The position numbers were made by a program, and so were the translations under genes. Positions 1 to 44,651 of a DNA stretch of 44,651 nucleotides are shown in pieces; position 1 is the first letter of the stretch, and the number at the start of each line of letters is the position of its first letter. The notes beneath the pieces were generated by a model that saw only the letters and a list, made by a program, of their open reading frames with translations, was not told where the DNA came from and searched no databases. The stretch covers positions 1 through 44,651 of the forward strand of contig WHTT01000053.1 of assembly GCA_009377605.1 (NCBI GenBank). Direction: 5' to 3'. The DNA comes from Luteitalea sp. (lineage in GTDB: Bacteria > Acidobacteriota > Vicinamibacteria > Vicinamibacterales > Vicinamibacteraceae).

Positions 1-64
1 CGCCGACGCGATCCTCGACAAGGTCAAGCGATTTTGCGAACGAACCTTTGAGACAGGACACTAG
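1..64 (+). mobile_element. 3' end of an IS630-like insertion sequence (partial transposase C-terminus)
   Basis: A reading frame open from the window edge (codons from position 2, stop TAG at 62-64) ends in RFCERTFETGH. From memory, IS630-family transposases end in a similar ADSIL-K-IQRLC...GTQH pattern, so this is read as the last 20 codons of such a transposase. The stop lies in the motif CTAGTGTCCTGTC (complementary strand, 52-64), which recurs in inverted orientation at 44597-44609 with further similarity inward (a G-N-TTCGTT block). The element continues to the left, outside the window. IS630 elements target TA, which fits the CTAG junction; IS481 elements favouring CTAG are an alternative. 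Confidence 0.6.
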
Positions 65-254
65 CCCATCTGTGCATATTCTCCGGCATCGAGGCAAAGT
101 CGTACGCTTCGCGGTGATTGCGATTCACGGTCACGCTGATTGTGCGTGACTGGTACGGTCCAGCCATTTGGAATCCTCTCTGGCGCCCCAGGCCACCGGC
201 CTGGGCTGCCGTTGCGGCGAGCCCCACGCCGAGAAATTCGCGCCTACTGATCAT
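24..254 (-). pseudogene. Tat-exported SRPBCC-like protein, 3' part replaced by IS end
   Basis: The product starts MISRREFLGVGLAATAAQA, a short twin-arginine signal (SRREFL), followed after about 30 residues by a stretch of the type RTISVTVNRNHREAYDFAS.PENMHRWA, which resembles the first strand and helix of the SRPBCC/polyketide-cyclase fold (a beta strand, then a 'P.n..kWa' turn). That fold normally needs about 140 residues. Here homology stops at position ~65, exactly where the insertion-sequence end begins, and the last 13 codons are read from the element. The gene is therefore probably a non-functional stub. The start ATG is at 252-254. Confidence 0.6.
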
Positions 255-480
255 GCTGCCTCCAGACCGTAGGATGCGCCGATACTATTTCACGGTCTTG
301 AACAAATCGGACGCGAGGCAGGAGACTGCGGATCTGGGAGCCGCTAACGCGGGGCTCGCCTGCGAGAGCACGACCGCGCAGACCAGGCGCCATGCGTAAT
401 CGTCGACAAAGGATTGACATCGCGCTCCTGCTCGTCCGTACGCTTGCGGCGCGGTATAACATCTACGCGAGGAGCCGGCC

Positions 481-1521
481 ATGCGTCACCTCGGAACGCG
501 CACGATCGCCAGCGCGGCGATGCTCATTGCGGTTGTCGTGGGACTCGACGACCGAGACACGGCAGCGGCGCCGTCCCCAGAGCTCCTGACACTCCAAGGG
601 GATGTCGCCGGCGTGCACGATCCGGCGGTCATCAAGGCGCAAGACAGGTACTACGTCTTCAGCACGGGCGGCCGCGCGAGCCAAGGGGTGATCCCCATCC
701 GGACGTCGGATGACCTGAGGTCCTGGAAGCTCGCTGGTCACGTGCTCGAATCGCTGCCGTCGTGGGCGACCGATGCGATCCCCCGCGCGAGGAACGCGTG
801 GGCACCCGACATCGCGCTCTTCAACAGCAGGTATCATCTCTATTACTCCATCTCGTCGTTCGGCAGTCGCGACTCGGCGATTGGCTTGCTCACGACGCCC
901 ACCCTCGACGCGACCAACCCCAGCCACGGATGGAAAGACGAGGGCATGGTCTTGCGCTCATACGAGGCAAGGGACGACTGGAACGCGATTGACCCGAACT
1001 TGATCATCGAAGACGAGAGGAGCGCGTGGCTCGCGTGGGGAAGCTTCTGGGACGGGATAAAGATGAGACGGGTCGATCCCGCGACCGGAAAGCTCTCGAC
1101 CAGCGACACGACGATGCACTCGTTGAGTAGCCGGCCACGCCAGCAGCCAACCAATGGGGCCGTGGAGGCGCCGTTCATCGTGCACCGGGGTGATTACTGG
1201 TATCTCTTCGTCTCGTTCGATCGGTGCTGCCGCGGTCCCAAAAGCACGTACCGCGTGGTGGTTGGGCGTTCGCGTCTCGTGACTGGGCCCTACGTCGACA
1301 AGACCGGCCGCAGCATGACCGAAGGTGGCGGCTCACTGGTCATCGAGGCGACAACCGACACGTGGCGTGGACCTGGACATCAGGCGGTCTTGCAGGATGA
1401 CGGGCAGGACTATCTCTTCTTCCACGCGTATTACGGCGCCGGCCGCGGGCGCGGATCGGCGTTGCAGATCTCGACGATGGTGTGGGAGGATGGCTGGCCT
1501 CGCGTCGGTGCGCTACGGTGA
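481..1521 (+). CDS. Glycoside hydrolase family 43, arabinan endo-1,5-alpha-L-arabinanase-like, secreted
   Basis: The 346-residue protein has a Sec-type N-terminus (hydrophobic [12 protein letters not shown], cleavage near residue 30) and then a five-bladed beta-propeller typical of GH43. The three family acids are visible: D47 in VHDPAV (catalytic base), D171 in NAIDPN (pKa modulator) and E229 in VEAPF (acid). H300 in GPGHQ matches the residue that coordinates the central metal in arabinanases. GH43 arabinanases cut alpha-1,5-arabinan side chains of pectin. A GAGGAG-like ribosome site lies just before the ATG. The next gene begins 26 nt downstream on the same strand, so the two may be co-transcribed. 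Exact specificity (endo-arabinanase versus exo-arabinofuranosidase) cannot be fixed by eye. Confidence 0.85.
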
Positions 1522-1547
1522 GGTGCGTGTGGTGAGGAGTCGACGAT

Positions 1548-2867
1548 ATGCGGAAAGATCGGACTGGATCGCGCACGCACGTGATTGCGGCCGCCGGCTG
1601 CATCCTCACTGCTGCCTTGACTCTTGTCGCGGCCGGACAACGCGAAGCGGCCACGGATGGATGGCTCCAGTGGGGCGGCCCGCAGCGAAACTTTGTCGTA
1701 CAGTCGCCGTCGCTCGCCAGTAGTTGGCCCGCCGAAGGTCCGCAGCGCGTGTGGAGCCGGCCGCTCGGAGACGGCCATTCGGCCATTCTCGTAGACGAGG
1801 GGCGGCTGTACACGATGTATCGTCCGGCGCCTTCGCAGCCCGGCCAGGAGTGGGCAGACGAGGAAATCGTCGTCGCCTTGGAGGAGGCGACGGGTAAGAC
1901 AATCTGGGAGCACCGCTACCCTTCGCGTCCGTTGGACTTCAAGTTCGGCGCAGGACCGTACGCGACCCCCCTCATCATCGGCCGGCGCCTCTTCACAGTA
2001 GGCACCAACAATCAGCTCTACGCCTTTGACAAGGTGACCGGGAAGGTGGAATGGTCGCACGATCTGGTCGAGGACTTTGGTGCGCAGGAGCGCCTCATCA
2101 GGCCAGCGATCAAGGCCGGCATCTCGTCGAGTCCCCTCGCTTACGACGACACCATCCTTGTCATGGCGGGAGGCAAGGGGCAGGCGGTCATGGCGTTCGA
2201 CCAAGCCACGGGAGAGGTCGTCTGGAAGAGCGGCGACTTCAACATCTCGCAGGCATCGCCCATCCTGATCGATGTGGATGGAGAGACGCAGCTCGTCGCC
2301 TTCGGCGGGATGGATGTCAACGGTCTCGACCCCGCGACCGGGAGGCTGCTCTGGAGCCACCCGCACGACACCAGCGGCGACATGAACATCAGCACGCCGC
2401 TCTGGGGCCCCGGCGACCTGCTGTTCGTGACCTCTGCTTACAACGGTGGCTCCCGGATGCTCCAACTGGGAGGCAACGGGACGAGCACACGCGTCGACGA
2501 ACGGTGGTTCACCAACCGCCTGCGCGTCCACATCGGCACGGTGATCAGGCTCGACGACTTCATCGTTGGGTCGAGCGGGGACTTCGGCCCGACGCCGCTG
2601 ACCGCGATCGACGTCAAGACCGGCGAGGTGCTCTGGCAGGATCGCAGCTTCAGCCGTGCGAATCTCCTGAACGCCGGCGGCAGGCTCGTCATCCTCGACG
2701 AGGACGGGGTCTTGGGGCTGGCCGAAGCGACGCGAGCGGGTCTCGCAGTGCTCGCGCGGGCGGAGGTGCTGACCAACCGGGCGTGGACGGCGCCGTCGCT
2801 CGTCGGTGCATCTCTCTATGCACGCGACCGACAGCAAATCCTGAAGCTCGACCTCCCAACATCGTGA
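1548..2867 (+). CDS. Exported PQQ-like beta-propeller protein (BamB/quinoprotein-like)
   Basis: The 439-residue protein has a signal peptide (hydrophobic VIAAAGCILTAALTLVAAG), then WLQWGGPQRNF, the entry motif of many exported PQQ-like propellers in Acidobacteriota and Planctomycetota. Tryptophan-docking repeats follow, such as ATGKTIWEHRY, VTGKVEWSHDL, ATGEVVWKSG, ATGRLLWSHP and KTGEVLWQD. No heme motif (CxxCH) is present and no clear PQQ-dehydrogenase active-site signature was seen, so it may be a scaffold or sensor rather than an enzyme. GAGGAG precedes the ATG. It follows the arabinanase gene by 26 nt, which suggests a shared transcript, but a functional link is inference. Confidence 0.75.
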   Translation: MRKDRTGSRTHVIAAAGCILTAALTLVAAGQREAATDGWLQWGGPQRNFVVQSPSLASSWPAEGPQRVWSRPLGDGHSAILVDEGRLYTMYRPAPSQPGQEWADEEIVVALEEATGKTIWEHRYPSRPLDFKFGAGPYATPLIIGRRLFTVGTNNQLYAFDKVTGKVEWSHDLVEDFGAQERLIRPAIKAGISSSPLAYDDTILVMAGGKGQAVMAFDQATGEVVWKSGDFNISQASPILIDVDGETQLVAFGGMDVNGLDPATGRLLWSHPHDTSGDMNISTPLWGPGDLLFVTSAYNGGSRMLQLGGNGTSTRVDERWFTNRLRVHIGTVIRLDDFIVGSSGDFGPTPLTAIDVKTGEVLWQDRSFSRANLLNAGGRLVILDEDGVLGLAEATRAGLAVLARAEVLTNRAWTAPSLVGASLYARDRQQILKLDLPTS

Positions 2868-2948
2868 TCCGTCCTCGTCCGGCTACCCAGAGCCAGTCGA
2901 TCGCCGGAAGAGCGTCCAACAGAACGACTGCATCGCGCCTCCTTTTTC

Positions 2949-3398
2949 TCACGCTGTTCCTCCCGCCGGTTGTGAGACCCGGAGGCGCGCGGTGATCTCC
3001 GATGGAATATCGATGGCTTCGATTGCCTCGCCGGGACGCATTCGCACACAGATGACCGTCATCGATCCCTCTGCGATCTTCGTATCGCCTCGAGTGACCT
3101 CACACACATACTTGATCGTCTTGCGGGTGACCGCTGCCACACGAATCCAGACCTCGAACTCTTCTTCGAATCGGAGCGGCCGCTGGAAGTCACAGGTCGC
3201 CGAGACGCGCGCCCAGCCAATCTCGGAGCCGCGTGGCGCAACACTGAGACCCGCCGTGCGCCAGAGCGCGTGCTCCGCTTCTTCCATGTAACGAAAGTAC
3301 CAACTGAAGTGCACGATACCGGCAAGATCCGTCTCGTAGAATTGGACACGCCGCCGATGCCGATGCTCACTGAGCACGAGCGCTCCTTGCTTCATCAT
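2949..3398 (-). CDS. Acyl-CoA thioesterase, 4-hydroxybenzoyl-CoA thioesterase-like hotdog fold
   Basis: The 149-residue protein carries the hotdog signature FYETDLAGIVHFSWYFRYME, with D24 as the expected catalytic acid and H30 following. The length is normal for a single-domain thioesterase that hydrolyses acyl-CoA to acid plus CoA in the cytoplasm. Its start (ATG at 3398 or 3395) lies inside the 3' end of the upstream peptidase gene, a 32-nt overlap that suggests translational coupling at the end of a five-gene operon. A cytoplasmic thioesterase behind a secreted peptidase is an odd pairing. The acyl substrate is unknown. Confidence 0.8.
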   Translation of the reverse strand: MMKQGALVLSEHRHRRRVQFYETDLAGIVHFSWYFRYMEEAEHALWRTAGLSVAPRGSEIGWARVSATCDFQRPLRFEEEFEVWIRVAAVTRKTIKYVCEVTRGDTKIAEGSMTVICVRMRPGEAIEAIDIPSEITARLRVSQPAGGTA

Positions 3399-5046
3399 CG
3401 TCTGCGGTCGGCATGGTCGGCGGCGAGGGCCGCGTGCCGGCGTTCGCCAAACGCCAACTCACCTGGTAGACCAGCCGTGCGATCTTCTCCATCTTGCCGT
3501 AGTTGATCTTCTCGGGGGCGTCGTACTGGGTGTGATAGTCGGGATGCAACCCAGTGTGGAACCAGATTGCCGGGACACCCTTCTGCAAGAACGGCCACTG
3601 GTCGCTGCGACGGAGCAGGTTCGAGGGATTGTTGTCGTAGCGTTTCTTGAGCTCTAGGCCAATGTCCTGATTGACACGCTCCACTTCAGCAGCAAGGTCG
3701 GGCACCCGCGTGCTGCCCACCAGGTTCACGGCGTTCTCATTGGACTGGGCGGTCTGCACTTCGAGTCCACGAAAGCGCCCCCCGCCGCCCACCGGCACCT
3801 CTTCGTTCCGACCGACCATATCCATGTTCAACACTGCGATGGTTTGTGCCAGCGGGATGAGTGGCTGCTCGGTGTAGGCCCACGCACCAAGGAGCCCGCG
3901 TTCCTCCGAATTCCAGGCGGCAAAGAGAATCGACCGGCGCGGCCGCTGACCCCGCTTGGCCGCTTCGACGTACGCTTCGGCGATCTCCAGAAGCGCCACG
4001 ATGCCAGACCCATTGTCGTCAGCACCATTGAGCACCTCTCCGCCCTCGTCTGCCCCATTGTGATCATAGTGCGCACACACGATGATCGCTTCCTCTTTCA
4101 AGGTGGGATCTTCGCCCTCGAGCAAGGCAACGACGTTTTGGTCCGGCACGAGATGGTGATCGATAGATGAGGATAGCTTCACCTCCACACCGGGCAGCGG
4201 TACTGGCTCTATGCCGTTCGGCGTTTCGGCACTCTTCGCGAGATCGCCAAGTGTGCGGCCGGTGCCACTGACCAGCGTCGCCGCCAGCGTGGGCGAGATC
4301 TGCGCCGCCGGGATGCGTACGCGCTCGCTCCAACGTGCCAGCGTGTAGCGTTCGATGATCGGCGGCGCCGACGGCCAATAGCTGCGCCACTCCGACTCGA
4401 AGTTCTCCTCCTCCGGGTGATTGTGAACGTCGGCGACGAAGAGAATACCGGTGGCGCCCTTCGCCTGTGCAGCCAACGCCTTCTCGATCGCCACTGCCTT
4501 CTGCGTCGTCACCACACCGTCGAACGGGCTCTTGGGGTCGCGCTCCCTCGGCTCGTGGTCGAGCACCAGCACAATCCGGCCGCGAACCGCATCACCATAA
4601 TCGTCGTACTGATGGGCCGGCGACGTGATGCCGAATCCCGCGAACACGACCTCTCCCTGCGCCCGGGCATTCGCGCTGAAGCGCTGTGGGTAGTAGTCCT
4701 GCCCGGGACGCATGTGGATCTCGGCGGACGATGATCGCCGCAGGTCGAGCGCATTCCCCTCACCCAGCGTGGCTTTCATGAGGTTGTAGCGCTGGTAGTA
4801 CGACCCGTTCGGGCCAGCCGGCTTCAAGCCGAGCCGCGCGAAGCGCGATTCGATGAACGATGCCGCAAGCGCATTCTCGGGCGTGTCCGTGAGCCGGCCG
4901 CGGAAGCCGTCGCTTGCCAGAAAGAATAGGTCTGCGCGCAGATCTTGCTGACGGATCGTCTCTTGGCCCGGCGCCTCCATGCGCTCCTGGGCGATTGGTG
5001 TGGCGGTCACGAACAGGCTGAGCGTCATTGCAACACGAAGTCTCAT
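3367..5046 (-). CDS. Secreted M28 family zinc aminopeptidase with PA domain
   Basis: Residue numbers here count from the TTG-preceded upstream frame (add about 5 to the mature numbering). A signal peptide (RLRVAMTLSLFVTATPIAQ) is followed by a protease-associated insert (about 135-300) and the M28 catalytic domain. The co-catalytic zinc ligands are recognisable: H331 in AHYDH, D349 in NGADDNGSG, E386/E387 in NSEERG, D414 in NMDMVGR and H510 in DYHTQYDAP. All active-site residues are present, so it should be an active exopeptidase of the cell envelope. ATG 5046 is preferred because GAGGAGA sits directly upstream. ATG 5058, which overlaps the stop of the previous gene (TGATG), is the alternative. 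It lies inside an operon with FAD enzymes. Confidence 0.85.
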   Translation of the reverse strand: MRLRVAMTLSLFVTATPIAQERMEAPGQETIRQQDLRADLFFLASDGFRGRLTDTPENALAASFIESRFARLGLKPAGPNGSYYQRYNLMKATLGEGNALDLRRSSSAEIHMRPGQDYYPQRFSANARAQGEVVFAGFGITSPAHQYDDYGDAVRGRIVLVLDHEPRERDPKSPFDGVVTTQKAVAIEKALAAQAKGATGILFVADVHNHPEEENFESEWRSYWPSAPPIIERYTLARWSERVRIPAAQISPTLAATLVSGTGRTLGDLAKSAETPNGIEPVPLPGVEVKLSSSIDHHLVPDQNVVALLEGEDPTLKEEAIIVCAHYDHNGADEGGEVLNGADDNGSGIVALLEIAEAYVEAAKRGQRPRRSILFAAWNSEERGLLGAWAYTEQPLIPLAQTIAVLNMDMVGRNEEVPVGGGGRFRGLEVQTAQSNENAVNLVGSTRVPDLAAEVERVNQDIGLELKKRYDNNPSNLLRRSDQWPFLQKGVPAIWFHTGLHPDYHTQYDAPEKINYGKMEKIARLVYQVSWRLANAGTRPSPPTMPTADDDEARSARAQ

Positions 5047-5057
5047 CGATCTCCTCA

Positions 5058-6689
5058 TCAAGACTCCCCAAGCACCTTCCTCGCAGCCAGGCGGCCCGCG
5101 CCGCCTGCCACGCCGTTACCTGGATGGCAGGCGGCGCCACACAGGAAAAGCCCCTCGATTGGCGTGCGATACTCCGCCCAGCCCGGCACGGGACGCATGA
5201 AGAGAATCTGGTCCAGGGCCAGCTCGCCGTGACTCAGGCTCCCTTCGGTCACGGCATACGTCTCCTCGATGTCGCGCGGCGTGAGCACCTGTCGGTGCAC
5301 GATGAGATCCTGGAGATCCGGCATGAGCTCCGTGAGCCGGCCGACGACGCTGTTGCCCAACGCGTCGCGGCTTGCCTCGTCCCACAGGCTGCCGCGAACG
5401 TCGTAGGGCGTGTACTGCACGTGCACCGACATGACCCGGAGCGCACGGTCCACCTTCGCGCTTCGCGCTTCGGCGGACAAGTCCACGTTCGCGCTAGGTA
5501 CACCGGTGGCGACCGCAGGGAACGTCACTTCGAGGTACGGGTCGGCGGAGACTTGGCCGTATTTGGCCGCGTCGTATGCACGCTCGACGGTCTCGATACT
5601 CGGTGCGATGCTCACGATGTCCGGTAGCGGCGCAGCATTGCCGTTGGCGTTGAAATCGCGCAAGCGCGGAAGGGCCGACAGCACGAGGTTGATCTTGGTC
5701 GTGACGCCACGGTATCGAATATTACGGACGGCCTGGACGAATGTCGGATCCAGATGCCAGGGATCCATCAACTGCAAGAATGTGCGGCGCGCATCAGCAC
5801 TCGAGATCACGAGGGCCGAGTCAATCTCCTGGCCATCGGCTAGCACAACGCCTTGGCAGCGCCCTTGCTCGACCCGAATTCCGGTCACCTCGGCAGCACG
5901 GAGCATCTCTCCACCGTGATGGGTGACCGCTGTCGCCAGGGCGGCCACCAGGATTCCAGCGCCTCCTTGGACGCGCGGCCGCGAATGGAACATACCCGCT
6001 CGCCCGCCAACATGCCGATGCAGCAGCAGAAACGCAGTGCCCGGTGAGCGCGGTCCCTGGCGCACGCCTTTGACAGCCGCCGCCGCCAGCGTACCTTGCA
6101 GCGCCTGGTCTTCGAACCAGTCCTCCACCAGCTCTGCGACCGCCATCGGCACGGTGCGTAGCAGCTCCACCATGCCCCGCTTTCCCAGGCCACGCAAACG
6201 ACGGCCCACCCCGAGTAACCGGAAAGCATCCGCTGCCGAGCGCACGTCGACCCGAGGCGCCGGCGACGAGTAAAGGGCTTCGAGGAATCCCGCCAGCGGC
6301 GCCATTTGCTGGGCGAACAGTGGCCATCGCTGGGCGTCGGCCGGCGAATACCTGCGCAAGGCTGCGGCCGTGCCGGCAACATCGTCCGAGAAAGTGAGCC
6401 ACCCTCCATCGCGGCGTGCCGCGGCGACGCGCGTGCTCGGCGCCACGTCATCGAAGCCGTGACGCGGGAGGTCGAGCTCACGCACCATCTGTCGAGGAAT
6501 CCATCCCACATCGTCCACACAGGGGCTCACGCGACATCCAGGTGCGATCTCTTCGGCTGCGGCGACGCCGCCAAGGACCTCCCGTCGCTCGACCACGAGG
6601 ATGCGCCTGCCGGCACGCGCTAGATACGCGGCGGCGGTTAGCCCATTGATGCCAGCGCCGATCACGATCGCGTCATAAATCTTGTTCAT
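5058..6689 (-). CDS. FAD-dependent oxidoreductase, PYROXD2/phytoene-desaturase-like (second copy)
   Basis: The product opens with the dinucleotide-binding motif VIGAGINGLTAAAYLARAG followed by VVERREVLGG, and ends with GLFLCGAACHPGNGVAGGAGRLAARKVL, the C-terminal FAD-binding segment of the phytoene-desaturase/PYROXD2 family. It is about 540 residues long and clearly paralogous to the gene just upstream. Compared with that paralogue it has about 15 extra residues (...NVDLSAEARSAKV...) around 5448-5484, where a genome repeat is inserted in frame. ATG 6689 is chosen over a TTG at 6707 because it directly precedes NKIYDAIVIG; it overlaps the end of the upstream gene by 17 nt. The substrate is unknown; carotenoid desaturation is not implied because no carotenoid genes are near. 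Confidence 0.8.
   Translation of the reverse strand: MNKIYDAIVIGAGINGLTAAAYLARAGRRILVVERREVLGGVAAAEEIAPGCRVSPCVDDVGWIPRQMVRELDLPRHGFDDVAPSTRVAAARRDGGWLTFSDDVAGTAAALRRYSPADAQRWPLFAQQMAPLAGFLEALYSSPAPRVDVRSAADAFRLLGVGRRLRGLGKRGMVELLRTVPMAVAELVEDWFEDQALQGTLAAAAVKGVRQGPRSPGTAFLLLHRHVGGRAGMFHSRPRVQGGAGILVAALATAVTHHGGEMLRAAEVTGIRVEQGRCQGVVLADGQEIDSALVISSADARRTFLQLMDPWHLDPTFVQAVRNIRYRGVTTKINLVLSALPRLRDFNANGNAAPLPDIVSIAPSIETVERAYDAAKYGQVSADPYLEVTFPAVATGVPSANVDLSAEARSAKVDRALRVMSVHVQYTPYDVRGSLWDEASRDALGNSVVGRLTELMPDLQDLIVHRQVLTPRDIEETYAVTEGSLSHGELALDQILFMRPVPGWAEYRTPIEGLFLCGAACHPGNGVAGGAGRLAARKVLGES
5448..5484. repeat. Copy A of a TCCGCC...GGCGGA hairpin repeat, inside a coding region
   Basis: The arms GTCCACC and GGCGGAC flank a (CTTCGCG)-rich core and the copy ends in CAAGT. 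The same element occurs at 22020-22073 and 23545-23577. It sits in frame in the FAD oxidoreductase gene and encodes the residues SAEARSAKVD, which the neighbouring paralogue lacks. Confidence 0.7.
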
Positions 6690-8319
6690 GCGGGTGATGT
6701 CGTGCAAAGCCTCTGCGCGTGCTCGCCCGACCTAAAGGTCGGGCGCTCTCCTTCAGAATCTGGCGCGCGGCAAGACGCCCCGGCGCGCCCATGATGCCGC
6801 CGCCAGGGTGTGTCGCCGAGCCACACTGGTAGAGCCCGTGGATTGGCGTGGTGTACCGCGCCCAGCCGGGGACGGGGCGCAAGAAGAAGAGCTGATGCAG
6901 TGCCAATTCTCCTTGAAAGATGTTCCCCTCCGACAGGCCGATGGTCTGCTCGATGTCCGCTGGTGTGATGATCTGCATGTGGCGAATCACCGCCCGGATA
7001 TTCGGCGCGTGCTCGGCCAGTGTCTCGATCACCGTCTCACCGAGGCGGTCGCGCTGCTGGTCGGACCAGCCCCCTTCCAGAGCGTACGGCGCGTACTGCA
7101 CGAAGATCGACATGACGTGCTTCCCTGGTGGCGCCATGCTGGGATCGATCATCGAGGGAATCACGATGTCCATGTATGGCCGCCGCGAGAACTGGCCATA
7201 CTTCGCGTCGTCGTATGCGCGCTCGAGATAGTCGATGCTCGGGCTGATGGAGATCCCCCCTCTGAGGTGTGGGCCAACACCCGGTAGGCTGGTGAAGCTC
7301 GGGAGCGCCTCCAGCGCGAGATTCACCTTGGCCGAGGAGCCGCGAAACTTGTACCGTTGGACCGCCGTGACGAGCTCTCCTGGGAGCTCGCCGGGGTCGA
7401 GCAGCTCGAGAAACGTCCGGCGGGGATCCAAGCTGGACACGACAATCTTCGCGCGAAGCTCGGCGCCATCGCCGAGGACGACGCCCTGTACTCGGCCGCC
7501 CTTGCTCATCACGTGGTCCACGGGCGCGTCGGTGCGAATCTCTGCGCCGTAACTCCGCGCGGCGGAGGCAATCGCCTCGCTCACGCCCCCTGTACCGCCC
7601 TTGGCAAATCCCCACGCACGAAACACGCCATCGATCTCCCCCATGTAATGGTGCAGCAGCACGTACGCGGTGCCCGGCGAGCGCGGGCCGAGGAATGTCC
7701 CGATGATGCCGCTCGCTGACTTGGTCGCCTTGAACGCCTCGCACTCGAACCACTCATCCAGAAAATCCGACGCGCTCATTGTCATGAGCTTGCAGAGCGC
7801 GTAGAGATCCGCTTCCGAAAGGGAGCGGACGTGGCGTCCCAACGACAACAGGCCGCGGAGCTCCCGCGGTCGGAGCGATGTGGGATCGGGTGGCAGGAGA
7901 TTCAACAGCGGCTTGACGGCCATCCCCATGCGTCCCATGAGCTGTCCGAAGTCGACGTACGCTTCGGCGTCTCGTGGCGAGTGGCGATACAGCTCGCGCC
8001 TCGTCTGGTCGGGATCCGCCCATGTTGCGAGATAGTCTCCCGTTGGCAGCGGCGTGAAGGTACTCTCGAGAGGCAGGATGTGCAGGCCATGTCGGGGCAA
8101 ATCGAGCTCGCGAATAATCTCCGGGCGGAGCAGGCTGACAACGTACGAGAAGACCGAAAAACGAAAGCCCGGCACGATCTCTTCAGTCACCGCGGCGCCG
8201 CCGACCAGGGGGCGACGCTCGAGGACCAACACACGCAGCCCGGCACGCGCGAGATAGGCGGCATTGACCAGCCCATTGTGCCCACCGCCAATGACGATTG
8301 CGTCGTAGTGGTTGGTCAT
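6673..8319 (-). CDS. FAD-dependent oxidoreductase, PYROXD2/phytoene-desaturase-like (first copy)
   Basis: The product begins MTNHYDAIVIGGGHNGLVNAA with the Rossmann GxGxxG motif and VLERRPLVGGAAV, and contains the family's C-terminal block GLYQCGSATHPGGGIMGAPGRLAARQIL. The ATG at 8319 lies one base after the TGA of the upstream GcvT-like gene, which points to coupled translation. After QILKES the protein has an unusual basic tail of about 22 residues (RPLGRAS...HPHEQDL), encoded by a 20-nt palindrome (6725-6744) and flanking DNA. The natural C-terminus probably ended near there, and the repeat extended the frame into the start of the next gene. Its substrate is unknown; the context suggests oxidation of an amine or methyl-amine-like compound with the GcvT-like partner, but that is inference. 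Confidence 0.8.
   Translation of the reverse strand: MTNHYDAIVIGGGHNGLVNAAYLARAGLRVLVLERRPLVGGAAVTEEIVPGFRFSVFSYVVSLLRPEIIRELDLPRHGLHILPLESTFTPLPTGDYLATWADPDQTRRELYRHSPRDAEAYVDFGQLMGRMGMAVKPLLNLLPPDPTSLRPRELRGLLSLGRHVRSLSEADLYALCKLMTMSASDFLDEWFECEAFKATKSASGIIGTFLGPRSPGTAYVLLHHYMGEIDGVFRAWGFAKGGTGGVSEAIASAARSYGAEIRTDAPVDHVMSKGGRVQGVVLGDGAELRAKIVVSSLDPRRTFLELLDPGELPGELVTAVQRYKFRGSSAKVNLALEALPSFTSLPGVGPHLRGGISISPSIDYLERAYDDAKYGQFSRRPYMDIVIPSMIDPSMAPPGKHVMSIFVQYAPYALEGGWSDQQRDRLGETVIETLAEHAPNIRAVIRHMQIITPADIEQTIGLSEGNIFQGELALHQLFFLRPVPGWARYTTPIHGLYQCGSATHPGGGIMGAPGRLAARQILKESARPLGRASTRRGFARHHPHEQDL
6725..6744. repeat. 20-nt perfect palindrome, CCT-NN-AGG class
   Basis: GCCCGACCT, two A residues, then AGGTCGGGC form a 9-bp stem. 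The same plan (C-rich arm ending CCT, two central bases, AGG) occurs at 15082-15103 and 40233-40250. Here it is translated as part of the C-terminal tail of the FAD oxidoreductase. Confidence 0.7.
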
Positions 8320-8320
8320 C

Positions 8321-9508
8321 TCACGCCCGCTTCCGTTCCGGCTCGAAGAACGGTAAACGCCGCACGCGCGCACTGGCACGCTTCCGCCGATGCTCGACGG
8401 TTACCTCTATCTCGACCATCGTGCCGGGCTCCGCAAAGGCCTGCTCGACGTGCGCAAGCGCGAGCGAACGCTTGAGCAACGGCGACCAACATCCGCTGGT
8501 CCCGTAGCCGATCTGGCGACCCTGAGCATAGAGTGGCACGCTCGTGCGCCATGGCAGCGCCGGTAGCTGTGGCGGCAACCCAACGTCCGTATAAAGTTGC
8601 TCGAGCCCATCCCACTCGACTTCGATCCCTACAAAGGCCCAGGCCGAGCCGTGGGCCCGTTCGGCGAGCAACGCGGACCGACCGATGAACCGCGGCTTCT
8701 TCAAGTTGACCGCCCAGCCGAGATTCAACTCGAATGGGGAAGACTTCTGCGCCTCGATCAGTGCATCCCGCGCCGAGATGTAATCGACACCAAGCAGCAG
8801 CAGGCCTGCCTCGATGCGGGCGATATCCATCGCGACGAGTCCCGCCGGCACCAAACCGTACGGCGTACCGACCTCGACCAACACATCCCAGATCCGCTCG
8901 CCGTCGTCACGGTGGACCCACAGCTCGTACCCGAGGTCGCCTGTGTAGCCGGTGCGAGAAACGGTCACCGGCACATCGGCAAGTCGAGCGGATGCGGCAC
9001 GGAAATACCTGAGCTGCTGAAGCTCCTCGCCGGCGAGCTGCGCGAGGATGGCTCGCGACGCGGGACCTTGCAAGGCCAACGCGGCAATCTCATCCGACTC
9101 ATCGTCAATGCTCACGTCGAGGCCGGGGGCGTTCTGCTGGAGCCAGCGCAGATTTGGCTCCGCCGAGGTGAGCCGAAATCGGTGATCCTCGAGGCGCGAG
9201 ACCGTACCATCCTCGATGACCTTGCCGTCTGCCTCGCACCAGGGCGTGTAGAGCACCTGACCCAGCGCGCACCGGGAGACGTCGCGCGTGACGATGCGGT
9301 CCAGGAAGCGAGCGGCGTCTGGCCCCGCGATACGGTACTTGTGCAACGGAGAGACGTCGATGAGCGCGGCGGCGCTTCGAATGGCGGCGTACTCGCGATC
9401 GTGCGTGAGCTCGTACGAGCCAGCCACGACGAAGCCCGCCCAGCGGCGCCAGCTAGCACCTTGCATGAGGGCGGACGTGCGGGCGTGGAACGGTGTGCGC
9501 TCGAGCAT
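8321..9508 (-). CDS. GcvT-like aminomethyltransferase/folate-binding family protein
   Basis: This about 395-residue protein has the T-protein fold signature: AALIDVSPLHKYRIAGPDAARFLDR near the N-terminus, a GKVIEDGTVSRL strand carrying the acidic residue at the folate site, and SRTGYTGDLGYELWVHRDDGERIWD, the most conserved GcvT block. A C-terminal barrel ends near FFEPERKRA. GcvT-type enzymes move a one-carbon unit from an N- or S-methyl compound to tetrahydrofolate. No gcvH or gcvP is nearby, so this is probably not glycine cleavage; dimethylglycine/sarcosine-type or DMSP-type demethylation are the known alternatives. ATG 9508 is chosen over a GTG at 9550 because homology begins there. It is first in the operon, directly upstream of the two FAD oxidases. 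Confidence 0.8.
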   Translation of the reverse strand: MLERTPFHARTSALMQGASWRRWAGFVVAGSYELTHDREYAAIRSAAALIDVSPLHKYRIAGPDAARFLDRIVTRDVSRCALGQVLYTPWCEADGKVIEDGTVSRLEDHRFRLTSAEPNLRWLQQNAPGLDVSIDDESDEIAALALQGPASRAILAQLAGEELQQLRYFRAASARLADVPVTVSRTGYTGDLGYELWVHRDDGERIWDVLVEVGTPYGLVPAGLVAMDIARIEAGLLLLGVDYISARDALIEAQKSSPFELNLGWAVNLKKPRFIGRSALLAERAHGSAWAFVGIEVEWDGLEQLYTDVGLPPQLPALPWRTSVPLYAQGRQIGYGTSGCWSPLLKRSLALAHVEQAFAEPGTMVEIEVTVEHRRKRASARVRRLPFFEPERKRA

Positions 9509-9581
9509 GCGTGCAACGTGTATCGTATGCGGCCTACCTCCGGGCCGCACTTCTCACGTTCCCTCTCTAATCCCGCGCGCC

Positions 9582-9618
9582 TTGACGCGACCAAGTATGG
9601 TCATCTAGAATGACCATA
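9582..9618 (+). promoter_or_regulatory. Promoter and operator of the Phd/VapC pair, probably leaderless
   Basis: TTGACG (9582-9587), 18 nt, then TAGAAT (9606-9611) form a sigma70-like promoter. A perfect 9-bp inverted repeat, TATGGTCAT (9596-9604) and ATGACCATA (9610-9618) with a 5-nt spacer, covers the -10 box and ends on the A of the start codon. Transcription would begin about at the ATG, giving a leaderless mRNA, and antitoxin bound to the palindrome would block the promoter. This matches the autoregulation known for Phd/YefM systems; the sites themselves are read from the sequence. Confidence 0.7.
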
Positions 9619-9857
9619 TGGGTAAGCTTCGATCGGCACAGTACTACAACGTCGCCAGGGCCAAGGCACACTTCTCGGAGCTCGTGCGCGAAGCGCTGCT
9701 CGGTGAAGAGGTGATCATCGCGAAAGACAACAAGCCGCTGTTGAAGTTGGTGCCGCTCGAGCCACGCGGGCCGCGCACACCCGGTTCTGCCAAGGGCCAG
9801 GTCCACATGGCTCCGGATTTCGACGAGACGCCGGCCGACTTCCACGACTACGTCTGA
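9618..9857 (+). CDS. Type II antitoxin, Phd/YefM (prevent-host-death) family
   Basis: The 79-residue protein has the family N-terminal pattern YYNVARAKAHFSELVREALLGEEVIIAKDNKPLLKLVPL: a strand, a helix with the conserved 'A+..hf..lv..al.G' and the 'i.+.+kp.a.l.p' strand. This half should form the DNA-binding dimer. The acidic, probably disordered C-terminal part (DFDETPADFHDYV) would neutralise the toxin. It overlaps the toxin gene by one nucleotide (TGATG), typical of such operons. The start codon lies in the operator palindrome and no Shine-Dalgarno site is present. Confidence 0.88.
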   Translation: MGKLRSAQYYNVARAKAHFSELVREALLGEEVIIAKDNKPLLKLVPLEPRGPRTPGSAKGQVHMAPDFDETPADFHDYV

Positions 9858-10243
9858 TGCGGCTCTTGCTGGATACGCATACGTTCCTGTGGTGGGTCGA
9901 CGATGACAAGCGGCTCTCTCGCGCAGCGCGTGCGGCAATCAGAGATCGAGAGAACGAGTGCCTCGTCAGCCTCGCGAGCTGTTGGGAGCTTACGATCAAG
10001 GTCAGTCTGGGGAAGTTGAGTCTCGAATCGAGCGTCGAACAGTTCGTGCCGACCCACACCGCCATCAACGGCTTCAGGCTCCTGCCCATCGAGTTTTCAC
10101 ACACGGGGCGCGTCGCTCGTCTGCCCTTCCATCATCGCGACCCCTTCGACCGCATGCTGGCCGCCCAGGCGCTCGTCGAACGTCTCGCTATCGTCTCTGC
10201 AGACCCCATCTTTCGGCGCTACGGCGTGAAGCGAGTCTGGTAG
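9857..10243 (+). CDS. Type II toxin, PIN-domain ribonuclease (VapC-like)
   Basis: The 128-residue PIN domain has its metal-binding acids in place: D6 in LLLDTHTFLWW, E44 in CWELTIKVSLGKL, D98 in HHRDPFDRMLAAQA and D116 in SADPIF. This subgroup (DTHTFLWW / WELTIK / DPFDR) is the one usually partnered with Phd antitoxins. It should cleave RNA, in relatives mostly tRNA or rRNA, when not bound by the upstream antitoxin. It has no own ribosome site and depends on coupling through the TGATG overlap. It ends 13 nt before the convergent ADOP gene. Confidence 0.9.
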   Translation: MRLLLDTHTFLWWVDDDKRLSRAARAAIRDRENECLVSLASCWELTIKVSLGKLSLESSVEQFVPTHTAINGFRLLPIEFSHTGRVARLPFHHRDPFDRMLAAQALVERLAIVSADPIFRRYGVKRVW

Positions 10244-10256
10244 GAAGCGGAGTCTT

Positions 10257-12710
10257 CTACTCCCACCGGAGCGCGACGGAGGGATCGATATTGGCTGCGC
10301 GCACGGCTGGCACCAGTGTGGCCAGAAGTGCCGCGAGCATCGATACCGCGCCCACTGCCACGAAGGTCACGGGATCTAGCGGCGTCACACCGAAGACGAA
10401 ATACGTGAGGACTTGGCTGAGGCCGGCGGCGGCGATCAGCCCGATGGCCACACCGATGATTGCGAGCTTGAAGCCCTCACGGAGGAACTGGCCCAGCACA
10501 CGGAGTGGACCAGCGCCAAGCGCCATGCGTAGTCCCATTTCCTGTGTCCGCTGACTCGCGCTGTGAGCCACCAAGCCGTAGATCCCAATGAGCGCCAGCG
10601 TGAGGGCCACGCCAGCGAACACCGCCAGCAAGACCATGAGAAATCGTTGCTCATCCACATCCTTGGCGATCACCTCCTCCATACTTTGAAACTGAATGAA
10701 TGGAAGCGTTGGCTCGATCGTGCCGACGACCTGCTGTATCGCTGGCGCGACAGCACCGCTGGGGCCGTTCGTGCGCACGACCCAGCTCACCGGCAAGAAG
10801 TGATGTACGGTTTCGAAGACGGTGTCCGGTACTTGCGTGGCCGGTACATAGATGGTTGGCGCCGCCGCCGTACCGAGCGCGCTCCGGGAGCTGGTCCAGC
10901 CGCTGTGAGACCGACTCTTCACGTCCCGCACGATACCGACGATCTCGCGTGGCGGATCACCAAGATTTCGCTCCAGTTGTAGAGAGCGCCCGACGGCAGC
11001 GCCGCCGAAGTACGTGCTGGCAAACGCCTCGTTGACGAGGGCGACTGGCACACCATCGGCGCGATCACGCGCATCGAAGCCACGGCCTGCCCGGATTGGA
11101 ATCTGAAACAGCTCGAGGTACTCCGATGTGACATAGCGCCAATCCACCGCGCGTCCGTCGCGAATCAGCGCATCCGGTGGGGGCTCCAGGGGAAGGTTGA
11201 GCCCCTGCTCCACGGGCACGTTGCTGGCGACCGCCGCGGAAAGAACTCCTGGCACCTCACGAAGCCGCGCCAGCGTACGCTCGAAGAACACGGCGGGCTG
11301 CTCGCGTGATTGCGCCGTCGAACCTTGCAAGGACATCTTGCCGACGACGATGTTTGACGGATCGAAACCGAGCTCGGCGCTGCGCAGATTGACGAAGGTG
11401 CGGATGAGCAGTCCGGCACCAACGAGCAAGACGACGGCGAGGGCCACTTCGGTCACGGCGAACGCGCGGCGCAGCCACATCATGCGCGGGCCGGCAGTCT
11501 GCCGGCCGCCCGCGCCGAGGACGGACCGAACATCGAGCCTGGCAGCACCCACAGCAGGCACGAGGCCGAAGAGAATCCCTGCACCCACTGCAAGGACCAG
11601 CGTCACCAGAAGCACGCGCCAGTCGAGGTCGACCGGGCCGATTAGCCACCCTTCCGGCAGGAGTGCGAGCAAGCTCCGCACACCCCAGCGAGCCACCACG
11701 AGGCCAAGCACCGCGCCGGCCATGCCGAGCAGAATGGACTCCGTGAGGACCTGTTGCATCAGGCGTGCACTCCAAGCCCCCACCGCAGCCCTCGTGGCCA
11801 TCTCCCGTCGTCTGCCGATGCCGCGGACCAGCTGGAGGCTTGCGACGTTCGCGCAGGCGATCAGCAGCAGGCATCCGACCGCGGCAAGAAGGATGAGCAG
11901 CGCATCGCGGTTGGCCAAGCCGAGCCACTGTTGGTACGGGATCCACATAATGGAGCGGCTGCGCTGTTCGCTGATGCTCCGAAGGTCCTCCTGCATTGCC
12001 AGGCGGCGCAGATCGAGCTCACTTGCCGCCTGCGCTGGCGCCATGCCCGGTCGAAGGCGGCCAAACACCGCGAAGTTCCACGCGTTACTCTGCGGTGAGA
12101 CTTGTAGAGGCGTCCAGAGATCCGCAGGAGGAAACGACTGAAACTCGGGTGGCGTGACGCCGACGACGGTGTGTGGAATCCCACCGAGCAGGAGTTGTTG
12201 GCCGATGGCTTTAGAACTGCCATCGAAGAACCGGCGCCAAAGCGAGTGGCTCAAGATAACCGCGTGCGGGCCGTCCGGCTGGTCTTCGGCGGCCGTGAAG
12301 CCCCGTCCCATGATCGGGCGGACGCCCAGCACGTCGAAGTAGCCCGAGGAGACAGGTAGGCCCTCGACGTACTCGGCTCGGTCTCCGGCGACGAGATTCC
12401 ATCCAGTGCCGCCGCCTATCGCCGCGATCGTTTCGAAGGAACGGAGCCGCTCCCGCACATCGTGGAAGACTTCGCCCGTTTGGGCGCCGCCGCCTGCAGA
12501 TGTCAGCACGAGCATGCGGTCGGGCTCCGGGTATGGCGGAGGCTTGAGCAGCGCCGCATTCACGACGCTGAAGATGGCGGCAGTGGCGCCGATGCCCAGC
12601 GCCAGTGTCACGAGCGCAGCCGCCGTAAACGCCGGCGTATGGCCGAGCGCCCGCACCGCGTAGCGCACGTCGTGCGAAATGGTCTCCACGCTGCCACGAA
12701 ACCTCGTCAT
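10257..12710 (-). CDS. ADOP-type MacB/FtsX permease (acidobacterial duplicated orphan permease)
   Basis: This is a complete 817-residue permease. It starts with SHDVRYAVRALGHTPAFTAAALVTLALGIGATAAIFSVVNA, the typical first transmembrane helix, then a MacB periplasmic core (about 50-240), an FtsX block with three helices (about 270-385), a further helix at about 412-432, a second periplasmic core and a second FtsX block (about 690-810). It ends in AANIDPSVALRWE, the canonical ADOP C-terminus. No ATPase gene is adjacent, as expected for orphan permeases. Their role is unproven; export or envelope stress functions are assumed by analogy with MacB. GGAGGG lies directly upstream of the ATG. It lacks the soluble N-terminal extension seen in the second, broken ADOP at 26909. 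Confidence 0.88.
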   Translation of the reverse strand: MTRFRGSVETISHDVRYAVRALGHTPAFTAAALVTLALGIGATAAIFSVVNAALLKPPPYPEPDRMLVLTSAGGGAQTGEVFHDVRERLRSFETIAAIGGGTGWNLVAGDRAEYVEGLPVSSGYFDVLGVRPIMGRGFTAAEDQPDGPHAVILSHSLWRRFFDGSSKAIGQQLLLGGIPHTVVGVTPPEFQSFPPADLWTPLQVSPQSNAWNFAVFGRLRPGMAPAQAASELDLRRLAMQEDLRSISEQRSRSIMWIPYQQWLGLANRDALLILLAAVGCLLLIACANVASLQLVRGIGRRREMATRAAVGAWSARLMQQVLTESILLGMAGAVLGLVVARWGVRSLLALLPEGWLIGPVDLDWRVLLVTLVLAVGAGILFGLVPAVGAARLDVRSVLGAGGRQTAGPRMMWLRRAFAVTEVALAVVLLVGAGLLIRTFVNLRSAELGFDPSNIVVGKMSLQGSTAQSREQPAVFFERTLARLREVPGVLSAAVASNVPVEQGLNLPLEPPPDALIRDGRAVDWRYVTSEYLELFQIPIRAGRGFDARDRADGVPVALVNEAFASTYFGGAAVGRSLQLERNLGDPPREIVGIVRDVKSRSHSGWTSSRSALGTAAAPTIYVPATQVPDTVFETVHHFLPVSWVVRTNGPSGAVAPAIQQVVGTIEPTLPFIQFQSMEEVIAKDVDEQRFLMVLLAVFAGVALTLALIGIYGLVAHSASQRTQEMGLRMALGAGPLRVLGQFLREGFKLAIIGVAIGLIAAAGLSQVLTYFVFGVTPLDPVTFVAVGAVSMLAALLATLVPAVRAANIDPSVALRWE

Positions 12711-12800
12711 GATTCCCTCCCTACTACAATGGCGATCGATCCTAGCGTAACCAGACGGGCACGGCGACCGGCTTCTTCACAAGCGCTCGGCTGCGCACAG

Positions 12801-12813
12801 GTGATAGAATCAC
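12801..12813 (+). promoter_or_regulatory. Short palindrome with -10-like box before the 79-aa/HNH gene pair
   Basis: GTGAT-AGA-ATCAC is a perfect 5-bp inverted repeat containing TAGAAT (12805-12810), and the GTG start codon follows at 12820. The geometry resembles the toxin-antitoxin operator at 9596-9618 (palindrome over the -10, almost no leader). No good -35 box is seen. Confidence 0.4.
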
Positions 12814-12819
12814 TCTATT

Positions 12820-13059
12820 GTGAGCGCTGCTAGAGCATACGAAGAAATCGTCGACTTTCTCGCGGCCGGAACCACGCCAGGCACGCTGGTGGCCTTTCGC
12901 CCATCAGAGGGCACACGGGCACGGGTGTCGTATTTGATCGATCGGGAGAAGACTGATAGCTTGTCTTCGGAAGAGCGGTCGGAACTAGATCACTACCTTC
13001 AACTAGAACACCTCATGAGGTTGGCCAAGGCCCGCGCGCGACACTTGATGACCTCATGA
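12820..13059 (+). CDS. Small acidic protein paired with HNH endonuclease, unknown function
   Basis: The 79-residue protein starts at GTG 12820 (MSAARAYEEIVDFLAAGTTP...) and is mostly helical by appearance: an N-terminal helix, a short strand around RARVSYLIDREK, then a charged helical C-terminus (SSEERSELDHYLQLEHLMRLAKARAR). From memory, similar small proteins with 'vadfIA.g..p..v..f.pS...+.RV..Li.+e+...Ls.eE..eLd.yl.lEHlm.laKa+A' occur next to HNH genes in Cyanobacteria and other phyla, so the pair is probably a conserved module. It overlaps the nuclease gene by four nucleotides (ATGA). An antitoxin or immunity role is possible but not shown. Confidence 0.7.
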   Translation: MSAARAYEEIVDFLAAGTTPGTLVAFRPSEGTRARVSYLIDREKTDSLSSEERSELDHYLQLEHLMRLAKARARHLMTS

Positions 13060-13481
13060 CGCGATACGTCAGCGAAGCCCTACGAGGCTTCGTCGCCGCG
13101 CGTGCTGGGTACAGGTGCGAGTACTGCTTGATTCGGGAGGAAGATACCTTCTTCGGCTGCGAGGTCGATCACATCGTCGCTGTAAAGCATGGCGGCCTCG
13201 CCCAACAGGAGAACTTGGCGAACGCCTGCTTGGTATGTAATCGGAACAAGGGTAGCGACCTCGGCTCAGTCAGCGCGCCAAGCGGACAATTTACGAGATT
13301 CTTCAATCCTCGAATCGACCGCTGGCGGGATTACTTCCAGCTGGATCGCCTCGTGATCAAGGCGCTGACTGATATCGGCGACGTGACGGTACGGATTTTC
13401 AGGTTCAATGACGACGAGCGACTGCTCGAACGGCAAGCCTTGGTGGCTGCCGGCACTTATCCAGGCCCGCCAGTGACGTAA
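13056..13481 (+). CDS. HNH endonuclease
   Basis: The 141-residue protein has an HNH/Zn-finger core: CEYC (C21, C24), EVDHIVAVKHGG (D38-H39), ENLANACLVCNRNKGS (N53, C58, C61). The two CxxC pairs should hold a structural zinc, and H39 should be the general base on DNA. The remaining 70 residues (RIDRWRDYF ... GDVTVRIFRFNDDERLLERQALVAAG) form a conserved tail common to this small family. It is translated from an ATGA overlap with the 79-residue partner, so a fixed stoichiometry is likely. Restriction, homing or toxin roles are all possible. No methyltransferase is adjacent, which argues against a simple restriction system. Confidence 0.85.
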   Translation: MTRYVSEALRGFVAARAGYRCEYCLIREEDTFFGCEVDHIVAVKHGGLAQQENLANACLVCNRNKGSDLGSVSAPSGQFTRFFNPRIDRWRDYFQLDRLVIKALTDIGDVTVRIFRFNDDERLLERQALVAAGTYPGPPVT

Positions 13482-13620
13482 TCCGCCCTGCCCCCGTCGC
13501 AAAGCCCCACCCCAGGAACGAGATCGGCTATGATGCCCAACTGCCATAACCGAACGTGAGACGTGTGTGCGCCGTCGTCCCAAGCGATGTGGCGTGGAGA
13601 GTCCTGTTCGCAGGAGGGTC

Positions 13621-15033
13621 ATGAGATTGGCCGCGAAGCATCACGGCTACGGCAGTCCATCTTCGCGCGTCGCGCCATGGCGGGCTGGCCGGCAAGATGG
13701 TTCCGCTAGAGCGGTCGCCCACGCGGTGGCGACGAGCACTGTGTGCGTACTAGCGGCGACGCTCACATACGTCTCGGTTGCCTCGGCGCAAACCGCTCCG
13801 GGCGCCAGGCTGTCAGCTCTGGTGCCGCAGATCGAGCGCAACTTGCGCGAGAACGTCCTGAAGTTCTGGTTTCCGCGAAGCGTCGACCGGGAGCACGGAG
13901 GGTACATCGTTCACTACGGGCCCAAGGGTGAGCCGCTGCCCGGCGGCACGAAGATGATCGTCACGCAGGCGCGGCAGCTGTGGCTCGCCTCCCGCCTATT
14001 GCGAACGAAGGCGTTCGACGGGGACGCCGGCTTGCGCGAAGCGGCAGACGTGGGCTTCGAGTTCCTCCGCAATCGGATGTGGGACACGGAGCACGGCGGC
14101 TTCTATTGGGAAGTCGATCCGACCGGGCGTGAGGTGCTTCGGCCGCACAAGCATCTCTACGGCCAGGCGTTTGGCCTCTACGCGCTGTCGGAGTACGTCC
14201 GCGCCACCAAGAGCAGCGAGGCGCAAGCGCTGGCCGATCAGCTGTTCGCGCTGCTCGAGAAGCACGCGTATGACCAGCAATACGGCGGCTATCGCGAGTT
14301 CTTCGCGCGTGACTGGTCTGCCCCACCGCCAGGTATCGAACCCTACCTCTCGAGCCCGCCGGAGGCGAAGCTGATGAACACGCACCTCCACCTCCTGGAG
14401 GCCTTCACGACCTACGTCCTCGCCGGGGCCGGTCCGCTCGCCAGGACGCGACTCGAAGAGCTCGTGGCCATCGAGACCCAGGCGGTCGTCCGCAAGCGCT
14501 GGGTCGCGTGCACCGACAAGTACCAGCGTGACTGGACGCCGATTCTGGATGAGGCGGGCGCCCGCGTGTCGTATGGACACGATATCGAGAACATCTGGCT
14601 GGTCGTCGACGCGCTCCACGCGCTAGGGCGTCCGACCGCGCCATATCACGACCTGTTCCGTGAGCTGTTCGAGTATTCGCGCCAGCACGGCTATGACGAG
14701 GAGGCAGGCGGCTTCTACGACAGCGGCCCACCGCACGAGCCGGCCGACCGGCGCGCAAAGATCTGGTGGGTCCAAGCCGAAGCCCTGGTGAGCGCGCTAC
14801 AGATGTACCAGCTGACGGGCGACGCGAGCTACGTGGAGGTCTTCGAGAAGACCTGGCAGTGGGTCGATACCCGCCAGACGGACTGGGATTCTGGCGAGTG
14901 GCACGGAACAATCCAGCCCGACGGAGAGCCGCGTCGCGACAACAAGGCACACCCCTGGAAGGGTGGCTACCACAACGGACGCGCTTTGGTGGAAGCCCTG
15001 GAGCGGATCGCAGCACTCTCGGCTGGGGACTGA
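13621..15033 (+). CDS. Exported N-acylglucosamine 2-epimerase/cellobiose 2-epimerase-family protein
   Basis: The start ATG at 13621 is set by AGGAGG at 13612-13617; a GTG at 13567 is in frame but has no such site. A long basic N-region and hydrophobic ATSTVCVLAATLTYVSVASAQ form a signal peptide. The (alpha/alpha)6-barrel follows with the family motifs QARQLWLASRLL, RPHKHLYGQAFGLYAL, MNTHLHLLEAFTTY, YGHDIENIWL, KIWWVQAEAL and PWKGGYHNGRAL, the last carrying the conserved histidine pair. Cellobiose 2-epimerases convert the reducing-end glucose of beta-1,4-disaccharides to mannose; the GHDIE and NTHLH motifs fit that branch. It sits alone before the TonB receptor. Periplasmic location and exact sugar are inference. 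Confidence 0.82.
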   Translation: MRLAAKHHGYGSPSSRVAPWRAGRQDGSARAVAHAVATSTVCVLAATLTYVSVASAQTAPGARLSALVPQIERNLRENVLKFWFPRSVDREHGGYIVHYGPKGEPLPGGTKMIVTQARQLWLASRLLRTKAFDGDAGLREAADVGFEFLRNRMWDTEHGGFYWEVDPTGREVLRPHKHLYGQAFGLYALSEYVRATKSSEAQALADQLFALLEKHAYDQQYGGYREFFARDWSAPPPGIEPYLSSPPEAKLMNTHLHLLEAFTTYVLAGAGPLARTRLEELVAIETQAVVRKRWVACTDKYQRDWTPILDEAGARVSYGHDIENIWLVVDALHALGRPTAPYHDLFRELFEYSRQHGYDEEAGGFYDSGPPHEPADRRAKIWWVQAEALVSALQMYQLTGDASYVEVFEKTWQWVDTRQTDWDSGEWHGTIQPDGEPRRDNKAHPWKGGYHNGRALVEALERIAALSAGD

Positions 15034-15350
15034 GGCTTCAACGTGGGTAGCACGTCAGGTAGCGAGGGGGGGCGTTAGGACCGCGCGGCCTGAAGGCCGC
15101 GCGCGCTATACGTCCGAGAAGTGCAGCGCGGTGCCGGAATCGGGCCAGATCATGCCGCAAAGAGCCGTATTGTACCTTCCCTTTTCTCCTCTTGTGCGGT
15201 ACATACGAAGCTAGCAGAACACACAAGCACATGCATGCGCCGCGATCTTGCCGAGGCCCGGGCGGCCCGAGCCGGTCGCGCGTGTGGACGCATAGCCATC
15301 AACGGGCAGCGGCGTCCAGACCGCACCCTTCCTGACCGGAGTCGTCTGCA
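15034..15350. other. Intergenic region before TonB receptor, with a hairpin
   Basis: This 317-nt gap contains a 10-bp stem hairpin at 15082-15103 (see repeat entry), and a 6-bp inverted repeat TGTACC/GGTACA (15171-15176, 15198-15203) with a 21-nt pyrimidine-rich spacer that could be an operator. No convincing sigma70 promoter, RNA gene or coding region was recognised. Confidence 0.5.
15082..15103. repeat. Palindromic repeat, CCT-NN-AGG class, possible terminator
   Basis: CGCGCGGCCT, GA, then AGGCCGCGCG form a perfect 10-bp stem with a two-base centre, about 50 nt after the epimerase stop. The arrangement matches the palindromes at 6725 and 40233. There is no T-tract, so it is a repeat of the REP kind more than a standard intrinsic terminator. 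Confidence 0.6.
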
Positions 15351-18300
15351 ATGGGACGCTTTCGACGAATTTTTGCTGCCGGTGCCGCGACCTGGCTCGT
15401 TGCGGCGACCGCCTGGGCGCAGAGTGCGCAGATTCAAGGACGACTGGTCGACGCGCAAGGCGGCGCCATACCCGGCGCGCAGGTCTCAGCGATAGACGAG
15501 GATAAAGGGCTCGTCACGCGCGAGACGACATCGGACGCCAGCGGGTTCTTCCAGCTCGTGGCCCTCTTGCGCGGCCGTTACACGGTGCGCGCCGAGCTCA
15601 GCGGGTTCAAGACCGTCGAGCGCGGTGAGCTCGTGCTGGATCCCAACCAGGTGCTCGAGCTGGGCGACCTCACACTGGAAGTAGGCGCCGTCACCGAGAC
15701 CGTCGAGGTGCAGGTTCAGATGCCGGTCGTCGAAACCGGGACGAGCCAGAAATCCTACACGATCTCGGATACGCAGGTCCGCGAGCTGAGCTTGAACGGC
15801 CGCGACTTCACCTCCTTGCTCAAGACCCTCCCGGGCGTGGCCACCAACGAGACCGGGTTCCTCCTTCGCTTCAACGCCACGACCGGCTTCAACGTCAATG
15901 GGCTCCGCGACAGCATGAACAACGTCATGCTCGACGGAACGCCCAACACCGACACCGGCGCAAACGATGGGCAGTACACACAGCTCAGCCTGGACGCCGT
16001 CGGTGAGTTCAAGCTCCAAAGCTCCAGCTACAACGCCGAGTTCGGCCGCAATCCAGGCGCGCTCATCACGGCGACCACCAGGAGCGGAGGACAGCAATTC
16101 AGAGGCACGCTGTACGGATTCCGCCGCGATGGGAAGTGGGACGCCGTGCCGCACGACTCACTGACCGGTGAGCGGGTGCCGCTCGACTACAACCAGGCGG
16201 GCGGGAACTTCGGAGGCTGGGTGCCGATTCCCGGCATCTCGAGCGCGAGCAACAAGAAGCTGTTCTTCTTCTTCAACCACGAGTCGACCCGTGCGGACCG
16301 ACCCGCCGAATCGATTCTCGAAGTCCTGCACCCGGACCTCCTCAACGGCGACTTCGGGCGGCTCTTGCGCTTCAACGACGATGGCACGCCGGTGACCTTC
16401 GAAGGGACGAACCTCAATGTCGGCACGGTGTTCAAGCCGGGCACCATCGTTCGGGACTCTGCAAACGCGATCATTGGGGGCGAGCCGTATCCGAACAACA
16501 TCATTCCGACGTCGGAGTGGAACGGCAATGCGCAGGGCTTCCTCAACGTTCTGAACCAAATATATGGGCAAGTGGATATATCAAGCGCTGAGGCGGTTCC
16601 TGGCACGCCCCAGCTTCTCAGGGTCCCCTTCGACGTGGTGAACGAGTTCAGCAAGGATCAGGAGGTGCTGCGCGTCGACTATCAGGCATCCGCGAGCACG
16701 AGCATGTTCTTCCGCATGGTGCTCGACTCGCAGCGGGAGGGACAACCCCGCGGTATCTTCTCGACCCAGACCTTCCCTGTGATCCCCATGTTCCGGGAGA
16801 AGCCAGGACAGAGCTACTCGTTCAACCTGTACAACGTCGTCTCACCGAGCGTCACCAACGAGCTGATCATCGGCGTGACGAATCTGGATCAGGTGGTGGA
16901 TAAATTCGAGGACTTGCCGACGGATCGTTACGATCGCGATCTCTTGGGCTTCACCATGGGCGATCTCTACCCCGTCGGGGCGCACGGTGGACCGGTGAAC
17001 CCGTACAACAAGTTCCCGAACTTCAACTGCGGCGAGAGCTGCGCATTCAGCCCGTTTCCGTTGACCTGGCGGTCCGAAGCGCCCGAGATCGCCATCACGG
17101 ACAACGTGACGTGGCAGCGGGGCGAGCACACCTACAAGACCGGCATCTTCTTCAACATGGCGTTCAAAGCGCAGCAGCCGTCGTGGACCATGGGCAACTT
17201 GGATTTCAATCCCAACGAGCAGAACATCAACGAGACCAACTATGGCCTCGCGAATCTGCTGCTGGGCAACTACACGACCTATCAACAGTCCGACGGCATC
17301 TACTACGGTGATTTCCGGTACATCGGGGCCGAAGGCTACGTGCAGGATACATGGCGCGTGAACCCACGGCTGACGCTGGACTACGGGCTACGCCTCTCGT
17401 ATCTTGGTCCGACATACTCCACCGGACAATTTCTGCAGAACTATTTCGTGCCAGAGGCCTACGATGCGTCTCAGGCCGTGGATATCTTCACTGGAGCCGG
17501 CGTGCTGCGCGGCAGTGTCATCCCCGGCACGGGCAATCCGTTCAACGGTATGGTCGAGGAAGGCTCATCGGGTCTCCCGAAAGGAGGCATCGAGAACACC
17601 GTCGATTTTGCACCACGCGCGGGCCTCTCCTGGGATGTGAAGGGCGACGGACAGACGGCGGTCAGGGCCGGCGTCGGCATCTTCTACGAGCGCTTCCGCC
17701 AGAACACCCTGAACTTCGACGGCTTGGGCAGCCCGCCGCTCAGTTACACGCCTCGCCTCTTCGGCGGGAACGTCGACGACATCGCCCCGGAGCTCGTGAG
17801 CGCCGGCGTGCGCTTCCCGGTGGGCACGGTAGGCGTCGCCCGCGAGGGACATCCGCCCCGCGTGTACTCGTGGTATGCGGGCGTGCAACACCAGTTGCCG
17901 TGGAACTTCGCAATCGATGCGTCGTACATCGGCAACCGAGGCACGAACCTCGCCTATCAGCGAAACATCAATCAGCTCCCGCTCGGTTCCACGATCGCGA
18001 ATCCGCCCCCTGGTGGAGTCAACGACGCAGTACGTCCTTTCTTGGGCTATACAAACGTGACCAGTGTCGAATTCGGCGCGGAGAGCGACTACCACGGGTT
18101 GCAGGCACGCCTGACCCGCCGCTTTGGCGACCGCTTCACCGCAAACGTGGGCTACACGCTGTCTCGCGCACAAAGCCACGTCGACGCCGACGGCACGACG
18201 ATCGATTACTTCTTGGATCTCGAGCGCCAGTGGGGACTGGCGGGATTCGACCGGTTGCAAATGCTGACCCTCGACTATGTATATGAGCTGCCGGACATCG

Positions 18301-18812
18301 GGACGCTGTGGGTCGACAACGCCATCGGCCGGGTGCTCCTCAACGGCTGGCAGATCTCCGGCGTCAGCCGGTTCTGGAGCGGCACGCCGCTCACGATTAC
18401 GTCGAACGGCAACCCCGGAACGACCGGCGGAGGCGTGCGCGCGGAGCACCTCGGCGGTGATCTCTATCCTGCCGAGAAAACGCGCGATACCTGGTTCAAT
18501 CCCCTCGCGTTCGGCCGGCCAGCCGATGGTACGCTCGGCACCACGCCCAAAGGCTTCCTGCGAGGGCCCGGTATCAATCAGTGGGACATCTCGCTCTTCA
18601 AGAACACGCGCGTGAACGACCGCGTCACCATTCAGTTTCGGCTCGAGACGTTCAACGCGTTCAATCAAGTCCAGTTCGACGGCATCGAGACGGGGATCGA
18701 CGTCCCCAACGCTGGTCAAGCCGTGACGGGTGCGACCCGCGAAGACACGGGCCGGGTCACGACGTTTCGCGCGCCACGCCAAATTCAGGCGGGGCTGAAG
18801 ATTTACTTCTGA
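15351..18812 (+). CDS. TonB-dependent receptor with carboxypeptidase-regulatory-like domain (Oar type)
   Basis: The 1153-residue outer-membrane protein has a signal peptide (residues 1-23, ...ATAWAQS), a CarboxypepD_reg-like domain (about 27-115: IQGRLVDAQGGAIPGAQVSAIDEDKG ... GRYTVRAELSGFKTVERG), a plug domain (about 120-240, with FNVNGLRDSMNNVMLDGTPN) and a very long beta-barrel. The C-terminus ends in RQIQAGLKIYF, with the terminal aromatic residue that barrel assembly needs. Such acidobacterial receptors import, or possibly hold, large oligomeric ligands with TonB energy; the ligand cannot be read from sequence. The gene is followed by CRTAC1 and TPR genes, a common arrangement in this phylum. 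Only a weak ribosome site is visible. Confidence 0.9.
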   Translation: MGRFRRIFAAGAATWLVAATAWAQSAQIQGRLVDAQGGAIPGAQVSAIDEDKGLVTRETTSDASGFFQLVALLRGRYTVRAELSGFKTVERGELVLDPNQVLELGDLTLEVGAVTETVEVQVQMPVVETGTSQKSYTISDTQVRELSLNGRDFTSLLKTLPGVATNETGFLLRFNATTGFNVNGLRDSMNNVMLDGTPNTDTGANDGQYTQLSLDAVGEFKLQSSSYNAEFGRNPGALITATTRSGGQQFRGTLYGFRRDGKWDAVPHDSLTGERVPLDYNQAGGNFGGWVPIPGISSASNKKLFFFFNHESTRADRPAESILEVLHPDLLNGDFGRLLRFNDDGTPVTFEGTNLNVGTVFKPGTIVRDSANAIIGGEPYPNNIIPTSEWNGNAQGFLNVLNQIYGQVDISSAEAVPGTPQLLRVPFDVVNEFSKDQEVLRVDYQASASTSMFFRMVLDSQREGQPRGIFSTQTFPVIPMFREKPGQSYSFNLYNVVSPSVTNELIIGVTNLDQVVDKFEDLPTDRYDRDLLGFTMGDLYPVGAHGGPVNPYNKFPNFNCGESCAFSPFPLTWRSEAPEIAITDNVTWQRGEHTYKTGIFFNMAFKAQQPSWTMGNLDFNPNEQNINETNYGLANLLLGNYTTYQQSDGIYYGDFRYIGAEGYVQDTWRVNPRLTLDYGLRLSYLGPTYSTGQFLQNYFVPEAYDASQAVDIFTGAGVLRGSVIPGTGNPFNGMVEEGSSGLPKGGIENTVDFAPRAGLSWDVKGDGQTAVRAGVGIFYERFRQNTLNFDGLGSPPLSYTPRLFGGNVDDIAPELVSAGVRFPVGTVGVAREGHPPRVYSWYAGVQHQLPWNFAIDASYIGNRGTNLAYQRNINQLPLGSTIANPPPGGVNDAVRPFLGYTNVTSVEFGAESDYHGLQARLTRRFGDRFTANVGYTLSRAQSHVDADGTTIDYFLDLERQWGLAGFDRLQMLTLDYVYELPDIGTLWVDNAIGRVLLNGWQISGVSRFWSGTPLTITSNGNPGTTGGGVRAEHLGGDLYPAEKTRDTWFNPLAFGRPADGTLGTTPKGFLRGPGINQWDISLFKNTRVNDRVTIQFRLETFNAFNQVQFDGIETGIDVPNAGQAVTGATREDTGRVTTFRAPRQIQAGLKIYF

Positions 18813-18839
18813 GGCGGGCTGAAGCGGTGGGGGCAGGGC

Positions 18840-18996
18840 GTGACAGGGTGACAGGGTGATGGGGTGACTAGGTGACGGGGCGGTTCGGTAATCGGGGGTG
18901 GAAGGCGAACGACGCGGGCTCTTCCCTCGAAGCAAAGCCGCGTACGCTCGAGCCGCCCCATCACCTTGTCACCCCCTCACCCCCTCACCCTGTCAC
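18840..18996. repeat. 157-nt inverted-repeat element spanning the start of the CRTAC1 gene
   Basis: The left arm (18840-18883) is built of GTGACAGG/GTGATGGG heptamer-octamer units; its reverse complement matches the right arm (18953-18996) at about 39 of 44 positions by eye. A 69-nt loop lies between. The right arm and the related units after it (to about 19024) are translated as the N-terminal region of the CRTAC1 protein, and its GTG start codon (18872) lies in the left arm. The RNA hairpin would hide that start. Confidence 0.75.
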
Positions 18997-20800
18997 CTCA
19001 TCACTCCCTCACCTGCTCACCCTGCTGCTAATCGCCGCTGTTGGCGGCGCTGCCCTGGCCCAGACCCCACCCGGCTCCCCCGCTGGCGGCGCGAGCACGG
19101 CCGGTGTGTTTGCACCGGTCAAGGACAAGGAATCACGACCGATCACAGCGGGTGGGTTCGTCGAAGATGCGCCCGTCGTCTTCGAAGACCGTACGCGCGG
19201 CTCCGGCTTGGAGCAGTTTCGCCATGTCTCCGGCTCTCCCCAAAAACAGTTCATCTTGGAAGCTCCGTCCGGGGGTGTCGCGCTCGTCGACATCGACAAC
19301 GACGGCTGGCTGGACGTCTATCTCCTGAACGGCAGCACCGTCGAAGCTCTCGACGGCAGCACCGCCGCGCCGCACGCAATGCTGCTTCGTAACAACGGCG
19401 ATCTCACCTTTACCGACATCACGACCCGCGCTGGCGTGGCGAACGAGCGGTGGGGATTTGGCGTGGCCGCGGGCGATTTCAACAACGACGGCTGGCTCGA
19501 CCTCTACGTGACGAACTTCGGCGAGAACCGCCTCTATCGCAACAACCGAGACGGAACCTTCACCGATGTGGCGGCAGCGATGGGCGTCGCGGGCGGAGGC
19601 TGGTCGACCGGCGCCAGCTTTGGCGACTACGATCGTGACGGCCGGCTCGATCTCTTCGTCGCCGGCTACGTCGATGTGGACGCGAGCCGCCCGCCGACGC
19701 CAACCGAGCTTTCGGATGGCCGCACCTCTTGCTCGTATCGCGGCGAGTCCGTCATGTGCGGCCCGCGCGGGCTCGAGGGCGCGCCCGATCGCCTGTACCG
19801 CAATACGGGCTCACGCTTCGTCGATGTGACCGACCAAGCTGGCGTCGCCGATGCCGAGCGCTACTATGGATTTGCCGTGGCGTGGGCCGACGTAGACCAA
19901 GACGAGGCGCTCGACTTGCTGGTGGTTAACGATTCCACGCCCAACTACCTGTACCGGAACCGTGGAAACGGCACGTTCGAGGAGGTGGGATTTCCCTCCG
20001 GCTTCGCGCTCAACGAGGAGGGACGCGAGCAGGCTGGAATGGGACTCGCCATCGGCGACTACGACAACGACGGCGACCTCGACACCTACATCACGAATTT
20101 CTCAGACGATTCGAACACGCTTCGGCGCAACGATGGGCGCGGCTCGTTTGTCGATGTCACGGCGCAGAGCGGCCTTCGCCTGCCGACGATGCCGTTTCTC
20201 GGCTGGGGCACCGGCTTTCTCGATGTGGACAACGACGGCTGGCTGGACCTGTTCGTGGCGAACGGGCACCTCTATCCACAGGTTGATCGGTTCGACTGGG
20301 GCATGACCTGGGCGCAGCGCCCCCTTCTCTTCCGCAACCGCGGCGGAGAGCGCTTCGAGGAGGTGCCCGCTGCCCCCAGTGGCGGGCTCGCCACGCTGGT
20401 ATCGGCCCGGGGCGCGGCGTTTGGCGATCTCGATCGCGACGGGCGGGTCGATGTCGTCCTGAACAACCATGATGGAGCGCCGACGCTGCTGCACAATGTC
20501 TCGACCGCCGGCCATTGGTTGTCGCTCCGGCTGGTGGGCGCTCCCGGCGGCCGGCGCGACGCCATTGGGGCGTCGGTAACCGTCAGGGCGGGCGACATGA
20601 GCTGGCGCCGCGATGTCATGAGCGGTGGAAGCTATTGCTCGCAATCGGACCTCGCCGTGCACGTGGGACTGGGCCGCATGACGCGCATCGCGTCGATCAC
20701 CGTCCGATGGCCAAGCGGAGAAGAGGAAGCGTTCTCCGTGCCGGGGATCGATCGACATGTGACGTTGGTCCAGGGCAGCGGCTCAGCGCAAGCGCCATGA
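18872..20800 (+). CDS. CRTAC1-family protein: FG-GAP/VCBS propeller with ASPIC/UnbV domain, exported
   Basis: The protein has at least seven FG-GAP repeats with calcium-type loops: DIDNDGWLDVYL, DFNNDGWLDLYV, DYDRDGRLDLFV, DVDQDEALDLLV, DYDNDGDLDTYI, DVDNDGWLDLFV and DLDRDGRVDVVL. A C-terminal ASPIC/UnbV domain (about 550-630) includes GGSYCSQSDLAVHVGLG and ITVRWPSG. It should be an extracytoplasmic propeller, possibly a lectin-like or scaffold partner of the TonB receptor. The start is uncertain: GTG 18872 gives 642 residues, but the first ~47 are encoded by a repeat element, and the hydrophobic signal core is LLTLLLIAAVGGAALA. Its stop overlaps the next gene by four nucleotides. Confidence 0.85.
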   Translation: MTGRFGNRGWKANDAGSSLEAKPRTLEPPHHLVTPSPPHPVTSSLPHLLTLLLIAAVGGAALAQTPPGSPAGGASTAGVFAPVKDKESRPITAGGFVEDAPVVFEDRTRGSGLEQFRHVSGSPQKQFILEAPSGGVALVDIDNDGWLDVYLLNGSTVEALDGSTAAPHAMLLRNNGDLTFTDITTRAGVANERWGFGVAAGDFNNDGWLDLYVTNFGENRLYRNNRDGTFTDVAAAMGVAGGGWSTGASFGDYDRDGRLDLFVAGYVDVDASRPPTPTELSDGRTSCSYRGESVMCGPRGLEGAPDRLYRNTGSRFVDVTDQAGVADAERYYGFAVAWADVDQDEALDLLVVNDSTPNYLYRNRGNGTFEEVGFPSGFALNEEGREQAGMGLAIGDYDNDGDLDTYITNFSDDSNTLRRNDGRGSFVDVTAQSGLRLPTMPFLGWGTGFLDVDNDGWLDLFVANGHLYPQVDRFDWGMTWAQRPLLFRNRGGERFEEVPAAPSGGLATLVSARGAAFGDLDRDGRVDVVLNNHDGAPTLLHNVSTAGHWLSLRLVGAPGGRRDAIGASVTVRAGDMSWRRDVMSGGSYCSQSDLAVHVGLGRMTRIASITVRWPSGEEEAFSVPGIDRHVTLVQGSGSAQAP

Positions 20801-21930
20801 CACGATGTTGGAGAGTGCTGTGGCTTTGCGTGGTCTGGGCCGTGCTGCCGGCCCCGGCCTCCGCGCAGGCCCTGGACGACCGAGCGCTGGCCAGCTTCCG
20901 CCGTGGCGTGGCAGCGCAAGAGCGCGGGGCATGGGAGGCAGCCCGGCAGGCATACCAGCAGGCCATCGAGGCGGCGCCCGAGCTGGCGGCGGCTCACGCC
21001 AATCTTGGGGTGGTGCTCGCCCGACTCGACCAGTACGCTGCGGCCGTCGCCTCCTACGAGCGTGCGCTGGCCATTGCGCCAGACCTCCAGGCCGCTCGCA
21101 TCAATCTGGGCTTGGCGCACTTCCGGGCCGGCGAGATCGAACGTGCGGTCGACACGTTCGAGCAGGCCTTGGCGCGCGACAGCACCTCCCTGCACGTTCG
21201 ACAGCTCCTCGGTCTCGCGTTGGTCGATGCGGGACGCGAGGCGGAGGCCATCCCACATCTCGAAGTGGCGCGAGCGGCGGCAGAAGAGGATCCAGCCATC
21301 CTGTTCGCCCTCGGACGCGCCTACGCCGCACGAGGGGATCCAAGGGTCGACGAAGTCGCGACCCAGCTCTCGACGAGCCCTGGCGGCCGGCCGCTGTGGC
21401 AACATCTGCGGGGACTGTTGCTTCAGCGCCAGGGCCGACACCGCGAAGCCATCACTGCGCTCGAGGCGGCGCGCACCGCGCAGCCCGAGCTGCCGGGCGC
21501 CTCGCTCGCGGTGGGGATCAGCCAGCTCGCGGTGGGTGACGAGGCTCTGGCGCGCGAGGCGTTCGAAAGAGCCCAGCGAGACGCGCCACGCGACGGCGCT
21601 CCTCTCTTCTATCTCGCATGGATCGAGGAGCGGGCCGGTCGTCTCGTCCAAGCGCGACAGCGCCTCGAAGAGGCATTGCTACTGGATGCCGGCCTCGTCG
21701 AGGCCCGGGCGCTACTCGGCAAGGTGCTGCTCCGCCAGCAGGCTCCCTCCGAGGCAGTTCGCCACCTGGACAAGGCTGCGGGCGCGAAGCCGGAAGACGC
21801 GTCGATCCGGTACCTGCTCGCGCAGGCTCATCAGCGTGCTGGCGACGGCGAGGCGGCCGCCCGTCACTTCGACGAAGCGCGTCGCCTGAAGGCTCGTGAG
21901 GTCGCGCGCGAGCGGGCGGTGACGCGATAA
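20797..21930 (+). CDS. Exported TPR-repeat protein
   Basis: ATG 20797 overlaps the TGA of the CRTAC1 gene (ATGA), giving 377 residues. A signal peptide (WRVLWLCVVWAVLPAPASAQ) precedes about nine 34-residue tetratricopeptide repeats with the usual A-P-A-L-G pattern, for example AAHANLGVVLARLDQYAAAVASYERALAIAPD and AARINLGLAHFRAGEIERAVDTFEQALARD. TPR proteins mediate protein contacts, here presumably in the periplasm with the CRTAC1 or receptor proteins. A longer frame from 20515 exists but overlaps CRTAC1 deeply and is rejected. The next gene follows after two bases, so CRTAC1, TPR and dehydrogenase form one operon. Confidence 0.87.
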   Translation: MTRCWRVLWLCVVWAVLPAPASAQALDDRALASFRRGVAAQERGAWEAARQAYQQAIEAAPELAAAHANLGVVLARLDQYAAAVASYERALAIAPDLQAARINLGLAHFRAGEIERAVDTFEQALARDSTSLHVRQLLGLALVDAGREAEAIPHLEVARAAAEEDPAILFALGRAYAARGDPRVDEVATQLSTSPGGRPLWQHLRGLLLQRQGRHREAITALEAARTAQPELPGASLAVGISQLAVGDEALAREAFERAQRDAPRDGAPLFYLAWIEERAGRLVQARQRLEEALLLDAGLVEARALLGKVLLRQQAPSEAVRHLDKAAGAKPEDASIRYLLAQAHQRAGDGEAAARHFDEARRLKAREVARERAVTR

Positions 21931-21932
21931 TC

Positions 21933-23492
21933 ATGAGGCCTACCATGATCCTCGTCCGGGTGATAGCGATTGTCTTGCTCTGCGGCGTCCTAGCATGGGC
22001 CCGTAGTAGCGAGGGGCCTTCCGCCTTCGCGCTTCGCGCTTCCGCCTTCGCGCCTCGCGCTTCGGCGGACAAGTCGGCGGACGAGTTGGGCCCCTCGTCC
22101 CTGGGCCCCTCGCCCTCGCAAGGGGCCACCGCCCAACGGAACGTCAAGACGATGTACGCGGAGCTGTGCTCCAGCTGCCACGGACCGACCCTCGCCGGGG
22201 GCCAGGCGCCCAGCCTGCTAGACGACACGTGGAACTTCGGCGGAGACGATGAGAGCATCGCGCAGAGCATTCGGGATGGGCGGCCGTCGACTGCGATGCC
22301 GCCATTCAAGGCGGCATTGAGCGAGCAGGAGATCCGCGCGCTGGTCATCTATATCCGCGAAGAGCGGGAACGGGCAGAACGTGATCCGACGACGGCGGGT
22401 GCCCGGCGCGGCGCGCCTGCGCCGCTTCCGAAAGGGACACTCCAGAGCGAGAGGCACGCGTTCAAGATCGAGCTCGTAGCCGATGGCCTCGACAACCCCT
22501 GGGGCATCGCATGGCTCCCCGACGGACGGATGCTGGTGACCGAGCGGCCGGGGCGGCTGCGAATCATCGAGCGGGATCGGCTCTTGGTCGAGCCCATCGC
22601 CGGGGTGCCGCCGGTCTGGGAGGAGCAGGACGGCGGCCTGATGGATGTGGAAGCTCACCCGCAGTTTGCGGCCAACGGCTGGATCTATTTGTCGTTCAGT
22701 GAGGAAGGCCGCACGCCAGGCACCTCTGCCACGAGAATCATTCGCGCGCGCTTACGCGAGAATCGGCTCGTCGACCAGAAGACCCTGTTCCAGCCGTCGC
22801 CCGAGCTCTATTGGGAAGACAACACGCACTTCGGCTCCCGTTTCCTCTTCGACCAACGTGGTCACCTCTTCTATTCGATTGGTGACCGCGGGCACGACGG
22901 CGACGCGCAGGAGCTCTCGAGCCCTTACGGTAAGCTACATCGCGTCGATGACGAGGGTCGGCCGGCAGACGGCAATCCTTTCGCCGATCGCCCTGGGGCG
23001 CTCGCAAGCATCTGGAGCTACGGGCATCGCAACCAGCAAGGCTTGGCGTTTCACCCGATCACCGGCGACCTTTGGGCGGCGGAGCACGGGCCGCGCGGTG
23101 GCGACGAGCTGAACCGCGTCGAGCGGGGACGGAACTACGGATGGCCCACGATCACGTATGGGATGAACTACGACGGCACACCCATCACGGATCGTACGAC
23201 CCAGGACGGCATGGAGCAGCCAGTGGTCCAGTGGACACCATCGATTGCGGTGTGCGCCATCGCCTTTTACACTGGCGATCGCTTTCCCCGCTGGAGGCAT
23301 GACATGTTTGCCACGGCACTCGCGCATCAGGAGCTACGTCGCATCAGGATCGAGGGAGGAACCGTGGTGCACCAGGAGGTTCTGTTCAAGGGGCTCGGCC
23401 GCGTGCGCGATGTCGCGACCGGTCCCGACGGGTATTTGTACGTCGCCCTCAACATGCCGGGGCGCATCGTCCGGCTGGTGCCGTCGCAATAG
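21933..23492 (+). CDS. Cytochrome c-PQQ aldose dehydrogenase fusion (GSDH/YliI-like), exported
   Basis: After a signal peptide (MILVRVIAIVLLCGVLAWA; ATG 21933 or 21945) there is a 45-residue low-complexity linker encoded by repeat copy B, then a class I cytochrome c domain (about 70-140: CSSCHG with C79, C82, H83, and M122 in STAMPPF as axial ligand). The six-bladed glucose/sorbosone dehydrogenase domain follows (about 155-515) with NPWGIAWLPDGRMLVTERPG, HFGSRFLFDQRGHLFYSIGDRG, SYGHRNQQGLAFHP, AEHGPRGGDELN and GRNYGWP. It should oxidise aldoses to lactones in the periplasm with PQQ and pass electrons directly to its own heme. The domain order, heme first, is notable. Confidence 0.87.
   Translation: MRPTMILVRVIAIVLLCGVLAWARSSEGPSAFALRASAFAPRASADKSADELGPSSLGPSPSQGATAQRNVKTMYAELCSSCHGPTLAGGQAPSLLDDTWNFGGDDESIAQSIRDGRPSTAMPPFKAALSEQEIRALVIYIREERERAERDPTTAGARRGAPAPLPKGTLQSERHAFKIELVADGLDNPWGIAWLPDGRMLVTERPGRLRIIERDRLLVEPIAGVPPVWEEQDGGLMDVEAHPQFAANGWIYLSFSEEGRTPGTSATRIIRARLRENRLVDQKTLFQPSPELYWEDNTHFGSRFLFDQRGHLFYSIGDRGHDGDAQELSSPYGKLHRVDDEGRPADGNPFADRPGALASIWSYGHRNQQGLAFHPITGDLWAAEHGPRGGDELNRVERGRNYGWPTITYGMNYDGTPITDRTTQDGMEQPVVQWTPSIAVCAIAFYTGDRFPRWRHDMFATALAHQELRRIRIEGGTVVHQEVLFKGLGRVRDVATGPDGYLYVALNMPGRIVRLVPSQ
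22020..22073. repeat. Copy B of the TCCGCC...GGCGGA hairpin repeat, in-frame in a coding region
   Basis: Two left arms TCCGCC (22020-22025, 22041-22046) and one right arm GGCGGA (22064-22069) surround CTTCGCGCTTCGCGCTT units. The element is translated as SAFALRASAFAPRASADKS in the linker between the signal peptide and the cytochrome c domain. It matches copies at 5448 and 23545. Confidence 0.75.
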
Positions 23493-23544
23493 GAGTGGGC
23501 CGAGGGGCCTGACGTGCGCTACAACGAGACCGTCGCGCGTGGTT

Positions 23545-23577
23545 TCCGCCTTCGCGCTTGCGCTTCGGCGGACAAGT
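23545..23577. repeat. Copy C of the TCCGCC...GGCGGA hairpin repeat, intergenic
   Basis: TCCGCC (23545-23550) and GGCGGA (23567-23572) flank CTTCGCGCTTGCGCTTC and the copy ends CAAGT. It lies between the dehydrogenase stop and the ribosome site of the next gene. It may attenuate or process the mRNA. As the only intergenic copy of the three, it shows the element also exists outside genes. Confidence 0.75.
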
Positions 23578-23603
23578 AGGCCGCGCGCTGACAGGAGGAA
23601 CCG

Positions 23604-24971
23604 ATGAAAACATCCGTCTCACGCTTGTTCGATCGCAGGAGCTTCGTCAAGTCATTCGGCGTCGGCGCCGCCGGCCTCGGTGCCGCCAGTCTCGTCACGG
23701 ACGAGAGCCTCGAGGCCATTACCCAGAACGTACAGACGGCATCCAAGCCCTCCGACCTCAAGATTACGGATCTGCGTACGGCGGTCGTGGTCAAGGCACC
23801 GATGACGTGCCCGCTCATCCGAATCGACACCAACCAGGGGATCTCCGGCTACGGCGAGGTCCGCGATGGCGCGCACGAGAAGTACGCCCTGTTCCTCAAG
23901 AGCCGCATTCTCGGCGAGAACCCCTGCAACGTCGACAAGATCTTCCGCAAGATCAAGCAGTTCGGTCATCACGCGCGACAGGCCGGCGGCGTCTGCGGTG
24001 TGGAGATGGCGCTGTGGGATCTCGCGGGCAAGGCTTACGGCGTGCCTGCCTTTCAAATGCTCGGCGGCAGGTTCCGAGACCGCGTTCGCCTCTATGCCGA
24101 CACGAGGCAAGGGGCAGACGCAACCGAGCAGGGCAAGCTGCTCAAGGAGCGTATGGACCGCGGCATCACGTTCCTGAAGCAGGACTTCGGCATCGGCCTG
24201 CTGAGGGACATTCCAGGAACGCTCTCGATGCCGCTCGGCTACGAGTACCGTGGGAGCCAAAACGTGATGCACCCGTTCACCGGCATCGAGATTACGGACA
24301 AGGGCATCGAATGGCTCTCGGACTACGTGGGAGAGATTCGCACCGTCGTTGGCTCCGAGATCCCGCTATCGACCGATCATTACGGGCATATCGGCGTCAA
24401 CAGCTGCATCAAGCTGGCGCGAGCCATGGAAAAGCACAATCTTGCCTGGATGGAGGACATGGTGCCGTGGCAGCTTGGCGAGCTGATGAAGCAGATCAAG
24501 GACAGCACAACGGTTCCCATCCTGACGGGCGAGGATATCTACCTGAAGGAAGAGTTCATCAAACTGATCGACATGGGCGCCGTCGACATGATCCATCCTG
24601 ATCTCGCCAGCTCCGGCGGTCTCCTCGAAACCAAGAAGATCGGCGACTACGCCATGGAGCACGGCGTGGCGATGGCGATGCACTTCGCGGGCTCGCCCGT
24701 GTCGTTCATGGCAAACGTGCATTGCGCCGCGGCGACCGAGAACTTCATCGCGCTCGAGCACCACTCCATGGACATCCCGTGGTGGGAGGATCTCGTCACG
24801 AGCCCGAAGCCGCTCGTCGAGAAGGGCTTCGCAATCGTGCCGGAGCTTCCTGGCTTGGGCGTCGAGCTGAACGAGGAGGTCGTCAAGCAGCATTTGCGTC
24901 CAGACAGCGGCTATTTCGACCCGACGCCCGAGTGGGACGAGATGCGGACGAACGATCGGTTGTGGAGCTAG
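23604..24971 (+). CDS. Tat-exported mandelate racemase/muconate lactonizing enzyme family protein (sugar-acid dehydratase-like)
   Basis: The start is fixed by AGGAGGA just upstream. DRRSFVKSFGVGAAGLGAASLV is a twin-arginine signal. The enolase-superfamily fold follows: a capping domain, then the barrel with metal ligands D258 (STDHYG), E284 (WMEDM) and E310 (TGEDIY) and a candidate acid/base H360 (MAMHFAGSP). The second-strand base motif, usually KxK, reads K192-Q-D194, as in dehydratases related to galactonate/mannonate dehydratase. The likely reaction is dehydration of an aldonic acid, which fits as the step after the aldose dehydrogenase upstream. At 455 residues it is slightly longer than usual because of the signal and a C-terminal tail. 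Confidence 0.83.
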   Translation: MKTSVSRLFDRRSFVKSFGVGAAGLGAASLVTDESLEAITQNVQTASKPSDLKITDLRTAVVVKAPMTCPLIRIDTNQGISGYGEVRDGAHEKYALFLKSRILGENPCNVDKIFRKIKQFGHHARQAGGVCGVEMALWDLAGKAYGVPAFQMLGGRFRDRVRLYADTRQGADATEQGKLLKERMDRGITFLKQDFGIGLLRDIPGTLSMPLGYEYRGSQNVMHPFTGIEITDKGIEWLSDYVGEIRTVVGSEIPLSTDHYGHIGVNSCIKLARAMEKHNLAWMEDMVPWQLGELMKQIKDSTTVPILTGEDIYLKEEFIKLIDMGAVDMIHPDLASSGGLLETKKIGDYAMEHGVAMAMHFAGSPVSFMANVHCAAATENFIALEHHSMDIPWWEDLVTSPKPLVEKGFAIVPELPGLGVELNEEVVKQHLRPDSGYFDPTPEWDEMRTNDRLWS

Positions 24972-25548
24972 CTTGCGCAAGATTCGTGCTGTGCCCTCTC
25001 CGCGCCGGAGGTGCGCTGAGTGAGCCGTCGCCCCTCGACTCGCTTCGCTCGCTCGGCCGCCCTGAGCGGAGTCGAAGGGCGTGGGGCCGGGGCCCAGTAG
25101 CGTGCCTCGGCCCGCAAGAACTCGTTCCGGACCGCCAGTGAGATGAAGACACCCGATCTGCCGCCCCGTGTCCGTGATCATCATGCGCTCGACTTCAGCG
25201 GGTGCCCTGACGACATCTGCCGGGCTGGTGTTGTTCACTCGGGATGTTCCTCGCGCGTAACCCCTTCGTCCCCGCGTAGACGTGGCCGCGATGTCTCCAT
25301 CGTCGTGCGGGTGTAATTCGGGAGCGATATTCTTCACCAAAAGGGGTGTGAGGCCGAGAAAGTGCTTGACAAGATCTTTGGGTTTGCTGCGTTTTTGTGC
25401 AGCAGCGCGTGAGAATGGCCCGCTGTGAGCGCCACGTTGACCAAGAGGCCGCGTTCGGACGTGAGGTCGACTGCGAACGGGGATTTGGCCGATCGCATGC
25501 GCCAGGGGCGCGTGCTGCGGCTCGAAATTCGGCTCTGTACAATGGAGC
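24972..25548. other. 577-nt intergenic region with a large hairpin repeat
   Basis: Downstream of the dehydratase there is an imperfect inverted repeat at 25028-25082 (separate entry). The rest (25100-25548) has no recognisable coding homology; open frames across it on the minus strand are shadows of the HNH gene. A TTGACA at 25366-25371 has no matching -10. TACAAT at 25538-25543 lies only five bases before the HNH start codon, again hinting at a leaderless start, but no -35 supports it. Confidence 0.5.
25028..25082. repeat. Imperfect inverted repeat (CGCCCCTCGACTC ... GAGTCGAAGGGCG type)
   Basis: The left arm CGCCCCTCGACTCGCTTCG and right arm GAGCGGAGTCGAAGGGCG pair with a few mismatches around a GCTCGGCCGCCCT loop. 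Similar 'CCTTCGACTC...' hairpins are widespread intergenic repeats in high-GC soil bacteria. It could end transcripts of the dehydrogenase-dehydratase operon. Confidence 0.6.
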
Positions 25549-26742
25549 ATGACGACTGCATGTGCCTCGTTCGATCATCTTTCCGATCAGGATCTCCTCC
25601 GCGAGGTGGCCTGCCTCGCCGCCTGTGAACGAGAGGCCACGGCGTGCCTCATCGCCTCCCTCGCCGAGCTCGATGCCCGACGCCTCTACCTGGCCGAAGG
25701 CTGTGCCTCGCTCTTTACGTACTGCGTCGCCGTCCTGCGTCTTTCGGAGCACGCCGCGTACGACCGGATCGAAGTTGCGCGCGCCGCGCGCCGTTTTCCC
25801 GTCATCCTGGAGCAGCTCTGGGCGGGCGCGGTCACCCTGACCACGATTCGACTGCTCGCGCCGCACTTGACCGATGCGAACCACGCGGCGCTGTTGGCTG
25901 AGGCCCGGCATCGGAGTCGGCGCGACGTCGAACAGATCGTGGCCCGGTTGCAACCGCAGCCCGATGTGCCGAGTGTCGTGCGAAAACTGCCGACGCCGGC
26001 ACCGCCCGACGCGGCGTCCGCCACGCAGGGGCGTGCCAGCAGGGAACACATGACCGACGAGGGTGAGGCGCAGCGGGGAACCGCGACGTCTGCGGAGACG
26101 TCGGTCCCGCCGGCGCCCGCGCCGACGCGCCCCGCGGTGGTCGCGCCGCTGGCGCCCGCGCGCTACAAGGTGTCGTTCACCATCAGCGCCGAGACGTACG
26201 CGAAGCTGCAGGAGGCACAAGCGCTCCTCCGGCACGTCATCCCAGACGGCGATCCCGGGGTCATCTTCGACCGTGCCTTGGCCCTCCTCGTCGCCGAGTG
26301 CGCCCGGACGAAGCACGCGGCCACGGACCGGCCGAAGCAAGGTCGCGGGACAGCGCCAGGATCGCGGTACATCCCGGCGGCGGTGAAGCGGACCGTCTGG
26401 GTCCGCGATGGCGGCCAGTGCGCCTTCGTCAGCGCCAGCGGTAGGCGGTGCCTGGAGCGCGGGTTCCTCGAATTCCATCACCGCAGGCCGTATGCGAAGG
26501 GGGGTGAGGCGTCGGTCGATAACTTGGAGCTCCGCTGCAGACACCACAATGCCTATGAGGCCGTGCGCGACTTCGGCCCCCGGCATGTGACGCGCGTCCG
26601 AGAAATGGCCCCTGTCTTCGGCGCGTCGCTGCACGTAACTCGTTTCGAAACGAGTCTGGCACAGAGTTCGCGCCAACCCGTCAGTGCGTCCCAAATCGGT
26701 CTGTATCAAATGAGTCCTTCAACCACGCGCGCGTCGCCGTGA
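25549..26742 (+). CDS. HNH endonuclease with long DUF222-like N-terminal region
   Basis: The 397-residue protein has a helical N-terminal region (DLLREVACLAACEREATACLIASLAELDARRLYLAEGCASLFTYCVAVLRLSEHAAYDRI...), a variable Ala/Pro-rich linker (about 140-205), a second conserved block (YKVSFTISAETYAKLQEAQALLRHVIPDGDPGVIFDRAL) and a C-terminal HNH domain (GGQCAFV, CLERGFLEFHHRRPYAKGGEASVDNLELRCRHHN). This architecture is multi-copy in many Acidobacteriota and Myxococcota, and the function is unknown; a selfish or mobile-DNA nuclease is one idea. The last ~45 residues after HNAYEAVRDFG look non-conserved, so the 3' end may have been extended. Confidence 0.82.
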   Translation: MTTACASFDHLSDQDLLREVACLAACEREATACLIASLAELDARRLYLAEGCASLFTYCVAVLRLSEHAAYDRIEVARAARRFPVILEQLWAGAVTLTTIRLLAPHLTDANHAALLAEARHRSRRDVEQIVARLQPQPDVPSVVRKLPTPAPPDAASATQGRASREHMTDEGEAQRGTATSAETSVPPAPAPTRPAVVAPLAPARYKVSFTISAETYAKLQEAQALLRHVIPDGDPGVIFDRALALLVAECARTKHAATDRPKQGRGTAPGSRYIPAAVKRTVWVRDGGQCAFVSASGRRCLERGFLEFHHRRPYAKGGEASVDNLELRCRHHNAYEAVRDFGPRHVTRVREMAPVFGASLHVTRFETSLAQSSRQPVSASQIGLYQMSPSTTRASP

Positions 26743-26824
26743 CGGTTTGAGCTCCCAGGGTACGTTGGCGATCTTCCACGTGCCGCTCCACCTGGCCAAA
26801 ATGGAGGCAGTCAATCTTGACACA

Positions 26825-26859
26825 TTGACCTTCTACCTATATGAAGATATATGTAGAAG
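26825..26859 (+). promoter_or_regulatory. Promoter with a 30-bp operator-like palindrome before the broken ADOP gene
   Basis: TTGACC (26825-26830), 17 nt, TATATG (26848-26853) make a good sigma70-type promoter in AT-rich DNA. An inverted repeat with 13-bp arms (one mismatch) and a four-base centre covers 26830-26859, its arms reading TTCTACCTATAT and ATATATGTAGAA. A dimeric repressor bound here would cover the -10 box. PadR-family regulators are often encoded near ADOP genes and bind AT-rich sites of this kind, but no padR gene is in the window. Confidence 0.55.
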
Positions 26860-26908
26860 CGTTAAGTACTGTCGGAGCTCCCGAATTCCCGTGTGAGGAA
26901 AAGGTCCG

Positions 26909-27649
26909 ATGAGATGGTGGAGACGATTCCTGAGGCGAAATCGGCTCGAGCGCGAGCTCGACGCGGAGCTACGGTTTCATGTGGAGCACCAGGTTGCTGA
27001 TCTGACACGGCGCGGTCTTCCTGAGGCTGAGGCGCGCCGCAAGGCTCGCCTCGCATTTGGAGGCACGGAGCAGATCAAAGGTGCGTGCCGCGACGTCAGG
27101 GCGACGGCCTGGGTAGAGAGCGTGCTCTGGGACACTCGCTACGCCTTGCGTAGCTTGCGCTTCACGCCCGTCGTTTCGACAGCCGTCGTGCTGTCACTGG
27201 CATTGGGAATCGGCGCCAACACCGCAGTGTATACCGTCATCCGAGCCGCGTTGCTCAGGGCACTGCCCGTCCCGAGCCCAAACCAGCTCGCGCGCCTCGT
27301 GTCTTTCGACGGACAAGGCGACCATTCGGACGCGAGTTTCTCCTACCGATTCTTTGGTGAGCTTCGGGCGACGCTCGACCCGCGCGCCGAGGTGTTTACT
27401 GGGGGAAACCACCAGCAGAGTCGTCTTATGGTTGGCAGCGGCGATCCGGAACACTGCATCGTCGAGGCCGTCTCCGCAAACTACTTTGGCGCGATGCGTG
27501 TCCCTGCCGCGCTCGGTCGCGTGCTGGTCGACACTGACGACAATGTGGCCGGCGGGCGTGCCGTGGCGGTGCTCAGCCACGCGTTCTGGGAGCGACGATT
27601 CGGGTTCGACCGATCGATAACAATCACAGCGCCGTCGCCCCGGCGGTGA
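26909..27649 (+). pseudogene. ADOP permease, truncated after about 235 residues
   Basis: The 5' end is intact: a soluble ADOP N-domain (RWWRRFLRRNRLERELDAELRFHVEHQVADLTRRGLPEAEARRKA), the first transmembrane helix (VVLSLALGIGANTAVYTVI) and the start of the MacB periplasmic core to FWERRFGFDRS. A full protein would have about 800-900 residues with two FtsX blocks. Homology stops at about 27612, after which only 13 unrelated codons (ITITAPSPRR) follow before a stop. The other side of the breakpoint is the broken molybdopterin gene in opposite orientation. The gene still has a strong promoter-operator upstream. Confidence 0.8.
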
Positions 27650-28245
27650 CGGTCGAGATAGCGGAGCACCGGCGGCATTGTTTCTGCGAGGTTGCTGCCG
27701 ACGAGTAGAATCGCATCGGCGCCGGCAATGTCCTCCAGCGGAAACGGCAGGCCGCGATCGATACCGAATGCCTTGAGACCCGCAGCCGCTGCGGACGACA
27801 TGCAGAAGCGACCGTTGTAGTCGATGTGTGGCGTGCCAAGCGCGACGCGCGCGAACTTGCCGAGCAGATACGCCTTCTCGTTCGTCAGCGAACCGCCACC
27901 GAACAGGCCGACCGCGTCACGGCCATGGCATGCCTGAATCTTCTGGATGCCGCGCGCCACACGATCGAGCGCCGCGTCCCAGCTCGCGGGAACGAGCAGG
28001 CCATCGACGCCACGAACGAGTGGTGTGAGCAGACGGTCGGGGTGATCGAGCGTTGTGCCGGCGGTCCAGCCTTTCACGCAAAGCGCACCGCCATTCACGG
28101 GGAACTCGTCGTTACCCGCGACAACAATGCGGGATGCTGCCCGCGTGAGGCGCATACCGCACTGCAAGGCGCAGTAAGGACAGTGTGTAGCGACGTCGGC
28201 GCGCTCCAGCACCGGTCCGGTGGGCTCTCCGGTGTTTCCTATCAC
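27481..28245 (-). pseudogene. Molybdopterin oxidoreductase (assimilatory nitrate reductase-like), truncated
   Basis: The frame starts at GTG 28245 and encodes an N-terminal [4Fe-4S] site (C22, C25, C29 in HCPYCALQC and C56 in ALCVKGW), then the first molybdopterin-binding part (GLFGGGSLTNEKAYLLGKFARVALGTPHIDYNGRFCMSSAAAAG). This resembles nitrate reductase NasA/NapA and formate dehydrogenase catalytic subunits, normally 700-900 residues. Homology stops at VIVID, about position 27615, where 'VIDPRRT' would be expected; the rest of the frame to 27481 runs antisense through the ADOP fragment and is meaningless. The gene is therefore a 5' fragment of about 210 codons. Confidence 0.8.
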
Positions 28246-28638
28246 GTTGTTGTCTACATCGGTCGTTAACCGCTACCGACCGGAGCAGCAAGCACCGTGC
28301 CGTGCGCGCGCCTATTTGTGGAATGGCCCGAGAGTGCCCATTCTTCGGGCATTCACGCATGATCGAGGGAGCTACCGGCAAGGCCCATGGGGATCGAGGG
28401 CGGCACAACGCTGTGGTTGATGCCGGAAATAGGCGACAGAATTGTCTTGATCGTGCGCCCTGACCGGGGATCTCGAAGGGTGGCGGCTCCCCTCAGCGTC
28501 CGTACTCTGAGTGGGATCGACTTTTCTGTCGGATCATCGTCGACGTCGATGTTTTTGTCCTAGGTAGGGCCGCCTCGCCGAGGCGGCCGTTTCGGGTTCT
28601 CGAGGGTTCGAGACTGCGGCGGAGGTCCGCAGGATCGG
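28246..28638. other. Intergenic region with hairpins
   Basis: The 393-nt gap between two minus-strand genes holds a GC-rich palindrome at 28566-28587 and a weaker inverted repeat at 28319-28353 (GAATG...CCCGA / TCGGG...CATTC). No gene was recognised. It separates the molybdopterin fragment from the SDR operon, so one hairpin may end the SDR transcript. Confidence 0.5.
28566..28587. repeat. GC-rich palindrome, possible terminator of the GH88-SDR operon
   Basis: GGCCGCCTC, GCC, GAGGCGGCC form a perfect 9-bp stem about 50 nt after the SDR stop codon (minus strand). The core CCTC/GAGG is similar to, but not the same as, the CCT-NN-AGG palindromes elsewhere in the window. Confidence 0.6.
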
Positions 28639-29463
28639 TCACAAACGGGGGATCGAGAGGCCGCCGTCCACATGAATCACAGCGCCGCTGGCGTACGGTA
28701 CATCGCCGCGCAACAACGCCGCGACGGTACGACCGACATCCTCCGGGCTCCCCCATCGCCGTTCAGGGACGAGCCCATCGGCGATCCGGCGATCGTAGGT
28801 GTCGCGCACGGCTGCGGTCATGTCCGTTGCGATGATGCCGGGTCGGACCTCGTAGACCGGGACGCCATGCTCCGCCAGCCGTGACGCGAAGAGCTTCACT
28901 GCCATGGCAAGACCAGCCTTGCTCACGCAGTACTCGCCGCGGTTCGGCGAGGCCATCTCGGCCGACACCGACGTCACGAACACAATCGCACACACAGCAG
29001 AGGGCACCTTCTGCTTGTGCGTCACCATCAACGGGGCGAGCTGCTGCGTGAGGAAGTAGGGACCGTACAGATTGGTGCGCAGCACCTCTTCGAAGCTCTC
29101 CTCGGTGGCTTCGAGCAAATCAGCGCGGACGCGCGGCGCGCGGCCGGCGTTGTTGACGAGGGCGTGAACGACGCCGTAGCGCTTGCGGACCCGCTCGATC
29201 AACCGAGCGCGATCTTCGGCACGCGAGAGGTCGGCCGCGTAGTAACGGACATGCGCCCCGTACTGCTCGAGCTCCTTGATAACTGCACGCACGGACGCGG
29301 CCGGTCGCATGCCACAGAGCACCAAGTCCCACCCGTCACGCGCCAGCGCCCGCGCGATGCCGAGACCGATCCCTCGCGTGCCGCCGGTCACGATCGCGAC
29401 ACGCTCGCTGCGCTTTCCCGGTGATTGCTCGCGACTCCGTTTCCCTTTACGCACGCCGTGCAT
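28639..29463 (-). CDS. SDR-family oxidoreductase (3-ketoacyl reductase/sugar reductase-like)
   Basis: The about 274-residue protein is a classical short-chain dehydrogenase: cofactor motif TGGTRGIG (27-34), NNAG (104-107), and catalytic S165, Y178 and K182 (EYCVSK). The GTR after TGG suggests NADP(H). A short basic N-terminal tail (HGVRKGKRSREQSPGKRSE) precedes the fold. It starts 10 nt after the GH88-like gene, so co-transcription is likely. GH88-type hydrolases release unsaturated uronic acids that rearrange to keto-sugars, and an SDR could reduce such a product; that link is inference. The start ATG 29463 is preferred over GTG 29466. Confidence 0.83.
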   Translation of the reverse strand: MHGVRKGKRSREQSPGKRSERVAIVTGGTRGIGLGIARALARDGWDLVLCGMRPAASVRAVIKELEQYGAHVRYYAADLSRAEDRARLIERVRKRYGVVHALVNNAGRAPRVRADLLEATEESFEEVLRTNLYGPYFLTQQLAPLMVTHKQKVPSAVCAIVFVTSVSAEMASPNRGEYCVSKAGLAMAVKLFASRLAEHGVPVYEVRPGIIATDMTAAVRDTYDRRIADGLVPERRWGSPEDVGRTVAALLRGDVPYASGAVIHVDGGLSIPRL

Positions 29464-29472
29464 CACCCAGCC

Positions 29473-30882
29473 TCAGTGCGGAACCGGTCCAAAGAACGTC
29501 AGATACGTATCGCCACGCGCGAGGCGGAGCACACAGAGCGCCGCCTCCCGCAAGTGATAGTCGCCCCATTGACTCGACTCGCCGCGAGGCGTCTTTGCCC
29601 CAGGCGGGACGTAGTCCCAGCCGTTCGGCCGGTGATACACCGAGTGTAGGAGCAGGCCCTGATGTGCCGGCTGTGTGCTGAGGTACGGCCCCGTCTCGTC
29701 GACGAGCGTGGCGAGCGTCCGCAGGCCCGCGCGTCGATACGGCTCGCCATCGTTTCCGCGCTCGCCGAGATAGGCCCCGAGCCTCAACAGGCCCTGAGCA
29801 GCAATCGCGGCGGCCGAGCTGTCGACCGGCTCGCAATCGTTGAAAGGGTCCGCCGGGCGTGCCCTCCACTCACCGAGCGCCGCGAGCCCCGGTGCGCCAG
29901 TGTCCCAGTACGGAACGCCGTCGGCGGCGGCAGCGCCGTCGATGTAGTAATCGCTCGTGGCGCGCGCCGCTTCGAGCATCCAGTCCTCCACCGCGCCCCG
30001 ACCGCCGAAGGGCTCGAGCGCCTCGTCTGGCAGGACCGCCAGGAACTCGAGCTGCTCCGCAAAGCCGAGGATGGCCCACGCCAGGCCACGGGTCCATGTG
30101 GTGAACGGCGAATAGCCCTGTTGGCTATTGGGACCTCTGTACGATCCGTTCGCCACGTTGAAAAGCGCTTCGTGGGCGACGCGGCCGCGCACATCGTAGC
30201 TGTCGCGTGCACGTCCATAGTAAATGCTGAACTCGGCAGTCGCCCGCGCATGCTGCAGGAGCCGCTCGAGGAGGCTGACCGGGGCGTCCTGTTCCTCCAT
30301 CAGGCGATGACCGAGCAGATGGGCCAGCGCCAATGCGCGCAGGGATCGAATGGTGTCCACGAACAGCGAATGTGCCCCGTTGAAGGAGTGAATGAACCCA
30401 CCCTGAGGCAGCTTCGTCCAGCGTCGCGCCTGCACGGCGCCGCTCACGGCGAGCGCCAACTCGTAGAAGCGCCGCTCCCAGGCGCTCGCCTCGAACCGCT
30501 GCTCGCGAGCGAGGCGCCACACGTTGCCGTATGTGCTGACGTTGTTGAAGCCATGGTCGTGCACGCCGACATGCGTGAGGTGCGGCGCCATTCGCTGGAC
30601 CGTGCGCGAGCGCCCCAGGTCGAGGAACTCGCGCTCGCCGGTGGCGTCGAACTGGAGGATAGCCGAGCCGAATTGAAACCCCTCGGTCCACTCCGTCCAG
30701 CCGCGGGCCGTGTAGCGGCCCTCGACCGTGAAGACCGGTGCACCGTCGTCCGGGTTCCAGCCCCGCTCGAGTGCCCGGATCTTTTCGGCGGACAGCTGGA
30801 ACATCCGCTCGATTCCCGGCACCAACCCACGCGGCGTTGGCGCGCTCTCCAGATCGATCATCGTGTGGACTTCGCCGCTCAA
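29473..30882 (-). CDS. GH88-like unsaturated glucuronyl hydrolase
   Basis: The protein has an (alpha/alpha)6-barrel with GH88 landmarks: D102 in VHDHGFNNVS (family HDLGF), D169 in SLFVDTIRSLR, FTTWTRGLAWAILGF, VPYWDTGAP, CEPVDSSAAAIAAQGLLRL, LLHSVYHRPNG and QWGDYHLREAAL. Numbers count from ATG 30861. Two acids match the pair that hydrate the vinyl ether of unsaturated uronic acids left by polysaccharide lyases. No signal peptide is seen, so it is probably cytoplasmic. A TTG at 30882 overlaps the TGA that closes the readthrough frame of the upstream gene (TTGA), and ATG 30861 is the alternative start. The operon partners are the FG-GAP protein and the SDR. Confidence 0.78.
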   Translation of the reverse strand: MSGEVHTMIDLESAPTPRGLVPGIERMFQLSAEKIRALERGWNPDDGAPVFTVEGRYTARGWTEWTEGFQFGSAILQFDATGEREFLDLGRSRTVQRMAPHLTHVGVHDHGFNNVSTYGNVWRLAREQRFEASAWERRFYELALAVSGAVQARRWTKLPQGGFIHSFNGAHSLFVDTIRSLRALALAHLLGHRLMEEQDAPVSLLERLLQHARATAEFSIYYGRARDSYDVRGRVAHEALFNVANGSYRGPNSQQGYSPFTTWTRGLAWAILGFAEQLEFLAVLPDEALEPFGGRGAVEDWMLEAARATSDYYIDGAAAADGVPYWDTGAPGLAALGEWRARPADPFNDCEPVDSSAAAIAAQGLLRLGAYLGERGNDGEPYRRAGLRTLATLVDETGPYLSTQPAHQGLLLHSVYHRPNGWDYVPPGAKTPRGESSQWGDYHLREAALCVLRLARGDTYLTFFGPVPH

Positions 30883-32186
30883 TACCCGAGATTGAAGAAC
30901 ACCCAGAGGCCCAGCTCGCTCGGGGCGGTCAGATCCAACCGCCCGTCGCCGTTTAGATCGACCACGCTGTACTGTCTGCCGAGCGCGATGTTCTCACCTG
31001 GCGCCGCGATCGTATGACGGATGAAGGTCAATGTCGATCTCTCCCACTTGTAGTACTAGACGGCAGGCGGATCCCCCGCCCCCGGGTCGTCTCCCTCGTG
31101 CGCCCAGATGCACTTACCGGCGATGACCTCCTCCTCCTCGTCACCGTCGAGGTCCGCCAGGGCGAGCGCGTGCGCCTGCGACCATGATTCATCGATGACG
31201 TGCCGCTTCCACACGGTGGTGCCGTCGGGCTTCGGCGCCAGCTGCTCCCACCAATACAGGCCGACATCGTGACCGCGGCCGAAGATGATGTCGAGACGCC
31301 CATCGTCGTTCAGGTCAGTCACGACGAACGGGCAACTGGGATGCGGCAGCGCCGTCTCTGGATGGAGCGTCCAAGGGCCCACGAACGGATCGCCTTCGGG
31401 CCGTTCGTACCAACCGATCTCCGTGAGCACGTCTTCACGCCCGTCGCCGTTGACGTCGCCAAAGGCAAACCCATGTTTGCCGCCTTCAGCGCCCAGCACG
31501 AAGGGCTGCAACATGGGCATCTCGTCTCGACCTGTCGTGAACCGCCAGACCTCGAGCGGCGCCTCTCTCCGATAGTTGGCCGAGTAGAGCTCGGCGACGC
31601 CGTCTCCATCGAAGTCGTGCAGCGCGAACATCTCCATGGTGCCGCGGGTCCTCGCCAACCGACGCGCCTCCCACGGCAGATGCATCTCCCACGGCGCGCC
31701 GCGCTCGGCGGCGCTGTTGCCCGGATTCTTGAACCAATAGATGCCCTCTTCGTCCCAGGCTGCGCCGATGATGTCCGGCCAACCGTCTCGGTCGACGTCG
31801 TACACATGCTCGCTGTTCGTGCGCACGTAGTCTTTGGAGGTGTGGTTCGCCCGAAAGACCCGTGGAACGAAATCGGGGCCCGCGAACCAGTGGGCGCCCG
31901 AGACGATGTCTACGTGCCCGTCGCGATTCAGGTCACCCACCGTCGCACTCTCGTAGGGGCCCACCATGAGCTGCTTTCTGGAGAATCGCAACGAACGGCT
32001 TGTCTCCTGGCCCGAGGTCACCGCCAGCAACGCGTCGCCGAGCGAGCCCAACGACAGGAGGGTCAGCGCCACCAGGCTGACCGCGGACAGGAGCCGCGGC
32101 CCGAGGATCGTCGGCTTGCTTTCGCCTTGTCTACGCGGCGAGCGCCACCGCCCGTTCGGTCGGCGCCGTTTCTCGATTGAGGCCAT
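30879..32186 (-). pseudogene. Exported FG-GAP/VCBS repeat protein interrupted by an in-frame TAG codon
   Basis: From ATG 32186 the frame has a signal-anchor segment (ILGPRLLSAVSLVALTLLSLG) and FG-GAP repeats: VGDLNRDGHVDIVSG, VYDVDRDGWPDIIGA, LHDFDGDGVAELYSA, FGDVNGDGREDVLTE, VTDLNDDGRLDIIFG and LADLDGDEEEEVIAG. It reaches TAG at 31056-31058. In the same frame 58 further codons continue the domain (YYKWERSTLTF..., then VVDLNGDGRLDLTAPSELGLWVFFN) to TGA at 30879-30881. The last repeat is thus cut off by one nonsense codon. Loss of the final blade probably harms the propeller. Readthrough or a sequencing error are alternatives. The protein looks like a polysaccharide-binding partner of the GH88-SDR operon. 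Confidence 0.75.
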
Positions 32187-32337
32187 TCCCACAGCCCTTT
32201 TCGCCTGCAAGCGGTAGGCAAAGAACCGTAACGTACCTTACCTCGACCGTCCCAGCTAGTATAAAATCACTATATCTTCGATTGTTTCACTTACTGCGCT
32301 GCAGGGTGACGTGCACGTTTTTGCGGGGAGGAACGTG

Positions 32338-35300
32338 ATGGCCGCAAGATGTTCTTGGTCTCGGCGGAGCTGGTGCGTCCCGCTCCTGCTGTCCGTCTCA
32401 CTGCTGGGGGCCTCCGAAGGGACGGCCTTGGCCCAGCGCTTCACGGCCGATCTGAGTGGCACGGTGGTCGATGACAGCGGCGCCGTGCTGCCGGGCGCCA
32501 CCGTGACGCTCACCAACGAAGGCTCGCGTGTCCCACGGACTACCGTGACCAACGAGGCCGGCTTCTTCACGTTCTCGGCCGCGCCGGCCGCCACCTACAC
32601 GCTCACGATCGAGCTCTCGGGCTTCACCACCGCAGAGATTACCGGGATTGCGCTCCAGGCTGGCGACCGCCGGTCGGTCCGCACGGTGACGTTGGGCGTG
32701 AGCGGGCTGAGCGAGACCATCACGGTGAGCGCCGAGACTTCGTTGACGCCCCTGACCACCGGCGAGAAGAGCGCCACCCTGACGGCGCGGCAGATCGAGG
32801 AGCTCCCCATCATTGGGACGAGCTCCGCCGAGGTGCTGCGGATCCTGCCCGGTATGACGCCGGTGACCAACGCGACGACCAATCGTCCCGGCTTCACGGG
32901 AGAGGTCTACGGCATCAACGGGAACGGCGAGTATCAAGGCGGCGGCAGCAATAATCAAAGCGCGATCGGAAACTTCAGCGGCAACGGCACCCGGACGCAG
33001 GCGCTGGACATTACGATCGACGGTGCGCCGGGGGCGGATCCGGGCTGCAACTGTGCCACCTCGGTGAACCCGAACTCGGAGTTCGTCCAAGAGTTCAAGG
33101 TGCTGCAGTCCAACTTCGGCGCCGAGCATGCGAAGGGGCCCGTGGCGATGTCGGTGGTCAGCAAGCAAGGCGGTCAGAGCTTCCACGGCGCGGCCTTTGC
33201 GAACATTCGCGACTACCACCTCAACTCGAATGAATGGTTCGCCAATAGCATCGATGCCGAGAAGATCAAGAACCAGTTCTTCTATCCCGGCTTCACGGTG
33301 GGCGGACCGCTCGTCGTGCCGAAGCTCAACGAGAACCGCGACAAGCTCTTCTTCTTCTTTGGCTATCAGTACTTCAAGCAGCGGCTCGACACCGGCTTCA
33401 TCAAGTCGTGGGTCCCGACCGACGCCATGCGTCAGGGCGATTTCAGCCAGGCGGCCAATCTCGGGCTATCGGGCAGCTTCGTCAACAGCGTGCCAAGCGG
33501 CGTCGACGGAGGGGTCATCCCGAGTAGCGAGATCGATCCCGGCGGTCGGGTGCTCTTGGACCTCTTTCCCCAGGCCAATGCCGACGCGAACGCCACCGGC
33601 GGGTTCAACTACGTCGACAACTTGCTCGTCGATCAAAACGGCTATCAGGCGCTTGGCCGTGTGGACGCCAATATCAGTGACAGCACCAAGCTGTTCGTGC
33701 GCTACAACATGCAGCGCGAGACACAGCCCTTCGTGATCGGTTTGTGGTGGCGCAACGGCGAGCGGCAGGTGCCGTATCCGTCGCCGATCGAGGCCAACAA
33801 TCGATCCGATTCGATGACCGCCAGCTTGACGAAGGTGTTTGGCCCGTCGCTGACCAACGAGACAATCTTCGCGGTCACGTACATCGACTTCCCCAACGAG
33901 TTCACGAATCCGGAGAGCATCTCGCGCCAGGCGCTCGGCTACCCCTACAGCGGGGTGTTCGGCGAGAGTGACCAGATTCCGTCCATCGACGCCGGCTCTG
34001 GCGGTCCGATGGTCTTCAATCCTGGCGGCTTCGATCCGGTGCTTTTCGCGACGAAGTGGCAGGTGGCAGCGCTCAACAACGTGACGAAGGTGTTCGGCAC
34101 GCACGCCGTGAAGGTCGGCTTCTTCTTCGAGCATGTCACCAACAACCAGCCAGGCAACGGCAACAGCAATGGCAACATCGTCCTCAATAACACGCTGAGC
34201 CACAGCACGGGTAACACGTTTGCCGACCTTCTGCTCGGTCGAATCGGGTCCTACAACGAACAGACCCAAAACGTCTTGCACAACATCGGTTACAACCGCG
34301 TCGAAGGGTACGCCCAGGACAGCTGGCGGCTGTTCCCCAACCTCACGGTCGACTACGGCGCCCGCATCTCGTTCATCGGTCCATGGTACGACCGTGAAGG
34401 ACAGGGCCTCCTCGTGTGGGACCAGAACCGCTACGACCCCAATGCGCCGGCGGGCGCGTTCCCCGGTCTGGTCTGGAACGCGATAGACGGCTCGATCCCG
34501 ACTAGCGGTGTGGATTCCTCGCTGTTCGTCCAGCCGCGTGTGGGCGTTGCCTGGGACGTCCGTGGAACAGGCGCCACCGTGGTCCGTGGCGGCTTCGGCG
34601 TCTTCAAGTGGCACGATGCGCAGCAGCCGTTCCCCGAAGCCATCGACCTCGCGAACGGCGTGCGGGCATTCAGCTTCAACGACGAGCCGCGCACGCTCCG
34701 AAGCCTCGAAGGGCTCGGTGGAGGCTCCATCGTATTCGGTGGGAGCGCGCTCGACATCAACGACGACAAGCAGCCAACCACGTACTCCTGGAGCACCACC
34801 GTCAATCAGAAACTGCCCTGGTCGATGAACCTCGAGCTGAGCTACGTCGGCAACGAGAGTCGGGACCTGATGAACTTCGATCTCGCCAACCTCAATGCTG
34901 TGCCGCTCGGCGCGATGCTCAACGACCCGGAAGGTAATGCGGACGACTATCGACCGCGCCCTCAGTACGGTGACCTCAACGTCTACCGCCACAGCATGTA
35001 TCAGAACTACCATGGCCTCCAGGCGCTCTTGACGCGGCAGACGGGCCGATTCGGCGTGACGGGCGGCTATACGTTCTCGAAGAGCCTGGGCATTCGATCG
35101 GGTGATCCCGGCGGCTCGCGAACCGGGTCCGAGTACATCCTGGATTCGCGGCAGTTCAACTACGGCGTCCTTGGCACCGACCGGAGGCACGTCGCCTCAA
35201 TCGCCTACAACTGGCAGCTCGGCGAGCTGCAGGGCAACCGCATGCTCAACGCGCTGCTCGGTGACTGGCAGGTGGCTGGCATCTCTCAGTTCATCAGCGG

Positions 35301-35769
35301 TGCGCCCATTCTTGGCAACTTCGACATTCAAGGGACGCTGGCCGACGGCACACCGATCAATGCGACGCAAATCACAGGCTCGCCGCAGGTCCGCGCGCAG
35401 CCGGTGGTCCTCTGTGATCCGAGAGACGATGTGCCGGATGGATTCCTGTTCAACCCGAGCTGCTTCGGACCGCCCTCTCCGGGCAACAATGGCGCCTACA
35501 TCTTTCCGGACATCAGGACCCAGGCTTATCTCAACCACGACCTCTCGCTCATGAAGAACATCCCCATTGGCCGGGGCGACCATCGTCTTCAGGTACGGGT
35601 TGCGGCGTACAATGTCTTCAATCACCCGATTCGCGCCGCTGATCAAGCCACGAATCTCACGCTCAACTACGATCAAGGGGAACAGGTGAACGCCGATTTC
35701 GGCCGTCTACCAGAAGACAACAAGTTCGGGCGCCGAATCGTCCAGATTGCGCTGCGGTACACCTTCTAA
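32338..35769 (+). CDS. TonB-dependent receptor with carboxypeptidase-regulatory-like domain (Oar type)
   Basis: ATG 32338 is set by GGGGAGGA (32325-32332); a GTG at 32311 is in frame but poorer. The about 1143-residue product has a signal peptide (CVPLLLSVSLLGASEGTALAQ), a CarboxypepD_reg-like domain (DLSGTVVDDSGAVLPGATVTLTNEGS ... YTLTIELSGFTT), a plug (EELPIIGTSSAEVLRILPGMTPVTN ... NNQSAIGNFSGNGTRTQALDITIDG) with a CNC pair (DPGCNCATS) that may form a disulfide, and a barrel ending in RRIVQIALRYTF. The ligand is unknown; the divergent FG-GAP/GH88/SDR operon suggests uronic-acid oligosaccharides. TATAAA at 32260-32265 may be part of the promoter but the -35 is weak. Confidence 0.9.
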   Translation: MAARCSWSRRSWCVPLLLSVSLLGASEGTALAQRFTADLSGTVVDDSGAVLPGATVTLTNEGSRVPRTTVTNEAGFFTFSAAPAATYTLTIELSGFTTAEITGIALQAGDRRSVRTVTLGVSGLSETITVSAETSLTPLTTGEKSATLTARQIEELPIIGTSSAEVLRILPGMTPVTNATTNRPGFTGEVYGINGNGEYQGGGSNNQSAIGNFSGNGTRTQALDITIDGAPGADPGCNCATSVNPNSEFVQEFKVLQSNFGAEHAKGPVAMSVVSKQGGQSFHGAAFANIRDYHLNSNEWFANSIDAEKIKNQFFYPGFTVGGPLVVPKLNENRDKLFFFFGYQYFKQRLDTGFIKSWVPTDAMRQGDFSQAANLGLSGSFVNSVPSGVDGGVIPSSEIDPGGRVLLDLFPQANADANATGGFNYVDNLLVDQNGYQALGRVDANISDSTKLFVRYNMQRETQPFVIGLWWRNGERQVPYPSPIEANNRSDSMTASLTKVFGPSLTNETIFAVTYIDFPNEFTNPESISRQALGYPYSGVFGESDQIPSIDAGSGGPMVFNPGGFDPVLFATKWQVAALNNVTKVFGTHAVKVGFFFEHVTNNQPGNGNSNGNIVLNNTLSHSTGNTFADLLLGRIGSYNEQTQNVLHNIGYNRVEGYAQDSWRLFPNLTVDYGARISFIGPWYDREGQGLLVWDQNRYDPNAPAGAFPGLVWNAIDGSIPTSGVDSSLFVQPRVGVAWDVRGTGATVVRGGFGVFKWHDAQQPFPEAIDLANGVRAFSFNDEPRTLRSLEGLGGGSIVFGGSALDINDDKQPTTYSWSTTVNQKLPWSMNLELSYVGNESRDLMNFDLANLNAVPLGAMLNDPEGNADDYRPRPQYGDLNVYRHSMYQNYHGLQALLTRQTGRFGVTGGYTFSKSLGIRSGDPGGSRTGSEYILDSRQFNYGVLGTDRRHVASIAYNWQLGELQGNRMLNALLGDWQVAGISQFISGAPILGNFDIQGTLADGTPINATQITGSPQVRAQPVVLCDPRDDVPDGFLFNPSCFGPPSPGNNGAYIFPDIRTQAYLNHDLSLMKNIPIGRGDHRLQVRVAAYNVFNHPIRAADQATNLTLNYDQGEQVNADFGRLPEDNKFGRRIVQIALRYTF

Positions 35770-35788
35770 CCTCGTCGCAGGGATGAGG

Positions 35789-35939
35789 ACCACGAAGGGC
35801 GCGAAGGTTACACCACGAAGAACACGAAGGCCACGAAGAATTCAACCACGAAGGACACGAAAGCCACGAAGAAGACAATTGATCTTCTTCGTGCTCTTCG
35901 TGTTCTTCGTGGTGTACCCCTTCGTGCCCTTCGTGGTTT
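35789..35939. repeat. Inverted repeat of CACGAAG / CTTCGTG units running into the TPR gene
   Basis: The left arm (35789-35841, units such as CCACGAAGAACACGAAG) pairs with the right arm (35884-35939, units such as CTTCGTGTTCTTCGTGG) almost perfectly. The central part repeats more CACGAAG units and ends AATTGATC. The right arm leads into the TTG start of the TPR gene and its frame stays open through the repeat (LRALRVLRGVPLRALRG). It resembles the element at 18840-18996 in layout but not in sequence. Confidence 0.8.
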
Positions 35940-37059
35940 GATCTTGGTGCCCTTCGTGGTTGGGTACTTCGGCGGCGCGGCAGCCACAGCACAGCAGACC
36001 AGCAACCCGCTCACGCTCTTCCAGCGCGCGGTCGCCTTGCAGCAGCAGGGTCAGCTCGAAGCGGCCGCCAGCGCGTATCGAGCGTTCTTGACGAAGCAAC
36101 CGGACAACCTCGCGGGCCGCTCGAACCTGGCGGTCGTCCTGGTTCAGCTCGGACACTACGAAGACGCGATTGCCCAGTACCGGCGTGCTCTCGCCATCGA
36201 CGAGGGAAACGCCGCCGTACGGCTCAACCTTGCAATCGCGCACCACAAAGCGGCGCAGTTCCAGGAGGCTGCGGCAGAGCTCGAGCGGGTTCGAGCCATT
36301 CAGCCTGACAACCTGCAGGCGACACTACTCCAGGCGGACTGTCATCTGCGCCTTGGTGAATACAACGCGGTCGTCAAGATTCTCGAGCCCTTGGAGCCGC
36401 GACACCGAGACGACCTTGCGATTGCGTACGTGCTCGGGATGGCATACCTGCGAAGTGGCCATCCGGACCACGGCCAGCTGCTCATCGATCGAATCATGCG
36501 GCGCGGCGAGTCAGCCCAAGCGCATCTGCTGATGGGTGTCGCAATGCGTGAGGTTCACGATCTCGCCGGCGCGACCAAGGAGCTCGCCAAAGCCGTGGCG
36601 CTCGATCCAAGCCTTCCTGACGTTCACACGTACTACGGCCTGTCGCTGCTGGCGACTGGGAACCGGGATCTCGCGCGGAAGGAGCTCGAAGCGGCGCTTC
36701 GGGCCGATCCCAATGACTACGAGGCCAATTTGAACCTCGGCTCTCTGGCCAAGGAGGACCAACAGCTCGACGAGGCCACGCAGCTGCTGGAGCGCGCCCT
36801 CCGTGCGCGCCCAGGCGATCCTGCGACGCGGTATCAAGTTGCCACCTTGCACATGGCCGTCGGCGAGGTGGTCGAAGCGCAGCGCATGCTGGAGCAGCTC
36901 GTCGAGGAGCAGCCCAAGTGGCTCGAGCCACACGTCTCCCTAGCGACGGTCTACTATCGCTTGAAGCGCAAGAAAGACGGTGACCGCGAGCGCGCCATCG
37001 TCGAGCAGTTGAACCGCGAGATCCAGGCCAAGCAACCTGGCGCCAAGAAGCCCGAGTAG
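35938..37059 (+). CDS. Exported TPR-repeat protein
   Basis: With TTG 35938 as start, the 373-residue product begins LILVPFVVGYFGGAAATAQQ, a short signal peptide encoded partly by the CTTCGTGG repeat. About nine TPR units follow, such as LFQRAVALQQQGQLEAAASAYRAFLTKQPDN, GRSNLAVVLVQLGHYEDAIAQYRRALAIDEGN and VHTYYGLSLLATGNRDLARKELEAALRADPND, ending with a lysine-rich tail (NREIQAKQPGAKKPE). No ATG or good ribosome site is visible, so the true start is uncertain; the frame is also open further upstream through the repeat. It follows the TonB receptor by about 170 nt, the same receptor-then-TPR order as at 15351-21930. Confidence 0.8.
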   Translation: MILVPFVVGYFGGAAATAQQTSNPLTLFQRAVALQQQGQLEAAASAYRAFLTKQPDNLAGRSNLAVVLVQLGHYEDAIAQYRRALAIDEGNAAVRLNLAIAHHKAAQFQEAAAELERVRAIQPDNLQATLLQADCHLRLGEYNAVVKILEPLEPRHRDDLAIAYVLGMAYLRSGHPDHGQLLIDRIMRRGESAQAHLLMGVAMREVHDLAGATKELAKAVALDPSLPDVHTYYGLSLLATGNRDLARKELEAALRADPNDYEANLNLGSLAKEDQQLDEATQLLERALRARPGDPATRYQVATLHMAVGEVVEAQRMLEQLVEEQPKWLEPHVSLATVYYRLKRKKDGDRERAIVEQLNREIQAKQPGAKKPE

Positions 37060-37101
37060 TCCGTCAGTGTCCCCTCGTGGAAAAGGTACCCGGTTCCTCT
37101 G

Positions 37102-38097
37102 CTACCTCGCCGACCGCTGACGCCAGAACGAGGCGAGTATCGACCCGGTGACGTTCATCCACGGCCCGAAGATGGCTGCCGCCAAGCCGGCGTCGGTACT
37201 GTGGAGCACGCTAATTGCGAGGCCAGAGGCCATACCCGCATTCTGCATTCCCACTTCAATCGACGCCGTCCGCGAATTCGCCTCGTCCAGTCCAAAGAGC
37301 CGTCCCCCCCAGTAGCCGAAGAGGAAGCCGATGGCGTTGTGCAGCACCACGACGGTGAAGAGCGCAACCGCGACCGCGAGCAGCGCGTCTCGCGAGCTCG
37401 CGGTAATGATTGCGAGGATGATGCAGATCGCCACCATCGAAACGATGGGGAGAATGCGGTGTATCCATTGCCGTCCTCGCAGCAGGCTGTTGACCACCAG
37501 GCCGGCGACGATGGGGAGAATGATCATGTAGAGAATCGACATCATCATCTCGTAGAAGTCGATCGGCACGAACCGCCCCGCCAACGTTTGCATCGCCAGC
37601 GGCGTCATAATGGGCGACAGCAGGGTCGAGACCGCGGTCATCGTCACTGACAGCGCGACGTTGCCACCAGCCAGATAGGTCATCACGTTCGACGCCACCC
37701 CGCCGGGCGCGGCGCCGACCAGGATGATGCCGGCACCCACCTCTCCCTCGAAGCCGAAGAGGCTCGCCAGCGTCAGCGCTGTCAGCGGCATGATGACAAA
37801 CTGCAAGACGATGCCGATGAGGGCTGCACGCGGCATCACCAGCACGCGTCCGAAGTCGGCCACGCTGAGCGTCGTCCCCATCCCGAACATGATGATCTGG
37901 ATGAGCGGGACGATGAGATTGGTCAAGGTATAGCCGCCCCACGAGATGAACGCCGAGGGATAGAGGAGCGCCGCTGCAACGACCGTGCAGACCCAGCAGG
38001 TGAAGGCAAGACCAGAGAAGCGACGGGTTGTTCCCACCCACAGAGCGAGGCCGGCGAGACTAGCGATGACGATCAATCCAACGAGTGTCGAAACCAT
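37102..38097 (-). CDS. BASS-family transporter (bile acid:sodium symporter-like)
   Basis: The protein has about ten hydrophobic segments and the two family motifs: GAAPGGVASNVMTYLAGGNVALSVTMTAVSTLLSP (the first unwound helix, with G-A-P-G-G) and the later ASIEVGMQNAGMASGLAISV (the E-x-x-x-Q-N sodium-site motif). Such carriers move organic anions with sodium; many bacterial ones carry pyruvate, keto acids or pantoate rather than bile acids. ATG 38097 begins MVSTLVGLIVIASLAGLAL; an in-frame GTG at 38136 would add 13 residues. It is divergent from the PQQ dehydrogenase and could take up oxidised products, but that is only a positional guess. Confidence 0.85.
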   Translation of the reverse strand: MVSTLVGLIVIASLAGLALWVGTTRRFSGLAFTCWVCTVVAAALLYPSAFISWGGYTLTNLIVPLIQIIMFGMGTTLSVADFGRVLVMPRAALIGIVLQFVIMPLTALTLASLFGFEGEVGAGIILVGAAPGGVASNVMTYLAGGNVALSVTMTAVSTLLSPIMTPLAMQTLAGRFVPIDFYEMMMSILYMIILPIVAGLVVNSLLRGRQWIHRILPIVSMVAICIILAIITASSRDALLAVAVALFTVVVLHNAIGFLFGYWGGRLFGLDEANSRTASIEVGMQNAGMASGLAISVLHSTDAGLAAAIFGPWMNVTGSILASFWRQRSAR

Positions 38098-38222
38098 CCT
38101 GAAGACCTGTGCGACATGGACCAAGTAGGGGGGCACGTGAGCGCCTGGATCCTATCCGATCACGGGCGCTCGAGGCGGGTGGAACCAAGTGGCATCCCAG
38201 ATCGTGGTATGTTTTCGCCACG

Positions 38223-40193
38223 ATGCGAACCTTCGCCGCAGTTGGTCTTTGTCTCCTGCTGTACCCGGCCAGGGCGCCGGCGCAAGACGTGGACGCAGGC
38301 GGACGGCAGTACGAGAGCCTCTGTGCGAGATGTCACGGCGGCGACGGAAATGGCGGCGAGCTCGGGCCCGCGATTGTCACCCGTATCGCGACCCTGACAG
38401 ACGACGAGCTCGCAACGCTGATCCGTGAGGGACTTCCCCGCGCCGGTATGCCCAGCTTCGATCTGGCCGACGACGAGCTGCCTGGGCTGCTGGCGGCGCT
38501 TCGCGCCCTGCGGCCGCCAGCAGGCGTCAACGAGCCGGTCCGCGTGAGCGTCGATACTACCAATGGCCGCACACTAGGGGGCATCGCGCTCAACCAGACA
38601 TCGCTGGATCTGCAGCTGCTATCCGACGACAAGCGTCTTCACCTGTTGCGAAAGAGCGGCAACAGCTACCGGCGTGTCACGTCACAAGTGGATTGGCCTA
38701 CATACAACGGGCAGCTCGAGGGCAACCGCTACAGCGCCGTCGACCAGATCAACAAGAGCAACGTCGCGCGGCTCGCTCCTGCCTGGGTATTCAACGTACC
38801 GGGTACGTCTCGACTCGAGGTGACTCCGGTGGTTGTAGACGGCGTCATGTACGTCACGAGCGCGAACGAGTGCTATGCGCTGGATCCAGGCAACGGGCGG
38901 CGAATCTGGCATTTCAAGTACCCGCGGACGAAGGGCCTGGCAGGCGATGCTGCCGGCGGCGTCAACCGGGGCGTGGCGATCGCTGGTGATCGTCTCTTCA
39001 TGGTCACTGACCATGCGCACATCATTGCCCTCAACCGCTTCACCGGCGCGATGCTGTGGGACACCGAGATGGCCGACTGGCGCCAGAACTACGGCGCGAC
39101 GTCAGCTCCACTTGCTGTCGGCAACCTGGTCGTCTCCGGGACATCTGGCGGCGATGAAGGGATCCGCGGCTTCGTGGCCGCCTTCGATCAAGCAACCGGT
39201 GAAGAGGTCTGGCGGGCCTGGACCGTCCCCAAGCCGGGCGAGCCCGGCTCAGAGACCTGGAGAGGCAAGGACATCGCACATCCGTGCGCTGCCGCCTGGC
39301 TGACCGGCACGTACGATCCCAAGCTCGACACGCTCTACTGGCCCACCGGTAATCCCTGTCCAGACTACGACGGCCGGGAGCGCTTGGGCGACAACCTCTA
39401 TTCGGACTCCATCCTGGCGCTCGACGCGTCGACCGGAGCACTCGAGTGGTACTTCCAATTCACGCCGCATGATGTGTGGGATTGGGACGCGCAGCAGCCG
39501 CCCGTGCTCGTGGACATGGAGTGGGAGGGACAGCCTCGCCAGCTCCTCTTGCACGCCAACCGCAACGGCTTCTTCTACGTGCTCGATCGCACGAGCGGCG
39601 AGCTGCTCCTGACCAAGCCGTTCGTCGAGAAGCTGACCTGGGCCAAGGAAATCGACGCGAATGGCCGGCCGGTACTGAACCCGAATCAAGAGCCGACGCC
39701 CGAGGGAACGAAGGTCTGCCCCTCCGTGGAGGGGGCGACCAACTGGTTCTCCACGTCGTTCAATCCCGCTACGGGTCTGTACTACGTGCAGACGCTCGAG
39801 AAATGCACAATCTACACGCGGTCTCCTTCACGCTCCGAATGGAAGGCCGGTGAGTCGTACTACGGCGGTTCCACGAAGAACGTGCCCGGCGAACCGGGGG
39901 AGAAGGTGCTGCGGGCGATCGACGTCCGGAGCGGTCGCGTCGCCTGGGAGAAACGGCAAACGGGGCCGGCAGACTCTTGGGGAGGCACCCTGACGACGGC
40001 CGGTGAGCTCGTGTTCTTCGGCGAGGACAGCGGTGCGTTGGCGGCACTGGATGCACGCAGCGGTGAGCCGCTCTGGCAGTTCCAGACCAACGCGCTGTGG
40101 AAGGCGTCGCCGATGACCTACGTCTTCGACGACCGGCAACATGTCGCTGTGGCCGCCGGCTCGACCATCATTTCGTTTGCGCTGGTGCGATAG
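38223..40193 (+). CDS. PQQ-dependent alcohol dehydrogenase with N-terminal cytochrome c domain
   Basis: ATG 38223 begins a signal peptide (MRTFAAVGLCLLLYPARAPAQ). An in-frame extension to 38109 is rejected. A class I cytochrome c domain follows (C34-x-x-C37-H38 in CARCHGG; methionine ligand in RAGMPSF), then the eight-bladed methanol/ethanol dehydrogenase propeller: WPTYNGQLEGNRYSAVDQIN, GATSAPLAVGNLVVSG, YWPTGNPCPDYDGRERLGDNLYSDSILALD, FQFTPHDVWDWDAQQP and NRNGFFYVLDRTSGELL. In HDVWDWD the first D of D-W-D is the catalytic position and the second matches the extra aspartate of lanthanide-type XoxF enzymes. The total length is 656 residues. Electrons would pass from PQQ to the fused heme in the periplasm. 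Confidence 0.87.
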   Translation: MRTFAAVGLCLLLYPARAPAQDVDAGGRQYESLCARCHGGDGNGGELGPAIVTRIATLTDDELATLIREGLPRAGMPSFDLADDELPGLLAALRALRPPAGVNEPVRVSVDTTNGRTLGGIALNQTSLDLQLLSDDKRLHLLRKSGNSYRRVTSQVDWPTYNGQLEGNRYSAVDQINKSNVARLAPAWVFNVPGTSRLEVTPVVVDGVMYVTSANECYALDPGNGRRIWHFKYPRTKGLAGDAAGGVNRGVAIAGDRLFMVTDHAHIIALNRFTGAMLWDTEMADWRQNYGATSAPLAVGNLVVSGTSGGDEGIRGFVAAFDQATGEEVWRAWTVPKPGEPGSETWRGKDIAHPCAAAWLTGTYDPKLDTLYWPTGNPCPDYDGRERLGDNLYSDSILALDASTGALEWYFQFTPHDVWDWDAQQPPVLVDMEWEGQPRQLLLHANRNGFFYVLDRTSGELLLTKPFVEKLTWAKEIDANGRPVLNPNQEPTPEGTKVCPSVEGATNWFSTSFNPATGLYYVQTLEKCTIYTRSPSRSEWKAGESYYGGSTKNVPGEPGEKVLRAIDVRSGRVAWEKRQTGPADSWGGTLTTAGELVFFGEDSGALAALDARSGEPLWQFQTNALWKASPMTYVFDDRQHVAVAAGSTIISFALVR

Positions 40194-40297
40194 CGCAGGC
40201 CCGTAGCGCAGGCCCGTAGCGCAGGCCCGTAGCGCAGGCCTTTAGGCCTGCCGACTGTACGGCCGCCAACGGGCAGGCCTAAAGGCCTGCGCTACGG
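40191..40297. repeat. Tandem 13-nt repeat plus 25-bp inverted repeat between convergent genes
   Basis: TAGCGCAGGCCCG is repeated in tandem from 40191 (units at 40191, 40204, 40217 and a variant at 40230). The last unit opens a perfect 25-bp arm (40228-40252) whose complement is 40272-40296, separated by about 19 nt. Each arm contains GCAGGCCT-TT-AGGCCTGC, itself a palindrome. The site lies exactly between two convergent genes and could end both transcripts, though no T-tract is present. The first unit includes the stop codon of the PQQ gene. Confidence 0.8.
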
Positions 40298-40307
40298 CGT
40301 CACTCCT

Positions 40308-40778
40308 TCAGATGTAGGCGATACAGTCGATCTCGACGAGCGAGTCGCCCGGGATGCCGCCGGCCGCGGCAATCGTCGTGCGCACGCCTGGCTCCGGTCC
40401 GAAGCGGCCGCGGAACACATCGTTCATGGCTTTATAGTCGGCCAGGTCGTTCAGATACACGTTGACCTTGAGGACCTTCTCCATCGACGAGCCGGCGGCC
40501 TCCAGTTTTTTTTGGATCTCATCCAGGACGTGCTTCGTGTGGGCGGTGATATCACCCTCGAAGTGCGCGCCAATGCCGGAGATGAAGAGCAGGCTGCCGT
40601 AAGAGACGACAGGGCTGAAGAGTGGCGTGTCGTCTGGGGGCTTTCCGTCGTTCCAGTGAACCTTCTTGACCGGCTTGTCCGCATCCTGCGCCTGAAGCGC
40701 AACGGGCGCTGCGGCCGCCGCGGCAATAGCCACGGCCGGCGCCTTCCTCATAAAACCTCTTCGATTCGACTTGGCCAC
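40308..40778 (-). CDS. RidA-family (YjgF/UK114) enamine/imine deaminase, Tat-exported
   Basis: GTG 40778 is the start because AGGAGG (40783-40788) precedes it directly. The first 31 residues (MAKSNRRGFMRKAP, then an alanine-rich hydrophobic run and ALQAQ) form a twin-arginine signal, which is unusual for RidA proteins. The Rid domain carries the family arginine R133 (GVRTTI), which holds the substrate carboxylate, and E149 (LVEIDCIAYI). Such enzymes hydrolyse reactive 2-aminoacrylate-type imines made by PLP lyases. It is last in an operon after an amidohydrolase and a PLP enzyme, which gives it an obvious substrate source. Confidence 0.85.
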   Translation of the reverse strand: MAKSNRRGFMRKAPAVAIAAAAAAPVALQAQDADKPVKKVHWNDGKPPDDTPLFSPVVSYGSLLFISGIGAHFEGDITAHTKHVLDEIQKKLEAAGSSMEKVLKVNVYLNDLADYKAMNDVFRGRFGPEPGVRTTIAAAGGIPGDSLVEIDCIAYI

Positions 40779-40779
40779 C

Positions 40780-42135
40780 TTACCTCCTGGCGGGGTTGAG
40801 AGCATCCCAGCGGGCATCGCCGGTCTGCTGATACTCGGCCGGCAGGCTGTCCCAGTCCTCGCGAGCGAGACCGTTGAGATCGTAAACCACCTTGCCGTCC
40901 TTCAGCGTGAGCTCGTTGACGAGCCGTTGCTTCCCACGCAGCCGGGCGCCGTACATGTCGACGAACCCGAAGTCGCCGCGCTCGAGCCGAAGCACGGCAA
41001 CATCCGCGATCGCGCCCACCGACAGATGGCCGAGCTCCTCCTGCTTGAGGGCCTGCGCGGCATTCCACGTCGAGCGCGCCACCACATCATCCACCGACAT
41101 TCCCATCGCAAGGAACTTGCCCATCACGTTGAGCTGATCTTTCATGCCGGCGTTCATGCTGCTGATGTGGAGGTCGGTCGAGATGGTGTCCGGAAGGAAC
41201 TGCTCCTTCATCGCTGGTATGGCGATGCGCCAGAGGAAGCTGCCGCCGCCATGACCCACATCGAAGAGCACGCCGCGCTTGCGGCCTTGCCGCATGCCCG
41301 GGTTGACCTTGCCCGAGGGATCCTGCTCGCCGCGGAGGCCCGAGTACATGTGCGTGTAGATATCGCCCGGCCGCAGCTTCTCGGTCACGAGCTCGCTCAG
41401 CGGCCGCTCCGGCTTGTTTTCCCCGAAATCCACCATGACGGGCACGTTCGCGAGGGTGCCCGCTTCGACGGCGCGCTCGACCGGCGCCCATTCGGGACCG
41501 GCGTAGTGCGCCGTCTTGATGCCGACGATGAGCCCTGGATGCGTGCGCGCCATCTCGGCGGTCGGCGCCGCCTCCATGTCGTCGAGGTTCTGCTCGAACT
41601 TTTCGCCCCGCATGCCGTGCCCCACGATATTGAGGAAAGCGAGGATGCGGGTCTTGGAACGATCGATGATCCGTTGCTTGAAGTCCTCGAAGTTGCGCCA
41701 GCCTGCGCCGCCCGTGTCCGCAACAGTGGTCACGCCCACTCGGAAGGTGAACCCATCCGGATAGACGCTGTTGTCGCCGGCATACGAGCGGGGCTCGCCG
41801 GTGCCGGTGTAGACGTGGGTGTGAATGTCGATGAGCCCGGGCGACACGTAGAGCCCAGAGACGTCCACTGTCTTGAGTGCCTCCGCTGGACTTATCGCCT
41901 CGGCGACGGCGGCGACTCTGCCGTCGCTCATGGCAACGTCGCGGACCGCGCTGATCTGGTTCCGAGAATCGATGACGTGTCCGCCCTGTAGCAGCAGGTC
42001 GTACTTCGTCTCCGCCTGAGTCGCGGCTCCCTGCCGACCAGCGGCTGTGCGTACGGGAGTTGAAATCTGGCTCACCACAGCAAGGACAACGAGTAGCAGC
42101 GGGGCGGCGCCCCAGATCTTTGCGGACAACCTCAC
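40780..42135 (-). CDS. Exported amidohydrolase/deacetylase-family metallohydrolase (EF_0837-like)
   Basis: The start is GTG 42135, overlapping the upstream stop (GTGA). A signal peptide (IWGAAPLLLVVLAVVSQIS) precedes an amidohydrolase-superfamily barrel: H105 and H107 (LIDIHTHVYTG), K207 as the likely carbamylated lysine (IVGIKTAHY), H262 (YTHMYSG), H295 (DVGHGGGSF) and D321 (STDLHISSM). These five positions match a binuclear metal site. Close relatives, the EF_0837/Atu3266 group, hydrolyse N-acetyl or O-acetyl groups of D-configured acids. Placed between a SelA-like PLP enzyme and RidA, it probably deacylates a D-amino acid or amino-sugar acid before or after the PLP step. Confidence 0.83.
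   Translation of the reverse strand: MRLSAKIWGAAPLLLVVLAVVSQISTPVRTAAGRQGAATQAETKYDLLLQGGHVIDSRNQISAVRDVAMSDGRVAAVAEAISPAEALKTVDVSGLYVSPGLIDIHTHVYTGTGEPRSYAGDNSVYPDGFTFRVGVTTVADTGGAGWRNFEDFKQRIIDRSKTRILAFLNIVGHGMRGEKFEQNLDDMEAAPTAEMARTHPGLIVGIKTAHYAGPEWAPVERAVEAGTLANVPVMVDFGENKPERPLSELVTEKLRPGDIYTHMYSGLRGEQDPSGKVNPGMRQGRKRGVLFDVGHGGGSFLWRIAIPAMKEQFLPDTISTDLHISSMNAGMKDQLNVMGKFLAMGMSVDDVVARSTWNAAQALKQEELGHLSVGAIADVAVLRLERGDFGFVDMYGARLRGKQRLVNELTLKDGKVVYDLNGLAREDWDSLPAEYQQTGDARWDALNPARR
40783..40788 (-). promoter_or_regulatory. Ribosome-binding site AGGAGG of the RidA gene, inside the previous gene's end
   Basis: The last two arginine codons of the amidohydrolase (AGG-AGG before TAA) double as a perfect Shine-Dalgarno site for the GTG at 40778. 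This decides the RidA start and couples the two genes. Confidence 0.85.
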
Positions 42136-43751
42136 CCCCTTCTCTCATTGACTCGCCGCGTGGCGGTCCACTTGGCGTCCAGGTATTCGCCCATGTCGAG
42201 CGTCCCTCCCATTTCGTTCTCGGTCACACTGCCGGAGAACGTGAAGTTGAGCGAGTCGCCGTGCCGCTCGGTGTATCGACTTCGCAGCTCGATGGTATCG
42301 CCGTCGATCGTGCCCGAGAGGTCGCGGGAGACGAAGTCTCCTTGGTGGGCTCCGTTGATCTCCTTGCCGCGCTGGGTCAAATGGAGCACGTGATTCGACC
42401 GGCTGGCCGCGAACTCGATCTGCACGTCCCACGAGCCGCTCAGGTCGGCGACGGGCGTCGCAACGGGTGTGACCGCTTCCCTCTTCGGGTTCGACAACAG
42501 GTCGTGCACTCGATCGGCCACGACCTGCTCTTCGCCGTCCGCCATCATGTACGGCGTGACCATGACCCCGGTGAGTGAGGGATTGTCATCGCCGCGAGCC
42601 ACATGCAGGGCGATCCGGGGCTCGCCATCGAGCAGCGCACGCGACGCCGCTTCACCCGACATGCCGAGCCGCTCTCGCTCCCAGAGCACCTTCACGGAGG
42701 GCGTGCGATTCGACAATCCCTCCGGCTGCACAATGGTCGTCGTCACACCGTCGATGTCCGACATGCGGCTGGCGATGTGCTCGAGCCAAGACGTCCAACG
42801 CTTCCACTCGGCGTCGTGGTCGCGCGTGACCCACATCTCCACGGCCATCAGCATGCCGATCGCCTCTTCCTTCCCAACTTTCAGGCCCCGGGCAAAGCCG
42901 TGATGGGGCGCGCTGTGGACCCAGGCTGCGCGCACCAAGTCCTTGCGGCCGAGCACCAAGCCTCCCGTCTGCGGCCCGCGCAGGCACTTGCCGCCACTGT
43001 AGGCAACCAGCGTCGCACCATTCTCCAAGTGCACGTTCGGCACGGTGAGGATCTCGGCGGCGGCGTCCACGAGGATCGGCACGCCCCGTGGCTGGGCGAG
43101 TGCGGCGATCGCCTTGGTGTGCAGCGGGCTCTCGTCGGCGGCCGGGCCGGCCAGCACGTAAATCATGGCCGTTCGTGGCCCAAGAGCGGCCTCGAGCTCT
43201 GCGGGCGTCTCGACCTCGATGATCCGCACACCTACGGCGCGTACTGCTGCGTCGTAGACGTTGCGCGAGTGCGTCGGGACGATCACCTCGTCTTTCGGAA
43301 AGCGGCTCACGTCAGGAATGCGGACATGGAGGTCCGGATTGCCGCCGGCGACGCACGCGGCGGTTGCGTGGGTCAACCCCGCCGAGCACCCAGAGCTGAC
43401 CATGCCCCACTCGGCCTCCGTGAGCGCCGCCAACCGCGCGCCCACAGCTTCCGCCAGCTCGTCCAGGTGCACGTAGTGCTTGGCGGCTTCGGCGATCGCG
43501 TCGCGCACTTCGGGCAGCATCACCGAGCCGCTGATGATCGTATATGTGCCGCGAGCGTTGACCATCGGCCGCACGCCGATCGATTGGTAAATGTCCTTAC
43601 CAACGCGAAGCCCCGTCGAGCGCGTGGTGTCGGCGGCAACTGCCGTCCCCGCCGCGCTCTCGCCGCGTAGCAACGCGCTCAAGGCGACGAGGCTCCCGAC
43701 ATTACCTCCTCGGCGGAACAGCTCGCGGCGGCTAACGCCCTCGTCTCTCAT
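42132..43751 (-). CDS. Tat-exported SelA-like PLP-dependent enzyme with C-terminal beta domain
   Basis: ATG 43751 follows GGAGGA directly. SRRELFRRGGNVGSLVALSALL (7-28) is a twin-arginine signal. The fold-type I PLP domain resembles selenocysteine synthase/D-glucosaminate-6-phosphate ammonia-lyase: RPMVNARGTYTIISGSVMLPEV near the N-terminus, SSGCSAGLTHATAACVAGGNP, D229 (PILVDAAAEI) and K255 (AYSGGKCLRGPQTGGLVLG), the Schiff-base lysine. A further ~105-residue beta domain (about 435-539, SGSWDVQIEFAASRSNHVLHLTQRGKEINGAHQG...) is fused at the end. It is not a real SelA, since no selenocysteine genes are near and it is exported. It is first in an operon with the amidohydrolase and RidA, and should be a lyase or racemase on an amino acid-like substrate. 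Confidence 0.83.
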   Translation of the reverse strand: MRDEGVSRRELFRRGGNVGSLVALSALLRGESAAGTAVAADTTRSTGLRVGKDIYQSIGVRPMVNARGTYTIISGSVMLPEVRDAIAEAAKHYVHLDELAEAVGARLAALTEAEWGMVSSGCSAGLTHATAACVAGGNPDLHVRIPDVSRFPKDEVIVPTHSRNVYDAAVRAVGVRIIEVETPAELEAALGPRTAMIYVLAGPAADESPLHTKAIAALAQPRGVPILVDAAAEILTVPNVHLENGATLVAYSGGKCLRGPQTGGLVLGRKDLVRAAWVHSAPHHGFARGLKVGKEEAIGMLMAVEMWVTRDHDAEWKRWTSWLEHIASRMSDIDGVTTTIVQPEGLSNRTPSVKVLWERERLGMSGEAASRALLDGEPRIALHVARGDDNPSLTGVMVTPYMMADGEEQVVADRVHDLLSNPKREAVTPVATPVADLSGSWDVQIEFAASRSNHVLHLTQRGKEINGAHQGDFVSRDLSGTIDGDTIELRSRYTERHGDSLNFTFSGSVTENEMGGTLDMGEYLDAKWTATRRVNERRG

Positions 43752-43772
43752 TGGATCCTCCACACGTCAAGG

Positions 43773-43943
43773 AATTCAGGATACCGGAATCAGGAATCAC
43801 GGGGCAGGCCTGACTGCGCGGATGGTAACACGAGACAAGGGATTCAGGAATCGGCCCGAGGGGCGGGTAAAGAGATCAGGGCCTTCCGAGGTATCAGACT
43901 CGAAACTGTAGACTCAGGGCTCAAAACTCAAGGCTCAGGACTC
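43773..43943. repeat. Low-complexity direct repeats before the methyltransferase gene
   Basis: Variants of GGAATTCAGGA/GGATTCAGGAATC (43773-43850) and of GACTCAGGGCTCAAAACTCAAGG (43898-43943) are repeated in loose tandem. They fill the gap between the divergent PLP-enzyme and methyltransferase genes. No clear promoter could be picked out of them. Confidence 0.45.
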
Positions 43944-43949
43944 CCAACC

Positions 43950-44600
43950 ATGCCCCAACGGCCAGTCATCACGTGTCTTCTGCTCTTTGGGTTGACTGCA
44001 ACGACTGCTGTCACGAGAGGGGCTGCCCGGACTGCGCTGGTTCCGGATCGCGAGGATGCAGCCGATGCGGCGCGGCTGATCGAAGTGCTCGACGTCGGGC
44101 AGGGCTCGACCGTCGCGGAGATTGGTGCCGGTGAGGGAGCGCTGACGCTGGCAATGGCGGAGCACGTCGGTCGCTCGGGCCGCGTCTATAGCTCGGAGCT
44201 CGGCCCGGAGCGCGTCGCCGACCTTCGCCAAGCGGTGGCCAAAGCCGATCTCGAGAACGTCACCGTTCTCGAAGGCCACGCAAACCAAACCAACCTTCCC
44301 GACAAATGCTGTGACGCACTCTTCATGCGCCGCGTCTATCACCACTTTGAGGATCCAGGCGCCATGAACGCGAGCCTCTGGCGGTCGCTCAAGCCTGGCG
44401 GGCGGCTCGCGATCATCGACTTCCCGCCCGACACCGGGGAGAGCGCCGAGCCAAGCGGCCGCAGCGATGGAGACCAGCATGGCGTGACGGCTCAAACGGT
44501 GGAGCGCGAGCTGAAGGAGGCTGCGTTCGAAGTGCTCTCCACCGATAAGGTGTCAGACAGAGACTTCATGGTCGTCGTGCAAAAGCCAACCATGCGCTAG
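43950..44600 (+). CDS. Class I SAM-dependent methyltransferase with N-terminal signal peptide
   Basis: The 216-residue protein begins MPQRPVITCLLLFGLTATTAVTRGAA, a plausible signal peptide, then the Rossmann methyltransferase core: motif I VAEIGAGEGALTLAMA, motif II YSSELGPERVADL, NVTVLEGHANQTNLPDKCCDALFMRRVYHHFEDP (motif IV region) and LKPGGRLAIIDFPP. Length and order are normal for UbiE/PCMT-like enzymes. An exported SAM enzyme is odd because SAM is cytoplasmic, so either the N-terminus is only a membrane anchor or a downstream start is used. Its TAG stop is shared with the CTAG at the inserted element end, so the last residues could have been changed by the insertion. The substrate is unknown. 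Confidence 0.8.
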   Translation: MPQRPVITCLLLFGLTATTAVTRGAARTALVPDREDAADAARLIEVLDVGQGSTVAEIGAGEGALTLAMAEHVGRSGRVYSSELGPERVADLRQAVAKADLENVTVLEGHANQTNLPDKCCDALFMRRVYHHFEDPGAMNASLWRSLKPGGRLAIIDFPPDTGESAEPSGRSDGDQHGVTAQTVERELKEAAFEVLSTDKVSDRDFMVVVQKPTMR

Positions 44601-44651
44601 TGTCCTGTCCGCGTGATTCGTTGCATACGTCCCGGAGCGCGGCGCCCGGCT
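44597..44651 (-). mobile_element. 3' end of an IS630-like insertion sequence (right border)
   Basis: On the minus strand an open frame entering from the window edge ends ...RMQRITRTGH and TAG (44597-44599), parallel to the ...ETGH-TAG end at the left border. CTAGTGTCCTGTC (44597-44609) and a following G-N-TTCGTT block are shared with the left end in inverted orientation. The element continues outside the window to the right. The assignment rests on about 50 nt only. Confidence 0.5.

Follow-up and report, generated by a model that had tools for sequence, protein, structure and literature searches.

A dispersed gene-end hairpin that appears to encode the signal peptides of downstream exported proteins in Luteitalea and its relatives

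The window analysed here, meaning the whole stretch of 44,651 nucleotides of Luteitalea sp. DNA (contig WHTT01000053.1), carries a gene for a TonB-dependent receptor, the second such receptor in the window, followed in the same direction by a gene for a TPR protein, with a long hairpin repeat at their junction. The features are the following:

32311 to 35769, + strand: upstream gene, TonB-dependent outer-membrane receptor with a carboxypeptidase-regulatory-like N-domain (Pfam OMP_b-brl_4, 2.5e-135, and CarboxypepD_reg)
35790 to 35871, + strand: left arm of the hairpin, six CACGAAG units, some of them 9 nt apart, read in the TPR frame as HEG / TTKNTKATK
35872 to 35886, + strand: apex or loop, AAGACAATTGATCTT, AT-rich and containing the ATT at 35878
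35887 to 35958, + strand: right arm, six CTTCGTG units, read in the TPR frame as LRALRVLRG... and, after a register change, as LILVPFVV
35938 to 37059, + strand: gene for the TPR protein, 373 aa from a TTG, matching Pfam TPR families
35938 to 35991, + strand: putative signal peptide of the TPR protein, (M)ILVPFVVGYFGGAAATA before QQTS, proposed from the translation and the in-frame starts, its h-region mostly repeat-encoded

The first-pass annotation had described a long inverted repeat of CACGAAG and CTTCGTG units after the second TonB receptor, and both parts of this description held: the receptor is recognised as such by Pfam, and positions 35790-35958 form an inverted repeat of these 7-mers with a usual spacing of 9 nt, whose first unit lies 21 nt past the receptor stop codon (stop at 35769). 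There are 12 occurrences of the motif CTTCGTGG in the window where 1.98 would be expected, a six-fold excess reached by none of 100 shuffles, and the predicted RNA fold of the hairpin has an energy of -127.7 kcal/mol (z = -11.9). AT-rich apices like that of the window copy, such as AAAACCAATTGATTT, are also present in other hairpin copies of the same genome. No T-run lies 3' of the right arm in the window sequence, so the GC-rich stem plus U-run of an intrinsic terminator is incomplete here. Complementarity of the two-base spacers on opposite sides of the stem does not exceed chance (0.293 vs 0.321); maintenance of a perfect palindrome is thus ruled out, since the spacers do not co-vary, and what is conserved is the 7-mer. 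Searches against Rfam returned two miRNA families only, far below their gathering scores, which were discarded.

The hairpin is dispersed. With a cluster defined as at least four exact 7-mer units, the genome of the window contains 33 clusters, 30 with the same polarity (CACGAAG, then CTTCGTG) and three with units on one strand only. Neighbouring genes were called with a codon-usage model trained on this genome, starts being also judged by inspection, and the clusters were found between convergent genes in 13 cases, between codirectional genes in 18 and between divergent genes in none. One divergent placement was seen among another 64 clusters, drawn from two genomes of the order that are rich in them and from additional relatives within the phylum, and three among the 76 clusters of a second genome set, giving 4 cases among 173 clusters in related genomes, whereas about one in five background gene pairs with a gap of at least 60 nt is divergent. 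Of 215 flanking gene ends, 142 have the repeat edge 0-25 nt after their stop codon. Because it is placed just after stop codons and almost never between divergent genes, the hairpin is a REP-like gene-end element and not an N-terminal element as such. It was also proposed in the first-pass annotation that repeats of this kind sit after a TonB receptor and at the N-terminus of the next exported protein; the N-terminal overlap stands, while the placement rule is wider, namely after any stop codon, and specificity for TonB receptors is ruled out, given that the hairpin follows genes of many lengths and kinds. A scan of the genome collection located the hairpin in Gammaproteobacteria, Deltaproteobacteria, Planctomycetes, Verrucomicrobia, Chloroflexi, Bacteroidales and others, which excludes a restriction to Acidobacteriota; in this wider collection the distance from stop to hairpin is looser (median 34 nt), and the signal-peptide cases described below were seen only among relatives of the window's genome.

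When downstream genes overlapped by the repeat were surveyed, 16 genes in tight operons appeared to take their signal peptide from the hairpin, in line with the first-pass suggestion. Three of these putative cases belong to the window's genome (the window itself, L048 on C19 and L064 on C70), eight to genome G401 (L259, L261, L266, L275, L277, L279, L286 and L287) and two to G318 (L297 and L298), with L306 as a further single case and two more from the second genome set, both in L408 (G449). At that locus two consecutive genes are each preceded by a CTTCGTG hairpin that seemingly encodes their signal sequences. Most of the 16 mature parts fall into exported families according to Pfam, including solute-binding, periplasmic-binding, cytochrome c, reaction-centre cytochrome, gamma-glutamyltranspeptidase and SpoIID families as well as alginate-export, LolA-like, TPM, TPR and DUF7133/copper-binding families; L286 has only a weak methyltransferase match, and L277, L279 and one of the L408 proteins have no Pfam match. 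By inspection and hydropathy, the repeat-encoded N-termini have the basic n-region, h-region and small-x-small site of Sec signal peptides (e.g. MIKMLNTKNTKITKTFVLSLFFVSFVAFVLKDVAAQ and MKTFQPRRPRRSRSLLGFFVCFATFVSFVVTLAAQ), the n-region being weak in the window copy.

The reading frame of the repeat differs between these genes and others into which it is open. An idealised right arm read as TTC GTG NNC (Phe-Val-x, the FV frame) has a mean hydropathy of +2.7 and no stops, while its other two frames are close to 0; two frames of the idealised left arm are basic. The last unit is in the FV frame in 15 of the 16 signal-peptide genes, against 14 FV, 14 LR and 11 SX among genes that start outside the repeat and whose frame is open into it (Fisher 8e-5, with the sorting done by hand and unblinded and the read-through classes assigned partly by eye). 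A blind version of the frame test, using as criterion A-x-A or A[QDE] before any ATG after the repeat, gave p = 0.0013 for the first genome set; in the second set the fractions were 1/8 and 1/12, which is not significant and comprises too few cases for a replication, and both sets combined gave p = 0.001. Just two of 20 read-through cases in the second set are putative signal peptides, and the frequency of such cases therefore varies strongly between genomes.

The BtuF-like and alginate-export genes allowed orthologues with and without the hairpin to be compared. L298 of G318 encodes a BtuF-like periplasmic binding protein, whose orthologues were compared throughout the genus and the order. 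Ten of these begin with an ATG or GTG at -4, which overlaps the stop codon of the upstream gene. The hairpin is present in seven genomes of two genera (G318, G462, G020, G334, G385, G487 and G489), where it begins 1-31 nt after the upstream stop and, owing to the overlapping start, lies wholly within the coding sequence. It separates the conserved start from the conserved mature domain and is in frame and stop-free in every carrier, even as the distance from start to mature domain varies between 111 and 153 nt. The resulting N-termini (e.g. MIKMLNTKNTKITKTFVLSLFFVSFVAFVLKDVAAQ and MTTKDTKKKITKHTNLLGLVFFVSFVGTFVSFVVAFQ) combine a basic Thr-Lys segment from the left arm with a hydrophobic Phe-Val segment from the right arm; orthologues from G030 (MKKLLLTLLLTVAVSAQ), G253 and G463 are without the hairpin. 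At least four hairpin state changes map to well-supported branches of the gene tree, a count in which G464 is scored as hairpin-free, although this orthologue is truncated and a CTTCGTG unit closes the visible part of its N-terminus. In pairs both carrying the hairpin, dN/dS of the repeat-encoded part is 0.31-0.56 compared with 0.14-0.18 in the mature part: constraint on the repeat-encoded segment is relaxed, but dN/dS is below 1. Among orthologues of the alginate-export gene L297, the hairpin is present in five, where the frame is FV throughout and the loop region contains a TTG, and absent from two; across both series, all 12 copies are in the coding frame. We regard the BtuF-like series as the decisive evidence for the predicted repeat-encoded signal peptides. 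The earlier idea that CTTCGTG repeats are well suited to become signal sequences is thereby largely supported, with 16 genes, most of them in the predicted F/V frame, and seven BtuF-like orthologues in which frame and start are conserved.

The window copy is more complicated. The TPR frame stays open from the receptor stop (35769) across the entire hairpin as far as the TPR domain, as the first-pass annotation had noted in reading the right arm (LRALRVLRG...) in frame into the signal peptide; the open frame is confirmed, but no standard start precedes LRALRVLRG. Indeed, the only in-frame ATG, GTG or TTG codons before the mature TPR domain are the TTG at 35938, the TTG at 35944 and the GTGs at 35947 and 35956, in agreement with the earlier statement that only TTG and GTG candidates exist. 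TTG 35938 is the sole ordinary start that yields the full hydrophobic stretch, and it gives a short signal peptide with no basic n-region. Conceivably, the ATT at 35878 in the loop could serve as an in-frame start, from which a full signal peptide would be made; ATT start codons are rare. There is neither an ATG nor a clear ribosome-binding site in this copy. The residues after the repeat constitute a putative normal cleavage site of the A-x-A-Q type, which we place at the A-x-A-Q position common to the orthologues, and the translation contains no other hydrophobic stretch before the TPR domain. The long F/V-frame run of the right arm extends from TTG 35879 to the TGA at 35939-35941, one base out of register with the TPR frame. 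Because this register change parts the F/V run from the TPR frame, the window copy may be decayed, perhaps partly. The run amounts to a small F/V-frame ORF through the right arm (35879-35941) whose stop overlaps TTG 35938, and which possibly couples to the TPR gene or is a relic of the original signal-peptide frame.

Orthologues of the TPR protein in G001-G004 are 43-54% identical to it, and wherever the upstream end was read they follow a barrel-type receptor. Of the two findings that would speak against the first-pass proposal, repeat-gene overlaps at mere chance frequency and homologues sharing the window's N-terminus without repeats, neither turned up: the signal peptides of these relatives are different, ordinary and repeat-free, and end at the same place in a small-x-A-Q type site (A-x-A-Q or similar). 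From this comparison, the n-region and the greater part of the h-region of an ordinary signal peptide appear to have given way to the repeat in the window, the residues of the cleavage site being kept. Given the lack of a good start codon, the missing basic n-region from TTG 35938 and the possible decay, the window TPR gene is a plausible example of a repeat-encoded signal peptide, weaker than the others.

As judged by eye, the relatives (L010-L013 in G001-G004) have GTG starts 7-9 nt downstream of a TANNNT box, suggesting that transcripts of this TPR family may be leaderless from these GTGs. The repeat or terminator in the receptor-TPR spacer differs from one relative to the next: G002 has a GAGGACGGAGG-type hairpin, G003 tandem copies of GACTCCC, and G001 and G004 other inverted repeats, as if these spacers were general landing sites for gene-end repeats. 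Elsewhere in the window (18840-19030), after the first TonB receptor, there is a second hairpin family made of TCACCNNN octamers, a pattern with 264/308 matches in genome G000 and 0/1 for the reversed control. With its 8-nt period, this repeat encodes part of the likely signal peptide of a CRTAC1/UnbV protein (HLVTPSPPHPVTSSLPHLLTLLLIAAVGGAALAQ), the CRTAC1 case to which the first-pass annotation had referred. Upstream of the BtuF-like gene at L417 (G463), a GGCTTGGGG-type repeat encodes the putative signal peptide MTRTAWGLRLGAWGLGPGAWACLLVTIAVAAQ and is apparently a third repeat family used in this way.

Taken with the orthologue series, the placement and frame data make it probable, in our judgement, that the CTTCGTG hairpin is a dispersed REP-like gene-end element which intrudes into the next gene when that gene is close and is tolerated there as the signal peptide of exported proteins, the window holding one copy. 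The hairpin would settle a few nucleotides after the upstream stop codon, and since the rule applies to any stop codon, it would fall into the N-terminus of the next gene wherever the next start is close or overlapping. Such an intrusion would be absorbed only by exported proteins, because what matters in a signal peptide is its composition and not an exact sequence, and solely in a frame that yields Phe-Val-x. An ACG AAG NNC reading of the left arm would then provide a basic Thr-Lys-x n-region, and a TTC GTG NNC reading of the right arm a hydrophobic Phe-Val-x core in which GTG codons recur; in the window, most of the TPR protein's h-region would come from the last units of the right arm, in place of an ordinary signal peptide. 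We infer that the repeat-encoded signal peptides are translated, secreted and cleaved, and, by analogy with REPs that stall ribosomes or stabilise mRNA, that the primary role or bias of the hairpin may lie at the 3' end of the upstream mRNA. On balance we also incline to the wider view that signal peptides have arisen repeatedly from a family of gene-end hairpins of 9-nt period, whose two arms would give a full n- and h-region when read in matching frames, and that insertion after an overlapping stop/start would have swapped export signals with function retained, many times independently.

An unlikely alternative is that the hairpin is solely an RNA element of gene ends, such as a terminator, an mRNA stabiliser or an analogue of stalling REPs, and that its overlap in the window is a passive accident, the TPR protein having lost its signal peptide or starting elsewhere. 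Placement tied to stop and not to start codons would agree with this, as would the poor start of the window copy, the random frames at non-exported neighbours and the spacers, which display no visible selection; what argues against it is the frame kept in every BtuF-like and alginate-export copy, with dN/dS below 1 in the pairs tested, and, in the window, the A-x-A-Q-type site behind the repeat as the sequel of the only hydrophobic stretch before the TPR domain. We consider it quite improbable that the repeat was recruited or kept through positive selection for a ready-made export tag. The recurrence in at least 16 genes, the repeated state changes in the BtuF-like tree (again with truncated G464 scored hairpin-free) and the apt geometry of basic left arm, hydrophobic right arm and GTG codons would fit such selection, but the placement rule is identical for exported and non-exported genes and the cases are rare outside a few genomes. 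Moreover, the spacer dinucleotides of signal-coding arms are no more hydrophobic than those of other arms, so extra selection for hydrophobic spacers was not found, and 35 of 92 non-overlapped codirectional neighbours look exported compared with a background of 41% under the same lax criterion, indicating that the hairpins do not specially seek exported genes. For these last two reasons we favour a permissive filter, in which only exported proteins tolerate the intrusion, over recruitment of repeats to make signal sequences. An assembly or consensus artefact, with collapsed or mis-joined arms creating a false read-through, is scarcely credible: the contigs are drafts and such repeats can collapse, but the same layout recurs in orthologues of independent genomes with differing unit numbers and apices, and long ORFs are intact on both sides of the hairpin.

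With regard to known systems, the CTTCGTG hairpin resembles REP/BIME elements in consisting of dispersed extragenic palindromes near gene ends, a few nucleotides past stop codons as in enterobacteria, where an effect of REPs on the upstream mRNA has been demonstrated or suggested; in E. coli, REPs located no more than 15 nt from the stop codon cause ribosomes to stall (Liang, Rudd, Deutscher 2015, as cited in PMC12306157). It differs from them in sequence and in having 7-mer units with 2-nt spacers in place of one imperfect stem of 20-40 bp, and no RAYT gene was found beside its copies: neither of the two Y1_Tnp matches in the genome is flanked by CTTCGTG hairpins, and mobilisation by a RAYT is rejected on this ground. 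Set against MITEs, which have terminal inverted repeats, a target-site duplication and a related transposase, the hairpin has inverted arms; comparison of empty with filled BtuF sites gave no evident duplication by eye, and no transposase was identified. The closest likeness is to the Yersinia RU-2/YPAL element, a dispersed hairpin element that in YPO1552 is translated in frame and contributes to the signal peptide predicted for a single putative exported protein (Delihas 2007; reviewed in PMC2229807). That element is mobile, of about 168 bp and fixed sequence, and concerns one putative new protein, whereas the CTTCGTG hairpin has 7-mer units and variable length, affects no fewer than 16 genes, the majority from conserved exported families, and offers orthologue series with and without the element. 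Rickettsia palindromic elements are likewise hairpin repeats inserted in frame into conserved protein genes (Ogata et al. 2000; PMC2229807 and PMC10969869), but they place a conserved peptide within proteins, while the present hairpin enters at the N-terminus through its gene-end position and would supply an export signal. The TAACTGA heptamers of Beggiatoaceae are also short-unit repeats scattered over distant phyla; they are direct repeats just upstream of starts (PMC4679880) and not hairpins after stops. Longer strings of the repeat match no paper in the literature searched, and short ones bring up no relevant-looking paper. Yersinia RU-2 is a limited precedent; as far as the searched literature shows, what is new is the number of genes involved, their membership of conserved families, the existence of orthologue series and the placement at gene ends.

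For annotation, the finding is a warning that N-termini of the FVxFVx or TKxTK type in genomes of this kind may belong either to real exported proteins with repeat-born signal peptides or to genes with mis-extended starts. More broadly, a rule for gene ends, a hairpin just past the stop codon, can rewrite the start of the following gene, and this would represent a repeated case in bacteria of repeat DNA becoming apparent working protein sequence, one in which orthologues with and without the repeat can be compared.
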